DNA of 64,000 nt from Desertivirga arenae. Its GTDB lineage: Bacteria > Bacteroidota > Bacteroidia > Sphingobacteriales > Sphingobacteriaceae. The translations under genes and the position numbers were made by a program. The stretch lies in assembly GCF_017355785.1 (NCBI RefSeq), contig NZ_JAFEWE010000008.1, forward strand, positions 124,001 through 188,000. Direction: 5' to 3'. Shown here piece after piece: positions 1 to 64,000 of the stretch (position 1 is its first letter; every line of letters starts with the position of its first letter). The notes beneath the pieces were generated by a model. It did no database searches. It saw only the letters and a program-made list of their open reading frames with translations, and was not told the DNA's origin.

Positions 1-63
1 ATAAGCAGGTGTTATTCAAACTCTTTTACAAACTAATTCGTTTTTTATAATAAACCTGATATT

Positions 64-936
64 ATGCAATTTACCGATGACTCCACACTTAGCTATTTTT
101 TGACCGATCTGTTTAATCGCTATCGAAAAGCTGTGCCTGCGGTCGATATGATTACCAGGTCTCTTATTGATCAAAATGTGATTAATTCTCAGCAAGAGAT
201 TATCAATGATCATGTCGCTTTTCGAACCCTTGGTGTACCATACCTCGGAATCACGTCTTTTGAAAAGATATTCCTCTTTCATGGTTATAAAAGAATGGAG
301 CAGTATCACTTTAAGGAGAAAAAGCTGAACGCCTGGTGGTATTCACCTCCATCTCCGGTTTATCCCCGAGTTTTTCTTAGTGAGCTTTTAGTCGGAGAGT
401 TGTCGGAATTATCGCAAGCCATTATTCATAAGTATACGAGACACATTAACACTGATCCGGTTGATTCGCTAAATCTAAATTCGGGCAAAGAAATAGCAGG
501 GTTTTTGCATAGGCCTCTCTGGGATCTGCCGACAAGGGATGATTATGAAGCACTCCTTATAGAAAGTGAATACGCAGCTTGGGTGATATACAACCGTTAT
601 TATTTGAACCATTATACCATTAGTGTACATCCACTGCCTGCCGGGTATAACAAATTGGAAAAGTTTAATTTATTTGTGGAGGGAATTGGAATCCGACTAA
701 ATGACGCGGGTGGGAAGATTAAAACCAGCGCTGATGGTTTGTTAAGGCAAAGTGCCACTGTAGCGAATATGGTGGAGGCTGTTTTCGCATCAGGTGAACA
801 AAGGGAAATTGCAGGTAGCTATGTAGAGTTTGCTGAACGTAGCATTATTCCTGGTACAAATCTTTACCGGGATGGCTTCGAGACCTCTAATGCAGACAAA
901 ATATTTGAAAGCACTTATACCTCTCAAATTAAATAG
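64..936 (+). CDS. DUF1338 / HglS-type 2-oxoadipate dioxygenase/decarboxylase-like protein
   Basis: The 290-residue protein resembles the DUF1338 family, whose characterised bacterial member HglS converts 2-oxoadipate plus O2 to D-2-hydroxyglutarate and CO2. A likely metal-binding triad is visible: H50 in NDHVAFRT, H183 in NHYTISVH and E255 in SYVEFAER. An Arg in PRVFLSEL (about 102) could contact substrate. It is shorter than Pseudomonas HglS (about 460 aa), which is why substrate identity is left open. The next gene, 69 bases downstream on the same strand, is a candidate D-2-hydroxyglutarate dehydrogenase, which supports the assignment. The start is the first ATG of the frame. Family is confident; exact substrate is inference. 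Confidence 0.8.
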   Translation: MQFTDDSTLSYFLTDLFNRYRKAVPAVDMITRSLIDQNVINSQQEIINDHVAFRTLGVPYLGITSFEKIFLFHGYKRMEQYHFKEKKLNAWWYSPPSPVYPRVFLSELLVGELSELSQAIIHKYTRHINTDPVDSLNLNSGKEIAGFLHRPLWDLPTRDDYEALLIESEYAAWVIYNRYYLNHYTISVHPLPAGYNKLEKFNLFVEGIGIRLNDAGGKIKTSADGLLRQSATVANMVEAVFASGEQREIAGSYVEFAERSIIPGTNLYRDGFETSNADKIFESTYTSQIK

Positions 937-1005
937 TGTTAAGATGCCGTAGATCAATTTAACAAATGCGTTATTTTTGATAAAAGAAAAACTCTATTTG
1001 AAAGC

Positions 1006-3876
1006 ATGAATCTCGATGGCGAATGGTACACTGATAAGGCAACCAGAATCCTTTATGCAACTGATGCCTCAGCTTATCGTGAACTACCGAAAGCCGTAGC
1101 TGTTCCAAAAACAGTAGACGATTTAAAAAAGCTTATTGCTTATGCTAAAGCAAACAAAACTTCTTTAATTCCAAGGACGGCAGGCACATCCCTTGCTGGC
1201 CAGGTAGTAGGCAATGGGGTTGTAGTAGATATTTCTAAATATTTTACAAAGATCCTTGAGTTGAACACGGAGGAGCGTTGGGTGCGTGTACAACCTGGTG
1301 TTATTAGGGACGACCTAAACCGCTACTTAAAAACCTTCGACCTTTTTTTCGCTCCTGAAACATCAACGGCTAACCGCGCAATGATCGGCGGTATGGTTGG
1401 GAATAACTCCTGTGGGGCAAACTCAGTGGTATATGGAAGTACACGGGAACATTTAATATCGGCAAAAGCGATATTATCTGACGAATCTGAAGCAGTATTT
1501 GAGTCCTTACCATTTGAATCATTTATTGAGAAGTGTAACGGTGATAATTTTGAATCATCTTTGTACCGTAATATCCGATCTATCCTTAGCAACTACGATA
1601 ATCAGGTACGCATACGTGAAGAATTTCCGAAACAACAGGTAAGCAGACGAAATACAGGTTATGCCATAGATCTGCTGCTCAATACAAACCCATTTACCGC
1701 AGGCACATCAAATTTTAATTTTTGTCAGCTGCTTGCCGGTAGTGAAGGCACATTAGCCCTATTTACTGAACTAAAACTTGGGCTCCAGCCTTTACCAAAA
1801 GGAGAAAGTGGTTTACTATGTATACATCTCGATAGTATCAGTGATGCACTTAAGGCAAATATCATTGCTTTGCGATATAAGCCGCAGGTGAGTGAGCTTA
1901 TAGATCACTACATATTGGACTGTACACGGGAGAACCTGGAACAGTCAAAGAACCGTTTTTTTGTAAGAGGGAATCCTAAGGCAATACTGGCGGTGGAGTA
2001 TCTGGCAGAAGACCAGAAAGCTGTTCTGGCTATAACTGATAGCGTGGAAGTTGAACTACGGGAATCGGGACTCGGGTATCATTACCCTGTAGTTTTTGGG
2101 GGCGACCGGAAGAAGGTATGGGAGTTGCGGAAGGCAGGTTTGGGCTTATTGAGTAATTTACCCGGCGACGATAAGGCGGTAGCTGTTATTGAGGATACGG
2201 CAGTGGCGGTAGAAGACCTTCCGGAATATATCCGGGAATTCAATGACCTGCTAAAAAAACATGATCTTTTCTCTGTACACTATGCTCATGCAGGATCAGG
2301 CGAATTACACCTGCGTCCCATCATCAATTTAAAAACGGAGGAGGGATTGCAGTTATTCCGCAAAGTTGCTGCAGAAGTTGCCGAGTTGGTAAAGAAGTAC
2401 AGGGGATCGTTGAGTGGTGAACATGGAGATGGGCGACTAAGAGGTGAGTTTATTCCGTACATGATTGGGAAGGAAAATTACCAATTGCTTTGCAACATTA
2501 AGAAAGCCTGGGACCCTGATAATATTTTTAATCCGGGAAAGATAACTGCTACACCTCCCATGGATAAATATCTTCGTTATACTACAGGTGCTCAGGTTCC
2601 GGAATTTAAAACAATCTTTCGCTTTCAGGGGCAAAATATTCTGCAACATGCAGAGCAATGCAATGGCTCTGGCGACTGTCGTAAGTTAGAATCGGCAGGA
2701 GGGACCATGTGTCCTTCTTACATGGTTACCCGAAATGAAAGAGATACCACTCGTGCAAGGGCAAACGTTTTGAGGGAGATTCTTACCCATTCTACAAGGG
2801 TGAACCGCTTTGATAGTGAAGAAATTAGAGAGGTGATGGATCTGTGTATCAGCTGTAAGGGATGCAAATCCGAATGTCCATCCAGCGTTGATATGGCCAA
2901 ATTGAAAGCTGAGTTCCTGTACCAATACTATCAAAATCACCGTATCCCCCTGCGCTCCCTGCTAGTTGGAAATATCGCAGCATTTAATAAGCTTGCCCAG
3001 CCCTTTGCAACGCTGTTTAATGCTATATCCAGTCTATCCCTGACCAAAAAACTACTTGGATTCTCGACTAAACGGTCCCTGCCAGCTTTAGAGGCCTTAT
3101 CTTTAAAAAAGTGGCATCGTACTCATCCATCTCCTAAGGGCCGTATTGTTTATTTGTTCTGTGATGAATTTATTAATTATAATGAGGTTCAGGTTGGGGT
3201 AAAAGCCGTGCAACTTTTGGAAGCTTTAGGATATGAAGTTCGAATTCCAGAACATAAAGAAAGCGGACGGGCTGCGATTTCTAAGGGTTTATTGCAGAAA
3301 GCTAAACGTTTGGCAAATGATAACGTAAGGTTATTATCTACCTTAATTTCAGAACAAACCCCTTTGATCGGAATCGAACCATCTGCCATATTAACTTTTC
3401 GTGATGAATATCCTGATCTGGTGGATGAAGACCTCTTAAAAGACGCCCAGATGATTAGTCGTCATGCTTTACTGATAGACGAATTCCTTGCCAATGAAAT
3501 GCGGAAAGGAAATATCAGCAAGGAGCAGTTTGAGGCCGACTCAAAGAAGATTATACTCCATGGGCATTGCCAGCAAAAGGCATGGTTAGCAACAGGAGCC
3601 AGCAAAACTATATTGTCTTTTCCAGAAAACTATGTTGTTGAAGAAATCCCCTCCGGATGCTGTGGCATGGCGGGTTCCTTCGGCTATGAAGCAGAACATT
3701 ATGAAGTTTCAATGCAGATCGGCGAATTAGTATTATTCCCCGCGGTAAGGCAATCTGACGAAGAAACAATAATTGCAGCAACAGGAACAAGTTGCCGCCA
3801 CCAGATAAAAGATGGAACGGGAAAGATTGCTCGACATCCAGTGGAAATACTTTTTGAGGCGTTAAAGCAATCTTGA
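1006..3876 (+). CDS. FAD-linked oxidase with Fe-S domains, YdiJ-like D-2-hydroxyglutarate dehydrogenase candidate
   Basis: A 956-residue flavoprotein. The N-terminal FAD_binding_4 domain shows PRTAGTSLAGQ (about 57-67) and NNSCGANS. The FAD-oxidase C-terminal domain shows HAGSGELHLRP (about 427) and SGEHGDGRLRG (about 467). Ferredoxin-like cysteines follow: a CNGSGDC...MCPS set near 550-570 and LCISCKGCKSECPS near 611. The C-terminal CCG-type region has GHCQQKA and GCCGMAGSFGYE (about 884). This order matches E. coli YdiJ and the Pseudomonas D-2-hydroxyglutarate oxidising enzyme. Electrons probably go to the respiratory chain through the Fe-S centres. Glycolate or D-lactate oxidation is an alternative. 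The HglS-like gene just upstream favours D-2-hydroxyglutarate. Confidence 0.82.
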   Translation: MNLDGEWYTDKATRILYATDASAYRELPKAVAVPKTVDDLKKLIAYAKANKTSLIPRTAGTSLAGQVVGNGVVVDISKYFTKILELNTEERWVRVQPGVIRDDLNRYLKTFDLFFAPETSTANRAMIGGMVGNNSCGANSVVYGSTREHLISAKAILSDESEAVFESLPFESFIEKCNGDNFESSLYRNIRSILSNYDNQVRIREEFPKQQVSRRNTGYAIDLLLNTNPFTAGTSNFNFCQLLAGSEGTLALFTELKLGLQPLPKGESGLLCIHLDSISDALKANIIALRYKPQVSELIDHYILDCTRENLEQSKNRFFVRGNPKAILAVEYLAEDQKAVLAITDSVEVELRESGLGYHYPVVFGGDRKKVWELRKAGLGLLSNLPGDDKAVAVIEDTAVAVEDLPEYIREFNDLLKKHDLFSVHYAHAGSGELHLRPIINLKTEEGLQLFRKVAAEVAELVKKYRGSLSGEHGDGRLRGEFIPYMIGKENYQLLCNIKKAWDPDNIFNPGKITATPPMDKYLRYTTGAQVPEFKTIFRFQGQNILQHAEQCNGSGDCRKLESAGGTMCPSYMVTRNERDTTRARANVLREILTHSTRVNRFDSEEIREVMDLCISCKGCKSECPSSVDMAKLKAEFLYQYYQNHRIPLRSLLVGNIAAFNKLAQPFATLFNAISSLSLTKKLLGFSTKRSLPALEALSLKKWHRTHPSPKGRIVYLFCDEFINYNEVQVGVKAVQLLEALGYEVRIPEHKESGRAAISKGLLQKAKRLANDNVRLLSTLISEQTPLIGIEPSAILTFRDEYPDLVDEDLLKDAQMISRHALLIDEFLANEMRKGNISKEQFEADSKKIILHGHCQQKAWLATGASKTILSFPENYVVEEIPSGCCGMAGSFGYEAEHYEVSMQIGELVLFPAVRQSDEETIIAATGTSCRHQIKDGTGKIARHPVEILFEALKQS

Positions 3877-3944
3877 TGAATAAAAACGCCAAAAAAGCCG
3901 GCGTAATTCGCCTCTTTAACTGCCGCAATCATCACAAAAAGATC

Positions 3945-3952
3945 TACATTTG
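3945..3952 (+). promoter_or_regulatory. -7 element TACATTTG of a Bacteroidota promoter
   Basis: TACATTTG matches TAnnTTTG exactly and lies 48 bases before the preferred ATG of the Hsp70-like gene. No clear TTTG -33 element is seen at the right distance, so this is a partial match. Confidence 0.4.
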
Positions 3953-3999
3953 CGCCTTCTTTTTTGTACTTGGCCTGGTGTGCCAATTCTCCCTTGATT

Positions 4000-5265
4000 A
4001 TGAGTAATTTTCTTTACGGCTTAGACTTCGGAACTACAAACTCTGTTTTATCCATTTATGATGAGGATAAGAAAGAGCTCGTTGAAACTATAAGAGTGCC
4101 TTCTTTGATCTATTTTCCTGAGCGACTTGCGTCTGAGGATGATAATTATGTAATAGGAGAAGAGGCAATCGCAGGATATTTGGAAGAGGGAATGAAGGGG
4201 CGGTTTATTAAATCCATCAAGCAGATCCTGTCTCGCTCCAGTTTTATTGAAACCCGTATCAATGGCAGAAGGTATAACGCATCCGACTTAGTTTCGCTGA
4301 TTCTTAAGGATCTTAAATCGAAAGCTGATGGAATTACAGGTGTAAATTGTGAAAAGGCTATTATTGGTCGCCCTGTATTTTTTGATGATGATAATGCCTC
4401 TAAGGATACCCTGGCCCATACGCGGCTAACTAAAGCGGTTGAGATGGCTGGTTTTTCAAATGTTCGTTTCCAATATGAACCGATTGGAGCAGCCTTCGCG
4501 TACGAACGCACACTACAAAGCAAAGAAAGGGTACTGGTTGCCGATCTGGGAGGAGGAACTACAGACTTTACCTGCATTGAGCTCGACCCGGAACAGGCCT
4601 ACTCAAATGACCGGAGTAAGGACATGATTGCCAGTGGAGGTATTTATATCGGTGGAGATAGTTTTGATTCTTCTTTTATGTGGAATAAAGGAACACCATA
4701 CTTTGGTAGAGATACAATGTATGAAGCAACTCCCGGCAAGGTTCTAAAAGTACCGATATCCTTGTTCGATAACATCTGCACCTGGGATAAGATGAATTTT
4801 TTCAATAGTCTCAGGATAAAAAGAAGTATGGAGGAGTACTATCACTATTCAAACAATGATCCCAAATTCAAGAATCTCCTAACCCTAATAGATAACAATC
4901 TAGGCTACTCGGTCTTTCAGTCAATAGAACAAACCAAAATTAGCCTGTCTAACAATGATACTTCTCTTTTTAGATATTCAACGATGGGGATTGAAATAGA
5001 TGAAATGATCTCTCTTAACGACTATGATGAAGTTATTAAAAAAGACATCCAGAAGATTTCAGTTTACCTTGATAAGTTTTTGAAGGAGAAAAACATTGAT
5101 CCCGGTTCAATAGATAGCTTATTTCTTACGGGAGGAAGCTCTATGGTAAAGGCAATTAGAAATCTATTTGCGGCTAAATTTCCTGATAGCAGGATAAATT
5201 CTGGAGATAACTTTATTAGTGTGGCTAACGGACTAGCTTATAGTGGTTATTTGTTTGAAGAATAG
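4000..5265 (+). CDS. Hsp70-like ATPase without substrate-binding domain (YegD-like)
   Basis: 421 residues from the ATG at 4000; a TTG 36 bases upstream is in frame but falls close to the predicted promoter. Actin/Hsp70 ATPase motifs are clear: phosphate-1 GLDFGTTNSV near residue 6, phosphate-2 ADLGGGTTDF near 180, and adenosine motif LTGGSSMVKAI near 377. The chain ends after the nucleotide-binding domain, so it lacks the beta-sandwich and lid of DnaK, as in E. coli YegD (about 450 aa). No J-domain or GrpE gene is adjacent. Two acidic proteins of unknown function follow on the same strand, which may be clients or partners. Family is sure; role is unknown. Confidence 0.88.
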   Translation: MSNFLYGLDFGTTNSVLSIYDEDKKELVETIRVPSLIYFPERLASEDDNYVIGEEAIAGYLEEGMKGRFIKSIKQILSRSSFIETRINGRRYNASDLVSLILKDLKSKADGITGVNCEKAIIGRPVFFDDDNASKDTLAHTRLTKAVEMAGFSNVRFQYEPIGAAFAYERTLQSKERVLVADLGGGTTDFTCIELDPEQAYSNDRSKDMIASGGIYIGGDSFDSSFMWNKGTPYFGRDTMYEATPGKVLKVPISLFDNICTWDKMNFFNSLRIKRSMEEYYHYSNNDPKFKNLLTLIDNNLGYSVFQSIEQTKISLSNNDTSLFRYSTMGIEIDEMISLNDYDEVIKKDIQKISVYLDKFLKEKNIDPGSIDSLFLTGGSSMVKAIRNLFAAKFPDSRINSGDNFISVANGLAYSGYLFEE

Positions 5266-5481
5266 ATAGGTTGCCTGCCCATTAGGCGATACTTTTTGAG
5301 TCTGGTAACTGCCCCAGGAAATATTAACAGAGTAAGATATATTCTTAATCATTATCCATTTGTTCAATTCTCAGCAAACAATTGCAGTCATCACTGTTTA
5401 AACAATACTTATTTAATTATTTCTCAAAAGAATATTTAAATTACACGAATTAACCTTTTAACAGAATTACTCCTACTTAAA

Positions 5482-6537
5482 TTGGCAAGAGATACTTATG
5501 ATTTCTGGACATGGTTCCAACAGCACGAAAAATCTTTCTACACGGTGGTCAAGTCCGGACAGGATATAGAAAATAGTTTTTTTAATCCACTTTCCCAGAA
5601 GCTTTCAGAGCTTGGAGAGGGATACTATTTTCTCACCGGAATGCTTGACGAAGAAACGGCAGAACTTGTTTTAACTGCAGATGGGGCCATTGAAAGGATT
5701 GTATTTGTTGAGGAACTGGTAGAGGAGGCTCCTTTTATTGCTCACTGGAAATTTACTGCATCAAAACCACCAGTGGATGTAAAGGGAATGGCTATAAATT
5801 TAGATGATATTTCCGTCTCCCAGGATTCTTTAAGCTTTTATCCTAATCTTCATCCTGACTTTCCTGATGAGATCGATATAACCATCGTTTATAAGGAAGG
5901 GAGCCCAGAAAATCTGGATAAGTTGTCTACCGCTATTTATATCTTTCTAGACAACTATTTAGGGGAATTACGTTCTGTAACAGTTATCGACAATCTTACT
6001 ATTATTGGAGCCGATCAGGCAGAAAAGGAACCTATCCCTTTTGAAAAGCTTGATGAGTATTTACGTTGGAGGGAGAATGAGTTTGTAGAGAAGTATGAAG
6101 GTTTGCGTTACAATACTCAAGACGATAAGTACACCCAGCTGCGGGCTGAGCTACCCGATGGTAACTCGCTTTATTTTATTATAAATTCGACGCTGCTGGA
6201 TTGGGATCGTAAAGCTTCTCATCCCTGGATTTTTACTCTAAGTTTTACTTATGATGGCACCATAGATAATGGATTGCCTAATGAAGCGCTGTATCAGCTT
6301 CTTGATTCAATCGAATCTGAGGCAGAGGACTTTCTCCCGGATTTTGACGGCTACCTTAACATTGGCAGAAAGACAGGTAACGGAGAAAGAGAAGTTTTCT
6401 TTGCTTGTAAGGATTTTAGAAAACCTTCAAAGGTTGCGGAGCACCTTACTGAGAAGTACAGTGATCAGTTAGATATTAAATACTCCATTTACAAAGACAA
6501 GTACTGGCAAGCTTTTGACAGGTTTCGTGTAATGTAA
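5482..6537 (+). CDS. unknown acidic protein with DUF695-like C-terminal part
   Basis: A 351-residue soluble acidic protein without signal peptide or membrane segment. The C-terminal third, with YLNIGRKTGNGEREVFFACKDF, resembles the DUF695 family, whose function is unknown. The N-terminal two thirds (FYTVVKSGQDIENSFF, HWKFTASKPP) look like a related but separate domain. The start is TTG at 5482: no ATG occurs in frame until about residue 54, and the conserved-looking sequence begins at once after TTG. It lies 216 bases after the Hsp70-like gene, same strand. Function not recognised; DUF695 assignment is from memory of motif pattern. Confidence 0.65.
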   Translation: MARDTYDFWTWFQQHEKSFYTVVKSGQDIENSFFNPLSQKLSELGEGYYFLTGMLDEETAELVLTADGAIERIVFVEELVEEAPFIAHWKFTASKPPVDVKGMAINLDDISVSQDSLSFYPNLHPDFPDEIDITIVYKEGSPENLDKLSTAIYIFLDNYLGELRSVTVIDNLTIIGADQAEKEPIPFEKLDEYLRWRENEFVEKYEGLRYNTQDDKYTQLRAELPDGNSLYFIINSTLLDWDRKASHPWIFTLSFTYDGTIDNGLPNEALYQLLDSIESEAEDFLPDFDGYLNIGRKTGNGEREVFFACKDFRKPSKVAEHLTEKYSDQLDIKYSIYKDKYWQAFDRFRVM

Positions 6538-6644
6538 TATGATGAAAATTGAATCTTAACGCTTAACCACATCTCTACTTACCGACTATTTAATATCGAA
6601 TCTTCCTCAGGTTTAGTCTCTTTATCTATTGACTAAGGTCTGAT

Positions 6645-6676
6645 TTTGTTATTTCCTTAATTTGTATTTACTTTCG
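6645..6676 (+). promoter_or_regulatory. promoter TTTG-N20-TACTTTCG
   Basis: TTTG (6645-6648), a 20-base spacer, then TACTTTCG (6669-6676), one base from TAnnTTTG. The ATG of the next gene is at 6703, giving a leader of about 20 bases. It suggests the 192-residue gene has its own promoter. Confidence 0.55.
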
Positions 6677-6702
6677 TCTAAAACCCCTAAACTATTCTTA
6701 GG

Positions 6703-7281
6703 ATGAGTTCGGATACATTTAATTACAGGGAACAACTAATATCTATTTTTTGGGATTTGGATAACACCATCTCTAATCTTTTTCAGATGGGGTTTAATAT
6801 AGGCTTGGAAGAGGAGTGGCAGGATTTTAAGGAATCAATAAAGGAGGGTGATGCGATTCCTATTGATCTGGAGTACCTGAAGGCCATCGATCACCCTACA
6901 TTGAAGGGCATTATCGAGATGATTGAAATCCTGGTAGAAACGCGCAATACCCTGGCTAACATTAATCAATTATCAGATGAAGAACTTGTTTTACCAGAAG
7001 GAGTATACGAAACAGAAGCGGTAGAAGAGCAGGGGGGACCACATGCGCATTATTTAGATGTTTGGATACAAGGTCTTTTCGGCGATTTGATTAACCTGTA
7101 TGAGGCAATTTGGATTCTGGCACATGGTTCTGAACCTCCTAAAGAAATGTACGACCAGTTTACAGACCACTACTATGAAGGAGGCCTGGAGATAGAGAGT
7201 AACGATGAGAACGTTCGATTACTTCTTGATGCGTTAAACCGGGTACTGTTTACAAACGGAGGAACCGAGTACTACGCTTAA
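6703..7281 (+). CDS. unknown acidic helical protein
   Basis: 192 residues, strongly acidic and predicted mostly helical, with no signal peptide, membrane segment or recognisable enzyme motif. A central loop EAVEEQGGPHAHYLD separates two helical halves (about 1-105 and 120-192). It follows the DUF695-like gene by 165 bases on the same strand but has a promoter-like sequence of its own and ends at a hairpin terminator. With the Hsp70-like gene and the DUF695-like gene it makes a three-gene island of unknown function. I do not recognise a family. Confidence 0.6.
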   Translation: MSSDTFNYREQLISIFWDLDNTISNLFQMGFNIGLEEEWQDFKESIKEGDAIPIDLEYLKAIDHPTLKGIIEMIEILVETRNTLANINQLSDEELVLPEGVYETEAVEEQGGPHAHYLDVWIQGLFGDLINLYEAIWILAHGSEPPKEMYDQFTDHYYEGGLEIESNDENVRLLLDALNRVLFTNGGTEYYA

Positions 7282-7284
7282 ATA

Positions 7285-7321
7285 AAGTCTGGACGAATGG
7301 ATAGATCTATCGCCCAGACTT
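7285..7321. terminator. bidirectional hairpin terminator
   Basis: AAGTCTGG (7285-7292) pairs with CCAGACTT (7314-7321), and the loop holds a smaller GATAGATCTATC palindrome. It sits between the convergent 192-aa gene and the SDR gene, so can serve both. Confidence 0.6.
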
Positions 7322-7329
7322 CTGGATTG

Positions 7330-8181
7330 TTATTTAACCAGCTCAAAACTTGTATTCGTTGCCAAATCCTTCCAGTCTTCCAGATCCTTGTTAAGCAGTC
7401 TGATTTTATCCTGTGCCAACTGGTATGAATCTTCCCCAAGGAACAGATGTAATGGAGGGTTAGTGCTTTCGCTCGCTCTAATAATTACCTCAACGGCTTT
7501 TTCCGGATCGCCGGGTTGGTTTCCGTTGATATGTTCCTGGTGCATTTGTTGTGTCTCGCGCACTTCCTTGTAAGCATCCAAAGGGTTTGCAGGAGTGCTT
7601 AAGGAGCCGCTTGTAAGAAAATCAGTTCTGAAGTAGCCTGGCGAAACCAACGTGGTGTTAATACCAAAACCTTTTACTTCAGCAGCGAGCGACTCTGTAA
7701 GACCATGAACAGCGAATTTAGTAGCACAATAAATTCCAAAACCTGGGAACAGGCCACTAAATCCTGCAATAGAAGCAATGTTGATAATGTGTCCGGCTTT
7801 TTGCTCTCTTAACTGTGGTAACGCCTTGCGAACTACATTAAGGAGACCAAACACATTAACTTCAAAGTTCTCACGTGATTCCTGGTCACTTAGTTCTTCT
7901 AAACTACCCACTAAACCGTAACCTGCGTTGTTTACTACAACATCTAATCTTCCAAATTTGCTTATTGTTCTTGTAATGGAATCTTCTACACTCGCTTCTG
8001 ATCTAATGTCTACTGCAAGTGGTAGAAAATTTTCCGACTCGGGGCTAACCGCTTTTTGAAGATCTTCTAATTTCCTTGAAGTTGCTGCTACCTTATGTCC
8101 TTTATTCAATAATTGTTTAACCAGGCTTAGTCCCAATCCCTTGGATGCACCTGTTACGTACCATACTTTATTAGTTTCCAT
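7330..8181 (-). CDS. short-chain dehydrogenase/reductase (second of tandem pair)
   Basis: A 283-residue classical SDR with the cofactor motif VTGASKGLG near the N-terminus, NNAGYG, and the catalytic pair in YCATK after the IASIAG serine. The start is the ATG at 8181: a longer frame reaching 8238 would overlap the upstream SDR gene, and the conserved N-terminal strand KVWYVTGASKG begins just after 8181. It lies 28 bases after the first SDR gene and is probably co-transcribed with it. The two proteins are clearly paralogous, with the same NPP/EPP..LFLGEDSY/LLLGEDAY C-terminal block. Substrate unknown. The operon is likely under the AraC regulator upstream. Confidence 0.88.
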   Translation of the reverse strand: METNKVWYVTGASKGLGLSLVKQLLNKGHKVAATSRKLEDLQKAVSPESENFLPLAVDIRSEASVEDSITRTISKFGRLDVVVNNAGYGLVGSLEELSDQESRENFEVNVFGLLNVVRKALPQLREQKAGHIINIASIAGFSGLFPGFGIYCATKFAVHGLTESLAAEVKGFGINTTLVSPGYFRTDFLTSGSLSTPANPLDAYKEVRETQQMHQEHINGNQPGDPEKAVEVIIRASESTNPPLHLFLGEDSYQLAQDKIRLLNKDLEDWKDLATNTSFELVK

Positions 8182-8209
8182 TATATTGTTTTTTAAGATC
8201 CGTTTGATT

Positions 8210-9049
8210 TTATCCGTTATATGCCATTGAGCGTGCAAGTTCTTCGCCCAATTTGAATTCTTCCCTCAGGAATTCTAGTTTACGCATTGCCCTGTTGTAA
8301 GCGTCTTCACCCAGCAGAAGGTACAAAGGAGGCTCTGGCTCTTCAGCTGTTTGTATAATTGCTGCTGCTGCTCTTTCTGGATCTCCAGACTGTTGACCAT
8401 TCATCTGAAGGTATTTTTGATGAGAGGCGCGCACACTTTGATATTCATTTATGGGGCATTCAGGTAGGACCAAAGACTCTTTAGTGAGGAAACTGGTTCT
8501 GAATGCACCTGGTGCTACTATGGTAACCTTTACACCAAATTCTTTGACATCCTCGGCTAACACTTCAGTAAGACCAACTACAGAGAACTTGGTAGCTGCA
8601 TACATAGCCCAGCCCGTTGTTGCTGAAAATCCTGCAATAGAAGAGACGTTAAATATATGTCCTGACCTCTGGCTCCTCATTACCGGCATTACATGCCTCA
8701 CTACATTGAGGGTGCCAAACACATTAATGTCAAAGCTGTCCCTGCTTTCCTTATCACTTAATTCCTCAATACTTCCTCCAATTCCATAACCTGCATTGTT
8801 AATTACTACATCTATTCTTTGGAAGGTATCTACCGTCTTGGCAATGGCGTCTTTCACACTCCGTTCATTTCCAAGATCAACCTGAAGTGGAAGAAAGGAT
8901 GAAGAATCTGTACCCACGGCCTGTTTAAGGTCTTCCAGGCTCCTTGAGGTGGCTGCTACTAATTGTCCCTTTTCTAATAGTTGCCTTACCAGGCTAAGTC
9001 CGAAGCCTTTTGAAGCTCCTGTAATAAACCATATTTTTTTGCTTTCCAT
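8210..9049 (-). CDS. short-chain dehydrogenase/reductase (first of tandem pair)
   Basis: A 279-residue classical SDR: cofactor motif ITGASKGFG, NNAGYG, catalytic Ser in VSSIAG and Tyr/Lys in YAATK. The C-terminal part PLYLLLGEDAYNRAMRKLEFL is typical of the oxidoreductase subgroup common in Bacteroidota and actinobacteria. The ATG at 9049 lies about 20 bases from a well-formed promoter with two AraC-type direct repeats directly upstream. A recent duplication with the following SDR gene is likely, given close similarity along the full length. NADP preference and substrate cannot be told from sequence alone. Confidence 0.9.
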   Translation of the reverse strand: MESKKIWFITGASKGFGLSLVRQLLEKGQLVAATSRSLEDLKQAVGTDSSSFLPLQVDLGNERSVKDAIAKTVDTFQRIDVVINNAGYGIGGSIEELSDKESRDSFDINVFGTLNVVRHVMPVMRSQRSGHIFNVSSIAGFSATTGWAMYAATKFSVVGLTEVLAEDVKEFGVKVTIVAPGAFRTSFLTKESLVLPECPINEYQSVRASHQKYLQMNGQQSGDPERAAAAIIQTAEEPEPPLYLLLGEDAYNRAMRKLEFLREEFKLGEELARSMAYNG

Positions 9050-9068
9050 GTTTGATTTTTTGATAGTT

Positions 9069-9097
9069 CAAAGTTAGTCTGCGTAAGAAGGAACAAA
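9069..9097 (-). promoter_or_regulatory. promoter of the SDR pair (TTTG-N17-TAACTTTG)
   Basis: On the minus strand, TTTG (9094-9097) is followed after 17 bases by TAACTTTG (9069-9076), a perfect TAnnTTTG. The ATG is at 9049. The AraC-type repeats abut the TTTG element, the position expected for an activator contacting RNA polymerase. Confidence 0.65.
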
Positions 9098-9131
9098 TTG
9101 TGAGATTCAACGAGATACTTGCGAAATTCAA
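9098..9131. promoter_or_regulatory. AraC-type operator: two direct repeats 21 bp apart
   Basis: TTGTGAGATTCAA (9098-9110) and TTGCGAAATTCAA (9119-9131) are direct repeats with 11 of 13 identical bases, exactly 21 bp apart, so they lie on one face of the helix. An 18-base stretch covering the second copy is repeated exactly at 10272-10289 upstream of the araC-type gene. Confidence 0.65.
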
Positions 9132-9263
9132 ACACCAGGAATAAAAGTGTAGAAACTGCTGCCTTGAGCTAAAGAAGTCCAGGCAACAGAGGATCTCTAC
9201 TGCTAAAATTCTTCAACCTAATTAAAGGAGATTACCGCTTGAGGAAACGATTGATATAGGTGT

Positions 9264-10184
9264 TTATGCAGCTTGCCCGTTACGGAAGCTGCTGGGAGTT
9301 AATAAGGTGTGTTTCTTGAAGAAATTATTAAAGTGTGCCGGATCTTCAAATCCGAGCGAATAGGCTATTTCAGAGATATTCCAGTTGGTGTGTTTTAATA
9401 AAGCCTTTGCTTCAGATGTTAATCGCTCAGCAATTAAATGTGTGGTTGTTTTTCCTGTCGATTCCTTAATTGCCCGGTTCAAATGATTCACATGCACGGC
9501 CAGTTGCTCGGCGTAATCTTTTGCAGAACGCATGGTTAAGCGCTGCCCAGGGCTTTCAATTGGAAATTGTCTTTCCAGCAATTCCGTGAACACTGCCGTT
9601 ATGCGAGATTTAGCATCAGGGTGGTGATATAAGGTTTCTGTAGGCCGGGACTTTAACGCAAAATGAGTTAATTCTGTAACATAGTTCCTTATCAAATCCA
9701 TCTTAAAGGCATAGTCTGAATTAATCTCCTCCAGCATTTTAAGGAATATTGAACTTACGTGCTCGTCTTGTTGAGCATCAAGTTTGTAAGCGGGACTTCC
9801 TCCGGGAGCATACATAGGCAGATCACTAAGACCACCTCTTATTTTTTCCGTGAAGAATGATTTGGAGAAAATGCAGAAGAAACCTGTTTTATCTTCTGAA
9901 AGAGATTCCCAGGTGTATGGAATATTGGGATTGAAAAACATAAGGGTAGAACCAGCTATTTCCACACTCTTATCAGCGTAGTGGTACCTGTTCCTTCCTC
10001 TGATCAGGCTGACCTTGTAAAAATCGCGACGACTATAATTTACGGGACGAGCATTAGGGCCATGACAGTCTTCCAACCTGAAAACATTGAAGTGCCCGGT
10101 CTCCTGGTGCAAATTGCCCGGTAATCGATCGAACTTAATCCTGTAAAAGTCTTCAATTGTCTCTGTTTTCATAGATAAATTCAT
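9264..10184 (-). CDS. AraC-family transcriptional regulator
   Basis: 306 residues. The N-terminal cupin-like sensing domain has GNLHQETGHFNVF and MFFNPNIPYTW. The C-terminal double helix-turn-helix runs from about 205 to 300, with LAVHVNHLNRAIKESTGK in the first HTH and ISEIAYSLGFEDPAHFNNFFKK, the AraC signature, in the second. The start is taken as the ATG at 10184; a second ATG 12 bases inside is equally possible. Near-identical direct repeats occur upstream of this gene and of the SDR pair downstream, so it probably activates both itself and the SDRs. The inducer is unknown. Confidence 0.92.
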   Translation of the reverse strand: MNLSMKTETIEDFYRIKFDRLPGNLHQETGHFNVFRLEDCHGPNARPVNYSRRDFYKVSLIRGRNRYHYADKSVEIAGSTLMFFNPNIPYTWESLSEDKTGFFCIFSKSFFTEKIRGGLSDLPMYAPGGSPAYKLDAQQDEHVSSIFLKMLEEINSDYAFKMDLIRNYVTELTHFALKSRPTETLYHHPDAKSRITAVFTELLERQFPIESPGQRLTMRSAKDYAEQLAVHVNHLNRAIKESTGKTTTHLIAERLTSEAKALLKHTNWNISEIAYSLGFEDPAHFNNFFKKHTLLTPSSFRNGQAA

Positions 10185-10223
10185 GAGCCTAAAGTTCTAA
10201 AATATGCAGATCCTGCAACAGTT

Positions 10224-10253
10224 TAAAGTTATTATGATAATTTCATTTTCAAT
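10224..10253 (-). promoter_or_regulatory. promoter of the AraC-type gene
   Basis: On the minus strand ATTG (10250-10253) precedes TAACTTTA (10224-10231, one base off TAnnTTTG) by 18 bases. The layout, repeats then CAATT- then TAACTTT-AAC, copies that of the SDR promoter. Confidence 0.5.
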
Positions 10254-10286
10254 TGTATAATTCACATAATGACTTGCGAAATTCAA
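10253..10286. promoter_or_regulatory. AraC-type operator, second site
   Basis: TTGTATAATTCAC (10253-10265) and TTGCGAAATTCAA (10274-10286) again sit exactly 21 bp apart. The second half is identical to that at 9119-9131. Its place before the regulator's own promoter suggests autoregulation; the divergent lipoprotein gene at 10340 may also respond. Confidence 0.6.
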
Positions 10287-10339
10287 ACAATCAGTTTGAA
10301 CGAACATTGTCCTAAGAAAACTGTTTGCCTTAATAGATT

Positions 10340-10834
10340 ATGAAAAAACTTCAGAACATAGCATTTATCTTGCTTTTAGCTGGCGTGATGAGTAGCTGCA
10401 ATAATACCAGTAAAACGACAGCGGCCAGTGATAGCGTGCAAACATCTAATGAGGATAGAACGAAGGTTGAGGACGAGCCCTTAAAAGGCTGTTATATTGG
10501 CGTGTTAAAGAGAGATACTTTCCAGCTAGCAATAACGGCGGTAAATGAATCGAATGTTGAAGGAAGCTTACTCTACAACTTTTTTGAAAAAGATAGGTCA
10601 AGGGGAACATTTACTGGAACCTTTATTAATGATGTATTACTAGCAGACTATACTTTCCAGTCGGAAGGGGCTACATCACAGCGACAAGTGATCTTCAAAA
10701 AAACAGCTAAAGGCTTTATTGAAGGTTATGGTAATATAAAGTCCGAAGGAGGAAAAGACGTGTTTGTTGATACAGCTGCAGTTAAATTTGATCAATCTAT
10801 TGAACTAACGAGAACAGATGCCTGCTTACCCTAA
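10340..10834 (+). CDS. small lipoprotein of unknown function
   Basis: 164 residues with a lipoprotein signal peptide: positive MKK, hydrophobic core, and lipobox GVMSSC with Cys20. A Ser/Thr-rich linker follows to about residue 45. The mature part contains KGCYIGVLKRDTFQLAI and ends with Cys near ACLP. It appears to be a small beta-rich envelope protein. It is divergent from the AraC-type gene and shares its upstream region, so it might belong to the same regulon. The stop codon lies inside the downstream terminator stem. No specific family recognised. Confidence 0.75.
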   Translation: MKKLQNIAFILLLAGVMSSCNNTSKTTAASDSVQTSNEDRTKVEDEPLKGCYIGVLKRDTFQLAITAVNESNVEGSLLYNFFEKDRSRGTFTGTFINDVLLADYTFQSEGATSQRQVIFKKTAKGFIEGYGNIKSEGGKDVFVDTAAVKFDQSIELTRTDACLP

Positions 10835-10868
10835 TAGCTTCTTTTAGTTTAAAGAAGCTATTAGGGTA
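10827..10868. terminator. perfect 18-bp-stem bidirectional terminator
   Basis: TACCCTAATAGCTTCTTT (10827-10844) is perfectly complementary to 10851-10868, with a six-base loop. The stem holds the TAA of the lipoprotein gene and lies just past the xseB stop codon, so it ends both convergent transcripts. Confidence 0.85.
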
Positions 10869-10869
10869 G

Positions 10870-11061
10870 TTACATACCGCCAAGAATCCCATTAATTTCT
10901 TCTTCTGTATTCTTAAGTTTCTGCTGACAGAAATTTATAAGTACAGAGGCACGTTTTACTTTCGTTGCAAGTTCATCTATAGATACTTGTTCGTTATTGA
11001 TATCCAGATAGATCTGCTCAAGTTCTTTGTAGGCAGTATCATAGCTCAAATTCTCTTCCAT
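10870..11061 (-). CDS. xseB: exodeoxyribonuclease VII small subunit
   Basis: 63 residues, the usual size of XseB, with the family pattern SYDTAYKELEQIYLDINNEQ and VSIDELATKVKRAS, a helical hairpin that binds the large subunit. XseB with XseA forms exonuclease VII, which degrades single-stranded DNA from both ends in repair. The start overlaps the 3' end of xseA by 23 bases, so the two are translationally coupled. Confidence 0.93.
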   Translation of the reverse strand: MEENLSYDTAYKELEQIYLDINNEQVSIDELATKVKRASVLINFCQQKLKNTEEEINGILGGM

Positions 11062-12529
11062 TGTATTCTTCGGTATTTTTAACTTCTGTATTAATCAGTG
11101 TCTTATGAGTAATGATTTGAATTTGTTCTCCCGGTGTTAGTGTACCTGAAGAATCTAATATCCGGCCATCTTTTCTTAATAAAGCATAGCCTCTCTTAAG
11201 TATTTTCTCAGGACTGGCACCAGCTATTCCCTCGCCTAAGCGCTCTAGTTCTTTCTGCCGACTGCTTAATAGGCGCGGAATAGCCATCACTGCTTGTGTT
11301 TGGAGCAAGGTGACCTTTTGTTTTTCTTCTTTAAGCAACTGCTGTACCCGATATCCCATCCTTATAACTTTCTCCTGGACATCTTTCTCGTGGCTGTGAA
11401 GAATTCCTCTTGCTTTATTATTCAAGTTGTATTGTCTTGATTTCAAATTCTGTTCCGAACCGTTCAGCAATCGTTTTGCACACCCTGTTATTTGCTCAGC
11501 TTTTCGATCGAGACCTAGTTCCCGGCGGCTAAGTTCATACTTAGCTGATCGTACCAGTCCCTCCTCGATTAGGTGCAGGTTCCGGTTACTCCGGGATAAT
11601 AATTCCTGTCCCTTGGTATGTATGTTCCCGGCAAGCATTTTTATTTGTCTCTCGAAATTATGATTATGATCTATAATAAACTGGGCAGCAATACTTGGTG
11701 TCTTTGTATGGATCCTGGCAAAGAAATCGCAAATACCCTGATTCATATGGTGACCAATTCCTGTGATTACAGGAACAGGGAATGAGGCTAGCGCCAGGCT
11801 TAAGTGATAATCATCAAAAGGAAGAAAATCTGCAGGAGCGCCACCGCCACGAGTAAGCACCACTGCATCGTATGCTTTATTGGAGACTCTTATTTTGCTA
11901 AATGCATCGTATAATGAGGACTGGGCACCGTAACCCTGCACCAAAACATTGTACAGGTCTATCTGAAACTTATAACCTAACTCATTGCTTTCCAGACAAT
12001 GACTGAAGTCAGAATAAGCATCAGAGCTTGCCGAGGTAACTAGAGCAATTCGTTGAATAACTCTGGGCAGAGGCAAAAGCTTGTTTGGCGTAATGAAGCT
12101 TCCGTTTTGAAACTGAATGATTTGAGGGTGCTCCGCCAGAAGCTTTTTAAGGGTTTCCTTTCTTTGTAATTCAATACCCCCTAGCGTAAGTTCAGCGTCA
12201 ATTTCGCAAAGGACAAGACTCAAACCATAAACTGGATGATAATTGATGGTTACACGGGCCCCGATCTTAATTCCCTCTGCAAATTTTTGACCGGTTGCTT
12301 TTTCAAAACCAGTGATAGCCATGGTTCCTTCTCCCATAAAAGCACAGGCTCTGATCTGCGCTACCTTAGCTCCCTTTTCCAGTTCAATCAGATCAAAGTA
12401 AACATGGCTTCCGATTTTTCGCACACCAGCAACTTCTCCTTTTACCCAATAGGAAGCGGGAAAACGTTCTCGTAACGTATTCTGAACCTGAGTGAGGAGT
12501 TGCTTTAGGGAGATGTAGGATACTGCCAT
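11039..12529 (-). CDS. xseA: exodeoxyribonuclease VII large subunit
   Basis: 496 residues. An N-terminal OB fold (about 1-100, SYWVKGEVAGVRKIGSHVYFDL) is followed by the catalytic domain with LVTSASSDAYSDF, VLTRGGGAPADFLPFDD and ITGIGHHMNQGICDFFA, then a long coiled coil (about 290-430) and a C-terminal KRGYALL segment. These are the standard XseA features. The usual ALVRGGG and GIGHExD motifs appear as VLTRGGG and GIGHHMN, a common Bacteroidota variation. It is followed by overlapping xseB. The ATG at 12529 begins directly with MAVSYISLKQLLTQV, typical of the family. Confidence 0.93.
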   Translation of the reverse strand: MAVSYISLKQLLTQVQNTLRERFPASYWVKGEVAGVRKIGSHVYFDLIELEKGAKVAQIRACAFMGEGTMAITGFEKATGQKFAEGIKIGARVTINYHPVYGLSLVLCEIDAELTLGGIELQRKETLKKLLAEHPQIIQFQNGSFITPNKLLPLPRVIQRIALVTSASSDAYSDFSHCLESNELGYKFQIDLYNVLVQGYGAQSSLYDAFSKIRVSNKAYDAVVLTRGGGAPADFLPFDDYHLSLALASFPVPVITGIGHHMNQGICDFFARIHTKTPSIAAQFIIDHNHNFERQIKMLAGNIHTKGQELLSRSNRNLHLIEEGLVRSAKYELSRRELGLDRKAEQITGCAKRLLNGSEQNLKSRQYNLNNKARGILHSHEKDVQEKVIRMGYRVQQLLKEEKQKVTLLQTQAVMAIPRLLSSRQKELERLGEGIAGASPEKILKRGYALLRKDGRILDSSGTLTPGEQIQIITHKTLINTEVKNTEEYNGREFEL

Positions 12530-12673
12530 GCTTTGTTTGGCAAAGATAAGCCGAATTCGTCACGGTTTTGTTAACCAAATTCTTAATACAGTATTATCAG
12601 GCAAAAATATAATTACGCATCTTCGCCCTACGGAAATGTAACCAATACTAATTTCTTCAAATAACCAGGTTCA

Positions 12674-14032
12674 ATGAAAATACAATATTACTCCCAGGTA
12701 TCTAAAGTTCTTTTAATTATTTCTGCTAGTTTTCTCTTTTCCTGTGCAAGCATCCATAAAAAGAGAACCAGCAGTATTAAGTACTCACAACAAATGGTAG
12801 AACGACGGGCTTTGAAAACTTTTAACACAAATCGCTCCGAGCAGCAGTTGGTAAAAGCCCATTGGGATTATGTTCCTGGTTTAGTTGCATTTAGTGTGAT
12901 TAAAGCCTGGGAGCAGTATCCCGAGAAGGAAGAATACTATCAGGTTGTCAAAGCGTATGCCGACCACTGTCTCCAGGGAAAAGACACGGTAGCTGTAGGT
13001 GCAAGTAATATTGATGATCTGGCGGCAGGAAAAATATTTTTCACGCTTTATCAAACCGAGCTGAAGAAAGGAAATAAGGCCGATGCTGAACGTTATAAGA
13101 ATTGTGCAACATTTCTGAGGAATAAGCTCAAGTATCAGCATAGCCGTATTGGTTCGGGAAAGCCGGGCACTGGCGGTTTTTTTCATAAAGCCCAGTATCC
13201 TAATCAAATGTGGCTGGACGGACTTTACATGGGGCCGGCCTTATATGCCGGTTGGCAGGGAACTTTTGGTATTCTGGAAAGCCGGGAGGAAAATTATAAG
13301 TCATGGTCGGATATTGCCCTGCAATTTAAGATCCTTAACGAGCACACTTATGATAAAGCTAAACAACTTAATTACCATGCCTGGAGCGCAGATCCTCAGA
13401 ATGAAGATTCTTTCTGGGCAAGGAAAGATGGCGAGTATAAAGGTTGCTCTCCTGAATTTTGGGGTAGAGGGATGGGGTGGTTCTTCGCAGCATTAGTTGA
13501 TGTGCTGGAACAAATGCCTAAAGATCATCCTGATTATTCTGCTTTAACTCAAATTACGAATCAGGTAGCCAAAGGTTTGGCCCGTCATCAAGATAAACAA
13601 AGTGGTAACTGGTATCAGTTGCTGCAATACGATGAGCGCAAGAGGGCAGATGGTAAGGGCGATTTTATTAACGGTGAGTATGTTAATAACTGTGATAAGA
13701 GCAATTACCTTGAATCTTCAGCATCTTCTATGTTCACCTATGCTTATTTCAAAGGGATTCGTCTGGGAGTATTAAACAGGTCGGAATTTATGTCCGTGGC
13801 AGAGAAGGCCTACAATGGATTACTAACAAACTTCATCAGGGAGGGGGTGAATGGTGAGCTTGATATTATTCAGTCTTGCGCCTCAGCTGGTTTAGGTCCC
13901 GCAAAAGACATGTCAAGAACAGGAACAGTGAACTATTACTTATGCGGTAAAGATGTCACGGTTACACAAAACGAAGGAAAAGCTGTTGGTCCATTTATTC
14001 TGGCAAGTTTGGAATACGAGCGGAGAAAGTAA
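12674..14032 (+). CDS. GH105/GH88 family unsaturated uronyl hydrolase, lipoprotein
   Basis: 452 residues with lipobox LFSC at Cys24, so likely anchored in the envelope facing the periplasm. The (alpha/alpha)6 fold signature of GH105 is visible: GGFFHKAQYPNQMWLDGLYMG, with D182 as the candidate general acid, then HAWSADPQNEDSFWARKDG and SPEFWGRGMGWFFAALVD. GH105 enzymes remove the 4,5-unsaturated galacturonyl or glucuronyl residue left by pectin or polysaccharide lyases. No lyase, SusCD or regulator is adjacent, so the substrate cannot be narrowed. The gene stands alone between xseA (divergent) and a terminator. Confidence 0.9.
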   Translation: MKIQYYSQVSKVLLIISASFLFSCASIHKKRTSSIKYSQQMVERRALKTFNTNRSEQQLVKAHWDYVPGLVAFSVIKAWEQYPEKEEYYQVVKAYADHCLQGKDTVAVGASNIDDLAAGKIFFTLYQTELKKGNKADAERYKNCATFLRNKLKYQHSRIGSGKPGTGGFFHKAQYPNQMWLDGLYMGPALYAGWQGTFGILESREENYKSWSDIALQFKILNEHTYDKAKQLNYHAWSADPQNEDSFWARKDGEYKGCSPEFWGRGMGWFFAALVDVLEQMPKDHPDYSALTQITNQVAKGLARHQDKQSGNWYQLLQYDERKRADGKGDFINGEYVNNCDKSNYLESSASSMFTYAYFKGIRLGVLNRSEFMSVAEKAYNGLLTNFIREGVNGELDIIQSCASAGLGPAKDMSRTGTVNYYLCGKDVTVTQNEGKAVGPFILASLEYERRK

Positions 14033-14052
14033 GATCCATTAATTACTTCGAA

Positions 14053-14082
14053 GGGTGATCCAGTAGGGTAGCAGGATCACCC
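14053..14082 (+). terminator. hairpin terminator after GH105 gene
   Basis: GGGTGATCC (14053-14061) and GGATCACCC (14074-14082) form a 9-bp stem 20 bases past the stop codon; the bases that follow are T-rich but without a clean U run. Confidence 0.6.
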
Positions 14083-14170
14083 CATTCCTTATTTATCTTA
14101 ATCCTCGCTTTGGTTAAACTTTAAGAGTGGTAAATCGATAGTGCTAGCTGATAAAATTTCTATAACACTT

Positions 14171-14743
14171 CTATAATTTTTTTAATGCGATCTTTCTAAG
14201 CGAGTTCTTTTGTTCCTTTTCTATAACTTTTGCCAGCTCTTTTTTATCAGTAAGCTTTTTGATGGCCAGTTTCCTTAGTTGTGTGTTTTTTTCATTTTCA
14301 GCTACATTTCCTAATTCGCGCTGGTCAGTAAGTTTCTCAATGGCTAGCCGTCGCAATTTTCTTTCATTCTCACGTTCAGCTACTTTACCCAATTCCCGCT
14401 GATTAGTAAGTCTTTCAATAGCCAGCTTCCTCAATTGCTTACTCTGTTCATGTTGGGCAACCTTACCCAATTCCCGCTGATTGGTTAGCTTTTCTATGGC
14501 AATTTTCCTTAGTCGCTCATTCGTTTCTGTTCCGGCAATATTCCCTAACTCTCGTTGATTGGTGAGTTTCTGAAGGGCAAGCTTTCGTAACCTTATGTTC
14601 TTCTCATTTTCAGCAATATTACCAAGCTTCCGCTGGTTAATACGAGATTCTGAGCGAGAATAAGAAGTGGCAGGCAGTTCTTGTTTTGATGCGCAAGCTT
14701 GTATACCTGCTGCAAAGGCTAATAAATAGAAAAGATTTTTCAT
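14171..14743 (-). CDS. lipoprotein built of six 26-residue tandem repeats
   Basis: 190 residues. Signal peptide with lipobox GIQAC (Cys17), a short linker to about 34, then six contiguous 26-residue units at 35-60, 61-86, 87-112, 113-138, 139-164 and 165-190. The consensus is LTNQRELGKVA, x, x, E, x3-4, LRKLAIEK. The last unit ends at the last residue. The pattern resembles the short HEAT-like repeats (LTDQ..LA.IA....VR..A) seen in other bacterial envelope proteins, which form helical solenoids. Strongly basic and charged. Ligand unknown. The divergence between units suggests the array is under selection and not a recent slippage product. Confidence 0.8.
   Translation of the reverse strand: MKNLFYLLAFAAGIQACASKQELPATSYSRSESRINQRKLGNIAENEKNIRLRKLALQKLTNQRELGNIAGTETNERLRKIAIEKLTNQRELGKVAQHEQSKQLRKLAIERLTNQRELGKVAERENERKLRRLAIEKLTDQRELGNVAENEKNTQLRKLAIKKLTDKKELAKVIEKEQKNSLRKIALKKL
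14174..14641 (-). repeat. six 78-bp in-frame tandem repeats
   Basis: The DNA behind the six 26-residue units repeats every 78 bases. Units are diverged at the third codon position, while residues such as QRELG and LRKLAI are kept. Confidence 0.8.
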
Positions 14744-14869
14744 AATTAAAATATCGCTGCTGTTCCTTAGAGGGGGGCAGAGGCTTTTGGTTTAATCACG
14801 TAGATAATTATAAAATCATGGTAGCTCAACCTCATCCGCTTTAATAAAAGGTACCTTAAAAAATGTCTG

Positions 14870-15967
14870 CTACTTCATATTCGTCCGACCTAAAATCTCA
14901 TGAATTTTCCCATCAAGTTCTTCTGTTGCTGCCTCCAGTAAACCTAGTTCATCGGATTTTCTAAAAGCTTCTGTCTCTTTCATTAAAGACACTATTCCGA
15001 GGATGGAGGAAACCGGACGTCTAAGTTCATGAGCCTGAATAAATGCGATGCTTTCCAACGAATCGCTCTTTTGCTGGGAAAGCTTTTCGTGTTTCACTTT
15101 TGAGGTAATATCCGAGAAGTTTACAGACAACCCGAATATTTCTCCCTCTGCATTAAATGCAGGTTCGATTTTAAGCAAATACCAAAGATCGCTACCGCCT
15201 ACTTCTAAATTAATTTCGTCAAAGACTGCCGTTCCTCCAAGTGCCTTCTTGCAGTCGAGGTAAAACTTTCCATAATCTTCAGCAGGAAAATAAAGGGTAA
15301 GTAATTTTCCCTTTTCCGGTATCATCCCGTTCAGCTCTCTAACAAAACGAGCCCAGGTTTTATTGAACGCCAGTATTTCGAAATCACGGGATATTAAGAG
15401 GTGATTATCTATAGAACTTTCGAAAAAGGATCTTAGCTCATTTTCTTTGCGACGGGCCTCGTCCAGCTGCTCTCGGATCAGCTTCAAGCTCTCATCAAGT
15501 TCAAGAAGGTAGACCACTTGTTTTGAAAGCATTTCTAATGTCTTCTTCTGCAACCGGGTCAATTCGCCCGGAAGTTGATCAATAACGCACAGACTACCTA
15601 AATGAAAGCCTTCTGATGTGGTTAAGGGACTTCCAGCATAGAATCGTATGTGAGGATTACCTGTTACCAAAGGATTTAAAGCAAAACGCTCGTCTTTTTT
15701 CGCATCCTCTACCACCATAAATGTTTCATCATCCACCACATGTCTGCAAAACGAATCTTGCCTGGATGTCGTATCGAAATTAAAGCCATGTTTAAAACGG
15801 ATGTATTGTGTATCAGAATCAAGGAATGTAATCAAAGCGGTAGGCGTTCTACAAACTTCAGCTGCTAGCTGTACAATTGCTGTGAGTTCACGCTCTACCT
15901 CGAAATTTCTGCCAATAAACCGTTTTACCTGCTCAAGTCGTTTCTGTTCTTTTTCAGCTTGAATCAT
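14870..15967 (-). CDS. GAF-PAS-HisKA sensor protein lacking an ATPase domain
   Basis: 365 residues, no membrane segment. A GAF domain (about 20-160; SFCRHVVDDETFMVVEDA and RFYAGSPLTTSEGFHLGSLCVID) is followed by a coiled coil, a PAS domain (about 180-295) and a HisKA-type dimerisation helix with H-box FIQAHELRRPVSSILG near 314. The protein stops about 40 residues later, so the HATPase_c domain is absent and no downstream frame continues it. It may be a phosphoacceptor for another kinase or a non-catalytic sensor. It is divergent from the AAA+/VWA operon, with start codons about 155 bases apart, so the two could share regulation. Confidence 0.85.
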   Translation of the reverse strand: MIQAEKEQKRLEQVKRFIGRNFEVERELTAIVQLAAEVCRTPTALITFLDSDTQYIRFKHGFNFDTTSRQDSFCRHVVDDETFMVVEDAKKDERFALNPLVTGNPHIRFYAGSPLTTSEGFHLGSLCVIDQLPGELTRLQKKTLEMLSKQVVYLLELDESLKLIREQLDEARRKENELRSFFESSIDNHLLISRDFEILAFNKTWARFVRELNGMIPEKGKLLTLYFPAEDYGKFYLDCKKALGGTAVFDEINLEVGGSDLWYLLKIEPAFNAEGEIFGLSVNFSDITSKVKHEKLSQQKSDSLESIAFIQAHELRRPVSSILGIVSLMKETEAFRKSDELGLLEAATEELDGKIHEILGRTNMK

Positions 15968-16121
15968 GCCTTTACATCGTAGATTTTATTACAATAATGC
16001 TTATACTAATTTTATAAGTAAAAAGTTTACCCTGATTGAAATAGTTGAAATTTGCCAGTTACTTGCTATAACTCCACCAGATTTTTCTTTTACTTTAGCT
16101 TATTATCCGAACACCTTAACT

Positions 16122-17711
16122 ATGGATTTTCTAAATAAGACATTAGGTTTTTTTCAAAAAGTACCCTCGGCTCCAACGAATCCTCATGAAGCTGCTGCGC
16201 CTGAAAGGTTTAATATTAAGGACCTGTATTCTGGCGAAGAGAATTCCAGCGAGGAGGAGAAGTCAACGGGATTGGATGAGAAGCTCCGTCAGGCTTATTT
16301 CTGGATAAGCAATACCGCTATTATAAGTCCGTTTTACGATATCGAGTATGACGATGGAGATCCAAAGCAATTTAGTTTTGGGGATAGTAAAGTGCAACTG
16401 AGCCTACCAAAAGGGCAAAGTTATTCCAGTTGTGTTTTAGTGCCACTTTTAAACTTAATTGTGAGAGGCAAATGCCTTATTGTTGGTGGTCCTGGAAGAG
16501 GGAAAACAGCAACCTGTATTTTGATGGGATTACTGGCTGGATACTCAAAAACGGATGTAATGCGGGCAATTCAACACGGCCAGCCGCAAATGACGATTGC
16601 CGATCTTTTAGGTCACCCTTTGCCCTCGGATATGGTTAAGGCTGAAAAAACTTCGGATATCAGGATCGCTTGGAGAAAATGGCTGGGCATGAATGTTAAA
16701 ATTATTGATGAATACAACCGGATTCCAACCAGAACTCAATCAGCCCTTTTAACGGTTCTTTCTGATAACTATGCCGAAATCTTTGATCAGATTTTCGAGT
16801 GCCCCCCGTCCGCCTGGTACTTAACGGCAAATGACGATGCCGGGGGAGGGACTTACCAGGTTATCGAGGCATTAAAAGACAGGATCGATATTGTTATCCG
16901 GGCTTTTCATTTTAATACTCGCTTTATTGATGATTTGCTTAAACGGATCGAATTGAACTATAAGCCAGAGGCAATGATCCCGGAAGAGATCATTTTTTCT
17001 GAAGAGGAGCTGAATCAAATAAATAGAGAAATAAGGGCTGTAAAGATATCTGACGAACTTCGTAAACGAATTGAATTCTTCTGCCGACAGTTTGAGTTTT
17101 TTGAGTCAGCGTCAGACCGGCTAGAATATATGACGAAGGATACTGTAAAACTTTCAGGAATTGATTTTAAAACCCTGTTCCGTCAGGAAACGGGTAAGGA
17201 TCATGTAAAGGATCTTGGCTCTCAAACCTGTAATGGAATTTCTGTTCGTAAAATAACAACACTTTTAATTTTTTCTAAAGCCCTCGCTTATTTCAGAGGG
17301 AACAAAGCGGTGGAACTTGAAGACATCCGACAGATTCTACCTTTTGTGCTGCATGATACTTTTACCCCTCATCTAGAATCTCCTTTCTTTGATCAGCCTG
17401 GCAATGAAAAATATCGCGTAGATAAAGTGGTTTGGTTAAGGAAGATCTTTGATATATCCTGCCAGGAATACCTGAGTATGGACCTCGACCGTAATGATCC
17501 TATGGATATATTTGACGAACAGTTCAGACAAGGCCTGGAAAACGTTAGCCTCAGGGAAGTGGATAAACGACTTCAGGACATTGAGAAACAGCTCTATAAA
17601 TGGTCGCAGGAAAAGAAGTTATACGGGTACCGTGCAGACGACATACTCAAGCTAAAATATTACTATCAGCGTTACTGCAACTATAAACGTTGGCTGCAAT
17701 GGAAAAGGTAA
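16122..17711 (+). CDS. MoxR-like AAA+ ATPase, first gene of seven-gene operon
   Basis: 529 residues from the ATG at 16122; an ATG 156 bases upstream is in frame but gives a low-complexity extension with no family look. Walker A GGPGRGKTAT has K128, Walker B is KIIDEYNR (D196, E197), sensor-1 region WYLTANDD and arginine-bearing EALKDRIDIV. MoxR-type ATPases typically pair with a VWA protein and remodel or insert cofactors into partner proteins (for example RavA/ViaA, CbbQ/CbbO). The C-terminal 200 residues are helical with a coiled coil at the end (DKRLQDIEKQLYKWSQEKK). Its stop overlaps the next start by 13 bases. Confidence 0.88.
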   Translation: MDFLNKTLGFFQKVPSAPTNPHEAAAPERFNIKDLYSGEENSSEEEKSTGLDEKLRQAYFWISNTAIISPFYDIEYDDGDPKQFSFGDSKVQLSLPKGQSYSSCVLVPLLNLIVRGKCLIVGGPGRGKTATCILMGLLAGYSKTDVMRAIQHGQPQMTIADLLGHPLPSDMVKAEKTSDIRIAWRKWLGMNVKIIDEYNRIPTRTQSALLTVLSDNYAEIFDQIFECPPSAWYLTANDDAGGGTYQVIEALKDRIDIVIRAFHFNTRFIDDLLKRIELNYKPEAMIPEEIIFSEEELNQINREIRAVKISDELRKRIEFFCRQFEFFESASDRLEYMTKDTVKLSGIDFKTLFRQETGKDHVKDLGSQTCNGISVRKITTLLIFSKALAYFRGNKAVELEDIRQILPFVLHDTFTPHLESPFFDQPGNEKYRVDKVVWLRKIFDISCQEYLSMDLDRNDPMDIFDEQFRQGLENVSLREVDKRLQDIEKQLYKWSQEKKLYGYRADDILKLKYYYQRYCNYKRWLQWKR

Positions 17712-18664
17712 GGTTTCCTCCCTTAATTGAATATCTCAAAGAATCTTCTGATGAATACAATAAAATGTATTATCAACAGGAATTAAAGTCGGGCGCCATA
17801 AACTCAATGATGCTTTCCAAGTGGATTGTCCAAAATGTTGAGCCGCTCATAATTGCAGTTCATAAAGTAGCGCCAGAGTCACTACCGAAAGTTTTTAAAG
17901 CGTTATATGCTAGTTCTTTATCTCTGTTAGGAAATAATCTTGCTATAACTCATGAAGAGGAGTATAAGCATGGCTGGAACCTCTGCCTTCATATTCCTCA
18001 ACTACTGGTACTACAACCTCAAAGAATTTTAAACGCTATAAACACAGCTCTCGAATCTCTACGGCAGCATCAACCTGAGAAGGTTCTGAATTGGTTAAAC
18101 CTGATGAGGAACCTTGCAACAAAATGCAAAAGCGTGGAGCTTTTCTTAGACTACGGTCGTTTTGCAGCATGGACTTGTGGCATGGCTCACCTCCGTGAAA
18201 AAGCAGCTAAAATTTATTTAGATCTGCCTGGCGAAGTGCTGGAGCTTATTCAGGGGGAAGTGAAAAATGTTCGTATAGCAGACCTGATTGAATTAGGCTG
18301 GAGAAAGGAAAAATATGGTAGTTTTGAAGGAGTTGCAGGTGGGTTTTATGGTTATGGTAAAGCTTTTATTCAACCTCCTTTAGTTGCTCTTGTTGAGAAT
18401 ATTATCGTTGCATCAGATGGCGTTTCCAGTAGTGCTCTTTTCGCTGACGCTTTAGGTACCGTCTTGATAAGTGACATTCCAGTATCAGCGGATTATATAA
18501 AGGAACAGGCGCTTCAATCAAGGGAGAATCAGTTGAGGAAAATACAGAAACATTTTCCAATACCTTTTGATGATGTTACTTCCGTAGCTGCAAATAAGTC
18601 AACTTTAGTTGTGTCGAGAAGCTCATCTCATTATTTATTCCTCTATAGCATTCCTCATGAATAG
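17699..18664 (+). CDS. unknown protein, operon gene 2
   Basis: 321 residues from the ATG at 17699, which overlaps the AAA+ gene; a TTG nine bases upstream is less likely. The first 200 residues look like a helical solenoid (LNAINTALESLRQHQPEKVLNWLNLMRNLATKCKSV in fragments). The rest has a glycine-rich FEGVAGGFYGYGKAF stretch and a hydrophobic segment. No signal peptide or clear enzyme motif. I do not recognise the family. Its position between a MoxR ATPase and its VWA partner suggests an adaptor or target of that pair, which is inference only. Confidence 0.75.
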   Translation: MEKVRFPPLIEYLKESSDEYNKMYYQQELKSGAINSMMLSKWIVQNVEPLIIAVHKVAPESLPKVFKALYASSLSLLGNNLAITHEEEYKHGWNLCLHIPQLLVLQPQRILNAINTALESLRQHQPEKVLNWLNLMRNLATKCKSVELFLDYGRFAAWTCGMAHLREKAAKIYLDLPGEVLELIQGEVKNVRIADLIELGWRKEKYGSFEGVAGGFYGYGKAFIQPPLVALVENIIVASDGVSSSALFADALGTVLISDIPVSADYIKEQALQSRENQLRKIQKHFPIPFDDVTSVAANKSTLVVSRSSSHYLFLYSIPHE

Positions 18665-20414
18665 CGAAACAACAACGGATCAACTGAAGCTAAGCTGGCA
18701 ATCCTACTGGGACAAGGCCCGTTACCTTTGGAGCCCTTTTGTCAAGCTGAGGGAGCCAGTGTGGTGTCTTACGTCAGCAGAGGCAAAAAAAGAGGGGTTG
18801 GCGGGAAGCTTTGCAATGATACGTTTAACCGACCACCGGATTGTAATAGACCTTCAGGAAGTTATGAAACTTGAGGTTGGGGATTATGCACTTCAGGTAC
18901 TTGCCCACGAAATCGGTCATCACATTTATACCCCGGCAAATTTACATGACAACGCCGTCTTGCTATCCCGTATACAGTGGGGTTTGGCCGGGATCGAGAA
19001 TAGAACAGCTTTCGTTGCTAATATATATTCGGATTTTTTGATAAACGATATGCTCCAGCGGTCAAAAGGCCTGGATATGGCAAGTGTTTATATAAAAGTT
19101 AATCGAGGAGTTACTTTTTCAAAGCTTTGGACATTGATAATGAGAACATATGAGTATTTATGGCGACTTAATCGTCGTGAACTTACCATGTCTTCTCATT
19201 TTGAAAGTCAGGAAATTGATGCTGATGCTTCTTTATTAGCCTCTTTAATAAGAAGCTATTCAAAAAACTGGCTTGATGGGGCTGGAAGGTTTACGGCTTT
19301 AGTATACCCTTATATTTTAGAGGATGAAGATTACCGCAAATCAAGGGAGTCATTAATAGTCTACCTGGATGCCGAAACTGCGGGCATGAATGGTGGTATA
19401 ATCGCAGGTATTACAGAGATCGATGATGAAGCCGTCAGTGGTAATGTAGATCCAAGAAGGGAAGCCCTCGGGTTGAAGGATGATGACACGAAAGCAAATG
19501 GTGGCGGTTTAGGAATTTCGCTTCGAGGAGGAACAGGACCCAAACAACGCTACCTTGAACCAAGTATCTATATAGATCTTTTAAGTAAAATAAATCCGTC
19601 ACTTACTGAGCAGGAACTTTTAAATAATTATTACCGTGAGATTGCTCAGCCTCATTTGGTTGAGTTTCCTCTTGAGCAAAGCACGCCTGTATCTTTTACA
19701 TTACCAGAAGGGACAGATAATTGGGATCTTGGAGATTCGATCGACGAGATAGACTGGCTCGAGTCGTCCATCTATTCGCCCGAGATCATTCCCGGCTACA
19801 ATACGCTAAAAAGGGTTTATGGCCCTGATGAGGATAAGTCAGATAAGGAAAGGCCACTTAACGTTTACATTGGAGTAGATTGCTCCGGTTCTATGGGCAA
19901 TCCCAGGTTCACATTTTCCTGGCCGGTACTTGCTGCTTCTATAATAGGGCTCTCAGCGTTAAGGGCTGGAGCAAAGGTAATGGCTTGCCTTTCGGGCGAG
20001 CCGGGTAGTTTTTTAGAAAGTGAAGGGTATATTACTTCTGAAAAGGATGTACTAACTGTCCTTACTTCTTACCTGGGTACAGGTTACGCCTTCGGAATTG
20101 CACGTTTAAATACTCCCTTTGAATTTCCTACCAAAGAAAAATCGCATATAGTTATCGTTACCGACGACGATATATTCAGTATGCTTTCTGCAGAAACTAA
20201 AAGTCCGGAGGATAACTGGACCATCATCGAAAAAGCACTGAGGAACGCAGGAGGACATGGATCGCTTGTGCTGCATTCAAATCCAGAATGGCATCAGGAG
20301 GAGGCTGCCCGTTTAGTAAAAATGGGTTGGAAGATCTATTATGTTACTAATGAAAAGGAATTACTTGATTTTGCAAGAAGCTTTTCAGTAGAAAACTACC
20401 GCACCATCAATTAG
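18657..20414 (+). CDS. zinc-metallopeptidase-like plus VWA protein, operon gene 3
   Basis: 585 residues from the ATG at 18657, overlapping the previous stop by eight bases. The N-terminal half carries VLAHEIGHHIYTP, an HExxH motif (H84, E85, H88), followed by YSDFLIND, which could give a third metal ligand. The C-terminal half holds a VWA domain with MIDAS GVDCSGSMG (D408, S410, S412) and IVTDDD. The fusion of a putative protease with a VWA domain beside a MoxR ATPase resembles the DUF2201-type arrangement, though the HExxH context differs. An acidic glycine-rich linker (about 245-300) joins the halves. Probably cytoplasmic. Whether it cleaves anything is unknown. Confidence 0.82.
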   Translation: MNSETTTDQLKLSWQSYWDKARYLWSPFVKLREPVWCLTSAEAKKEGLAGSFAMIRLTDHRIVIDLQEVMKLEVGDYALQVLAHEIGHHIYTPANLHDNAVLLSRIQWGLAGIENRTAFVANIYSDFLINDMLQRSKGLDMASVYIKVNRGVTFSKLWTLIMRTYEYLWRLNRRELTMSSHFESQEIDADASLLASLIRSYSKNWLDGAGRFTALVYPYILEDEDYRKSRESLIVYLDAETAGMNGGIIAGITEIDDEAVSGNVDPRREALGLKDDDTKANGGGLGISLRGGTGPKQRYLEPSIYIDLLSKINPSLTEQELLNNYYREIAQPHLVEFPLEQSTPVSFTLPEGTDNWDLGDSIDEIDWLESSIYSPEIIPGYNTLKRVYGPDEDKSDKERPLNVYIGVDCSGSMGNPRFTFSWPVLAASIIGLSALRAGAKVMACLSGEPGSFLESEGYITSEKDVLTVLTSYLGTGYAFGIARLNTPFEFPTKEKSHIVIVTDDDIFSMLSAETKSPEDNWTIIEKALRNAGGHGSLVLHSNPEWHQEEAARLVKMGWKIYYVTNEKELLDFARSFSVENYRTIN

Positions 20415-20426
20415 TAAATAAGAGCT

Positions 20427-20999
20427 ATGGTTGAATTGTATACACTCTTATCTCATTTAAAAGGCTGTCCTGAAGTTTTTCTGGAACAACCAGTTGAAAA
20501 TCCTGTAAGTATTAATACTCATGCACTTGTGGCTGACTGTTTCCGTATGGTATCCGGCGATTTTCTTTTGGATAATAATGCTATTCCATCCACCAAAGAG
20601 TTAAATGATCTGGATGGGAATATCATTCCAGCAATTCGAATCGGCTGCTGGCTATTTTCGCATTCAATCTTCGAGGGAAAGCCTGAACTCCTTCCGGCAA
20701 TAAGGCTATTTATGTTTCAAAAATTACCTGTGCTTGCACCCCTGGTAGAGAAAATGCAATGGTTGGAGGATGAAGATCGAACAGAAGAATTTGTGCGTCT
20801 TGCTCTCCGATGTTGCGAGATCCTGACCGACAGGGAAACCCAGATACAGGCCGAGGACAGATTGGATGCACTAGATACCATAAAACGGCAAAAGGTTCTG
20901 AAAGAGTCATCCGGGGCATTTGAACGAATGATGGAAATTCGTAGGAAAATGGCCGAACAGAAAGCCAGGGAAGCAGCAAATGTATATGGAAGGGAATAA
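20427..20999 (+). CDS. unknown helical protein, operon gene 4
   Basis: 190 residues, 12 bases after the VWA gene. Predicted all-helical, no signal peptide. It has a compact N-terminal part (GCPEVFLEQPVE, IGCWLFSHSIF) and a charged C-terminal helix (ERMMEIRRKMAEQKAREAA) that may be a coiled coil. It could be a structural partner of the AAA+/VWA pair; no family recognised. Its 3' end overlaps the next gene by 20 bases, so translation is coupled. Confidence 0.75.
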   Translation: MVELYTLLSHLKGCPEVFLEQPVENPVSINTHALVADCFRMVSGDFLLDNNAIPSTKELNDLDGNIIPAIRIGCWLFSHSIFEGKPELLPAIRLFMFQKLPVLAPLVEKMQWLEDEDRTEEFVRLALRCCEILTDRETQIQAEDRLDALDTIKRQKVLKESSGAFERMMEIRRKMAEQKAREAANVYGRE

Positions 21000-22347
21000 T
21001 AAAGGACCTCAAATAGCTTTGTCGGACAAGGAACGATTTCCATTAATTCAGGATTTAAGTCTGTTAAATGAGTTGAGGCAGGACCATTTAGCTCCTAAAT
21101 TCAATTTTATGAGTGGAGACAGACTAACGGCCAACTCGCTTACAATGGTAGAAAACTATGCCCTGGAAATTCGTGGCAAGACGGAGTTTTGGACAGAGGG
21201 CAAATTTCCAGAATGGCTGGGTGCCTTTTTTCAAGCTTGTCTTATCAATGTGCCCTTCTACCATAACAGGAAAGGAGGATTCTTTAATCAACCCAGCATA
21301 AGCAGGGATGATATTAGAAAGCAGCCCTGGGCTTTTGTGTCGAAAGAGGCGGATTTGAATGAGTTATTGGTTTACCAGACGTCGGGAACCACTGGAGCTC
21401 CACTGGACGTGCTTTTTGATCCTGTTTCCCAGGCCTGCTGGCTTCCTCAAATGCAAAGCATTTTGGACCTTTATGGTATCTCTATTGGCGATAAAGCAAG
21501 AAAAGTGGCTATAGCGCTAATATGTTCCCAGCAATCTACCTTAACTTACGCCTCATTGTCAAGCTACTTAAGAGGAAAGGGCATTTTAAAGATCAATCTA
21601 AATACTGCAGACTGGAAAGATGCCACCCACCGGGTCAAGTATCTCGAAAAATACAACCCTGAAATTCTTACTGGTGACCCATTTGCCTTTATGGATCTTC
21701 TTGAACTCAAACCGCAAATTCAACCTAAAGCTTTAATTTCCTCCGCAATGAAATTAAATGCAGGTGTAAAGGCGGAGCTGGAAAATTATTTTAATGTTCC
21801 AGTGCTCGATGTCTATTCCCTAACGGAATGCCGGAATATCGCTGTTGCGGAAAATGGAAGACATAGGTCTATACGTCCTGATCTATTTCTTGAAATATTC
21901 CATCCTGACCGGGACGAAGTACTGTCAGAAGGAGTAAGGGGCGAACTGGTTGTAAGTGGCGGTAATAATCCTTTCCTTTCATTAGTAAGATATCGAACCG
22001 GCGACTATTGTAGCTTGAGGATGGAGGACGGAATACCTTTCCTAATTGATCTTGAGGCTCGTAAACAGGTGACATTCTATTCCTTGGAAGGAAAATTAAT
22101 TAACCCCGTTGATATCTCGAGAAGAATGACGAAGTTTCCTCTTGCTGGCTTTAGACTTCATCAGGAGGCCAGCCTTGCATTACATTTTGAAGCTTGGACC
22201 AACGAGGAACTAACAGAAACACTCACTTTAGAATTGCTTGCTATCTTTGGCGCCGTTCCTGTAAAGGTTAAAATAGAAAAGGTAGGCGATGGAACTGCTG
22301 CCAAAATAGTTTCCTACTCCAGTTACTTTTCTGAAACTGATTTATAA
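20980..22347 (+). CDS. PaaK-like adenylate-forming enzyme, operon gene 5
   Basis: 455 residues related to phenylacetate-CoA ligase and CapK-type AMP-forming enzymes. The ATP-binding loop is VYQTSGTTGAPLDV (about 128-141), with further motifs DVYSLTECRNIA and VRYRTGDY; the C-terminal subdomain is short. Such enzymes activate a carboxylate as an acyl-AMP, usually passing it to CoA or a carrier. No carrier protein, thioesterase or aromatic catabolism gene is near, so the substrate is open. The ATG at 20980 overlaps the preceding stop; an ATG two codons inside is an alternative start. Placement inside an AAA+/VWA operon is unusual. Confidence 0.82.
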   Translation: MYMEGNNKGPQIALSDKERFPLIQDLSLLNELRQDHLAPKFNFMSGDRLTANSLTMVENYALEIRGKTEFWTEGKFPEWLGAFFQACLINVPFYHNRKGGFFNQPSISRDDIRKQPWAFVSKEADLNELLVYQTSGTTGAPLDVLFDPVSQACWLPQMQSILDLYGISIGDKARKVAIALICSQQSTLTYASLSSYLRGKGILKINLNTADWKDATHRVKYLEKYNPEILTGDPFAFMDLLELKPQIQPKALISSAMKLNAGVKAELENYFNVPVLDVYSLTECRNIAVAENGRHRSIRPDLFLEIFHPDRDEVLSEGVRGELVVSGGNNPFLSLVRYRTGDYCSLRMEDGIPFLIDLEARKQVTFYSLEGKLINPVDISRRMTKFPLAGFRLHQEASLALHFEAWTNEELTETLTLELLAIFGAVPVKVKIEKVGDGTAAKIVSYSSYFSETDL

Positions 22348-22355
22348 TACTTCTG

Positions 22356-22985
22356 ATGGGTCTTTTTGATATAGAAACTATTGCCTTTACTGTCCTCAAT
22401 TATCCCGTGAGTTATGTTGAATTGATCGGCACCCTCTTCGGTTTTATTTCTGTATTCCTGGCCTCAAAGGTTAATATCCTAACATGGCCAACAGGTATTC
22501 TTAACGAGGTATTTTTATTCCTCTTGTTTTTTCAGGTCCAGCTTTATGCCGACATGTTTTTACAGGTTTACTTTCTTACAGTTACCCTATATGGCTGGTA
22601 CAACTGGAAGGTGAAAACCCCGGAGAACACTATCAAAAAATTAAGCTTTGGTTCTCTTGGTAACACAATCCTCCTCATAGTAGTACTATCAATCCCTGCT
22701 GGTTATTTGATTCAAAACCTTCATTTGTACCTGCCACAATACTTTAAAATTCCAGCAGCATTTCCCTACATTGACTCATTGGTTATGACTGCCAGTATTT
22801 TTGCTACCATCTTGTTGTCTCAGAAAAAGTTAGACAATTGGTACATTTGGATATCAGTAGACCTGATTTGTGTGGTGCTTTATTCCGTAAAGGGGATCTA
22901 TTTTTTAGCACTAGAATATTTTGTGTTCCTTGGCATGGCCATTTACGGGTATCATTATTGGAGAAAACAGCTGATCAATGGTTAA
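22356..22985 (+). CDS. pnuC: nicotinamide riboside transporter PnuC
   Basis: 209 residues with about seven hydrophobic segments. Family signatures include NILTWPTGILNEVF, LTVTLYGWYNWK and the C-terminal ALEYFVFLGMAIYGYHYW. PnuC carries nicotinamide riboside across the inner membrane by facilitated diffusion, trapped by phosphorylation. The next gene, nadR, overlaps by eight bases and encodes exactly that kinase, making a self-contained uptake-and-salvage pair. It begins eight bases after the adenylating enzyme gene, so is probably on the same transcript as the AAA+/VWA genes. Confidence 0.93.
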   Translation: MGLFDIETIAFTVLNYPVSYVELIGTLFGFISVFLASKVNILTWPTGILNEVFLFLLFFQVQLYADMFLQVYFLTVTLYGWYNWKVKTPENTIKKLSFGSLGNTILLIVVLSIPAGYLIQNLHLYLPQYFKIPAAFPYIDSLVMTASIFATILLSQKKLDNWYIWISVDLICVVLYSVKGIYFLALEYFVFLGMAIYGYHYWRKQLING

Positions 22986-23994
22986 GGCATTTGTTTTTGG
23001 AAAGTTTCTACCTTTTCATAAAGGACATGAGGCACTCATACGCTTTGCCCTGCTTAAATGCGATTTCTTATCTGTACTGATTTGTTGCAGCGATAGGGAA
23101 GGGGTGGATGGAGAAACAAGGAAAAGCTGGATAGCGAACAGTCTCGGTAGTGCGGATAATTTAAGCATACAGATCTTCAATTACCTGGAATCTGAATTAC
23201 CTAATACTTCAGAATCCTCACAGGAGGTTTCCAAGCTGTGGTCGGCCCGTTTCAAAGAAATGTTCCCTGATTATAACCTAGTAGTTACTTCAGAACCCTA
23301 TGGCGATTACGTAGCTTCCTTTATGAATATCATACATATTCCTTTCGACCGGCAAAGAGAAATCGTACCTGTTTCTGCAACTGCAATAAGACAAGACCTT
23401 TTATCTAATTGGAAATATCTTCCGAAATCCTCCAGAACTTATTTAGCTTTTAAGGTGGTTATCCTTGGAACAGAGTCTACAGGAAAGTCTACTCTCGCCG
23501 CTCAACTTGCAGACCACTATCAGTGTACACTGGTTACGGAAGCTGGCCGGGATTTAATTAAGGATTCCAAAGATTTTTCTTACGATGATCTTATCTCCGT
23601 TGCTCATGAGCATTCAACCAGAATAGTAAATGCAACAGGTGGTGACCATCCGCTTATCATAATTGACACCGATATTCATATCACCAGATCCTATTCCAGA
23701 TTTGTGTTCAATAAAGATCTGGAAGTGGAAGAGTCTCTTTTGAATCATAACAAGGCAGACCTTTATTTGTATCTCAAAAACGATGTGCCATTCGTTCAGG
23801 ATGGAGGAAGGCTAAGTGAAGAAGACCGCAATCGATTGGATACTTTTCACAGAGAGATACTACAGCAAGCCGACGTTAAATTGATAGAAATTGAAGGCCA
23901 TTGGTGTCAAAGATTTGAAAAGGCCGCACAGGCTATTGATCGTCTTTTAAATAATAACAGGCTTACTCTGGACTTAAAAAAAGCGCCCGTATAA
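22978..23994 (+). CDS. nadR: NadR-like NMN adenylyltransferase / ribosylnicotinamide kinase
   Basis: 338 residues. The N-terminal nucleotidyltransferase has GKFLPFHKGHEAL (HxGH) and VSATAIRQDL (ISATxxR type). The C-terminal kinase domain has a P-loop GTESTGKSTL (about 163) followed by VTEAGRD. It lacks the N-terminal helix-turn-helix of enterobacterial NadR, so it is an enzyme only: it phosphorylates nicotinamide riboside to NMN, then forms NAD. The start overlaps pnuC by eight bases, and a GC-rich hairpin ends the operon right after its stop codon. Confidence 0.93.
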   Translation: MVKAFVFGKFLPFHKGHEALIRFALLKCDFLSVLICCSDREGVDGETRKSWIANSLGSADNLSIQIFNYLESELPNTSESSQEVSKLWSARFKEMFPDYNLVVTSEPYGDYVASFMNIIHIPFDRQREIVPVSATAIRQDLLSNWKYLPKSSRTYLAFKVVILGTESTGKSTLAAQLADHYQCTLVTEAGRDLIKDSKDFSYDDLISVAHEHSTRIVNATGGDHPLIIIDTDIHITRSYSRFVFNKDLEVEESLLNHNKADLYLYLKNDVPFVQDGGRLSEEDRNRLDTFHREILQQADVKLIEIEGHWCQRFEKAAQAIDRLLNNNRLTLDLKKAPV

Positions 23995-24005
23995 ATCTAA
24001 CGGGC
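23985..24005 (+). terminator. operon terminator hairpin
   Basis: GCCCGT (23985-23990) and ACGGGC (24000-24005) flank a nine-base loop; ATTATTT follows. The left arm includes the last nadR codons. Confidence 0.6.
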
Positions 24006-24058
24006 ATTATTTAAATAGCAAACCTTATAAATTTTGAAAGAATAGTTAAATTTTTAGC

Positions 24059-24373
24059 TTAATGCTCTTTCAACCGACCAACTACAGAATCCAGACTTCC
24101 TTTTAACCGGTCAACTGCTCCTTTTATTGCAAGCTCTGGTGTATCTGCGAAATTGGTTATAACTACAGGATTCAAGCTTTCCAATTTTGCTTCAATCACG
24201 CATTTTATTCCATCCTTGCCCTCTTTTGGTCCATTCTCGTCACTAACGTGAACATCAATACGGGTAATGTAAGTGCTAAAGCGACTAAGCGTTTCTTTTA
24301 TAAATTCTGAGAAATACGCTATATGTCTTTCACCTCCCTGAATGTGATGATCTGTGTTGATGCTAACTAACAT
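24059..24373 (-). CDS. HPF/RaiA-like ribosome-associated protein
   Basis: 104 residues from the ATG at 24373; a longer frame to 24403 adds a tail without family similarity. The pattern IDVHVSDENGPKEGKDGIKCVIEAKLE and AIKGAVDRLKGSLD matches the short HPF/RaiA (sigma-54 modulation) fold, beta-alpha-beta-beta-beta-alpha. These proteins bind the small ribosomal subunit and help ribosome hibernation under stress. The sequence is diverged and also resembles small stand-alone HPF-like proteins of unclear role. It is convergent with nadR and divergent from the AraC gene at 24726. Confidence 0.75.
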   Translation of the reverse strand: MLVSINTDHHIQGGERHIAYFSEFIKETLSRFSTYITRIDVHVSDENGPKEGKDGIKCVIEAKLESLNPVVITNFADTPELAIKGAVDRLKGSLDSVVGRLKEH

Positions 24374-24725
24374 AGTTTTAAGTTTTAATGAATAAAAAGG
24401 CAATATAAGAGAGTAAACTTTTCTATGTACAATTAAATTTATTTTATAATGATTTCATATTACACTTAATGGTAACTTTTCTTAACCCTCCGGTATATGG
24501 TGGTAGTGCAGAAGTAATATTTAAATTTTAATTGACATGGAAATCCGTATGAAATAAACTTTCGTAAGTTGACAGAAAAATTTAGCTATCTAAAATTAAG
24601 TAAGTTGCGATCATTTTTCACATTCTTCTTAATCATATGTTCAAACATCAAATTATTCTTTATAATTTCAACCCGTCGTAGAAAAATTGCTGATCTATTA
24701 GTCGTTCCTAACCAATCCAATTTTA
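24374..24725. other. 352-bp divergent intergenic region
   Basis: AT-rich spacer between divergent HPF-like and AraC-type genes. It should hold both promoters, but I find no clear TAnnTTTG element, repeat or hairpin in it. Confidence 0.4.
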
Positions 24726-25775
24726 ATGAGTTTTCAAACGCGAATTAATAACTGGTTTAAAGAGTTTAGAAAGTACCTCCTGTTTTACAGAGATGGATAC
24801 TTTGAGCTTCCTTATTTGTCCAATTCGCCAGAACTAATGGTCGAGTCTCTGAAACGTGTTCCTTTTACCAAACACGATCCCGCCACTAGTACAATTAAAA
24901 CTAAAAGCATATTTTCTGAAGGTACTTTTTATTACCGGAAAATAGGCGATGGCCTCTGGGTATTAGTATCAGAGATCACTTTTAAAAAGCATGTAGCAAC
25001 AAAAGCACTTAAAGATACAGGACGCTGTGACTATTACTTTCTTAATCACTTCAGATATAGTAGCAGGACAAGAGGGATTGCTATAAACGGACTAACCATT
25101 CCCAAACAAGGATGGTCAATATCTAAGCCCGGAACGGAAGTGAACAGCTATTTCAATCCGGGGGATAGTGGTGTTTTTATTAACATCGCTTTCAACGAAG
25201 ACTGGCTAAAAAAAAACCTGAAATGGGATAAAGAGAGTGAGTTTAGTAGTTTTAAGAAGTTTATTGATTCTAATAATACCTTTAAAACATGGGCTGATAT
25301 TATCCCTGAGGGAAACCACCTAACAAATAGCTTATTGAATCATTTGCGGGATAATAATGAGACCTTAGGAAACATCCAGCTAAGCATTGTTTGTCTCCAA
25401 CTTATAGCAAGTTTTCTTGCCAAAGTTTCAAAAAGCGATTATTCTGGTGCGGTGTCAACTACCGAATCCGATCGGCGCTTGCTGGCCAGAGCAGAAGATC
25501 TTATTACCCAATCTGTAATGCAAAGCTTTCCCGGAATTGAAAGGATTGCAACTGCTGTTAATATAAGTCCCACTAAACTCAAAACGATCTTTAAAGCCAC
25601 ATATGGGGTAACGATGTTCCAGTACTATCAGGAAAAACAGATGAAGGTTGCTAAAAAACTCCTTAATGAAGGACGAACGATAAAAGAGGTAGCTCTAATG
25701 ATGGGATACGACAACCAAAGTAACTTCCGTGCGGCCTTCAAAAAATATTTTGGACATAATCCCTCTAACCTTTAA
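24726..25775 (+). CDS. AraC-family transcriptional regulator
   Basis: 349 residues. The N-terminal 230 residues form a diverged sensing domain with no recognised ligand motif. The C-terminal AraC HTH pair spans about 250-345: IERIATAVNISPTKLKTIFKATYG in the first HTH, IKEVALMMGYDNQSNFRAAFKKYFGHNP in the second. This type, with a YQEKQMKVAKKLL linker helix, is common in Sphingobacteriaceae. No obvious target gene is adjacent: downstream lies a 480-base spacer, then a LURP-one-like gene. Targets and signal unknown. Confidence 0.9.
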   Translation: MSFQTRINNWFKEFRKYLLFYRDGYFELPYLSNSPELMVESLKRVPFTKHDPATSTIKTKSIFSEGTFYYRKIGDGLWVLVSEITFKKHVATKALKDTGRCDYYFLNHFRYSSRTRGIAINGLTIPKQGWSISKPGTEVNSYFNPGDSGVFINIAFNEDWLKKNLKWDKESEFSSFKKFIDSNNTFKTWADIIPEGNHLTNSLLNHLRDNNETLGNIQLSIVCLQLIASFLAKVSKSDYSGAVSTTESDRRLLARAEDLITQSVMQSFPGIERIATAVNISPTKLKTIFKATYGVTMFQYYQEKQMKVAKKLLNEGRTIKEVALMMGYDNQSNFRAAFKKYFGHNPSNL

Positions 25776-26257
25776 TATTGATTATCAGTAGTCTAGGAGA
25801 AGAAAGTCTTTTGTAACCATTAAAATGTCTTATCCAACTAATTTGGGAGTAGATTATTTCTCAAATTTGTAATAACAAGAACGGAGACATCTATCTAAAA
25901 CAATCTGTTTAAAACACTGTTTGTGGTGTGTCTCTTATTTATTAAACGCATTTAAATTTTATAATTATACTTAACATCTACCAGACATTTCGCAGCCTTA
26001 CATCTACCTTGAAAGAGTTGCGCTCAAACTAATTCAAACATAAATTGAAAAAAACAAAAGGGTCAAGACAATAAGTCTTTTGACATGCAGCCCTGCAGCT
26101 ACCTATGACCTCCGCCTCAAATTAGAAATTGCTTCGACATGAAGTGTTTTAAATAATACGAGCCGGAGGTTTTTCTTTTTACCAGCCCCGTGAATATTCC
26201 AATTTTTAAATTCTGCAGAATTGCTTTTTTTCTATATTTAACGAATAAAATAGAAGT
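25776..26257. other. 482-bp intergenic region with structured part at its 3' side
   Basis: The first 250 bases are AT-rich and featureless. From about 26062 there are successive hairpins: GTCAAGAC with GTCTTTTGAC (26062-26084), TGCAG with CTGCA (26086-26097), and a long-range ACCTCCG (26108-26114) with CGGAGGT (26164-26170) enclosing CTTC/GAAG and followed by a T-rich run. No protein frame fits. Confidence 0.5.
26040..26182 (+). ncRNA. possible small structured RNA
   Basis: Three nested or adjacent inverted repeats end in CGGAGGT followed by TTTTCTTTTT, as in a rho-independent terminator. No promoter was identified and no known RNA family was recognised, so this is a tentative call; an upstream attenuator or terminator is equally possible. 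Confidence 0.25.
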
Positions 26258-26905
26258 ATGACAAACGACAGCCAAACCTTAAACAAAACCTTTAATTCAA
26301 GCATTAACGTTTCCAAAATTGAATATCCCGTTACCTTCAAGTTTAAAATTGGCACCTTTGGTAACGACTTTATAGTCACAGATGCCACAGGTCGAACTAT
26401 TGCTTTTGTAAGGCAGAAACTTTTTAAGCTTAAGGAAGCAATTATGATCTATTCAGATGAGAGTAAAACGGAGTTATTATACCAAATAAAAGCGGATCGC
26501 TGGATAGACTTTAATGCTAATTATGCGTTCTCAGATGGTAATGACCTGGCTCTGGGAAGTGTTGGTAGAAAAGGCATGAAATCATTATGGAAAGCCAGTT
26601 ATCAGATTTTTGATGAGGGTAAGAATCTTGAATTCAACATTCGGGAAGAGAATCCCTGGACTAAAGTATTTGATGCACTACTTGCAGAAGTTCCGTTTTT
26701 AGGAATATTTACGGGTTATTTCTTTCATCCTAAATATACAGTAGCCGATTCACAGGGAGCGCTTGTAGCTCGCCTGTCTAAAGAGTCTTCTTTCTTTGGA
26801 AGGAAATTCAGACTAGACAAACTGGAAGAAATAGAAACTTCAGAGAGCGAACGGATCATCCTGGGTTTAATGATGATGGTATTACTAGAACGCAGGAGAG
26901 GGTAG
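26258..26905 (+). CDS. LURP-one-related / tubby-C-terminal-like protein
   Basis: 215 residues, soluble. The segment DFIVTDATGRTIAFVRQKLFKLKEAIMIYSD (read in two parts) shows the beta-barrel pattern of LURP-one-related proteins, related to tubby and phospholipid scramblase domains, repeated in the second half around YTVADSQGALVARL. A PF-rich hydrophobic helix near residues 145-165 could be the central helix of the barrel. Bacterial members are uncharacterised. Stands alone. Family likely, function unknown. Confidence 0.7.
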   Translation: MTNDSQTLNKTFNSSINVSKIEYPVTFKFKIGTFGNDFIVTDATGRTIAFVRQKLFKLKEAIMIYSDESKTELLYQIKADRWIDFNANYAFSDGNDLALGSVGRKGMKSLWKASYQIFDEGKNLEFNIREENPWTKVFDALLAEVPFLGIFTGYFFHPKYTVADSQGALVARLSKESSFFGRKFRLDKLEEIETSESERIILGLMMMVLLERRRG

Positions 26906-26994
26906 GGCCTTATCTGGCCTGGAAATCTGCCTTTACCGTATTTTGTTTCTTAAGCTAATGAATGATTAATTAATCTTGATAATTAACTAATTTC

Positions 26995-27696
26995 ATGAAA
27001 CATACTTTATCTCTCTTGTGCTTCTTCCTGACTGCTTGCGCTGGGAGCGGTAATCGCCAGCCTGAAACTATTAGGGTCACAGGTGAAGGAAAGATCAGAG
27101 CTAAACCTGACCTTGTCATCCTAACACTACAGGTATCCTTCACGCAACCAAGAATGGTTGATGCAGTAAGAATGACCCAGCAGACTGTCGACTCAGTGCT
27201 AACTATTCTCAACAAGTTTAAAGCAACGGAGAATGATATAAAAACAAGTAGTATTTCCGCCAATAAGAGTTATGAATATAACGGGCGCACAAATGTTTTT
27301 ATGGGCTACCACGCGGAGCAATCGATCGATTTTGTATTGCATGATATAAAGAAGTTTACAGAGTTGACAGGAAAATTGCTAGAGACCAAGATCAGCAGTA
27401 TATCAAGAATAGAATTTGATCATTCCAAGGCAGACAGTCTGTTCCGTGAAGCAGATCTTTTAGCCTATGATGATGCCTTCCAGTCTGCAACCAAGTTGAG
27501 CAGTAGAGCTAATGTTACTTTAGGTAAACTTGTTTTTTTAAGTAATGCCGGTCCTGGAAGCGCTGATGGGAACTACTATAAATCCAATGAAGAAATACAA
27601 ACTTTCGGAAAAGGGTACGGAGGTAGTGGGTTTAAAATTTCACCGGAAGTGATGGAGTTTAAAAGGACAATAATTTCTGAGTACGAAATTAAGTAG
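26995..27696 (+). CDS. SIMPL domain lipoprotein (DUF541)
   Basis: 233 residues with lipobox FLTAC (Cys15). The mature protein begins ETIRVTGEGKIRAKPDLVILTLQV, the standard opening of SIMPL/DUF541 domains, followed by AVRMTQQTVDSVLTILNKF and the IKTSSISANKSYEYNGR stretch. These periplasmic proteins form oligomers; the name comes from an interactor of mouse pelle-like kinase, and BP26 of Brucella is a member. Role in bacteria is not settled. Single gene. Confidence 0.85.
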   Translation: MKHTLSLLCFFLTACAGSGNRQPETIRVTGEGKIRAKPDLVILTLQVSFTQPRMVDAVRMTQQTVDSVLTILNKFKATENDIKTSSISANKSYEYNGRTNVFMGYHAEQSIDFVLHDIKKFTELTGKLLETKISSISRIEFDHSKADSLFREADLLAYDDAFQSATKLSSRANVTLGKLVFLSNAGPGSADGNYYKSNEEIQTFGKGYGGSGFKISPEVMEFKRTIISEYEIK

Positions 27697-28038
27697 GTAT
27701 TTTCTATTTATTACTTTCAATTCACTGTTAAGCTTTCATACTCAGTTCAGGTAAGTTCAGGAAATTACATGATATTTCCTGAACTTGAGTTAATTGCGTT
27801 AAACGCCTTGGCTTTATGTATATTGTCTCGATGGAAGTTGAGGACGCTTTCCTTATTTGAAGAAAAGCTTAAAAGGGCTAAACAGCCCTCTCAGATCATT
27901 AATAAAAAGAACGATTATATCACAAATATCAACCCACATTGTTACCTGAAAATTAAGGTAATAATATTAAATCTGTAAATCTGAGTTTACACCAGGAAAC
28001 CCAAAAGGAAGGTGGATTTCTTAAGGTTTCAAGATAAC
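27697..28038. other. 342-bp intergenic region between convergent genes
   Basis: Contains the inverted repeat at 27753-27786; beyond that no conserved element. A 69-codon frame at 27769-27978 begins inside the repeat and has no family look, so no gene is called. Confidence 0.4.
27753..27786. repeat. 13-bp inverted repeat with duplicated arm
   Basis: AAGTTCAGGAAAT (27753-27765) pairs perfectly with ATTTCCTGAACTT (27774-27786). Outer ACTCA/TGAGT also pair if an eight-base partial duplication (GTTCAGGT) is looped out. No U run follows, so termination is not certain. Confidence 0.5.
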
Positions 28039-28437
28039 TTACTTTTCGCTGCTTCTACTTGCTACAGCTTTTAATATTTCAGAAGATAACGGTTTAGAAT
28101 AGTAGCCTTTTACTGCTGAATAAAATTCAGACTTAGCCTTGTCGTTTGGATCAATTGAGGAGGTAACAATAAAAACCTTGATGTCCTTATTGATTAGCGC
28201 CCGGATGTTTTCAAACATTTCTAAAAATTCCCAACCGCTTACTCCAGGCATATTCAGGTCGAGTAAAATAATATCTGGTAATTGTCCAGTACCATAATAA
28301 GCATCCACAAGATCGATCAAGGCAACCTTTGGATCGATATAGCTCCTATAGTTCTCAAACACTTTGTGGTGTTTTATTAACGCATCTGCTAAAAAGTGAT
28401 GAGTAGGGTCATCATCAATAAGAATTACTTGGTGCAT
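28039..28437 (-). CDS. single-domain response regulator
   Basis: 132 residues, only a receiver domain. Acidic pocket LIDDD (D8-D10), phosphoacceptor D60 in LLDLNMPG, switch Thr92 in VTSS and Lys115 in SKP are all present, so it should be phosphorylated. It resembles the Rcp1-type receivers that work with phytochrome-like kinases, having a longer alpha-3 region. No kinase is adjacent; the kinase-domain-lacking GAF-PAS-HisKA protein at 14.9 kb is a speculative partner through shared phosphorelay. Confidence 0.9.
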   Translation of the reverse strand: MHQVILIDDDPTHHFLADALIKHHKVFENYRSYIDPKVALIDLVDAYYGTGQLPDIILLDLNMPGVSGWEFLEMFENIRALINKDIKVFIVTSSIDPNDKAKSEFYSAVKGYYSKPLSSEILKAVASRSSEK

Positions 28438-28664
28438 CTTTTCTACGTGGTAAATATAAAGTGTACGCTAACCATCATTCAAAAAAAGATTCAGAAGACG
28501 ATAAACTAGGACCGGTTATTAATCAATCAGTACTTCTTGTACGAGGGCGGGTACAAAAAGGTTTGTCATTCTATTAAGATAAATTCACCATAGAAAATTT
28601 CATGGGAAGAATCAAGGTGCATATTTTGATGATTATTACGAGCTTTAGGGGAAAATAAGCAGGA

Positions 28665-29768
28665 ATGATCACAGCCTTTATTAATGGAATTATATTTTCG
28701 GGAGAAGAGTTTATATATAACAAAGTGCTGGTTATAGATGGGCGCAAGATTAAGGGAATAGTAGAACAGAACGAAATTCCATCGGATGCACAAGTGGTCG
28801 ACTGTAAAGGAGGCTGGATTTCTTCTGGTTTTATAGATCTTCAGGTGTATGGTGGGGGAGGCGTGCTATTTTCAGACGCACCATCGGTACAAGCACTGCA
28901 TCAAATGGGAGGGGGATTGCTTGCTTCCGGAACTACTTCCTTTTTGATCACGCTTGCTACAAATTCCCTTGATGTTTTTCGCCAGGCCATTCTCGTTACA
29001 AAAGAAAATCCTCATCCCGCAGTTCTCGGCTTGCATCTTGAAGGCCCCTATTTAAACCCTGTAAAACGGGGGGCGCATCTGCTTGAGTTTGTCAGAAAGC
29101 CCGATACAAGCGAACTTAAAGATTTACTTGAAAATTCAGGTGGGGTGGTTAAAATGATGACCGTAGCACCTGAAATATGCCCCGTTGAGTTTATTGAGAC
29201 ACTAAAAAAGAATGATGTAGTAATTTCTGCAGGCCATAGTAATGCCACCTTCGAACAGGGAAATCTGGGCTTTTCACAGGGGATCAAAGCAGCCACACAT
29301 CTATTCAATGCGATGTCTCCTTTCAATCATCGGGAGACTGGCCTTCCAGGTGCCATTTTCAAATCAGAAAGGGTCTCTTCCAGTATAGTTGCAGATGGTA
29401 TCCATGTTAGTTTCAATGCACTAGAAATGAGCAAGAAAATAATGGGTGAGCGATTATTTCTTATAACAGATGCGGTTGAAGAAAGCGCAGGCGTTTATCC
29501 TCATATCCGTGATAAAGACCGCTTTATTATGCCTGATGGTACTCTTTCGGGATCTTCACTAACGATGATGAAAGCAGTCGCTAATTGCGTCCATCAAGCA
29601 GGAATTCCATTGGAGGAAGCCCTAAGAATGGCTACACTTTACCCGGCAAGAGTAATTGGTGCAGATAATCTGGGAAGAATTACTGAAGGCGCAGATGCAG
29701 ACCTTGTCGTATTTAATCAGGAATTCCAGATAAAAGCGGTATTTTCAAAGGGGAAACAAGTTAAATGA
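28665..29768 (+). CDS. nagA: N-acetylglucosamine-6-phosphate deacetylase
   Basis: 367 residues of the amidohydrolase superfamily. Motifs: HLEGPYLNPVKRGAH (metal Glu), ISAGHSNATFEQ and AATHLFNAMSPFNHRETG (metal His residues), and catalytic Asp in LITDAVEESAG. NagA converts GlcNAc-6-phosphate to glucosamine-6-phosphate and acetate, in amino sugar catabolism and cell-wall recycling. No nagB or transporter is next to it. The ATG at 28665 starts directly at the first strand (AFINGIIF), as expected. Confidence 0.93.
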   Translation: MITAFINGIIFSGEEFIYNKVLVIDGRKIKGIVEQNEIPSDAQVVDCKGGWISSGFIDLQVYGGGGVLFSDAPSVQALHQMGGGLLASGTTSFLITLATNSLDVFRQAILVTKENPHPAVLGLHLEGPYLNPVKRGAHLLEFVRKPDTSELKDLLENSGGVVKMMTVAPEICPVEFIETLKKNDVVISAGHSNATFEQGNLGFSQGIKAATHLFNAMSPFNHRETGLPGAIFKSERVSSSIVADGIHVSFNALEMSKKIMGERLFLITDAVEESAGVYPHIRDKDRFIMPDGTLSGSSLTMMKAVANCVHQAGIPLEEALRMATLYPARVIGADNLGRITEGADADLVVFNQEFQIKAVFSKGKQVK

Positions 29769-29801
29769 AGCACTCCTGATCTCACCAAAACATTTCTGGC
29801 C

Positions 29802-29829
29802 AATCATTTGCTTGATCATTCAAATGATT
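29802..29829 (+). promoter_or_regulatory. inverted repeat covering a start codon
   Basis: AATCATTTG (29802-29810) is perfectly complementary to CAAATGATT (29821-29829), which contains the ATG at 29824. In RNA the hairpin could hide the start codon. Confidence 0.35.
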
Positions 29830-30465
29830 AATTTAAGAAACCTGCTGTTGTCCCTAATAGTCCCCCTTCTTATTTCTGGCTCCTGTACAGATCAGACGAA
29901 TCAGGATGCAGGAAAACTAAGCAGTATTTTCAAAGATACCCGGAATGGTTCTAATGGAACTGTTTCCGATGATAATAACAACTCAGAATCAGCTAAGGGT
30001 TCCTGGTTATTGGTACCTGGAATTTCCGCCGGATCAACAAGTATCAATGAAAATGCAAGCGAAGTTCTAAAGAAGCTAGGAAAACCAGATGGAGGGGATG
30101 CAGCTATGGGTAAAGCTGTTATTTTTTGGATTGGTGGAATTCCAGGTAAGAAACATACTACCAGCATTTACACGGTTAGGCAGCCTATTGATAGTCCAGA
30201 CGCAAAAGTTAAAGAGATCAGAGTAACCTCCCCCCAATTCAAAACAAAAGAAGGCAACGGCGTTGGAGGCACGAGGCTTGGAATCGAAAAAGAATTCAAG
30301 CTCAAAAGAAATACCTTCTTCAACCCTGCCTTAGTATACGATACAACAGAGGGGATTGCTTTTGAATTTTCAAAAGATACAGGCTACTGCACGGCTGTGG
30401 TTATTTATGAAAAAGGAAAGAGATTGCCTGAAGCCTATCTGAGCTTAAGAGAAGCGAACCAATAA
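29824..30465 (+). CDS. lipoprotein of unknown function
   Basis: 213 residues from the ATG at 29824; a TTG four codons earlier is less likely. Lipobox ISGSC gives Cys21. A Ser/Asn-rich linker runs to about 60. The mature part has GSWLLVPGISAGSTSINENASEVLKKLGKPD, which looks like a module found in small periplasmic proteins that track repeated parameters, and no catalytic motif. It follows nagA by 55 bases on the same strand and may share its transcript. Function unknown. Confidence 0.72.
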   Translation: MINLRNLLLSLIVPLLISGSCTDQTNQDAGKLSSIFKDTRNGSNGTVSDDNNNSESAKGSWLLVPGISAGSTSINENASEVLKKLGKPDGGDAAMGKAVIFWIGGIPGKKHTTSIYTVRQPIDSPDAKVKEIRVTSPQFKTKEGNGVGGTRLGIEKEFKLKRNTFFNPALVYDTTEGIAFEFSKDTGYCTAVVIYEKGKRLPEAYLSLREANQ

Positions 30466-30642
30466 GTCGTTCAAACTCTTGATGTTTTTTATAATTTTTC
30501 AACCTTAGCCTCTTTTGGAAAAGATCTTTCTTATCTATATTTACCTCAGATAGTTCGCTAAGAGTAAAACCCTTTAAGGTGATCTCTTTCGGGAATATCG
30601 AAATATAGATAGAATAGACAATAGCCTTAATAACCATTCCTT

Positions 30643-33243
30643 ATGCCAGCAATTTTACCGAACCCTCTTCGCCGTTCCCTAAAAGCCCTATATATAGTTT
30701 TTTTTCTGGTTGCGTTTTCTTCCATCAGAACAATTGGGGCATCTTTACCCAAGATCTACTCTTCGTCAACACCCTCCTGGATAAACCCGGTTGCTGAATC
30801 CGCTTCGAAAGTAAACCCGAGGGAAGTAAGTGAAGGCTATTATTTTACTTTAGTCGACATGCAGGAACACGTAGAAAAGCAAGCCTCCTACCTGCATTAT
30901 TGTAAACAGATAATCAGCGAGTCTGGGGTTCAGAACAGCTCGCAAATTTCAGTTAATTTTGATCCATCATTTGAGAAGCTTGAATTTCATAAAATCATTA
31001 TTTGGAGAAATGGCAAGGCGTCAGAAAGGTTAAATCTTAAAGCCTTCAAGATTATAGCTAACGAAGAAGATCTCTCCCGTTTTATTTATCAAGGTACCTA
31101 CACCGCCTACCTTATCCTTGATGATATCCGAAAAGGTGATAAAATAGAATATTCATATACGATTACCGGTCGCAATCCAATTTTCAAAGGGAAATTCAGC
31201 AAAGAGCATTATTTGCAGGGCTATACTGCTATTAACAAGGCTTATCTTAGTGTAATTTGTTCATCTTACAGGAAATTGAACTTTAAATATTTCAATACGG
31301 TGAACAGTCCCAAAGTGCAGAATATAAATGGGTTGAATCGCTACGAGTGGGTCTCACTTCAGGTAAAACCTGCAATTCAGGAGGATAATCAACCCTCCTG
31401 GTACAATAATTTTAACAGAATTCAAATTAGCGATTATAAAAGTTGGAACGAAGTTTCTATCTGGGCTAACGAACTAAATAGACCAAAGACAAACTTAACT
31501 GGAACACTTGGAGCTCGGGTACAAGCTCTGAAAAAGAAGAATGCCGGAAATCAAGCAGCCTACTTTCGCGATGCTGTAACCCTTGTTCAGGATGAAGTTA
31601 GGTATATGGGTGTTGAAATGGGAGTTTATTCTCATAAAGCTCACGATCCTGAGAAGGTCTTTGAGCAGCGGTATGGCGACTGCAAAGACAAGTCTTTGTT
31701 ACTGATCTCTATCCTAAAATATGGCGGTGTTAATGCTCACATGGCATTGATCAATACCTATTATCAGGATAAAGTAGCAAACTTCTTACCCTCTCCTTTA
31801 AACTTTAATCATGCAGTTGTAATCGCCTATTTAGGCAATGAGCAATTTTGGGTAGATCCAACAATTAGCGGACAGGGTGGAACGGGAACCAACTTATGGT
31901 TTCCTAACTACCGGATGGGGCTAATTGTATCTCCAGCTACCACTAAGCTAAGCAACATTCCAGAAGTAGCATCAGGATTCGCAACCATGCGGGAAACCTT
32001 CACGGTTGACTCTGCAACCATGGGCGCCACCTTGTATGTCAAAACCAAATATACCGGTAATATGGCTGAGAACGTGAGGGCAGACCTTGCGAATCAAAGT
32101 ATTAATGAGGCTGAAAAAAGCTATCTGGACTATTATGCGCGTATTTATAAAGAAATTGAAGCAGGAGATACTGTAAAGATCCGGGATAACCGGGCTAAGA
32201 ACGAACTCGAAATTGAGGAGTTCTATAAGATCGAAAACTTCCTTAAGAAGGAGAAAGACAAATCAAGTTACAGAGGTGAATTTTATGCATATCAAATCAA
32301 AGATGTCCTGCCTAAAGTGACCGCCGCCAGGAAAAGTCCCGCGTTCCTCAATTACAGGTATTCTATATCTTATACTGCCTCAGTGGTGCTTCCCGGAGGA
32401 TGGAATATAGAACCAGAGAATCAGGAAATTTCACGTAATCAATACCGGTTTTATTACCGAAACTTCACGGTTGCAGATACGCTGAATATGGATTATCAGT
32501 ACACTGTAACTGCTGATCATATCGCTTCCTCAGATATGAAACAAGTTGTAAAGGATGTGGAGGACATCGATAACAACTACCTCAGCTTTAATTTTACTTA
32601 TAATCCTGTTGGAACTCAGGCAGGCGGAGAAACGAACTATCCAATGCTTCTATTTGCTATAAGTCTAGTGGCTACAGGTGCTTATGCCATCTTTCGTATC
32701 GCAACGATGCATACTTCGTCAGATATGCCCGAGTACGAACCCACACCTATAGGCGGTTGGTTAGTAATTCTTGCTATTTCACTTCTGGCTACCGTTATAA
32801 GGCCTCTCTTTTTTATTATAAGTCAGAGCTATTTTAATTTAGGTTTATGGTCCGTCTATGATACCCGTGAATGGGCGACAGCGTTTAAGGTTTTACTAAT
32901 ATTTGAGGTAGCCGGAAATTTGATTTTATCCCTGGGGGGTGCCTTATGCTTATGGCTGATGTTTAAAAAGAGAGACATATTCCCAAAAGTTACCACAGCA
33001 GTCCTATGCTTTTCCATTGTATTCACATTAGCCGATACCGTTCTCGCCGCGGTATTTCTGGATGTCAGGGAGAGTACAGATCCCGATTTAATAAGAGGTA
33101 TAGTGGGTGCTATGATCTGGATCCTTTATCTATCCCGTTCTTACCGTGTAAAAGAAACCTTTGTAATGCCCTATCCTCAGTATTATTTGGAAACGGGCGA
33201 AGATATGCTGCATGAGAAAGAAGATGAAGAAATAGGAGTTTGA
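30643..33243 (+). CDS. DUF3857-transglutaminase-DUF2569 membrane protein
   Basis: 866 residues. A signal peptide or anchor at 12-35 is followed by a DUF3857 beta domain (about 75-260). A transglutaminase-like fold follows, with Cys346 in YGDCKDKS, His390 in NHAVV and Asp405 in FWVDPT, a complete triad. A further beta region leads to a C-terminal DUF2569-type membrane domain with about five helices, beginning GGWLVILAISLLA near 703. DUF3857-transglutaminase proteins are common in Bacteroidota envelopes; the fused membrane tail is a known but less frequent variant. Substrate unknown. Confidence 0.88.
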   Translation: MPAILPNPLRRSLKALYIVFFLVAFSSIRTIGASLPKIYSSSTPSWINPVAESASKVNPREVSEGYYFTLVDMQEHVEKQASYLHYCKQIISESGVQNSSQISVNFDPSFEKLEFHKIIIWRNGKASERLNLKAFKIIANEEDLSRFIYQGTYTAYLILDDIRKGDKIEYSYTITGRNPIFKGKFSKEHYLQGYTAINKAYLSVICSSYRKLNFKYFNTVNSPKVQNINGLNRYEWVSLQVKPAIQEDNQPSWYNNFNRIQISDYKSWNEVSIWANELNRPKTNLTGTLGARVQALKKKNAGNQAAYFRDAVTLVQDEVRYMGVEMGVYSHKAHDPEKVFEQRYGDCKDKSLLLISILKYGGVNAHMALINTYYQDKVANFLPSPLNFNHAVVIAYLGNEQFWVDPTISGQGGTGTNLWFPNYRMGLIVSPATTKLSNIPEVASGFATMRETFTVDSATMGATLYVKTKYTGNMAENVRADLANQSINEAEKSYLDYYARIYKEIEAGDTVKIRDNRAKNELEIEEFYKIENFLKKEKDKSSYRGEFYAYQIKDVLPKVTAARKSPAFLNYRYSISYTASVVLPGGWNIEPENQEISRNQYRFYYRNFTVADTLNMDYQYTVTADHIASSDMKQVVKDVEDIDNNYLSFNFTYNPVGTQAGGETNYPMLLFAISLVATGAYAIFRIATMHTSSDMPEYEPTPIGGWLVILAISLLATVIRPLFFIISQSYFNLGLWSVYDTREWATAFKVLLIFEVAGNLILSLGGALCLWLMFKKRDIFPKVTTAVLCFSIVFTLADTVLAAVFLDVRESTDPDLIRGIVGAMIWILYLSRSYRVKETFVMPYPQYYLETGEDMLHEKEDEEIGV

Positions 33244-33466
33244 AAATAATTCCTATATTTGAAGCAATTCCTTTAACTCTTAACACCCAGGAATTATGAT
33301 CTTATTCAATTACATATAGCCCTTTCGTTCTTCAACCAAAACCGGTTGTGTCTATTCTATTATTTATTGTAATGCAAGGCATTGCCGAAAGGTATATCCC
33401 AACGGGATGAATAAACCCTTACTAAATTTACAAATTCAGGCTTCTTAAATTAAGATTTAAAATCGA

Positions 33467-33985
33467 ATGGATATTTATTGTACTCCAGAAGAACGGTATA
33501 TACAGGCACTAGAGGAGTTAAGATATGGAGAGACGGCAAAATCCCTCCAGCTGTTCAATCAGCTTCTGCTAGCTGAAAGCTCCTATGCCCGGGCATATTA
33601 CCAACTAGGAATTATTCACTATCATTATATTAAAGATTATCAGGCTGCCGGTTACTATTTCGAACAGTGTATCGCACTTGAATCCAATTTTCCTGATGCT
33701 TATCAGGAGTTCATTAAACTGCTTGTATTTCTTAACATGCCGAAGAAAGCGAAACAGATCATTGCTGACGCCCTGGTGGTTAGGGGAATTGATAAAGCTT
33801 TTATTTTTGAGCAGTTAGGTTTGCTGGAAGAAAAGAACCAGCAATGGAAACATGCGTTAGAAGCTTTCGCGAAGGCTTTTATGTATGCTCTTAAAAAAGA
33901 GAAAGCAGACGAGCTTAAAGAAACAATGGAACGTGTAAAGGATAAGATCAGCGGAACTGCAAAGTTTGTTTATAGCTGTGTATAA
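33467..33985 (+). CDS. TPR-repeat protein
   Basis: 172 residues, no signal peptide. Tetratricopeptide-like helical pairs are visible: YIQALEELRYGETAKSLQLFNQLL, ARAYYQLGIIHYHYIKDYQAAGYYFEQCIAL and FEQLGLLEEKNQQWKHALEAFAKAF, each showing the TPR spacing of small and large residues. It is likely a protein-interaction adaptor in the cytoplasm. Monocistronic, ended by a hairpin. Partner unknown. Confidence 0.8.
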   Translation: MDIYCTPEERYIQALEELRYGETAKSLQLFNQLLLAESSYARAYYQLGIIHYHYIKDYQAAGYYFEQCIALESNFPDAYQEFIKLLVFLNMPKKAKQIIADALVVRGIDKAFIFEQLGLLEEKNQQWKHALEAFAKAFMYALKKEKADELKETMERVKDKISGTAKFVYSCV

Positions 33986-33997
33986 TCAATAAGTTAG

Positions 33998-34016
33998 GGC
34001 AGTACTTAGTACTGCC
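33998..34016 (+). terminator. hairpin terminator
   Basis: GGCAGTAC (33998-34005), three-base loop, GTACTGCC (34009-34016), then TTAATTTG, 13 bases after the TPR gene stop. Confidence 0.7.
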
Positions 34017-34160
34017 TTAATTTGTTAATGGTGATTTCAATTTTCTTTCAGTAAAGAATATAGAAGTTGACTGGATATAAGGGAGAAAATATGGTGTGCT
34101 AGAATTGGTACTTCATTAAAATATTTTAACTTAGTCGAAAGGTTAAATCCTAAGCCAGCT

Positions 34161-35447
34161 ATGAAAAAACTAACTATTCTACTTCTAACATTCATTCCAT
34201 CCTATTTATTTGCGCAGGAATTGCATTTGCAGACTGGGCAAGAATTTGAAATGCAAACCAGTAATGAAATTTCTGGTCCATCACCGCAAAGCACGCTTTG
34301 TAATTTCCAGTTTAAAGTAATATCACGCGATGGAGGAAACACATATTTACGGTGTTCCTTAGCCCGTATAAAAAGCAAAATGACTTATGGTGAAATTAAT
34401 TCTGATAAACTACCTAAAACTCAGCTAAGTTCTACGTACCCTTTGTTACCCCTGGCACTCCTTCAAAACCCATTTACTATCGTCCTCAGTAATAAAGGAG
34501 AGTTGAAGACGATTGAAGGGCTGGATGAGATAGTTAAACAAGCTGTGAACAAGTGGCAATTGCCTCCTGCACGCGAGAAGGAGATGCTCGAAAATGCTAA
34601 GGGATTCCCACAATGGATATTGAAAACATTATTCTTTCAGGGATCTCCCTCAAAGATTGATCTCGGTACTGAGTGGTATAGTATTGATACTGCTGTAAAA
34701 TATAAAGTTACAGGGATTAAGGGAGCTTTGCTGGACATAAAGTACGAGACGCCGGCAGAGAAGAAAGCAGGGGGAGACCTGAAAGGGAGCATGGTGCTAA
34801 ATACCGTGACCGGATTGATTGAGTTTAAAGAATTGATAGATAAGCACCAGGAAGAGAACTTCCAAACCAGGGAGAAGGTACAAGTTACACAAACCTGGAG
34901 AAATGAATTGATAGCTGCACCCAAAAAATATATTGTTGACACCGCGTGGATAAAAATGGCTGTCAAAATGAGCTACTGGAGCGACGCACTGAAGCATGGT
35001 GGTGAATACGACAATAAAACCGTCCGAGCTTTTCTTCAAGGCTATGAGAAACAATTCCGTGCAGATCCTTACTATGCCGTAAACAAATTAGATGTGATAC
35101 AAAGGGTTAAAGACAATTATGAGGAGTACCGCAGCCAATTGATAAAAACACCTAATCATTATATAGCAGAAACAGCCCACCATCTTAGTAATAAGATCGG
35201 CGATGTGCTTGCTATTCACCCCGACTCGGCTTATGCTGTTTCAGCATATCTGATAAAAACTCCACTGTTCTATTCCTGGGTTCAAAACAGCTATGCACAA
35301 AATTTTAGAAGCTTACTTTCCGAAAGTAGTCTTGCTGATATGAGAAAGCATTTCACGGAGAGAGGCTTCTCTAAAGAAAAGATGATAGTATGCAAACAAA
35401 GTTCCTGGCAACTGAAAAGAACAGCTATCTTCTGCTTGAAAAATTGA
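34161..35447 (+). pseudogene. N-terminal part of a split TlpA-type envelope protein
   Basis: 428 residues with signal peptide (MKKLTILLLTFIPSYLFAQ). It has a beta-rich N-terminal domain and a helical domain from about 290 (DPYYAVNKLDVIQRVKDNYEEY). The last 25 residues, from about 405, are unlike the rest and end abruptly. The next frame continues as a thioredoxin protein lacking any signal peptide. Adding one A to the run at 35377-35380 joins both into a single 781-residue protein (SKEK-DDSMQTKF). So this is probably the first half of a gene with a one-base deletion, a sequencing error, or a -1 frameshift site. Full-length relatives are common near SusCD genes. Confidence 0.7.
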
Positions 35448-36505
35448 ACAACGACAAAGATCCTAAATTCGAAACATCGGTTAAGCCCCTTTACCTTTGG
35501 GTAAAAGCAAAGCAAACAAGCGACTCAAAAAGCCTGATCAAGCTATCGCAGGTTTTCAAAAAATTAAATACTGCTTACTGGATAGATGGTAATGCAGGGC
35601 GTTACCAATTATTGCTGAGTCAGATGCTGACGAAGAAAGGAGAGATTGATGAGGGCAAAATCCTTTTAGACGATGCGATCCAAAAGCTTGAGAAGTTAAA
35701 TGCTGATACCCTTAATAAATATAGGATGGCCCATCGGAATCTATTAGCTGGAGCATACTATATCCAGTACCTGGAAGACCATAAAAGGGGAAATTCTAAT
35801 TCTTTAAGTTTTCTTTCAAAGGCAGCTGAATATTCACCGAAAAGTGCTAAAGAGATGGCACATGAAAGCTTTTATGATCGTGTATTTTTAAATACAAAAG
35901 AAGGCTACCGTAAGGAATTTGTAGAGAAGTTGTTCGAATCAGGCAACAGGGACGAGGCATTGAAAGTGTTCGCTTTGCATCTCAACTCTAATCCTGACGA
36001 ACTCGAGGACATGAAACAACTCTATCAAAAGAATTTCCCTGACAATTCTTTCAGTACTTTTTTATCAGAACGAATGATCTCTTCATGGACCGATGCTCCT
36101 GACTTTACGTTAAAAGACCTGAAAGGGGAGGAACACAGTCTTAAAGACTTTAAAAATAAATGGCTGGTGCTCGATTTCTGGGGTACATGGTGTGGTCCAT
36201 GCCGACAAGAAATGCCCGATCTTAATAAATTTAACCTGGCTATTAAAGAAGGCAAACACCCGGATGTAAACTTCCTAAGTATAGCCTGCAGCGATACTCC
36301 TGAAAGTGTTGGGAATTATCTAAAAGCTAATAACTTTATAATTCCAGCAGTAATGTCTAACAATCTGATTGAAAGAGACTACAAGGTGAACGGCTACCCC
36401 TCAAAATATATCGTAACACCCGACGGAAAAATGCTAAATATAAAGTTTGGTAAAGACTGGCAAGCAATCCTTAATAGTTTTATCAGCAATTATAAGAGGG
36501 ATTAA
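35390..36505 (+). pseudogene. C-terminal thioredoxin part of the split TlpA-type protein
   Basis: 371 residues if begun at the ATG at 35390, but this ATG is 18 bases after an in-frame stop and gives no signal peptide, although the thioredoxin domain should act in the periplasm. A helical region to about 225 is followed by a TlpA/AhpC-type thioredoxin fold: APDFTLKDLKGEEHSLKDF, then active site WGTWCGPCRQEMP (about 265), and cis-proline region VNGYPSKYIV. It is best read as the 3' part of the gene starting at 34161. The CxxC site is intact, so a corrected gene would be a working thiol-disulfide reductase. Confidence 0.72.
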
Positions 36506-36545
36506 TGGATCTAAAGGTTAGATAAAGTAACAGATCTTGTGTTAA

Positions 36546-36591
36546 AAAAGGCCAGACTCTACCTGAAACGCTATTGGAGAGCTGGCCTTTT
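36546..36591. terminator. bidirectional terminator between convergent genes
   Basis: AAAAGGCCAG (36546-36555) pairs with CTGGCCTTTT (36582-36591), extended inside by CTCT/AGAG. T runs on both strands suit the thioredoxin gene and susD-like gene. Confidence 0.85.
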
Positions 36592-36619
36592 AATTAACGC
36601 AACGAAAACAAGAATTCAA

Positions 36620-38143
36620 TTACTTATAATCCGGATTCTGAACCAGAACCCCTCCGCTCTTCTCAATTTCCGTCTGGGGGATGGGCCATTTATAAAATTT
36701 GTCTTCAAAATGATAGGGTTGTAAACCGTCGGTCACATTGTTTAACACCGCGCCTGCGGTTCTCCAACGCATCAAATCAAAATGCCTCAATCCTTCAAAA
36801 GCAAGCTCTACTCGTCGCTCATGTCTTATTCTTTCCCGCATTTGTTCTTTTGTTAAACCCGCAGGGAAAGCAGGCATATTCACTCTATCACGCAAATCCT
36901 TTATTGCCTGGTACACATTTATAGTCGGGCCGTTAATTTCATTCTCTGCTTCAGCATACATTAATAATACTTCAGCAAGTCTTAAAACCACTGCATCCTG
37001 CTGACTTAAAGTTGAAAATCCAAATGGTATATTTTCAGGAGCCAGGAATTTCAGCACTCCATAACCGGTTGGCCTTGGGTTCGATGGCGTATGAACTTTC
37101 CCGCCGCCAAAGTCTGGATGATCAACAAATACCGTTTTATTAAGACGGGGGTCGCGGTTAAGGAAAGGTGCGGCAGGATTGGTTAATGGTGAAACCCCAT
37201 AAGGAAGTCCATCCTTATATTCGAAGGAATTTACCAGATTTTGCAGGGGACTAGCAGCTACCCAATCACCATAATACATATCCCATGGAGCGGTATTACT
37301 TGGAGCAAGATAATTTATAGAGAAGATGATTTCCCTGTTTCCTTTCTGCGTTGCATCTCTAAACACCTCTTCAAACGCGGCGCTTAGGGTATACTGACTT
37401 TTAACAGCAATACAAAGATCCCGTACTTCCTTTAATAGTTCAGCATTTGGCGTACCTGTATTGCCATAGGCCGCAAAGATCAATACCCTTGCTTTCAAAG
37501 CCTGAGCACTCGTTCTTGCTGCATGCCCACCATTCTGGTAGTAAGGGTTCGCACTCAAATTAGCAATGCAAAAATCAAGATCCGAAAGAACCTGGGCTAG
37601 AATCTGACTTCCAGGAACCTTTGCCTGTTTCTGATTCTCCAGCGAAAGGGGTTCCAGTACCAGCGGAACATCACCGTACAGATAGTACAAATGGAAGTAG
37701 TAAAAGGCCCGTATAAATCTAACCTCCGCCTCATAATGCTGGCGGTCAGTGGCAGTGACATCTGCTCCCGAATAATTTGCTAATTGTTTTAAAAAGAGGT
37801 TGGCTCTGCCAATTCCTTTATAGCTATCCGTATAAATGGCAGAAACATATCCCTGCGTTGTGGCACTTAAATTTCCGGACACAATGTCTTTAGCACTTCC
37901 CGAATTAAACTGGGCATAACCATTATCGGTTAAGCAATCCCGCAAGGGCAACTCAACAGAAAATTCAGGAGCCTGTAGCGTGGCATACACCGACGCTAAT
38001 CCCTGATCAAAGTCCGACTTAGATTTCCAGAAGGTCGAGGAAGCTAGTTGATCTTCGGGGTTTAAATCGAGAGAATCTGAGCACGAGCTCAGGATCACAA
38101 CGAATATTAAGAGTAATTTTTCTACGTAGTTTTTCATCTTCAA
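36620..38143 (-). CDS. SusD/RagB-family outer-membrane nutrient-binding lipoprotein
   Basis: 507 residues with lipobox VILSSC near Cys21, then LDLNPEDQLASSTFWKS, the standard N-terminus of SusD proteins. Helical TPR-like core (YYFHLYYLYGDVPLV), and the C-terminal RHERRVELAFEGLRHFDLMRW block that defines the family. It sits at the cell surface and hands substrate to the SusC-type porin, whose gene ends five bases before it. Substrate not predictable: no glycoside hydrolase, sulfatase or peptidase is in the cluster. A second start two codons in is possible. Confidence 0.95.
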   Translation of the reverse strand: MKMKNYVEKLLLIFVVILSSCSDSLDLNPEDQLASSTFWKSKSDFDQGLASVYATLQAPEFSVELPLRDCLTDNGYAQFNSGSAKDIVSGNLSATTQGYVSAIYTDSYKGIGRANLFLKQLANYSGADVTATDRQHYEAEVRFIRAFYYFHLYYLYGDVPLVLEPLSLENQKQAKVPGSQILAQVLSDLDFCIANLSANPYYQNGGHAARTSAQALKARVLIFAAYGNTGTPNAELLKEVRDLCIAVKSQYTLSAAFEEVFRDATQKGNREIIFSINYLAPSNTAPWDMYYGDWVAASPLQNLVNSFEYKDGLPYGVSPLTNPAAPFLNRDPRLNKTVFVDHPDFGGGKVHTPSNPRPTGYGVLKFLAPENIPFGFSTLSQQDAVVLRLAEVLLMYAEAENEINGPTINVYQAIKDLRDRVNMPAFPAGLTKEQMRERIRHERRVELAFEGLRHFDLMRWRTAGAVLNNVTDGLQPYHFEDKFYKWPIPQTEIEKSGGVLVQNPDYK

Positions 38144-38148
38144 TTAAA

Positions 38149-41100
38149 TTAGAACCTAACATTTATGCCGAAAGCATAGATCTTATTTTGAGGATACTGA
38201 ACAAAACTTCCACTGCCTCCCCGTTCAGGATCAAGACCTGGATATTTGGTGGAAGTGAACAAGTTATCTCCGGAAAAGAATATCCTCACCTGGTCTGCGC
38301 CAAACTTTTTGTTAAGTTTTTGAGGTAGGCTGTAGCCCAAAGTCAGGTTTTTAAGCCTTAAGTATGAGGCATCCTGGAGGTAATAAGATGATGCCCTCCT
38401 GATCTTTTCAGGGGCACTCCATCCCCAATACAAACGCGGCATTGTACTGGAAGGGTTTTCCGGTGTCCAGCGCTCACGCCAGTTGGTAGTAGGAGGTGAC
38501 CCTTGTACAAAAGGGACAGTTCCCCAATCGCTAACGAAAAACTTAATGTTTTCTACTCCCTGCATCATGGCAGAAAGGTCGAAACCCTTCCAGTTTGCAG
38601 ATAGGTTGAATGAGTAGTTAAATCCAGGATAGTTCCCTTTCATTATGATGCGGTCGTCATTATTTACTACTCCGTCGCCGTTTTGATCTTTAAACTTCAA
38701 ATCCCCGGGAACGGTGTCGTCCCCAAATTGCTTTGGTGAATTCTGAACTTCCTGGGCCGACTGAAAGATTCCGATCTGTTCGAGCATGTAATAAGCATTC
38801 CACTCTCCTCCATTCTGATTGATGCGATAGCCATTGATCTCTGGCTGACCGAATTCAACCAGCTTGTTCTTATAGTGTTCAAGATTAAATCCCAAACTAT
38901 AATTCAAGCCGCCTAAAGCACCATCCTTTACGCTCCTTCTATAATTTATCCCTAATTCTACTCCTGTATTATCAAGAGTTCCGTTATTGATAGTCGGTGG
39001 CTCAAGTCCTACAAGCGCAGTAACCTGCGAAGCTCTTAAAATGTCTGTAGTCCTTTTCTTATACCAATCGGCCGTAATATCCAGCCCTCCAAACAAGGTA
39101 AGGTCTAAGCCCAGGTCAGACATTGTGGTAGTTTCCCAGGTAATATTCACATTCGACAACCTTGTCTGGGCAACACCAGTGGTTAAGCTTGAGTTATCAA
39201 AAGAGTAATTTCCGGTAAAATTGAGTATGTCCTGGTAGGGGTAAAGATCAATGTTTTGATTACCAAGCTTTCCGTAAGAACCTCTAATCTTGAAGTTGTT
39301 TAACCAGGATAATCTCAGGTCTTTCAGGAAGTTCTCTTCTGTAACTCTCCATCCTGCAGAAAAAGAAGGGAAGGTCCTCCATCGAGATCCTGGATTAAGC
39401 CTTGAACTTCCGTCATGACGCAAATTTGCTTCAAATAGATAACGGTCTTTGAAGCTATAATTAAGCCGCCCAAAAAAAGACATAAGGGCCCAGCTGTTTT
39501 GAGTTCCGTTGGTAGACTGAACTGATTCGCTTCCCGCATTTAACTCACGTAACAGATCGGTAGAGTAGTTTCTTCGGTAGCCCTGCAAATATTGATAGGT
39601 GTTCTTTTCATTACTAAAACCTCCCTGTAACTTTAGTCCGTGACTGCCAAAAGTGCGATCGTAATTTAAGTATGTGAACAAGTTCGTATAAACGGTTTGC
39701 TGGTCTTGTACCCTTAAACCGCCTCCCAGATCAAGTGTGCTCATTAAAGCATTTGTTCTGAAGTTATACAATTGCAAAGGAGGACGGAAATCCTTATACT
39801 TATCAAAGTTCGCATTTACAGCTCCCTTGGTATACCAGGTTAATCCCTTCAATAATTCTGCCTCAAACCAACCCTGTGCATTTGCCGCATAATCATCTGT
39901 GTCATGGTTAATATTTCCATCCAGAAGAGCAATTGGATTTTTGTTGTTATACTCAAAGTCGTAAGCTTTATAGGTAAAGTGGCCACTTCCGTCGGTGGTA
40001 TAGGGTGAATACGTGGGAGCTTGAGACATGGCTGAAAGGAACATATCCTCCGATCCGAAAACCGGTGCATTTCTTCGTCCAAACTTTAATAAAATATTCG
40101 TTCCAAATTTAATCTTTGGATTGATCTGAGAGGAGAGGTTCAGTCTTGCATTATACTTTTTATAATCGAAGCCCTTCATAATACCCTCCTGGTCTACATA
40201 ACCCAAAGAAGCATTGTAAGTAGTTCCGGCCTTACCTCCGGTGAAAGTAAGGTTATGGTTTTGGGTAGGTGCTGTTTGAAAGATCAAGTCCAGCCAGTCT
40301 GTATTGGGATACTGGGTCCTGTCAGTAGCATTTCGATATTGATCAATCTGTGCCTGCGAATACAATCCATTCGGATCCGTAAGACCTGTATTGATCCTGG
40401 CCTCATTGTACAATTCCATGTACTCTGCGGAGTTTGTCACCAGATCGAACAACTTAGTGGGAGTATACAAGCCATAGTTCCCACTGTATTGAATGGAAAG
40501 CTTTCCTTCTTTTCCTTTCTTGGTAGTTACTACAATAACCCCATTAGCTGCACGCGCTCCATAAATAGAAGCAGAGGCGGCATCTTTAAGTACAGAAACA
40601 TTTTCAATATCGTTAGGATTGAGGTCTGAGAAATTCCCTTGTACACCATCAATAAGAACAAGAGGATCAGCGCCTGCTCCACTAAAGGTTCCCGTACCTC
40701 GAATACGTATAGAAACATTTTCATTGCCAGGCTCTCCTGTACCCTGGGTTATCTGAACGCCTGACATTGTTCCCTGCAACATGGCAGCAGGATTAGTTAC
40801 CGGCCTTTTTACAAGTTCCTCCCCGCTTACCGAAGCTACCGCACCCGTTAGGTTTGCTTTTTTCTGTGTCCCGTAACCCACCACAACCACTTCGTTTAAG
40901 CTGGTCGAGCTTGGTTTCAATACAACAGATAAGTTCTTCTGTCCGTTAACTGGCAGTTCTGTGCTGGTAAAACCTATGTAACTGAACACTAATACCGCGT
41001 TTTCGTCTGGCACGGAGATGGAAAACCTTCCATTAATATCAGAAGTAACACCTGTGCTGGCGCCTTTCACCCGTACACTAACGCCAGGCAGTGTTTGCCC

Positions 41101-41514
41101 TTTTTCATCTGTTACCGTTCCGCTAACAGTAAAGGCAGCATTAGATAGTTCTGATGCCGAAATAATCACCAGATTATTTTCATTCTGCTGATAATTCAGG
41201 CTTGTGTTCTCTAATAATAGCTTCATCACCTCGTCAAGAGAGGCATTTCTTACTTCCAGGGATTTAGCTCTGCTTCCTCTAAATATGTCCTCATTATAAA
41301 GGAACCTGAAGCTCGAGGTTTTTTCTATTTCCTTTAACGCTTTCCTTAGGGATACATTATTTACGTTGAGGTTGATCCTTGTCTGACTATAGCCTACAGA
41401 AAATGCGTTATAAGCAGATATGAGTACCAGCAAAAGAGTGCATTTGAGCATAAGCAGGATTTTGAGATAGACATTACAGGGCGCATAGCTAGCGCCGTAA
41501 TGATTTTTTTTCAT
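38149..41514 (-). CDS. SusC/RagA-family TonB-linked outer-membrane transporter
   Basis: 1121 residues. Long signal peptide, then a secretin/TonB short N-terminal (STN) domain (about 45-110; NVNNVSLRKALKEIEKTSSFRFLYN in two parts), a carboxypeptidase-regulatory-like beta domain (GTVTDEKGQTLPGVSVRVKG), plug domain (NEVVVVGYGTQKKANLTGAVASV) and a 22-strand barrel ending FGINVRF. The STN domain together with upstream FecR and ECF sigma genes indicates trans-envelope signalling: substrate binding at SusC relieves FecR and frees sigma. Paired with the SusD gene downstream. Confidence 0.96.
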   Translation of the reverse strand: MKKNHYGASYAPCNVYLKILLMLKCTLLLVLISAYNAFSVGYSQTRINLNVNNVSLRKALKEIEKTSSFRFLYNEDIFRGSRAKSLEVRNASLDEVMKLLLENTSLNYQQNENNLVIISASELSNAAFTVSGTVTDEKGQTLPGVSVRVKGASTGVTSDINGRFSISVPDENAVLVFSYIGFTSTELPVNGQKNLSVVLKPSSTSLNEVVVVGYGTQKKANLTGAVASVSGEELVKRPVTNPAAMLQGTMSGVQITQGTGEPGNENVSIRIRGTGTFSGAGADPLVLIDGVQGNFSDLNPNDIENVSVLKDAASASIYGARAANGVIVVTTKKGKEGKLSIQYSGNYGLYTPTKLFDLVTNSAEYMELYNEARINTGLTDPNGLYSQAQIDQYRNATDRTQYPNTDWLDLIFQTAPTQNHNLTFTGGKAGTTYNASLGYVDQEGIMKGFDYKKYNARLNLSSQINPKIKFGTNILLKFGRRNAPVFGSEDMFLSAMSQAPTYSPYTTDGSGHFTYKAYDFEYNNKNPIALLDGNINHDTDDYAANAQGWFEAELLKGLTWYTKGAVNANFDKYKDFRPPLQLYNFRTNALMSTLDLGGGLRVQDQQTVYTNLFTYLNYDRTFGSHGLKLQGGFSNEKNTYQYLQGYRRNYSTDLLRELNAGSESVQSTNGTQNSWALMSFFGRLNYSFKDRYLFEANLRHDGSSRLNPGSRWRTFPSFSAGWRVTEENFLKDLRLSWLNNFKIRGSYGKLGNQNIDLYPYQDILNFTGNYSFDNSSLTTGVAQTRLSNVNITWETTTMSDLGLDLTLFGGLDITADWYKKRTTDILRASQVTALVGLEPPTINNGTLDNTGVELGINYRRSVKDGALGGLNYSLGFNLEHYKNKLVEFGQPEINGYRINQNGGEWNAYYMLEQIGIFQSAQEVQNSPKQFGDDTVPGDLKFKDQNGDGVVNNDDRIIMKGNYPGFNYSFNLSANWKGFDLSAMMQGVENIKFFVSDWGTVPFVQGSPPTTNWRERWTPENPSSTMPRLYWGWSAPEKIRRASSYYLQDASYLRLKNLTLGYSLPQKLNKKFGADQVRIFFSGDNLFTSTKYPGLDPERGGSGSFVQYPQNKIYAFGINVRF

Positions 41515-41581
41515 AACTTTGAGTGGTTAAGTTTAACTATTGGTTACTTCTAAGGGCTGTATAGTTAATGCAAACTATGTG

Positions 41582-41605
41582 CGGGAAATGGGCAAACATT
41601 TCCCG
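41582..41605. terminator. hairpin between fecR-type and susC-type genes
   Basis: CGGGAAATG (41582-41590) pairs with CATTTCCCG (41597-41605); six T follow on the plus strand. Read on the minus strand it lies in the leader between fecR and susC and could attenuate read-through or stabilise the susC mRNA end. Confidence 0.5.
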
Positions 41606-41678
41606 TTTTTTATTTGATTAAGCTGTTAGTTTATTTTCGTCTTTATTTCCTCATATCATTTTTACTGGTTTTATTTGA

Positions 41679-42749
41679 TCAATTAATTATTACTTTTTTA
41701 TCAGTTATTTTAAAATGGAACCGGACGATCACCTGCAAAGCTTTTAGGGCTTCATAAAGGGATTCGTCTTTGAAACGACCAGTGATACGCTGATTTTTAA
41801 GCGCAGGATTTTCTATTCTTATCTGCACGTTGTACCAGCGTTCAAGTTTATTAACTACCTGACTGAAGGTTTCAGAGTCAAAAGCGAGGTAATTGTCCAT
41901 CCACAAAGCTTCTGTAGGAAGGCTGTCTTTTTCAGAAGATCTATGGATATAGCCCAATTCAATTAGTGGTTGTGTTGGGTTTGGATTAGCGGCAAGATTA
42001 CCAGATTGCTTGTTTACCCTAAGTTTCTCATTGGGCTTCATCACGATCACCTTGTCCGGGTTGTTAAGTAAGGTCACCTGGATTTTTCCATGAACCAGCG
42101 CTGCTTCGGTTACTTCTTCATCAGGATAGGATCTTACGTTAAAGGCTGTACCTAAAACTTTCAAACGGATGGTTGGAGTATTTACTAAAAAAGGGTGCTC
42201 CTTATCCTTCACCACATCAAAATAACCCTCTCCAATAAGGTTAACCTCCCTAAGCTTTTCCCCATAGCTATTATGGTAAGTTAGTTTACTCCCTGCATTT
42301 AACCAGACCTTTGTTCCATCCGGAAGTTTAATCTTACTAATTCCTGTTACTGGAGCACTTATTTCATTCACCCTTAGTTCAGAGGGATTGGTAAATTTGA
42401 AATACCAAAAAGAAATGACCAAAAGAGCTACAGACAGGCTAGCGAAGGAGAGGAGGGAGAATTTCAGGGTACTAGCGCGACAATAATCAGGCTCCTGGTC
42501 CAGCCTTTGCTCGGGCTCGTTTAATAGATCAAGCCGTTTCTCAAAACGTTGCCATTTCTTTTCAATAGAGCTACTGAGATGAGCCGGCGCTTCGGTTTGA
42601 TTGCTTCTCCAATACTCTTCTAGAACTTCAATAGGGTAAATATTGCCAAGACCAGAATTCAGATAGTTTTCCAGCTGCTCAAGCTCCTGCCGGCTAGCTT
42701 CTCCGTTTAACTTCTTTCCTAATAATATCCAGAGATCTTGTGAATTCAT
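41679..42749 (-). CDS. FecR-family anti-sigma factor
   Basis: 356 residues. A cytoplasmic N-terminal part binds sigma (about 1-90), a single membrane helix at about 92-115 (LSFASLSVALLVISFWYF) is followed by the periplasmic FecR domain (ISAPVTGISKIKLPDGTKVWLNAGSKLTY, in two parts) and the C-terminal secretin-like DUF4974 region ending in LYEALKALQVIVRFHFKI. It would hold the ECF sigma factor inactive until the SusC STN domain signals. It lies 63 bases after the sigma gene. Confidence 0.94.
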   Translation of the reverse strand: MNSQDLWILLGKKLNGEASRQELEQLENYLNSGLGNIYPIEVLEEYWRSNQTEAPAHLSSSIEKKWQRFEKRLDLLNEPEQRLDQEPDYCRASTLKFSLLSFASLSVALLVISFWYFKFTNPSELRVNEISAPVTGISKIKLPDGTKVWLNAGSKLTYHNSYGEKLREVNLIGEGYFDVVKDKEHPFLVNTPTIRLKVLGTAFNVRSYPDEEVTEAALVHGKIQVTLLNNPDKVIVMKPNEKLRVNKQSGNLAANPNPTQPLIELGYIHRSSEKDSLPTEALWMDNYLAFDSETFSQVVNKLERWYNVQIRIENPALKNQRITGRFKDESLYEALKALQVIVRFHFKITDKKVIIN

Positions 42750-42812
42750 TTCAGTCTTCTGATATAAGGACAGGAAATAGAGAGGATACCCCAGTAGGTA
42801 AATGAAATTTTT

Positions 42813-43370
42813 TTACTGTTTAGAGAGGATACTCAATCTTTCTGTTATTTGTCGCAGCGCATTCCCAATATGATACTCCACCGTCTTGGTGGATATGTTT
42901 AACACTTCAGCCACTTCCCGGTACTTTAAACCATCCTCCTTAACCAGTTTGAAGACAAGGCGACATTGGGGTGTTAATTGAGAAATAGCCTGGTTGATGA
43001 TTCCCTTTAAGTCAGCAAGGTTCAGTTTAGTGTCAGGGGAAGTTCCAAAATGCTGAGGTTCAAATTGGATGTCATCTATACTAACAATAGGACTGCGCTT
43101 AGTCTTTTCTATATAGTTGAAACAGAGATTCCTCACACATACAAAAAGGTAGACCTTCAAATTATTTATCTGATATAGTTTCATCCTGTTATTCCAGATT
43201 TTTAAAAAAGCGTCGTCCACTATCTCTTCTGCGTCATCCTCACAACTAATAAACTTCCTTGCCAATTTCAACATGTCTTCATAAAAGTAAAAGTAGATCT
43301 GTTTGAAGGCCATTCGATCTTCATTTAAAGATATTCTTATTAATAGGTCTCTGATTTCTAGTTCAGACAT
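42813..43370 (-). CDS. ECF RNA polymerase sigma-70 factor
   Basis: 185 residues with sigma region 2 (FYFYEDMLKLARKFISCEDDAEEIVDDAFLKIWNNR, in parts) and region 4 (LTPQCRLVFKLVKEDGLKYREVAEVLNISTKTVEYHI). It belongs to the Bacteroidetes-type ECF group next to FecR. Expected to direct transcription of susC and susD when released. No region 3 is present. Its own promoter was not recognised in the 213 bases upstream. Confidence 0.95.
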   Translation of the reverse strand: MSELEIRDLLIRISLNEDRMAFKQIYFYFYEDMLKLARKFISCEDDAEEIVDDAFLKIWNNRMKLYQINNLKVYLFVCVRNLCFNYIEKTKRSPIVSIDDIQFEPQHFGTSPDTKLNLADLKGIINQAISQLTPQCRLVFKLVKEDGLKYREVAEVLNISTKTVEYHIGNALRQITERLSILSKQ

Positions 43371-43582
43371 GCAGATGTTTTTAAAGAAGCTTAATGCTTA
43401 TTATAGTTAGCAGTAATGGTTAGTCTATTCCAGTCTATTCTAGTATTGACACGAAGTAATAGAATTAAATTGAGAAATGCAAGAGGGGGTAGTTATCGAG
43501 TGTAAAGTCTGCAACCAGATGTTGGTAGGTTTCGGCTCGTCGGGTGTGTTAATGAAGGGGCTGGGAATTTGGGGCTTTACAA

Positions 43583-44773
43583 TCAAGAAAAGCCCTTAAC
43601 TATATTTTTCAGATATTCCTTATTATTCGTTTTAGTAAAACTAATATCCTGACATTTATTAAATAGCACAAAGGATTTCAATGAGGCTATGAATTTTTCA
43701 AGAACCAGATGATCGAGCTCAACTGGCTCGAAATGGAGATTGTTTACGATAAGGGTTTTAGATTTCCGGTCAGCTTTGGCATCCATTCGCGCTATAAAGG
43801 TATCTCCTGCAAGAATAGGTAATGAAAAGTAGCCGTATTTCCTCTTGGGAGCAGGTACAAAACACTCGATCTGATAGTCGAAATTAAAGAAATTCATTAA
43901 GCGGGAACGGAAAACATTCAGGATATCAAAAGGGGAAAGGATAAATACGCCGTTCGCTAATTCAATTTCCATTTCCTGGCTAGCCAGAATGAAGAGCGGT
44001 CCTTTTACTCCCTCAACAGTCACCTGATTAACCTTACCCGCTGTAACCATTTCATCAAGAACTTTAGTAACCAGGTTATCTTTTACCCGCCTTGCACGCC
44101 ATTTCATTTCTTTAACCGAAGCAATCCCGAGTGCTCTTAATGTACGTTCAATAATATAACCGGCGAACTCTTCATTGCCTGGAATAGCCATGTCAGTATC
44201 TGGAGATATTAAATTAGAAGGAAGATCGTAGATCTTTTTGAAAGCTTTGTTCCGGCGTATCATCAAATCACCATATAGATAAACCTTTTCCAGTACAATT
44301 TTAGAAGGGCGCCAGTCCCACCAACCTGTGCTAGCTTCCGTACGGTCGTTTTCAAAATCCTCCACCATCACCGGACCATCTCGCTCTATCTGATCCATTA
44401 TCCTCTGTCTTAAGTTTTCCTGAGGGTTTGTAAAAGGTTTTCCATGGCTTTTGAAAGCGTTCTTCACCGCCAAAGAATAACGGAAGTCATTCATCGGTAA
44501 ATAACCAGCATCAGAGAAGAAGTATTCATAAATCAAGCCCTCATCGCAGAGCTCTTCAAGCCATTCGTTTTGATAATCAGGAATACGGGAGAAAAGTTGA
44601 TGATGATGAGCACGTTCAACAACATAATTAGTGTCCAGCTGTAAAAAGCCTAAATGGTCGAGTATCTTTACAACCGCTTCCTTACCGCTGCCGAATTGTC
44701 CTTTAACTGAAAGTCCGGCAGCAGAAAGAATGATTTTCCTTGCTTCTTTTTGTGTTAGGGAGATAGATTTCAC
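43583..44773 (-). CDS. YcaQ/AlkX-like winged-helix DNA glycosylase
   Basis: 396 residues of the HTH_42 (YcaQ/AlkZ) family. The catalytic-motif region reads GFLQLDTNYVVERAHHHQLFSRIPDY, i.e. Q-hydrophobic-D as in E. coli YcaQ instead of the QxQ of AlkZ. Three winged-helix domains are expected. YcaQ unhooks interstrand DNA crosslinks and removes bulky alkyl bases. It begins with GTG at 44773. It stands alone, divergent from the DUF1905 gene; no SOS-type box was identified upstream. Confidence 0.85.
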   Translation of the reverse strand: MKSISLTQKEARKIILSAAGLSVKGQFGSGKEAVVKILDHLGFLQLDTNYVVERAHHHQLFSRIPDYQNEWLEELCDEGLIYEYFFSDAGYLPMNDFRYSLAVKNAFKSHGKPFTNPQENLRQRIMDQIERDGPVMVEDFENDRTEASTGWWDWRPSKIVLEKVYLYGDLMIRRNKAFKKIYDLPSNLISPDTDMAIPGNEEFAGYIIERTLRALGIASVKEMKWRARRVKDNLVTKVLDEMVTAGKVNQVTVEGVKGPLFILASQEMEIELANGVFILSPFDILNVFRSRLMNFFNFDYQIECFVPAPKRKYGYFSLPILAGDTFIARMDAKADRKSKTLIVNNLHFEPVELDHLVLEKFIASLKSFVLFNKCQDISFTKTNNKEYLKNIVKGFS

Positions 44774-44886
44774 TGGGTAAAATTAGTTGATAATTTTTTA
44801 CGGGTAGATAGTGAAAGCAGCTTCATTTTAAATTATTTAATCGCTGCAGAATTTTAAAAAATGTATCTTAAAGTCTTAACGGTTTT

Positions 44887-45372
44887 ATGGAATTCAAATT
44901 TTCAGCTACAATAGAAGTTATAGGCATTAATCCATTTGTATTTGTACCTGACACCATCCTGCAGTCCATTTTTGAGCGATCCGGTAAAAGCAAAGGTGCT
45001 ATACCTGTAAAGGGTTCAATTAACGGAAAGCCATATACGCAAACCCTGGTAAAGTATTCTGGCAGTTGGAGGCTGTATATAAATCTTCTAATGCTGGCAA
45101 ATTCCACCAGCCGCATTGGTGAAACCATTGAAGTTTTTATCGAATTTGACCCCGCAGATCGTACCATCCCTATTCACCCAAGATTACTTGAAGCGCTGGA
45201 ACAGAACATTAAAGCGAAGGCTGTTTTTGAAAGTGTTTCTCCGTCACTTAGAAAAGAAATTGTTCGTTACATCGCTCGGCTTAAAAGCGAGGAAAGTATT
45301 GAAAGAAATGTAATCAAAGCCATTAATTTTCTCCTAGGAAAGGGTAGGTTCATTGGACGTAATAATCCTTGA
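44887..45372 (+). CDS. DUF1905 and YdeI/OmpD-associated domain protein
   Basis: 161 residues. An N-terminal DUF1905 beta domain (about 1-88; FKFSATIEVIGINPFVFVP and GKSKGAIPVKGSINGKPY) is followed by a YdeI/OmpD-associated helical segment (about 110-155; SPSLRKEIVRYIARLKSEESIERNV in parts). Such two-domain proteins are widespread in Bacteroidota; some are called bacteriocin-protection proteins on thin evidence. Cytoplasmic. Actual function unknown. Confidence 0.82.
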   Translation: MEFKFSATIEVIGINPFVFVPDTILQSIFERSGKSKGAIPVKGSINGKPYTQTLVKYSGSWRLYINLLMLANSTSRIGETIEVFIEFDPADRTIPIHPRLLEALEQNIKAKAVFESVSPSLRKEIVRYIARLKSEESIERNVIKAINFLLGKGRFIGRNNP

Positions 45373-45558
45373 TCTTAGTTTCATCGTTTATAATTGTTAG
45401 TGCGTATTCCGGTCATAGGAAGTTATTTCGCTGTACATGCCATTTTTTTACACTAAACTGTTCTTTTAATTGTTATAGTAGAGTAATATCAGCAAATTAC
45501 ACACATTGTCAACGAGGGCTCCGGTAATGAGACAGAGCTTCTAGTATTTAACCAACTT

Positions 45559-46467
45559 ATGAATTTATTAAACGGAAGTATTTTTGGAGCCAAGCGAATT
45601 CCTTATGAGGATATTACCAGTCTGGAGGCCGAATCACCGCAATTGATCATTTATGCTATTCCTGCAATGGCCTTTTTCACCTTTCTCGAAATTGGTTATT
45701 CCTGGTATCTCGAAAATAAAAACTACCGTTTAAAAGAATCTATCGGCTCGGCTCTAGTGGGGTTTGGAAGTGTTGGTATTGGTGTTTTCTTTAAAATCAT
45801 AATTCTGTATTCTGCTGTTTGGATCTATAACCTGGTTCCTTGGCGTATGGAGTTAAACTGGTGGACACTTATACCCTGTTACATCATATTCGACTTTTTC
45901 AGCTATTGGTCACACCGGGTATCTCACTTTAACCGTTTCTTTTGGGCCACTCACGTGGTGCATCATTCCGCCGAGAACTACAACTTAACCGTATCGTTCA
46001 GGTTAAGTTGGATACAGAACCTCAAGATCATATTCTTTGTACCGGTTGCATTAATGGCATTTCACCCTGTTATTTTTTTCGTAGTTAGCCAGATAGCGGT
46101 ACTTTTTCAATTCTGGGTGCATACAGAATACATCGGTAGGCTTCATCCAGTAATAGAATATATTTTCGCCACTCCATCAAATCATCGGGTACATCATGGC
46201 TCCCAGGAGAAATACCTCGATAAGAACTTCGCGGCCACTTTTATTATATGGGACAGGTTATTCGGTACCTACTACCGTGAAGATGAAAAGCCAGAATATG
46301 GTTTAACAAGTAAGATAGGGGACAGGCTAGATCCTCTTTTCCTTAACTTCCACGAATTTGTAGATATGGTAAAAGATATCAAAAAGGCGAAAGGAATTAA
46401 AGAGAAGTTCTTTTATGCCTTTGCCAGTCCTGCTAAAATCCATGCACGAAAGCATAAGAAAGATTGA
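45559..46467 (+). CDS. sterol desaturase / fatty acid hydroxylase superfamily protein
   Basis: 302 residues, integral membrane with about five helices. The di-iron histidine clusters of the superfamily are complete: SHRVSHFNR, HVVHHSAENYN and HRVHHGSQEKYLDKNF. It would hydroxylate or desaturate a lipid such as a fatty acid or hopanoid at the inner membrane. Single gene followed by a terminator. The substrate cannot be set from sequence; several paralogues per genome are typical in Sphingobacteriaceae. Confidence 0.9.
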   Translation: MNLLNGSIFGAKRIPYEDITSLEAESPQLIIYAIPAMAFFTFLEIGYSWYLENKNYRLKESIGSALVGFGSVGIGVFFKIIILYSAVWIYNLVPWRMELNWWTLIPCYIIFDFFSYWSHRVSHFNRFFWATHVVHHSAENYNLTVSFRLSWIQNLKIIFFVPVALMAFHPVIFFVVSQIAVLFQFWVHTEYIGRLHPVIEYIFATPSNHRVHHGSQEKYLDKNFAATFIIWDRLFGTYYREDEKPEYGLTSKIGDRLDPLFLNFHEFVDMVKDIKKAKGIKEKFFYAFASPAKIHARKHKKD

Positions 46468-46482
46468 GCTAAGTAACTGATA

Positions 46483-46511
46483 AGGCCGTTGCCCGGATAA
46501 GCAGACGGCCT
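46483..46511. terminator. hairpin terminator
   Basis: AGGCCGT (46483-46489) pairs with ACGGCCT (46505-46511), followed by CCTTAAAATTTTTCTTTT. Placed between convergent hydroxylase and azoreductase genes. Confidence 0.65.
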
Positions 46512-46527
46512 CCTTAAAATTTTTCTT

Positions 46528-47133
46528 TTAAACCCTTTGCTTTATTTCGGCTATTGTTTTTTCCAGAGCATTTTCTTTTACTCCTGGAATGTTCAAACCC
46601 TCTGCCCGGTATATTTTAACATCTGTCATTCCTAAAAATCCAAGAATGCTTTTAATATAGGGGATCACAAAGTCGTATGGCTCATAAGGACCGGAAGAGT
46701 AAATCCCTCCACTTGCCACCGCTACATATACCTCCTTATTTTTTACAAGACCTTCAGGACCCTGCTCGGTATATCTGAAAGTTTTTCCAGCTCTGGTGAT
46801 GTGATCTATCCAGGCTTTAAGAGAAGAATGTATCGTGAAATTGTACATGGGGGCACCAATAACAATAATATCGGCATCCATTAATTGGCCGATTGCACGG
46901 TTTGAATGCACTATAGCATCGCGGTCTTCAGAAGTCAACTGCTCTTCCGGAGTAAAAAATGACTGCAGATGAGGGGCATCCAAATGTGGCATGTTGTTTT
47001 CCAATAGATTCACTTCGTTTACTTTGGAACCGGGATATTTTTGCTGAAGTTTAGCTACAATGGCCTTCCCGATTTGGATGCTGACAGAAGATTCCCGGCG
47101 GGGACTTGAAATTAAATGAAGAATAGTTTTCAT
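46528..47133 (-). CDS. azoR: FMN-dependent NADH-azoreductase
   Basis: 201 residues, flavodoxin-like fold of the AzoR/AcpD family. FMN-binding SSPRRESSVSIQIGKAI near the N-terminus, GAPMYNFTIHSSLKAWIDHI in the middle and AVASGGIYSSGPYEPYDF towards the end are the family marks. It reduces azo compounds and quinones by two-electron transfer, which protects against quinone stress. It is divergent from an HxlR-family gene with a long palindrome between them, like the yodB-azoR1 regulation in Bacillus subtilis. Confidence 0.92.
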   Translation of the reverse strand: MKTILHLISSPRRESSVSIQIGKAIVAKLQQKYPGSKVNEVNLLENNMPHLDAPHLQSFFTPEEQLTSEDRDAIVHSNRAIGQLMDADIIVIGAPMYNFTIHSSLKAWIDHITRAGKTFRYTEQGPEGLVKNKEVYVAVASGGIYSSGPYEPYDFVIPYIKSILGFLGMTDVKIYRAEGLNIPGVKENALEKTIAEIKQRV

Positions 47134-47222
47134 TGATATTAATTAAACGTGTTTGAAATCCTTAAGCTTTGTGCTTAAAACTATAAGTCAAAGCTAGTCC
47201 CTAGAATCCGTGAAAAAGCCGT

Positions 47223-47258
47223 ACTTCCCTGGAAGGAAGTGCTTCCTTCCAGGGAAGT
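47223..47258. promoter_or_regulatory. 36-bp palindromic operator in azoR-hxlR intergenic region
   Basis: The 17-base arm ACTTCCCTGGAAGGAAG (47223-47239) is perfectly complementary to 47242-47258, with a two-base centre. It covers the expected -33 zone of the HxlR gene and lies about 90 bases upstream of azoR. HxlR dimers bind such symmetric sites. Confidence 0.7.
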
Positions 47259-47261
47259 GAT

Positions 47262-47269
47262 TACCTTTG
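47262..47269 (+). promoter_or_regulatory. -7 element TACCTTTG of hxlR-type gene
   Basis: TACCTTTG is a perfect TAnnTTTG only four bases before the ATG at 47274, so the transcript may be almost leaderless. The palindrome directly upstream would block its -33 region. Confidence 0.5.
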
Positions 47270-47273
47270 TTTT

Positions 47274-47651
47274 ATGGAAATAATTGAAGATCAATTAGTA
47301 CAAACAGAGGAATCCTGTATCACAAGTGTCAATTACATTAGCGATGCTTTGTATGTATTGGGGGGGAAATGGAAATTAGTGATCATCTTTACGCTGGTAG
47401 AGTCTCCGAAGCGCTTCGGCGAATTACAAAAAGTATTAAAGGGTATTGGTCCAAAAATGCTGGCTAAAGATCTTAGGGAACTCGAGTTAAACGAATTTGT
47501 GGTACGCCGGGTGTATGAGGGTAAACCAGAAAAGGTGGTTTACGAAGCAACGCCTTATAGTAAAAGCCTGTCAAAGGTGCTATCCGAACTTAAAGACTGG
47601 GGAATGAAGCACAGAGAAAAAATTAAGCAAAGCATGCGTAAAGTCAGCTGA
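47274..47651 (+). CDS. HxlR-family transcriptional regulator
   Basis: 125 residues with the HxlR winged-helix: ALYVLGGKWKLVIIFTL, RFGELQKVLKGIGPKMLAKDLRELE and the wing VVRRVYEGKPEKVVYEATPYS. A cysteine at position 15 lies upstream of the GGKW motif, in the zone where YodB-type members carry their thiol sensor, though with four extra residues between. It is divergent from azoR and its promoter overlaps a long palindrome, so autorepression and azoR control by quinone or thiol stress are likely. The ligand is inferred from family and context only. Confidence 0.9.
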   Translation: MEIIEDQLVQTEESCITSVNYISDALYVLGGKWKLVIIFTLVESPKRFGELQKVLKGIGPKMLAKDLRELELNEFVVRRVYEGKPEKVVYEATPYSKSLSKVLSELKDWGMKHREKIKQSMRKVS

Positions 47652-47791
47652 TCTTTTCTCTTCCATATTAGTTATAGTTATCAACGGCCTGATAAGCCCT
47701 CCCGCCTTCAAACTTGCCTGCTAATATTCTATTCCCCATCACACCATTATAACCTTATTCCCTACATTCGTAGACACAATCGGCGCGGTCG

Positions 47792-47799
47792 TAGATTTG
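47792..47799 (+). promoter_or_regulatory. -7 element TAGATTTG upstream of histidine kinase gene
   Basis: TAGATTTG matches TAnnTTTG; an imperfect -33 (ATTCG, ending 47770) lies 21 bases before it. The ATG is at 47837, giving a leader near 30 bases. Confidence 0.45.
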
Positions 47800-47836
47800 A
47801 TTTTTTAGAGAGAAAGTAAAGTCTCACATTCGCTAT

Positions 47837-48880
47837 ATGCAAACACTTCAAGCAAAAAGGTCAGAAATAAAATTACATTCTTTCTTCTGGGCTGGCTTAT
47901 GTTTAATATTCATTGTTTATTATGCCTGGATATTATCCCAGTTACGGAAGGATCCGAGGGATTTATATATAGCGATCTACGCTTCCTTTTCCAGCATCAT
48001 GTGGATAATCATTCCAGGGTCACTTGTCTTCTATTTCAATTACTGCTATTTATTTAGGATTAAGGGAAGGAACAGATTAATAATTATTGCAGTAGTTACA
48101 ATTGTTTTGATTACGCTATTCACAAGGCCGATGTTTTCCCCACTTCCTTCTTTTTGGCCTTCATTTTTAATTTCAATTTTTCCAATTATCGCGGTAATTT
48201 GGATACCCTTCACCATACTAAGTGCAGTTATTTTTCTTATTCAACGATCAAGGGAACAGAAAGAAGTAAATGAACAAATTCTTAAACAAAATGCAGAAGC
48301 TGAATTGGCTTTGTTGAAGGCTCAATTAAACCCTCACTTTCTTTTTAATACCTTAAACAATATCGATACGCTGATACAGGTAGATGAAAAGGAGAAAGCC
48401 TCAGAATCCCTTATCAGGATTTCCGAGATGATGAGATATACTACTTACGAGAGCGCAAATAACAGGGTTCCATTGAGTGAGGAGATTGAATACCTTAAGA
48501 ATTACATAGATCTTGAGATGTTGCGATTCTCTAATAAGCAGCTTTTGAAATTTGAAGTTTATGGTGAAGTGGGAGAGATCAAAATAGCTCCGATGCTACT
48601 GATCCCCTTTGTTGAGAATGCCTTTAAACATACTTCGGACAAACGATCTGCATACGCCATTCGCATTAGATTAAATATTTCTTTTAATAAACTGGTTTTT
48701 ACCTGTTTGAATAAATGTGATGAGAATTCAAGGATTTCTAAAGATAAGAGCTCAGGAGTTGGCCTGCAAAATATTGAACGAAGGCTTAACCTCCTTTATC
48801 CGGAAAGAAATGATCTTCAAATCCACCTAGAGGACGGAATATTTGAAACCAAACTCACTTTAGACTTAGATGAAAATTAG
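47837..48880 (+). CDS. LytS-type sensor histidine kinase
   Basis: 347 residues. Four membrane helices (about 15-145) without a large periplasmic domain, a short coiled coil, then the His_kinase (PF06580) domain with phosphoacceptor in QLNPHFLFNTLNNID and ATPase motifs ILLIPFVENAFKHT and SSGVGLQNIERRL. This family works with LytTR response regulators; the partner gene overlaps the 3' end by 11 bases. Signal unknown, possibly membrane state. Confidence 0.93.
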   Translation: MQTLQAKRSEIKLHSFFWAGLCLIFIVYYAWILSQLRKDPRDLYIAIYASFSSIMWIIIPGSLVFYFNYCYLFRIKGRNRLIIIAVVTIVLITLFTRPMFSPLPSFWPSFLISIFPIIAVIWIPFTILSAVIFLIQRSREQKEVNEQILKQNAEAELALLKAQLNPHFLFNTLNNIDTLIQVDEKEKASESLIRISEMMRYTTYESANNRVPLSEEIEYLKNYIDLEMLRFSNKQLLKFEVYGEVGEIKIAPMLLIPFVENAFKHTSDKRSAYAIRIRLNISFNKLVFTCLNKCDENSRISKDKSSGVGLQNIERRLNLLYPERNDLQIHLEDGIFETKLTLDLDEN

Positions 48881-49553
48881 ATGCATCATAATAGATGACG
48901 AACCCTTGGCACGGGAGAAACTGAAGCAATATGTCGCCCAGGTTCCAATCCTGCAACTCATGGGAAGTTTTGAAGATCCGGTAGATGCTTTAATGTTTCT
49001 TAAGGTAAATTCAATAGATCTGATTTTTCTCGATATACAAATGGAGCAGTTAAGTGGGATTGAGTTCATGCAAGTGCTTTCTGATCCACCAAAAATTGTC
49101 ATAACTTCAGCTTATAGCGAGTATGCAGTTCAAGGTTATGAGTTTCGGGTAAGCGATTACTTATTAAAGCCAATTTCTTTCAGTCGTTTTTTAAAAGCAA
49201 CAGATAAAGTAGTTCAGGAATTGCAATTAAACGAAAAGCGTACAGACTTCATATTCATAAAAACGGAGTATCGTATGGAAAGAGTAGAGCTAGCGGAGAT
49301 TACTTATATAGAGGGAATGAAAGATTATCTGAATATCGTTTGTACTAAAAGGCATTTGCTAACCTTACAAAATTTTGCAAATATGGAAAAGAAGCTCAAC
49401 GCAAACTTTTTACGAGTACATAAATCATACATCGTCGCCATAGATAAGATAAGAAGTATTGAAAGGAATATTATCCATTTAGACGGTATGCAAATTAATA
49501 TCGGAACGAGCTATCGAGATCGATTCTTTCAATTTATAAATTCAGACAGATGA
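48870..49553 (+). CDS. LytTR-family response regulator
   Basis: 227 residues. Receiver domain with acidic pair in IIIDDEP, phosphoacceptor Asp in LIFLDIQMEQ, Thr in VITSAYSEYAV and Lys in YLLKP. The C-terminal LytTR DNA-binding domain shows FIFIKTEYRMERV, YIEGMKDYLNI and NFLRVHKSYIVAIDKIRSI, all typical. Paired with the LytS-type kinase upstream and overlapping the next gene by four bases (ATGA). Target genes unknown; the downstream small membrane protein may be one. Confidence 0.94.
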   Translation: MKIRCIIIDDEPLAREKLKQYVAQVPILQLMGSFEDPVDALMFLKVNSIDLIFLDIQMEQLSGIEFMQVLSDPPKIVITSAYSEYAVQGYEFRVSDYLLKPISFSRFLKATDKVVQELQLNEKRTDFIFIKTEYRMERVELAEITYIEGMKDYLNIVCTKRHLLTLQNFANMEKKLNANFLRVHKSYIVAIDKIRSIERNIIHLDGMQINIGTSYRDRFFQFINSDR

Positions 49554-50029
49554 AACCATTATATATCTATCTTATCACTGTAGCAGTACTGCTAGGTGTG
49601 CTGAACTTTGGAAATAACTTATTCAAGCTTAAACACGATAAGACTAAAGTATACCGGTTACAGAATTTCAAGTTAAAGGACTCAGTAATTATTGATGATG
49701 CCTTCGTTTATACCGGCAAAAATATATATGGTGTTCAGGAGGCTATTCTTATTCCTGGCCCTAAATCAATCGACCATTACATGTATTTGTACGTTCGTTT
49801 CTCTCCCGAATGGTTCGAAGCAAATATGAAAAAGAAGTTGAAGCCCGGAAATCCACCAGCTAACCCAGATAAAGGACTGCAACAATTTAGCGCTGTACTA
49901 AAATGGCACAAAACGAACCTGAAAAGGTTCTGGCACATAAACGAGTTTCCCATGATAGCACCTGAAAATGAAGTGATGGTATTGCGTAAGGAAGCACATG
50001 GCGGAGATTTAAAAGAATTTGTTTTGTAA
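49550..50029 (+). CDS. small membrane-anchored protein coupled to LytS/LytTR
   Basis: 159 residues with one N-terminal hydrophobic helix (LYIYLITVAVLLGVLNFG) and an extracytoplasmic domain containing SVIIDDAFVYTGKNIYGVQEA and RFSPEWFEANMKKK. Its ATG overlaps the response regulator stop (ATGA), so the three are one operon. It may be an accessory or sensing subunit of the two-component system. No known family recognised. Confidence 0.72.
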   Translation: MKPLYIYLITVAVLLGVLNFGNNLFKLKHDKTKVYRLQNFKLKDSVIIDDAFVYTGKNIYGVQEAILIPGPKSIDHYMYLYVRFSPEWFEANMKKKLKPGNPPANPDKGLQQFSAVLKWHKTNLKRFWHINEFPMIAPENEVMVLRKEAHGGDLKEFVL

Positions 50030-50115
50030 TCAACTTGTAGAAAAATAATATTATAAAGGTTTTGATATAATTGTAGCATTTGTCAAAGTTGCAACGTATT
50101 GAAGAATAAAGCACT

Positions 50116-50502
50116 ATGAAAACTTTTCCCCTAACCTGTGTAGTATTACTATTCCTCCTTGTCTCCTGTAAAAAAAGCGACTTTATTGCAAGCTCCACTC
50201 TAACCGGAAAATGGCAGCTCGTCACGTCCTACTACAGCACTGGTGGCCCCTTGATCTATAAAGATGTTGATAATGATACTAAGATCTATATTAATTTTGG
50301 CAAAAACGGAGAGCTTGACTACAGTAATTCCGGGTATACCAGGTATATGATAAAAGATAGTATAACGATCACCTTTCTTAAAAACGATCAAACAACCTTT
50401 GACTACTATTATAAGATTTACGACGGCAAGCTTAATTTAAGCCCACGCACTAATATGTGCATTGAAGGCTGTGGTTCAATTTTCCGAAAGGTAGAGGAAT
50501 AG
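50116..50502 (+). CDS. lipocalin-like small lipoprotein
   Basis: 128 residues with lipobox LLVSC (Cys18). The mature domain starts LTGKWQLVTSYYSTGGP, the pattern of the Bacteroidota lipocalin-like domain (GxWxL...), and has two late cysteines (CIEGC) that could form a disulfide. Likely a periplasmic-facing lipoprotein of unknown ligand. Downstream lies a REP-like repeat cluster instead of a simple terminator. Confidence 0.75.
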   Translation: MKTFPLTCVVLLFLLVSCKKSDFIASSTLTGKWQLVTSYYSTGGPLIYKDVDNDTKIYINFGKNGELDYSNSGYTRYMIKDSITITFLKNDQTTFDYYYKIYDGKLNLSPRTNMCIEGCGSIFRKVEE

Positions 50503-50552
50503 TTATACTCTACTTTACCACCGAAATTCACCATCAAATACAACTGAATGTC

Positions 50553-50698
50553 ACGGTCCTTAATCTGGTCTTAGCATCACGCTCAATCTGGTCTTAGCGT
50601 CACGCTAAGACCAACCCCACTGCCTGTAACGGTCCTTAACCTTTTAGTCTGGTCTTAGCATCACGCTCAATCTGGTCTTAGCGTCACGCTAAGACCAA
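50553..50698. repeat. REP-like palindrome cluster 1 (two 84-bp units)
   Basis: Each unit has a half site (TGGTCTTAGCA then TCACGCTCA; 50566 and 50650) and a perfect palindrome with 11-base arm TGGTCTTAGCG, loop TCA and the complementary arm (50589-50613 and 50673-50697). Units are 84 bases apart and begin with a repeated ACGGTCCTTAA. The core matches cluster 2 at 61.3-61.6 kb. Located between convergent genes. Confidence 0.85.
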
Positions 50699-50725
50699 CC
50701 TACCCATAGCTAAGGCCAACTTTGC

Positions 50726-51169
50726 CTATTCATCATTCAAGGAATTAATGCCCTGTTCTTTGAGCCTTGCCAGTCCTTCTTTCATAGCTTCAATCTCCTC
50801 AGTTTTATGTCCTATCCAATTCGTAACCTCAGCAATTACCATAAACGGATGAACAGAACGGTAGGATTGAGTAGGGTTTCCGGGAAACTTTCTGTCTGTT
50901 AGATCAGGGTCGTCTTCAATAGGGCCTGTCGGTTCAACTAAATAAATTCTTTGCATTCCTTCTCCTACAGCAAGCTCCGCACCCCAGATAGCAGCATCCA
51001 AAGTAGCTGAGAGGAAAATATACTTCGCATTCTTTCTCTGACCATAGTTTGAACTGAAGCCAGGTTGGATATACTCTCCAATCTTCAATTCAGCCTTGGT
51101 GCCGTGGAAATAGGTTTGACAAAAAGGAGTTGCTCTAGCTTCATTTAATTCGGTAGTTGATTTTGCCAT
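50726..51169 (-). CDS. arr: NAD(+)-rifampin ADP-ribosyltransferase
   Basis: 147 residues matching Arr enzymes across the full length: TYFHGTKAELKIGEYIQPGF, FLSATLDAAIWGAELAVGEG, RIYLVEPTGPIEDDPDLTDR and KFPGNPTQSYRS. It ADP-ribosylates rifamycins at C23 using NAD and so inactivates them. No integron, transposon or plasmid mark is next to it; the only neighbouring repeats are REP-like elements. It appears to be a resident chromosomal gene. Whether it confers resistance in this host is unknown. Confidence 0.92.
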   Translation of the reverse strand: MAKSTTELNEARATPFCQTYFHGTKAELKIGEYIQPGFSSNYGQRKNAKYIFLSATLDAAIWGAELAVGEGMQRIYLVEPTGPIEDDPDLTDRKFPGNPTQSYRSVHPFMVIAEVTNWIGHKTEEIEAMKEGLARLKEQGINSLNDE

Positions 51170-51189
51170 TTTTTTATAGGTTTAAGAGC

Positions 51190-51219
51190 TAAAAATATCA
51201 CCCTTATTTCAAGTCCAAG
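51190..51219 (-). promoter_or_regulatory. possible arr promoter
   Basis: On the minus strand CTTG (51216-51219), an 18-base spacer, then TATTTTTA (51190-51197, one base off TAnnTTTG). The arr ATG is 20 bases further on. Confidence 0.4.
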
Positions 51220-51463
51220 CAGGTTTTAAACTATATTTTTTCTAAAGCAATACAAGCTGACTCCCTCCGTTATCCTTACAACGGTTCCCTTGAGATACTG
51301 GCACATTCTATCGTTAGAGTTCGTTTTGGAAACTTAAAAGATGCGATGTCTGCTGATTAAGAGTTACAATGTTCCTCAGTCTGGCGCTGTTCCTGGTATC
51401 CATTCACTCTGATACTGTTCGTAGTGTTTCGTTCGCCCCCTATTTTATAACCTCTTGCGCCCT

Positions 51464-52216
51464 TTACCTTATTACAGAAGTCCCAGCATCCACTGTTAAT
51501 TCAGTTCCATGAATGTAAGAAGCCTGATCTGAAGCTAGAAATAGTACTGCCTCTGCAATTTCCCCGGGGCTGCCTAATCTTTTAAACGGTATCGACGGGA
51601 TAATGCTCTGAATTGCTCCTTCAATTTGCTCTGCACTCAAGCCTGTATTGTTAAAGATATTGGTTTTAATGTGCCCTGGACTTACCCCGTTAACACGAAT
51701 ATCCTTTTCTGTAAACTCTGCTGCAAAAGTTTTAATAAATGACTGCACCGCCGACTTAGCTGCAGAATATACAGAGAAATTCGCCATACCTATTTCCGTA
51801 ACAAAGGAAGTGTTGAGTATAATTGAACTGCCGGTTATGAGTAATGGCAACACTTGTTGTACCGTAAAGAAGGTTCCTTTTACCAAGGTATTGAACAGCT
51901 CGTCAAAATGAGATTCATCAGCCGATGCAACATCAGAAAACTTCCCATAACCTGCATTCGCAAAAAGCAAATTCACCACGTCTGTATGAGCCTTTATTTC
52001 CTCCTGCAAGCTCAATACATCTGTTATATTTCCAGCATCAGACACAATTCCCTGAGCATTTGCTCCAAGCTTTTCCACAGCCCTATTAACCGTTTCCTTA
52101 CTTCGTCCTGTTATAATAGCCTTGCCACCTTCGCTGATAAATTGTTCTGCTGTGGCGAATCCAATACCATTTGTTCCCCCTGTAATAAGGGCTACTTTGT
52201 CTTTAAATCTTTGCAT
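51464..52216 (-). CDS. short-chain dehydrogenase/reductase
   Basis: 250 residues, classical SDR: cofactor motif ITGGTNGIGFA, NAGYG, catalytic Tyr/Lys in YSAAK, and C-terminal LASDQASYIHGTELTVDAG, typical of the FabG-like branch. The alcohol or ketone substrate is unknown. It is not close to the tandem SDRs at 7-9 kb. It is divergent from a small membrane protein gene with 171 bases between. Confidence 0.9.
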   Translation of the reverse strand: MQRFKDKVALITGGTNGIGFATAEQFISEGGKAIITGRSKETVNRAVEKLGANAQGIVSDAGNITDVLSLQEEIKAHTDVVNLLFANAGYGKFSDVASADESHFDELFNTLVKGTFFTVQQVLPLLITGSSIILNTSFVTEIGMANFSVYSAAKSAVQSFIKTFAAEFTEKDIRVNGVSPGHIKTNIFNNTGLSAEQIEGAIQSIIPSIPFKRLGSPGEIAEAVLFLASDQASYIHGTELTVDAGTSVIR

Positions 52217-52387
52217 AACTATGAGTTTTAATTACTCAGCAAAGATTAAGATCGGAGGCCAGGTAGAAAATCCGAAACTTGCTAAGTTTCGTTTATAGGC
52301 CTCATATAACATTGCTTACCTGGCTAAATCTATATCGCCTAATTTCATATATTGGTAGCTGTGACCTCACTCACATAAATCAGCAAT

Positions 52388-52912
52388 ATGGCACCCTTAT
52401 ATTTCGTTCTTGAAAGCTTCTATTGGGGGTACTTGTTGATATTTGCTTTAATTGTATTAGTACGTAGTTACAAGGTTTTTAACATCCAAACAGATGCCTT
52501 AATCGAAGCCAATAATTATTTACTTGTTATTAGAGTAATATTAACCTTAATCACTACAGCAATTGGGATTGCGGAACTCTTTCTCAGCTGGTATTCCGGC
52601 GTAGAATATGAGCAGTATGCCATTCTAAATCGCTGGGCTGGTCCATATGCACTTTTCCAGTGGATTCCTTTTCTATTAATTACTCTACCGCCATTTATAA
52701 TGTTCAGGAAGCTGAACAGGAAAAGTTTTAAAGCTACCATAGTAATAGTGGTTCTTTGGTCGCTCTCGTTAACTCTTACGAAAGCTCTTGAGATGACAAT
52801 GGATATACAATGGATAATGACGGTTAAGCCAGACTATTTTCTTTTCTTTGGGAAGATAGTATTATATAACGTTTTGTTAATTCCGGCATACCTTACCCAT
52901 CGCAAGCAATAA
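52388..52912 (+). CDS. small integral membrane protein of unknown function
   Basis: 174 residues with about five membrane helices (for example LLIFALIVLVRSY, VIRVILTLITTAIGIAELFLSW in parts, FLLITLPPFIMF and IVLYNVLLIPAYL). No motif recognised. It is followed after 13 bases by a 101-residue protein on the same strand, likely one transcript. Confidence 0.7.
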   Translation: MAPLYFVLESFYWGYLLIFALIVLVRSYKVFNIQTDALIEANNYLLVIRVILTLITTAIGIAELFLSWYSGVEYEQYAILNRWAGPYALFQWIPFLLITLPPFIMFRKLNRKSFKATIVIVVLWSLSLTLTKALEMTMDIQWIMTVKPDYFLFFGKIVLYNVLLIPAYLTHRKQ

Positions 52913-52925
52913 GATTCAGAAGCCT

Positions 52926-53231
52926 ATGGCACTAGACTTTTATCGTCGCGATACCCAAGAATATTTATTTGGATTGGGTGACCAGCAATTCCATAATCTT
53001 CAGGAAATATTTAAAGAGTTTCAGTATCGCACGGGACTAATAATAGATCAATACGGCGATACGGTTTTGTCGATAGAAAACCAGCAAACTTTAATTAAGA
53101 TTATCGATGGGTTTATTGAAAAGACAGATTTAAATAAGGACAAGGCTAAGACGGTATCAATAATAGAATTTAGAGGTCTTCTGAATTATTTTATTACAAA
53201 TAGGGTAGACCTCCAATTAAAAGGAGATTAG
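52926..53231 (+). CDS. small protein of unknown function
   Basis: 101 residues, soluble, helical, no signal peptide. Includes DQQFHNLQEIFKEFQYRTG and KTVSIIEFRGLLNYFITN. Lies 13 bases after the membrane protein gene and probably co-transcribed. No family recognised. Confidence 0.6.
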   Translation: MALDFYRRDTQEYLFGLGDQQFHNLQEIFKEFQYRTGLIIDQYGDTVLSIENQQTLIKIIDGFIEKTDLNKDKAKTVSIIEFRGLLNYFITNRVDLQLKGD

Positions 53232-53268
53232 ACTTAACGCTCATAGGAACAAAAAATAATCTAAAGAC

Positions 53269-53300
53269 TTGCTGAGAAGACCAGCACGATCTTATCTTCG
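53269..53300 (+). promoter_or_regulatory. promoter TTG-N21-TATCTTCG
   Basis: TTG (53269-53271) and TATCTTCG (53293-53300, one base off TAnnTTTG) are 21 bases apart; the next ATG is at 53316. Confidence 0.45.
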
Positions 53301-53315
53301 CCGAAAAATACATCT

Positions 53316-53945
53316 ATGACCTATTTGAAACTACCTTTTCTGGCACTTACGCTCTTTATGGCCGTTCTTTCGGGTTGTACAACCAATAAGGAAGAGGAGA
53401 CTACTACTCTACACACGCAATCCTTTGAAATCAAGATCGATGGTAAGCTGATCAAAATGCAGCCCGATGTTCCCACTGATGGCACGGTTGTGCTTAGCAG
53501 TTTCGTTCAGGGATCTGAAAGGAACAGCCTTGCCATTACAGCCACTCATAAAAGCGAAGATTTTCAGTTTGGAATAGATCTTCGGCAGATCCCCAACCTG
53601 ATACCAGGGAAATACCCTGTTTTTAAATGTTATGAAGCAGGAACTGAGTGTGAGGATAATTACCAAAGTGCGCTTATCGGACGTTTTCCTTCATCAGAAG
53701 CAGCGCTACTAAGCGGCAAGCTTGCGTACCAAGCGCCAAAATTAGGTCTTAAACCATTAATGCTTACCATTTCCGAAGTAAATGACGCTTACTGGGAAGG
53801 AGTAGGGAAGGTTAAAAAAATTAAAGGAACATTTGAAGGTACTCTGGCCCGCCTGGAACGAAAAGGAGAGGTCACGATTATAGCTGAATCGACCAAAGTA
53901 GAGGGTTCTTTTGACCTCTATTGTTTGATTTCAAAAACCCAGTAA
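53316..53945 (+). CDS. lipoprotein of unknown function
   Basis: 209 residues, lipobox VLSGC (Cys21). The mature part is beta-rich with conserved-looking SFEIKIDGKLIKMQPD, IPNLIPGKYPVF, a CYEAGTEC pair of cysteines, and a terminal IKGTFEGTLARLERKGEVTI that matches a common Bacteroidota lipoprotein ending. No enzymatic motif. It has its own promoter-like sequence. A short frame begins at its stop codon. Confidence 0.75.
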   Translation: MTYLKLPFLALTLFMAVLSGCTTNKEEETTTLHTQSFEIKIDGKLIKMQPDVPTDGTVVLSSFVQGSERNSLAITATHKSEDFQFGIDLRQIPNLIPGKYPVFKCYEAGTECEDNYQSALIGRFPSSEAALLSGKLAYQAPKLGLKPLMLTISEVNDAYWEGVGKVKKIKGTFEGTLARLERKGEVTIIAESTKVEGSFDLYCLISKTQ

Positions 53946-54130
53946 TGTTATATCGTTTCTATAAGAAACCAGAAGTTGGCATTAGCCCTGACTTACCTGT
54001 AATTGAGTGGGTGAAAGACCATATTTTCTCCCGCTCAACTACTAATTCCCACTTCAAACAAGTTCATTATAACGGACCATTTTTAAGTCGCCTATTTAAA
54101 ATGCTGGTAGAAGCAGACCGTAATGGGTAA
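53945..54130 (+). CDS. possible small protein, translation-coupled
   Basis: 61 residues beginning at an ATG overlapping the preceding stop (TAATG). The sequence MLYRFYKKPEVGISPDLPVIE has ordinary codon use but no known family and no signal peptide. It could be a real small coupled gene or chance; low confidence. Confidence 0.3.
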   Translation: MLYRFYKKPEVGISPDLPVIEWVKDHIFSRSTTNSHFKQVHYNGPFLSRLFKMLVEADRNG

Positions 54131-54219
54131 AGATGAAGATCGAAGGCTCTGAATATCCCATGAACAGGAAAATTAATACTGTACACGTTTTAAAGTCTTT
54201 CTGTAAATACCTCGATTAG

Positions 54220-56529
54220 CTAAAACTTTTGCTTCACTGGACTATCCATATAATGGACCGGACTAGCAGAAGGTGTTTTGGAATTGTTAATTATTTCAAG
54301 GGCCTTTTCCATGTATTCGTCGCGACCTTCTGAAATTGCTTTCACCGTTTGTTCAACCAGTATATCCGGTTGAATGCCTTTTGACTGTAGCAGTGAACCA
54401 TCCTGCTGACGAACTTTCATGCCTGTAAAACGCACCGTATAATTTCCGGGAAGCCTGAACATATTTACATTGCCATTAGCTCCAGCGGTGGGCTGTCCCA
54501 CTATCGTAGCTAGTTTATACTGCTTTATAAAGCTCATATAGCTTTCTGCATAGCTGATTGCTCCACCTCCAGTCAGAAAAACTACTTTTGCCGAAAGGTG
54601 GGGTTCCATCGGCTTCAAATCCCAACCCAAAGAATCCCAGCTTACTTTTTCATAATCTGGATAGCTAATTCTTGGCACAAACATCCATTTGTTGGTATCC
54701 TTAACCGTTAAGAGGTGATTGATCAGTTCATGGTTCCCTTTAGGATAACCCCGAAGATCGCAGATAATTCCTCTTGCTTTCAACAAAACTGGTGCAGCCG
54801 ACTTGATACTATCCATCGAGGCATTGCTGATATCGATGTAGAAGGTGTCGTTTCCCAAATTTCGGATGGCCTGCTTATCATTTGTTTGATTGAACTGGAC
54901 TCTCTTAAGAAGGACTTCTCTTTCTCCCTGGCCCTCTTGTTTAACAACCAGTCGTATCTCCGAACCCTTTTTCCCCAGGAAAAGCTGTCTGAGGCCAACA
55001 TTAGTTTTCCATTGGGCTGAACCCGAGATCCTGCTCCTTATTTCATTTAATACTTCCAATGCAGGCCTTCCATCTACTTTAAGCAAGATATCTCCTGGTT
55101 TTAAAGGTACTCTCAAACTATCTCCAACGTTTTGATAAACTTTGTCTATTACAATTTTCTCTTCAGCAAGGGTAAGATTTACTGGAATTGTAAACCATTC
55201 GGGACTTTCAGGTCCACTTACTGAAACGTGACCATCTGCAAGTTTCTCAGTAAGTTGCTGCAGCAACAAGAAGTACTCTTTTCCCGTCTTTATTTTTACT
55301 GCGGTTGCCAGGGCAGAAGGTAATTGATCATCCCACCGCGTTTCAATTTCATCATGGTAGGGGTAAAAGTGCTTGAAAATATTCCAGGTAGTAATAATTC
55401 CGGCAAGGCGAACATAGGGATCAGAAGAGTTGAATTGCTGGGGCGCTGAAGTATTTATAGCATTTTGCAGCGCCTTTAAGGCAGTTGAATCACCTATTGG
55501 GTACGTATGGTTGCGTGAACCCTTTAATACCAGTGGAATTGTTACCGAAATACCCGACCCCAGATCCTTTTTTACAAAATCGCCAAAAGACGGCCTTTGC
55601 TTATAGATAGCAGTGTCTATTGTCTCGTTTACCTGGCTTTTAATCAGTAAGGAATGTTTTCCATCGGTTGCTGCATCATCAACTACAGTGTAAGTATATC
55701 CGGGGGAAGCAGTGTACCACTCCTCCGCTTTTGTAGGAGAACTTTCAAAAGAAGCGTTCTTCAGTTCATGCACTTTCCATTTTCCCTGTTCTTCAATTTC
55801 AAGAATGAAATCGTCCGCCCAAACCTTACCTTTGCCACTTAAAAATACTCCAAATGCTATTGCCATGGCATCGTTATCCACCATACCTGTCGTTTCATAA
55901 CGCCCCCAACTGGTCTTAGTAACCGGACGGGAATCCATATTATCAAAAAAACCCATCTTATTATCGGCCCTGTCTACCCTGACCCACATTTGTCCGTACC
56001 CTCCAGATCCATCTGTTTTAATCATTGACCGTAGCCTGAAGCGCTTTCCCCTGTATGGAACAGCATTTACCCCTCTGGTGGCGGTACCAAATCCGTGAGA
56101 CTTTATATTATCGGGGGAGGCTCTATTTACACGTATACTCTTGTAAAGCTGATTGTTAGATCCGCCATAGCCGTAGTGCTGCCAATAGATATCCTCCACC
56201 TGAGTTTCAGCAGGTGGTGTTAGCGAAGCGGTTGAAAACTCAGGAGTAGTGCTGGATGATATAATTACCGAAGGCGCAATGGGATTGAAAAGAGAATTAA
56301 GCCTTTTTTCAAGTTCCTGCCTGTTTTTTGCTGTTTCCACAGTTTTTGCCCCGTAATACAGAAATCGGTCCCAATTGACGGATGCAGCCTCATCTGAAGG
56401 ATGAAAATACCGAACGTAACCATACAGGCGACTAAATGAGGTTAAATTGTTGATCTTCTGCTGGCCGGATACCTGAGCAAAGACAGCAGCAGGCAATATA
56501 AGTAGAACTAGGGATAGGATTTTTTTCAT
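54220..56529 (-). CDS. S41-family C-terminal processing peptidase
   Basis: 769 residues from the ATG at 56529 (MKKILSLVLLILPAAVFAQ signal peptide); a frame to 56592 adds a tail with no signal. A beta-rich N-terminal region to about 330 is followed by a helical segment, a PDZ-like region (PGDILLKVDGRPALEVL, about 490) and the S41 core with GYPKG and nucleophile Ser659 in GGAISYAES. This multi-domain layout is common in Bacteroidota; such enzymes trim envelope proteins. Stands alone. Confidence 0.87.
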   Translation of the reverse strand: MKKILSLVLLILPAAVFAQVSGQQKINNLTSFSRLYGYVRYFHPSDEAASVNWDRFLYYGAKTVETAKNRQELEKRLNSLFNPIAPSVIISSSTTPEFSTASLTPPAETQVEDIYWQHYGYGGSNNQLYKSIRVNRASPDNIKSHGFGTATRGVNAVPYRGKRFRLRSMIKTDGSGGYGQMWVRVDRADNKMGFFDNMDSRPVTKTSWGRYETTGMVDNDAMAIAFGVFLSGKGKVWADDFILEIEEQGKWKVHELKNASFESSPTKAEEWYTASPGYTYTVVDDAATDGKHSLLIKSQVNETIDTAIYKQRPSFGDFVKKDLGSGISVTIPLVLKGSRNHTYPIGDSTALKALQNAINTSAPQQFNSSDPYVRLAGIITTWNIFKHFYPYHDEIETRWDDQLPSALATAVKIKTGKEYFLLLQQLTEKLADGHVSVSGPESPEWFTIPVNLTLAEEKIVIDKVYQNVGDSLRVPLKPGDILLKVDGRPALEVLNEIRSRISGSAQWKTNVGLRQLFLGKKGSEIRLVVKQEGQGEREVLLKRVQFNQTNDKQAIRNLGNDTFYIDISNASMDSIKSAAPVLLKARGIICDLRGYPKGNHELINHLLTVKDTNKWMFVPRISYPDYEKVSWDSLGWDLKPMEPHLSAKVVFLTGGGAISYAESYMSFIKQYKLATIVGQPTAGANGNVNMFRLPGNYTVRFTGMKVRQQDGSLLQSKGIQPDILVEQTVKAISEGRDEYMEKALEIINNSKTPSASPVHYMDSPVKQKF

Positions 56530-56730
56530 TTTGGCTAAGGATTTAAAACCTGAAGTTAAGAAATTAGTCTGCAACCAGAAGTAATTTAACACGGATTAAC
56601 ACATTCACAGCCAGAGTACCTTAATCCCGTCAACAGGTAAAACTTAGCCCCCTTTATCTTAAACAAAATCCTTAATCGCTATACCTCATTCTGGGAAAAT
56701 CTGTATTTTAACCACCAGAATCATTATCAC

Positions 56731-58623
56731 ATGAAACTAACATCGGTACAAAACCTTCTTTCAGAAATCAGAAAAGCAATCATACGCTTTCCGCTTGAGG
56801 TTACTTTCGCCTTTATTGCTTGTATTGCAGCAACAACACTGGTGCAAAATGAAGATAAAAGCTTTGCGGTAACCAGCTGGGGTTGGAAAGTAATGATGGT
56901 CTGCAATATTGGTTTACTTACCGCCTTTGCCACCTCGCTTTATTCCCGGTATAGAGAGCTCAGCAAGAAAGCAACTGCCGTCCTCTATATCCTGAGTATT
57001 GCAATAAGTGTTACCTTTCTCTTTGTTCTTAACCCCATGCAGCAGGAGCGGGATGTAGTGCGGTTCTTCCTGATCAGTTTCTCCTTGCATTTAATGGTGG
57101 CTTTTATTGCCTTCCTCGGAAAAGGTGATGATGCTAATGCATTCTGGCAATTTAATAAGACGATGTTCCTCCGTTTCCTGGCAGGTGTTCTTTATTCTGC
57201 TGTTCTATTTGGAGGATTATGTGCTGCCATGGGAGCTACCAAGTTCCTGTTTAATATTGATATTACCTGGAAGAGCTTCATGACACTCTTCGCCTGGATT
57301 GCCATCCTTTTCCAGACGCTCTTTTTCCTGTCGGGAATTCCGGTGGATCTGCTGAAATTAAAGGATGAACAATCTTACCCTAAGGGGTTAAAGCTTTTCA
57401 CCCAGTACGTACTGATTCCCCTTGCTATTGTTTACGTGCTGATCCTTCTTTCCTATGAAGTCAAGATCATTATAGAGTGGAACCTTCCGAAAGGTCTAGT
57501 TTCTTCCCTTATTCTTGGGTATGCTGTCTTTGGGATATTATCATTCCTGTTGATTTACCCCTTACGGAACCAGGAGGAAAACAAATGGATAGTGGGCTAT
57601 AACAGAGTATTTTACTACCTTTTAATTCCATTATTAGCTCTGCTATTTGTATCAGTATATACCAGGGTACAGAAGTACGGTATTACAGAAGAACGCTATT
57701 TCCTGATCATCCTTGCTTTGTGGCTAACCGGCATTACGGCCTATTTTCTGCTCTCCCGGAAACAGAATATTTTGATCATCCCGCTTTCCTTGTCGCTGGT
57801 AACGATTGCTGGCACATATGGTCCCCTAAGCGCTTTTAATATTGCTGAACGGTCTCAACTAAAGCAATTAACTGCGGTATTTGAGAAGAGTAAGTTATTG
57901 AAAGAGGGAAGGTTGCAGGTGATCACCTCAAAATTAGATTCTGCATCTAATGACCGTGTGATCGATTTAACAAAGTACATGATAAAGGAATATGGCTTAT
58001 CCAGTCTTCAGAATTTATTAAAAGAGGATTTGGAGTCCGTAACAGACTCTATTAAAGAAAGACTTGAACTGACAGCAGCTAAGTATGGGAATAACAGAAG
58101 AACTTATGCCTGGGATATCAGGAATGCCGAACAAGAATGGCTGCAAAAGCATTACCAGCTTCCTATTAAGTATGCAGATTATAGTATAAGTTACAAGCAT
58201 ATAAAGGCGGAGAACTATAACGTAATTCCGGCAGTCAATGCTGATTTTATTGTTCTGATAAATAACACTACCAATCTCTATCCAGCAGAGACAGTATCAG
58301 CACTGGATAAAGATTCCATACAGTTCCACTTATCCGATTCCTCCATGACCCTTCGTATCGTAAAAGACAGTATCCGTCTTAATTTAATCCCGATCATTGA
58401 CCGGCTCGAAAAGGCTAACGTTAACCCTGAGGATAAGCCAACAAAAGATAGCGGAAGGATAGAAGCGACCGGAAGTTTTATACTTCCAAGAAAGGAATTA
58501 ACGGAAGAATTTAAAGTGGGAAAATACAGCGTCACGTTCTATATTAACGAAATTAATTACAGGGTTTCCTCGCACTCCAAGTCAGCTGAAAGGGTAGAGG
58601 GTATTATGATGATCAACAAATAA
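56731..58623 (+). CDS. DUF4153 membrane protein
   Basis: 630 residues. The N-terminal two thirds have about twelve hydrophobic helices; FPLEVTFAFIACIAATTLV and GIPVDLLKLKDEQSYPKGLKLFTQYVLIPLAIVYVLIL (in parts) match DUF4153. The C-terminal 200 residues are a soluble, acidic domain likely outside the membrane (SIKERLELTAAKYGNNRRTYAW in parts). Members are unrelated to known transport families and of unknown role. Divergent from the S41 peptidase with about 200 bases between. Confidence 0.85.
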   Translation: MKLTSVQNLLSEIRKAIIRFPLEVTFAFIACIAATTLVQNEDKSFAVTSWGWKVMMVCNIGLLTAFATSLYSRYRELSKKATAVLYILSIAISVTFLFVLNPMQQERDVVRFFLISFSLHLMVAFIAFLGKGDDANAFWQFNKTMFLRFLAGVLYSAVLFGGLCAAMGATKFLFNIDITWKSFMTLFAWIAILFQTLFFLSGIPVDLLKLKDEQSYPKGLKLFTQYVLIPLAIVYVLILLSYEVKIIIEWNLPKGLVSSLILGYAVFGILSFLLIYPLRNQEENKWIVGYNRVFYYLLIPLLALLFVSVYTRVQKYGITEERYFLIILALWLTGITAYFLLSRKQNILIIPLSLSLVTIAGTYGPLSAFNIAERSQLKQLTAVFEKSKLLKEGRLQVITSKLDSASNDRVIDLTKYMIKEYGLSSLQNLLKEDLESVTDSIKERLELTAAKYGNNRRTYAWDIRNAEQEWLQKHYQLPIKYADYSISYKHIKAENYNVIPAVNADFIVLINNTTNLYPAETVSALDKDSIQFHLSDSSMTLRIVKDSIRLNLIPIIDRLEKANVNPEDKPTKDSGRIEATGSFILPRKELTEEFKVGKYSVTFYINEINYRVSSHSKSAERVEGIMMINK

Positions 58624-58866
58624 GTTACCCTGCCTTTGTTAATTAAAGATCCTACGCAAACCTGGAGATTTACTAATAGCTTTGCCAATCGTTAATAGAC
58701 CATATTTTTTGCTTCTTATACTGATCACGTCGAGAATGGAAAATATATGGTTTGAACATTTGTTCTAGTTCTTTGACTATACGAACCATTTCTAAACCCT
58801 TCGCTACCGCAGATTTGTATCATAGCCTTTTAATCAAGTCAAACTAACACAACTTAAATAAAATCT

Positions 58867-60810
58867 ATGTACAAATTCTTTTTTACTTCTTTCTTCTGTC
58901 TTGGTTCTATCCTGGCCATTGGTCAGGAAATGATGGTTTCAAGTCCGGATAAAAATCTGAAACTTACAGTAGCAATAGATGCAGGAAAACCGGTGTATTC
59001 TGTTTCCTTCAAAAACCGTGTGATGATGGAAAGTTCTCCGCTCGGGTTGAAAACGAATGAAGGCGACTTTAGCTCCGGTCTAAAATTTATATCAAAGGCA
59101 GAAGGTGCGGTAAGCAAGGATTACTCGCAGGAGAAGATCAAACAGTCGACCGTACAGTACCGGGCAAATAAGCTAACCTGTACGTTCGAGAACGCCGAAA
59201 AAAAACAGATCAGCCTTGTATTTCAACTAAGCAATAACAATATAGCTTTCCGTTATGAACTGCCAACCTGGGCAGAACGCAGATCGTGTGTAGTTGAAAA
59301 GGAAGCCACAGGATTTAAATTCCCTGCAAGCACCACAACATTCCTTTCGGGGATGATGAATTCCATGACTGGATTTGCAAGAACAGCACCAAGTTATGAA
59401 ACGGGATATGTGGCTGATGCTCCAATACTTAATAATAGGCAGCCAAAGGAAGGGTACGTATTCCCTGGCCTCTTTAAAATTGGAAATAACGGTTGGGTGT
59501 TAATTTCCGAAACCGGAGTAAGCAGTCAGTTTTGTGCATCTCATCTAAGTCAGGCTTCTGCGAATGGCACCTATACGGTCGACTATCCTGCCCTAAGCCA
59601 GAATAATGGTTTTGGAAGTACCGGTGCCGCTATAGCATTGCCAGGTGTTACGCCATGGAGAACTATTACCGTTGGAGATAATCTGAAACCTATTGTTGAA
59701 ACAACCATTCCTTTTGATGTAGTAGATCCTTTATATGAGCCTTCTCAAAAATATAAGTACGGGCGTTCAACCTGGAGTTGGATCGTATGGCAGGATAATA
59801 GTATGAACTATGAGGATCAGGTGAAGTTTATTGACCTGGCTTCTACTATGAAATACGAATACATCCTCATTGACGCTCTTTGGGATACCAACATAGGTAA
59901 GGAGCGAATGAAGGAATTAGTCAGTTACGCCAAATCTAAAGGGGTAGAAGTGTTCCTTTGGTACAATTCCAATGGATCCTTTAACGATGCGCCTATGGGC
60001 CCCCGTAACAAGATGAGCTCATCCGTCGAACGTAAGAAAGAAATGAAATGGCTGCGGGAAATAGGAGTTAAGGGCTTGAAAGTAGACTTTTTTGGGGGAG
60101 ACAAACAGGAGACCATGCGTCTTTACGAAGATATTTTATCGGATGCCAACGACTATGGTTTAATGATCGTCTTTCACGGAACCACCTTGCCAAGGGGATG
60201 GGAGCGGATGTACCCCAACTATGTGGGCAGCGAAGCTGTTGTGGCTTCCGAGATGCTGATTTTCGTACAAAATGTAAGAGAAAACGAAGCGTATAATGCG
60301 GCCATCCATCCCTTTATCAGAAACACAGTAGGGAGCATGGAATTTGGTGGCACTTTTCTGAATAAGTATCTGGTAAAATCGAATAAGGATAAAAACAAGC
60401 GCCTTACCACCGATGCCTTCCAGTTGGCCACAGCCGTTCTTTTCCAGAATCCCGTTCAGATGTTCGCCCTAACCCCAAACAACCTCAGCGATGCACCTCC
60501 ATTTGAAATTGATTTCATGAAGCAGGTGCCTACTACCTGGGACGAGACGGTATTTATAGACGGTTACCCGGGGAAATACAGCATACTAGCCCGCCGGCAT
60601 GGTAAAGACTGGTACGTAGCAGGAGTGAACGGCACTAAAGAAGCCATGAAGCTGAAGGTAAAACTTCCAATGCTTGCCGGAAAAAAAGTGAAGTTGTATG
60701 CCGACAACCAAAACAAAGAGACCTTTGTGAAAGAGCAGGAGCTGAAAAAGAGCGGAGAAATCGAGATCGAAATGCAATCCGGTGGAGGAATTGTTATTTC
60801 CACCTTATAG
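58867..60810 (+). CDS. GH97-family alpha-glycosidase
   Basis: 647 residues with a signal peptide (MYKFFFTSFFCLGSILAIGQ). N-terminal beta-supersandwich starting VSSPDKNLKLTVAIDAGKPVYSV, a (beta/alpha)8 barrel with YEYILIDALWD, FLWYNSNG and GLKVDFFGGDKQ (D407), then a C-terminal beta domain ending GGGIVISTL. GH97 contains inverting alpha-glucosidases such as SusB and retaining alpha-galactosidases; the Asp in VDFF is a candidate nucleophile, which would favour a retaining type, but this is not certain. Periplasmic. No SusCD or regulator next to it. Confidence 0.92.
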   Translation: MYKFFFTSFFCLGSILAIGQEMMVSSPDKNLKLTVAIDAGKPVYSVSFKNRVMMESSPLGLKTNEGDFSSGLKFISKAEGAVSKDYSQEKIKQSTVQYRANKLTCTFENAEKKQISLVFQLSNNNIAFRYELPTWAERRSCVVEKEATGFKFPASTTTFLSGMMNSMTGFARTAPSYETGYVADAPILNNRQPKEGYVFPGLFKIGNNGWVLISETGVSSQFCASHLSQASANGTYTVDYPALSQNNGFGSTGAAIALPGVTPWRTITVGDNLKPIVETTIPFDVVDPLYEPSQKYKYGRSTWSWIVWQDNSMNYEDQVKFIDLASTMKYEYILIDALWDTNIGKERMKELVSYAKSKGVEVFLWYNSNGSFNDAPMGPRNKMSSSVERKKEMKWLREIGVKGLKVDFFGGDKQETMRLYEDILSDANDYGLMIVFHGTTLPRGWERMYPNYVGSEAVVASEMLIFVQNVRENEAYNAAIHPFIRNTVGSMEFGGTFLNKYLVKSNKDKNKRLTTDAFQLATAVLFQNPVQMFALTPNNLSDAPPFEIDFMKQVPTTWDETVFIDGYPGKYSILARRHGKDWYVAGVNGTKEAMKLKVKLPMLAGKKVKLYADNQNKETFVKEQELKKSGEIEIEMQSGGGIVISTL

Positions 60811-60822
60811 AAATTGATTTAA

Positions 60823-60857
60823 TCGTAGGGGGACCCTCCCGAGCAGTCCTCCTACGA
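60823..60857. terminator. hairpin downstream of GH97 gene
   Basis: TCGTAGGGGGA (60823-60833) pairs with TCCTCCTACGA (60847-60857) with one G-T mismatch. The right side continues CTA, resembling the arm of the REP-like elements (CTACGACTA), so it may be a decayed member. Confidence 0.55.
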
Positions 60858-60892
60858 CTAATAATAATTTCAATTACCTTATTCTACAAATT

Positions 60893-61219
60893 CTATTTGC
60901 AAGTCCACACCTCTTTTACAAAAGTGCTTTGACTTTGAAATTCATTGTTATTTGTTGGCATATTGATTTCGGTTCCCTGGGCGTTGTAGAAAGTAGTTGT
61001 GCAATCACAGGCAGGACCACCGCAAGAACTCAGATATACAGTTTCATTTTTCCACTTGTATTCACTGATAAATGGCTGACATACGCAGTTATCATCATAG
61101 GTCTCAATTAATTTTTTTATCGCGACTGGCACTTCCGTTTCTTTTTTTTCTTTCTCGCAGGCTGATGTGATGAGACTAATTACTAGGACTAAAAGGAATG
61201 AGGTTTTTTTCGGATTCAT
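60893..61219 (-). CDS. DUF6970-type lipoprotein
   Basis: 108 residues from the ATG at 61219 (MNPKKTSFLLVLVISLITSAC, Cys21); a longer frame to 61261 adds an unlikely tail. The mature part has paired cysteines (NCVCQP, CGGPACDC) and a terminal EVWTCK, which fits DUF6970. Small disulfide-stabilised envelope protein, function unknown. REP-like repeats begin about 60 bases upstream. Confidence 0.75.
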   Translation of the reverse strand: MNPKKTSFLLVLVISLITSACEKEKKETEVPVAIKKLIETYDDNCVCQPFISEYKWKNETVYLSSCGGPACDCTTTFYNAQGTEINMPTNNNEFQSQSTFVKEVWTCK

Positions 61220-61280
61220 ATGGCTTTTACAGTTATTACGTGAAGCAGAAAGAAAGTGCAACAGTAGGGCGGAAAATTAG

Positions 61281-61621
61281 TTCGTAGCGAGACGCTACGA
61301 ACAGTACCAGTAGGGGATTTAATCATGGTCTTAGCGAGACGCTAAGACCAGTACCGTAACATATCTTCTACTAGTCGTAGCGTCTCGCTACGACTAACAT
61401 TTCCCAATCATAGTCTTAGCGAGACGCTAAGACCAGTACCATAACATATCTTCTACTAGTCGTAGCGTCTCGCTACGACTAACATTTCCCAATCATGGTC
61501 TTAGCGAGACGCTAAGACCAGTGCCTGGTACTATTCTTATCTTCTCCTAGTCTTAGCGTCCCGCTAAGACTAACATTTCCTATACTATTCTTCTACTAGT
61601 CGTAGCGTCTCGCTACGACTA
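61281..61621. repeat. REP-like palindrome cluster 2 (eight elements, 85-bp units)
   Basis: Palindromes at 61281-61301, 61326-61350, 61372-61396, 61411-61435, 61457-61481, 61496-61520, 61548-61572 and 61597-61621. Two arm versions alternate: TGGTCTTAGCG and TAGTCGTAGCG, each with its complementary partner arm. Loops are AGA or TCT/TCC, i.e. opposite orientations. Flanks are also conserved (CAGTACC after AGA copies, ACATTTCCC after TCT copies). Copies 2, 4 and 6 are exactly 85 bases apart. Confidence 0.9.
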
Positions 61622-61646
61622 ACACTTCCCGCTACGAATACTATTT

Positions 61647-62474
61647 CTATTTCAGCTTAACCACGGTCTTTATTTTAGAAGTGGTATGAGCATTGAAGAT
61701 TCCAAGGGCGCCATTATTGAAATTGGAATTCGGATTTGATGGGGCAACGGGTGGACCACCTTCTCCGGATATTTGGGCAATGGCAAAGTAATATTTATAA
61801 ACGGGCAGGTCCAGACCCCGCATTTCAACTTCCAGCGAATCTCCTTCTGCCAGGTCGTCCAGATCGGTAAAGAGGGTTTCGGTGACATCATTGCCGTTTG
61901 TAAAACGGTCTTCTGTCAGAGATTCCTGCACCTCCTCATCCTTTGCTTTTATCAGGAACAGGTATTGGTTTTTCGCATCCTTAGGGTCTTTATAATAAGC
62001 GAGAGGCACAATAACCTCGTCACCAAAGAAAGATAGTTTTCTAAAACCCAGCGAATCCAATTTTACCGCCAGCGGCATCGTCGAACTTGCAGTATATACT
62101 TTACCTTCCACGTTTACTTCAAGTGAATATTTCGTTCCCGGAGCCCCTGCAAACCTCGGACTTTTATAAACCCCGGTTTCAGTTTCGGTAAACGTAATCT
62201 TTTGTCCGCCAGGAGCGCTAAGAACCACCTGTGCTCCTGAAAGGCCATTAAACTTATTCGTTTCGGTAAAAGGAATTGTTTTAGATATCCTTACCACATG
62301 GTTGGTATCCAGGTCACTCAGATCGGCCTCGATAACTAATTTCGGTTCCGAATCCTTCAGATCAAGATCTACCACTTTCTCACAACTTGCCAGGAGCATA
62401 GCTCCAAGAAGGATCATGCAAAGTTTCGCTCCTGATTTTATATATTTCAATGCGTTTGTATAAGATGCTTTCAT
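61647..62474 (-). CDS. DUF4249 lipoprotein
   Basis: 275 residues from the ATG at 62474; a longer frame to 62519 overlaps the upstream receptor gene. Lipobox LLASC (Cys31). Opens CEKVVDLDLKDSEPKLVIEADLSD, the usual start of DUF4249 domains, then a beta-sandwich (SLEVNVEGKVYTASSTMPLAVKLDSLGF, in parts). DUF4249 lipoproteins pair with TonB-dependent receptors in Bacteroidota, probably binding substrate at the cell surface. It lies four bases after the receptor gene, so is co-transcribed. Confidence 0.9.
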   Translation of the reverse strand: MKASYTNALKYIKSGAKLCMILLGAMLLASCEKVVDLDLKDSEPKLVIEADLSDLDTNHVVRISKTIPFTETNKFNGLSGAQVVLSAPGGQKITFTETETGVYKSPRFAGAPGTKYSLEVNVEGKVYTASSTMPLAVKLDSLGFRKLSFFGDEVIVPLAYYKDPKDAKNQYLFLIKAKDEEVQESLTEDRFTNGNDVTETLFTDLDDLAEGDSLEVEMRGLDLPVYKYYFAIAQISGEGGPPVAPSNPNSNFNNGALGIFNAHTTSKIKTVVKLK

Positions 62475-62478
62475 TTTT

Positions 62479-64000
62479 TTAAAACTTAAAGTTCCAGGTA
62501 ACGGATGGAATAATGCCAAAAAGAGTAGTTCTTACTGCCTGTGTTTTTGTGGCATCGTCAGGATCATCCCTGAAATCCATTGTATAAGTATTCTGGCGGT
62601 TGTACAAATTGTAGATACCGAATGACCAGCTCGATTGAAGTTTCTTTCCGGGCTTAGCTTCCAAGGTAGCAGCCAGATCCAGACGGTGATAATCCGGTAA
62701 GCGGTCGGCATTCCTTTCCGAATAATAGAAGACTGTTTTACCTTTCAGCTGATATTTACCATTGGGGAAAGTAACCGCATTCCCGGTGTTATAGACGAAG
62801 GTCGATGATAATGTCCATCTCTTACTTGCTTTATAGATACCTACGATGGAAACATCATGGGTACGATCCTGCTTAGAAGGGAACCAGCTTCCGCCATTAA
62901 TATCATTGAACTGACGTTCCGTGCGTGAAAGTGTATAACCAACCCAGCCATTTAGTTTACCAAAACGCTTCTTAAGAAATAGCTCTAATCCGTAGGCTCG
63001 GCCATCGCCATAAAGCAGATCTCCTTCCACATTATTGTTTCCACGCAAGTCTGTACCACTGCGGTACTCTATCTGGTTAGTCATCCCTTTATAGTAAACT
63101 TCAGCAGAAAACTCATAACGGTCATTATTAAAGTTCCTGAAATAACCCAGGGCCACCTGGTCTGCTACTTCCGGCTTTATGTTATTACTGTTCATTACAT
63201 AAAGATCAGTAGGAGAGGTAGATGTAGAATTGGACATCAAGTGCAGATTCTGCGTGTTCCTGGTATACGAAGCCTTAATGGAACTCGATTTTCTTAACTG
63301 ATAACTTGCCGAAATCCTCGGTTCTGGATTTATATATGTTTTAACGATATCTCCTCCGGCGTAGGTGCGGGTAGCAATGGTGTTCCCGTCCTGGTCGTAA
63401 GTCTTGAAATTACCGGGACCGAAAGCTGAGAATGCGCTACCGCGAAGACCGTAGGTAATGTTCAGCTTATCGTTAACCTTCCACTCATCCGAAATATAGA
63501 TGGCAGTTTCAAGGCCAGCCCGGTTCTCGATCTTATCATCATTTACAGAGGAAGCCTCGCTTGCGGTGATCTTACCAGGTCTTATCGTGTGATGGATTAC
63601 ATCAAGCCCGAAACGCAAGTTGTGCTGGTTCAAGGAGTATTGGAAATCCTGTTTGAAATTATAATCCTGTATAGCCGATTTTACCTTGAAATCACTCTGT
63701 TCAATAAAGCTTTGGATCACGTAATTGTAATTGCTATAAATGAGCGAGGTATTTGAAAACAGTCGGTTATTAAAGATGTGGTTCCAACGCAAAGTAGCCG
63801 TTGAGTTCCCCCAGTCGAAACCGAAAGTTTTATTTAATCCCAGCTCGTCCCTTCCAAAATATCCGGAGAGGTATAAGGTGTTATTCTGGTTAAGACGGTA
63901 ATTCAGTTTGGCATTCAGGTCATAAAAATAAAGCACATTATTCCTGATAGCGGTATCCGAAGCAAGTTTCAGGAATGCATCCGCGTAGGTCCTCCGGCCA
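62479..64000 (-). CDS. TonB-dependent receptor, N-terminal part outside the window
   Basis: The frame is open to the window edge; its visible part, about 507 residues, starts with GRRTYADAFLKLASD and continues as outer-membrane barrel strands ending LFGIIPSVTWNFKF. Typical barrel sequences include YFYDLNAKLNYRLNQNNTL and RISASYQLRKSSSIKASYTRN. The plug domain and signal peptide must lie beyond 64000. GTG at 63936 is only an internal codon. The receptor is followed directly by DUF4249; substrate, perhaps a metal complex or small organic ligand, is unknown. Confidence 0.92.
   Translation of the reverse strand, partial: GRRTYADAFLKLASDTAIRNNVLYFYDLNAKLNYRLNQNNTLYLSGYFGRDELGLNKTFGFDWGNSTATLRWNHIFNNRLFSNTSLIYSNYNYVIQSFIEQSDFKVKSAIQDYNFKQDFQYSLNQHNLRFGLDVIHHTIRPGKITASEASSVNDDKIENRAGLETAIYISDEWKVNDKLNITYGLRGSAFSAFGPGNFKTYDQDGNTIATRTYAGGDIVKTYINPEPRISASYQLRKSSSIKASYTRNTQNLHLMSNSTSTSPTDLYVMNSNNIKPEVADQVALGYFRNFNNDRYEFSAEVYYKGMTNQIEYRSGTDLRGNNNVEGDLLYGDGRAYGLELFLKKRFGKLNGWVGYTLSRTERQFNDINGGSWFPSKQDRTHDVSIVGIYKASKRWTLSSTFVYNTGNAVTFPNGKYQLKGKTVFYYSERNADRLPDYHRLDLAATLEAKPGKKLQSSWSFGIYNLYNRQNTYTMDFRDDPDDATKTQAVRTTLFGIIPSVTWNFKF

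What the first reader, a model, noticed from the sequence alone, without database searches (positions are those of the whole stretch)
16122..24005. Seven-gene operon joining a MoxR-type AAA+/VWA module to an adenylating enzyme and NAD salvage
AAA+ ATPase, unknown protein, HExxH-VWA protein, unknown helical protein, PaaK-like AMP-forming enzyme, PnuC and NadR are on one strand with overlaps of 8-20 bases or gaps of 8-12, and one hairpin terminator after nadR. MoxR/VWA pairs are known to remodel or activate partner proteins. I know of no described system that couples such a pair to an adenylate-forming enzyme and a nicotinamide riboside uptake/kinase pair. Possible roles are maturation of an NAD-dependent or modified protein, or a stress or defence system that consumes and then restores NAD. 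These roles are inference; the gene order and overlaps are seen directly.
Basis: partly seen in the sequence, partly recalled or inferred. Interest (0 to 1): 0.78.

Follow-up and report, generated by a model that had tools for sequence, protein, structure and literature searches.

The report
Seven-gene remodelling machine with private NAD supply
Seven neighbouring bacterial genes, encoding a likely ATP-driven protein-remodelling machine, an adenylating enzyme and a two-step route from imported nicotinamide riboside to NAD, are kept together in two distant bacterial phyla, so they very probably do one joint job that I found no description of.

Summary
All seven genes lie as described at 16122-23994. 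Searches with the HExxH-VWA protein gave, with the window, 36 distinct loci in Bacteroidota and Riflebacteria. In 32 of 36 all seven genes are contiguous; three are cut by contig ends, and one has six with the PaaK-like gene elsewhere in its genome. The pnuC-nadR pair sits downstream in some lineages and upstream in others. The AAA+ and HExxH-VWA genes occur in the same 6 of 395 Bacteroidota genomes, three of which have them on different contigs. Among 150 Flavobacterium genomes, full-length bifunctional NadR was found only in the six carriers. The NadR tree rejects a single origin for module NadRs (p-AU 1.1e-5): the window's pair is 61-63% identical to a free-standing pair elsewhere but about 27-35% to most other modules' pairs, so it was swapped in or recruited independently. 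C had no match among phage, plasmid or viral contigs, and flanks show little sign of defence islands. Most likely: an AAA+/VWA machine remodels a client in a process needing an adenylation step and nicotinamide nucleotides. Client and chemistry are unknown; the mechanism is inference.

The parts
16122..17711 (+). Gene A, 529 aa, MoxR-type AAA+ ATPase (Walker A GGPGRGKT, IIDEYNR, TAND)
   Evidence: Pfam AAA_3 above cut-off; motifs invariant in an alignment of 8, relatives 68-92% identical; motif names recalled
17699..18664 (+). Gene B, 321 aa, helical region (7-199) plus C-terminal region of beta strands with one helix (208-317); adaptor role inferred
   Evidence: AF2 mean pLDDT 91.7; no PDB fold match at E<=0.001; no Pfam family consistently; present in all 32 complete loci
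18657..20414 (+). Gene C, 585 aa, N-terminal HExxHH motif (residues 84-89) and C-terminal VWA-like domain with DxSxS (408-412), T470/T475 and D503
   Evidence: Invariant in 28 sequences; low-confidence model (pLDDT 61.5) whose best PDB hits are mostly VWA domains, none at E<=0.001; no Pfam match
20427..20999 (+). Gene D, 190 aa, with conserved C-terminal tail AREAANxYGR[ED] in most; structure not predicted
   Evidence: Tail ends Y-[GS]-R-[ED] in 36 of 36 loci (34 YGRE, 1 YGRD, 1 YSRE); one frame with C in L030
20980..22347 (+). Gene E, 455 aa, PaaK-like adenylate-forming enzyme
   Evidence: Pfam AMP-binding above cut-off; four PDB phenylacetate-CoA ligase sequences, E 4.6e-18 to 8.7e-9; TSGxTG, TEC and YRTGD invariant in 9
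22356..22985 (+). Gene F, 209 aa, PnuC-type nicotinamide riboside transporter
   Evidence: TIGR01528 94.6 bits, cut-off 42.45; 4QTN match, E 1e-5
22978..23994 (+). Gene G, 338 aa, bifunctional NadR (NMN adenylyltransferase + ribosylnicotinamide kinase)
   Evidence: Match over residues 5-329 to 1LW7 NadR, E 1.6e-28; HxGH and STGK residues invariant in 9
23985..24005 (+). Hairpin GCCCGT-9-ACGGGC with weak T tail, possible terminator
   Evidence: Read in sequence; not listed by the scan

Best explanation
The seven genes form one functional module. Its core is an ATP-driven remodelling machine: A is a MoxR-type AAA+ ring and C is its VWA partner, carrying its own HExxH domain. B and D act as adaptors. 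D probably docks its conserved acidic C-terminal tail on the metal site (MIDAS) of C, as an acidic residue of the client does in CbbQO. E activates a carboxyl group with ATP. F imports nicotinamide riboside and G turns it into NMN and NAD in two steps, giving the process its own nicotinamide-nucleotide supply. The most likely job is maturation, repair or modification of a client enzyme encoded elsewhere, probably a redox enzyme, in a step that consumes NAD, NMN or a derivative. SHOWN: gene set, conservation, rearranged order, co-occurrence without linkage, more than one origin of the module NadR, catalytic motifs. INFERRED: complex formation, tail docking, enzyme activities, E's substrate, which nicotinamide nucleotide is used, the client.
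For: All seven contiguous in 32 of 36 loci, in three complete orders. A and C in the same 6 of 395 Bacteroidota genomes, three of them with A, C, E and pnuC-nadR on different contigs. Full-length NadR in all 6 C-bearing genomes and in 7 of the other 389; in Flavobacterium 6 of 6 against 0 of 144. Module NadRs are not one clade, p-AU 1.1e-5, while an unrooted A+E+C tree of 7 loci splits the two Riflebacteria from the five Bacteroidota. The window's F and G are 63% and 61% identical to a free pair in G182, a genome with no A or C match. The module pnuC is the only pnuC found in five Riflebacteria genomes. D's tail ends Y-[GS]-R-[ED] in 36 of 36, also where E does not follow D (L062, L063). C and D are one frame in L030. 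In CbbQO the MIDAS binds an acidic client residue and a C-terminal 11-mer of the client stimulates the ATPase (PMC4660213, passages); NorQ with its VWA partner NorD serves metal insertion (PMC13036017, passages). Flavoenzyme genes touch the module in divergent members: flavin reductase between G and E in L063, ETF alpha and FAD oxidase before E in L137, flavin amine oxidoreductase beside C in L045.
Against: No client or product is identified. The flavoenzymes differ from each other and may be chance neighbours. C's model is poor (pLDDT 61.5), so VWA and HExxH readings rest largely on motifs and secondary structure. Nothing shows that A and C bind, that D's tail binds C, or that E is active. 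The L030 C-D frame comes from one MAG and may be an assembly error. E in the three dispersed genomes rests on 247-271 bits in a superfamily with many relatives. B and D were not sought genome-wide there. The dispersed genomes are draft assemblies. The PnuC tree does not resolve the origin question, and the NadR tree flags four rows for odd letter make-up, L186 among them. An ADP-ribosylglycohydrolase gene right after nadR in L003 would also fit an NAD-consuming or ADP-ribosylation system.
Confidence: 0.5

Rival explanations
1. A stress or anti-phage system that consumes NAD (or makes ADP-ribosyl products) when triggered through the AAA+/VWA switch, and uses PnuC-NadR to refill the pool afterwards.
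For: Patchy presence (6 of 150 Flavobacterium; 6 of 395 Bacteroidota) and differing flanks: in the clustering no flanking family recurs in more than 6 of 30 loci. MoxR-vWA couples occur in predicted conflict systems (PMC7159879, passages and two sections). An ADP-ribosylglycohydrolase gene starts 3 bp after nadR in L003. The window NadR is 39% identical to the NadR of a 735-kb uncultured phage record that also has a PnuC next to it.
Against: No NADase or toxin domain recognised among the seven. No PADLOC hit to A-F at E<=1 and only weak hits to G (best 0.00069). Of 82 flanking proteins from 12 loci, five PADLOC models hit at E<=1e-10, each in one protein; no control set was scanned. No match in plasmids, phages or IMG/VR for C, none in plasmids or phages for A. 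In three genomes A, C, E and pnuC-nadR are apart, unusual for defence operons (my knowledge). The L003 glycohydrolase matches only itself in the 43 stretches tested, some of them duplicates.
Confidence: 0.2
2. The AAA+/VWA machine and adenylating enzyme serve NAD salvage itself, for example by activating or controlling the PnuC transporter or NadR.
For: PnuC-NadR is the constant partner.
Against: The window's pair is only about 27-35% identical to most other module pairs and nearest to a free pair, which argues against fine protein-protein fit between the core and its PnuC or NadR. Seven genomes have full-length NadR without C, and in the 20-kb stretches round those seven only F or G models match.
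Confidence: 0.12
3. Accidental or selfish clustering: pnuC-nadR is ordinary salvage that hitchhikes with an unrelated AAA+/VWA operon.
For: pnuC is near-universal in Flavobacterium (148 of 150), so a nearby copy could be chance; by my count 29 of the 144 non-carriers also list two or three pnuC.
Against: All six Flavobacterium carriers have a second pnuC besides the module's. Full-length NadR was found only in carriers there. The order is rearranged with the set kept, the NadR has at least two origins, and co-occurrence persists without linkage.
Confidence: 0.04

Closest known systems
CbbQO rubisco activase and NorQD iron insertase (MoxR AAA+/VWA pairs)
   Same: MoxR-type AAA+ with a protein bearing a C-terminal VWA domain and complete MIDAS; client recognition by an acidic residue and a C-terminal tail is reported for CbbQO (passages)
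   Different: C carries an HExxHH motif; two extra conserved proteins B and D, an adenylating enzyme and an NAD supply; no known client beside it
MoxR-vWA ternary conflict systems (Kaur et al. 2020, PMC7159879)
   Same: AAA+ and vWA core with further conserved components; Bacteroidota among the hosts of one of them
   Different: No VMAP, iSTAND, FtsH or beta-propeller component found; the main text has no word beginning 'adenylat', and the NAD passages I saw concern TIR, Nudix and Macro effector domains
RavA-ViaA (E. coli)
   Same: AAA+/VWA pair linked to respiratory redox enzymes (only the starts of abstracts seen)
   Different: Two-gene system (recalled), no adenylating enzyme or NAD pathway in it
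PnuC-NadR nicotinamide riboside salvage
   Same: Same two proteins and, by homology, the same two-step chemistry
   Different: Here tied to a non-salvage core, often as a second pnuC; of 29 non-module Flavobacterium pnuC loci held, 19 have a kinase-only NadR-like match next to pnuC and none a full-length one
DVU_1553-family / PaaK adenylating enzymes
   Same: E is related: NF045666 71.7 bits, PaaK structures E down to 4.6e-18
   Different: Far below the NF045666 cut-off of 300; substrate and CoA use unknown

Membership tests
MoxR AAA+ family | AAA_3 ATPase domain with Walker A, Walker B, sensor | tested here: met
   PF07726 29.5 bits over 27; invariant motifs; the helix-2 insert that defines the MoxR clade was not examined
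MoxR AAA+/VWA pair | Partner VWA protein with MIDAS (DxSxS-T-D) | tested here: met
   D408-S410-S412, T470/T475, D503 invariant in 28; VWA-like best fold hits but none at E<=0.001 and model weak; no Pfam VWA match
MoxR AAA+/VWA pair | Physical complex and ATP-driven remodelling | not testable with these tools
   needs purified proteins
MoxR-vWA ternary conflict systems | Third component VMAP, iSTAND, FtsH or beta-propeller | tested here: not met
   No such Pfam or PADLOC match in the seven; B has no significant fold match, best a WD40 domain at E 0.11
NadR | NMN adenylyltransferase plus ribosylnicotinamide kinase domains | tested here: met
   Matches over both domains to 1LW7 and three other NadR-type structures; motifs; activity not tested
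NadR (NCBIfam TIGR01526 equivalog) | Score over curated cut-off 341.15 | tested here: not met
   156.1 bits; homologous, not filed as this equivalog
PnuC | TIGR01528 score over 42.45 | tested here: met
   94.6 bits; substrate not tested
DVU_1553 family AMP-dependent ligase (NF045666) | Score over 300 | tested here: not met
   71.7 bits
ANL adenylate-forming superfamily | AMP-binding domain with conserved ATP-binding motifs | tested here: met
   PF00501 32.4 over 29.9; motifs (motif roles recalled)
Known anti-phage systems in PADLOC | Hit of core components to a system model | tested here: not met
   No hit for A-F at E<=1; G only weak hits, best 0.00069

The most novel reading that the evidence does not exclude
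A new kind of protein-modification or cofactor-installation system. E adenylates a carboxylate (either D's conserved C-terminal Y-G-R-E/D end or a nicotinamide-nucleotide derivative made from NadR products), and the A-C AAA+/VWA/HExxH machine with B presents, installs or cleaves the activated group on a client.
Probability: 0.12. Interest if true: 0.92.

Novelty: new variant of a known kind. Interest (0 to 1): 0.64.

Why it matters
AAA+/VWA machines mature important metallo- and redox enzymes, yet many have no known client. A module in which such a machine is tied, in two phyla and with salvage pairs of more than one origin, to adenylation and to its own NAD supply gives a concrete handle: the nucleotide chemistry narrows the search for the client. 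It also points to a use of nicotinamide riboside salvage that is not general NAD homeostasis.

Tried and rejected
Terminator and promoter scan: nothing above shuffles. Pfam for B, C and D at E up to 10: nothing consistent. Fold search of B: no match at E<=0.001. Fold of C with 28 sequences: low confidence, useful only for the VWA half and the secondary structure. An attempt to align C and D rows onto the L030 fusion appeared to put the D rows in the wrong place, so that alignment was not folded; D was not folded at all. PnuC tree: too little resolution to judge one origin. Defence-island test on 82 of the 88 flanking genes drawn from 12 loci (drawn; six long ones dropped), without a control set: little found. 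Pfam on the same 82: no family in more than 3 of them. A chance hit of C to HcgB at E 0.67 was ignored. MoxR ternary conflict systems rejected as a home because no third component was found.
Full report
What was checked. The window is part of a 6.19-Mb genome (G000:C42:124001-188000). I call them A (AAA+), B (321 aa), C (HExxH-VWA), D (190 aa), E (PaaK-like), F (pnuC), G (nadR). Pfam supports A, E, F and G above curated cut-offs and finds nothing consistent for B, C and D.

Is the link real? A scan of genome contigs (one genome for each of 84,980 species) with peptides of C, which reaches close relatives only, gave 55 candidate stretches and 30 confirmed loci: 23 Flavobacterium, four other Bacteroidota (L003, L004, L005, L030) and three Riflebacteria (L026, L027, L031). 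Genome searches added more. A recount by profile search finds all seven genes contiguous in 32 of 36 (tblastn). L004, L027 and L065 are cut by contig ends; in L065 E changes reading frame. L062 has six, and a match to E is on another contig of its genome. Three complete orders occur: A-B-C-D-E-F-G in five (window, L003, L026, L031, L064); F-G-A-B-C-D-E in 26 (L005-L025, L028-L030, L032, L067); F-G-E-A-B-C-D in L063, with a flavin reductase gene between G and E. L062 shows A-B-C, a histidine kinase gene on the other strand, then D-F-G. In a clustering of the 30 genome-contig loci no other protein family is shared by more than six. So the unit is these seven genes.

Co-occurrence. C is in 6 of 395 Bacteroidota genomes, 6 of 150 Flavobacterium and 7 of 39 Riflebacteria (one, G566, partial). 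A is in exactly the same six of the 395 (E<=1e-20). In three of these (G013, G034, G131, one genus) matches to A, C, E and the pnuC-nadR pair lie on different contigs, and the stretches read round each show no other module gene; these are draft assemblies, and B and D were not sought genome-wide. NadR matches running from model position 1-3 to 321 or later of 331 are in 13 of 395: all six carriers of C and 7 of the other 389. In the 150 Flavobacterium they are in six, precisely the six carriers; elsewhere the strong matches cover only the kinase half, besides weak N-terminal ones. Fisher p-values are 2e-13 (A and C), 3e-10 and 7e-11 (NadR and C). They ignore relatedness (the six of 395 fall in three genera), and only 5 or up to 14 candidates a genome were scored, so take them as descriptive.

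More than one origin of the pair. The window genome has a second pnuC, 36% identical, beside a kinase-only gene. The six carrier Flavobacterium genomes likewise list two pnuC each; by my count so do, with two or three, 29 of the 144 non-carriers. In five Riflebacteria genomes the module copy is the only one found. A tree of 23 full-length NadRs rejects one clade for the 13 module NadRs (lnL difference 199, p-AU 1.1e-5): the window and L003 NadRs join a free-standing pair in G182 with support 100/100, apart from the Flavobacterium, Cytophagales and main Riflebacteria module NadRs (100/100) and from L062/L063. Four rows, L186 of G182 among them, have an odd letter make-up, a caution. By identity the window F and G are 63% and 61% like the G182 pair, but 33-35% and 27% like those of L016 and L026, and 34% and 31% like those of L062. 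An unrooted A+E+C tree of seven loci splits the two Riflebacteria from the five Bacteroidota, the window and L003 being sisters. The PnuC tree alone is unresolved. I read this as at least two recruitments, or one replacement, of the same two-step route. It argues that the chemistry (nicotinamide riboside to NMN to NAD), not one particular protein, is what the core needs.

Parts and mechanism. A has intact AAA+ motifs and is the most conserved part (68-92% to the window). C has HEIGHH at 84-89 and a complete MIDAS set of residues; its model is weak, but the C-terminal half alternates strands and helices and its best structural hits are mostly VWA domains, none at E<=0.001. B models well (pLDDT 91.7) as a helical region followed by beta strands and matches no solved fold at E<=0.001. 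D ends in Y-[GS]-R-[ED] in 36 of 36 loci, also in L062 and L063, where D is otherwise 28-31% identical and E does not follow it, so overlap with E's start does not explain the tail. In L030 C and D are one 782-aa frame, a hint of contact, or an assembly error. In CbbQO the MIDAS engages an acidic client residue and a C-terminal 11-mer of the client stimulates the ATPase (PMC4660213, passages); for NorQD a twisting of the VWA partner is proposed to let metal in (PMC13036017, passages). By analogy I infer that D's acidic tail docks at C's MIDAS. E keeps adenylation motifs and is nearest to PaaK structures; its substrate is unknown. G aligns over both domains with solved NadRs.

What is it for? 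I favour maturation, repair or modification of a client enzyme encoded elsewhere, with a nicotinamide nucleotide as substrate or donor. Reasons: known MoxR/VWA pairs do this; the genes can be dispersed; neither the module proteins nor the sampled flanks look like defence (the latter without a control set). Three divergent members touch different flavoenzyme genes, a lead only. Against this, L003 has an ADP-ribosylglycohydrolase gene 3 bp after nadR, which would suit an NAD-consuming system, though the other stretches tested (43 in all, some duplicates) have no match to it; and the patchy spread would suit defence. Hence 0.5 for the favoured account as a whole; my confidence that the seven genes act together is about 0.9, and in the specific client idea about 0.35.

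Known or new? No paper in the held library has MoxR, PnuC and NadR together or MoxR, von Willebrand and NadR. The other searches gave no description of this gene set in what I saw: listings, starts of abstracts, and the passages or sections cited. The conflict-system survey PMC7159879 (abstract, passages and two sections) sets apart four MoxR-vWA systems by a third component or fused domain that I do not find here. A passage search of PMC9503650 on NAD and ADP-ribose systems of viruses found no MoxR or PnuC. I therefore file this as a new variant of AAA+/VWA remodelling systems; most subscription papers and bioRxiv preprints are not in the library.

Noticed in passing
L003:15321-16271: ADP-ribosylglycohydrolase gene (PF03747) starting 3 bp after nadR in Pararcticibacter; no match to it in the other 42 stretches tested (some duplicates).
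   Followed up: partly
L030:9965-12313: C and D form one 782-aa open frame in a Sporocytophaga MAG: natural fusion or lost stop.
   Followed up: partly
L196:4322-5978: A 735-kb uncultured phage record carries pnuC next to a NadR 39% identical to the window's, closer than the module NadRs of L016 and L026 (27%).
   Followed up: partly
L045:7896-11176: In one of the three dispersed genomes a C homologue lies next to a flavin amine oxidoreductase gene (PF01593); L047 has a neighbour of the same length, not scanned.
   Followed up: partly
L137:6715-10674: In G555 the E gene lies about 16 bp after an FAD-oxidase gene that follows ETF alpha, apart from the rest of the module.
   Followed up: partly
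L062:7082-9592: A PAS histidine kinase gene on the opposite strand sits between C and D of a divergent Riflebacteria module.
   Followed up: no
L065:2364-3664: The E gene changes reading frame in a short contig: frameshift or sequencing error.
   Followed up: no
14171-14743: 190-aa minus-strand protein made of repeated copies of a charged unit around NQRELGN...LRKLAI; no Pfam family above its cut-off.
   Followed up: no
24059-24403: Minus-strand gene for an S30EA/HPF-like protein (PF02482, 30 bits) just after the operon.
   Followed up: no
Flavobacterium genomes: The kinase-only NadR-like match often lies in an open frame of about 720-780 aa, so it seems fused to a large unassigned region.
   Followed up: no
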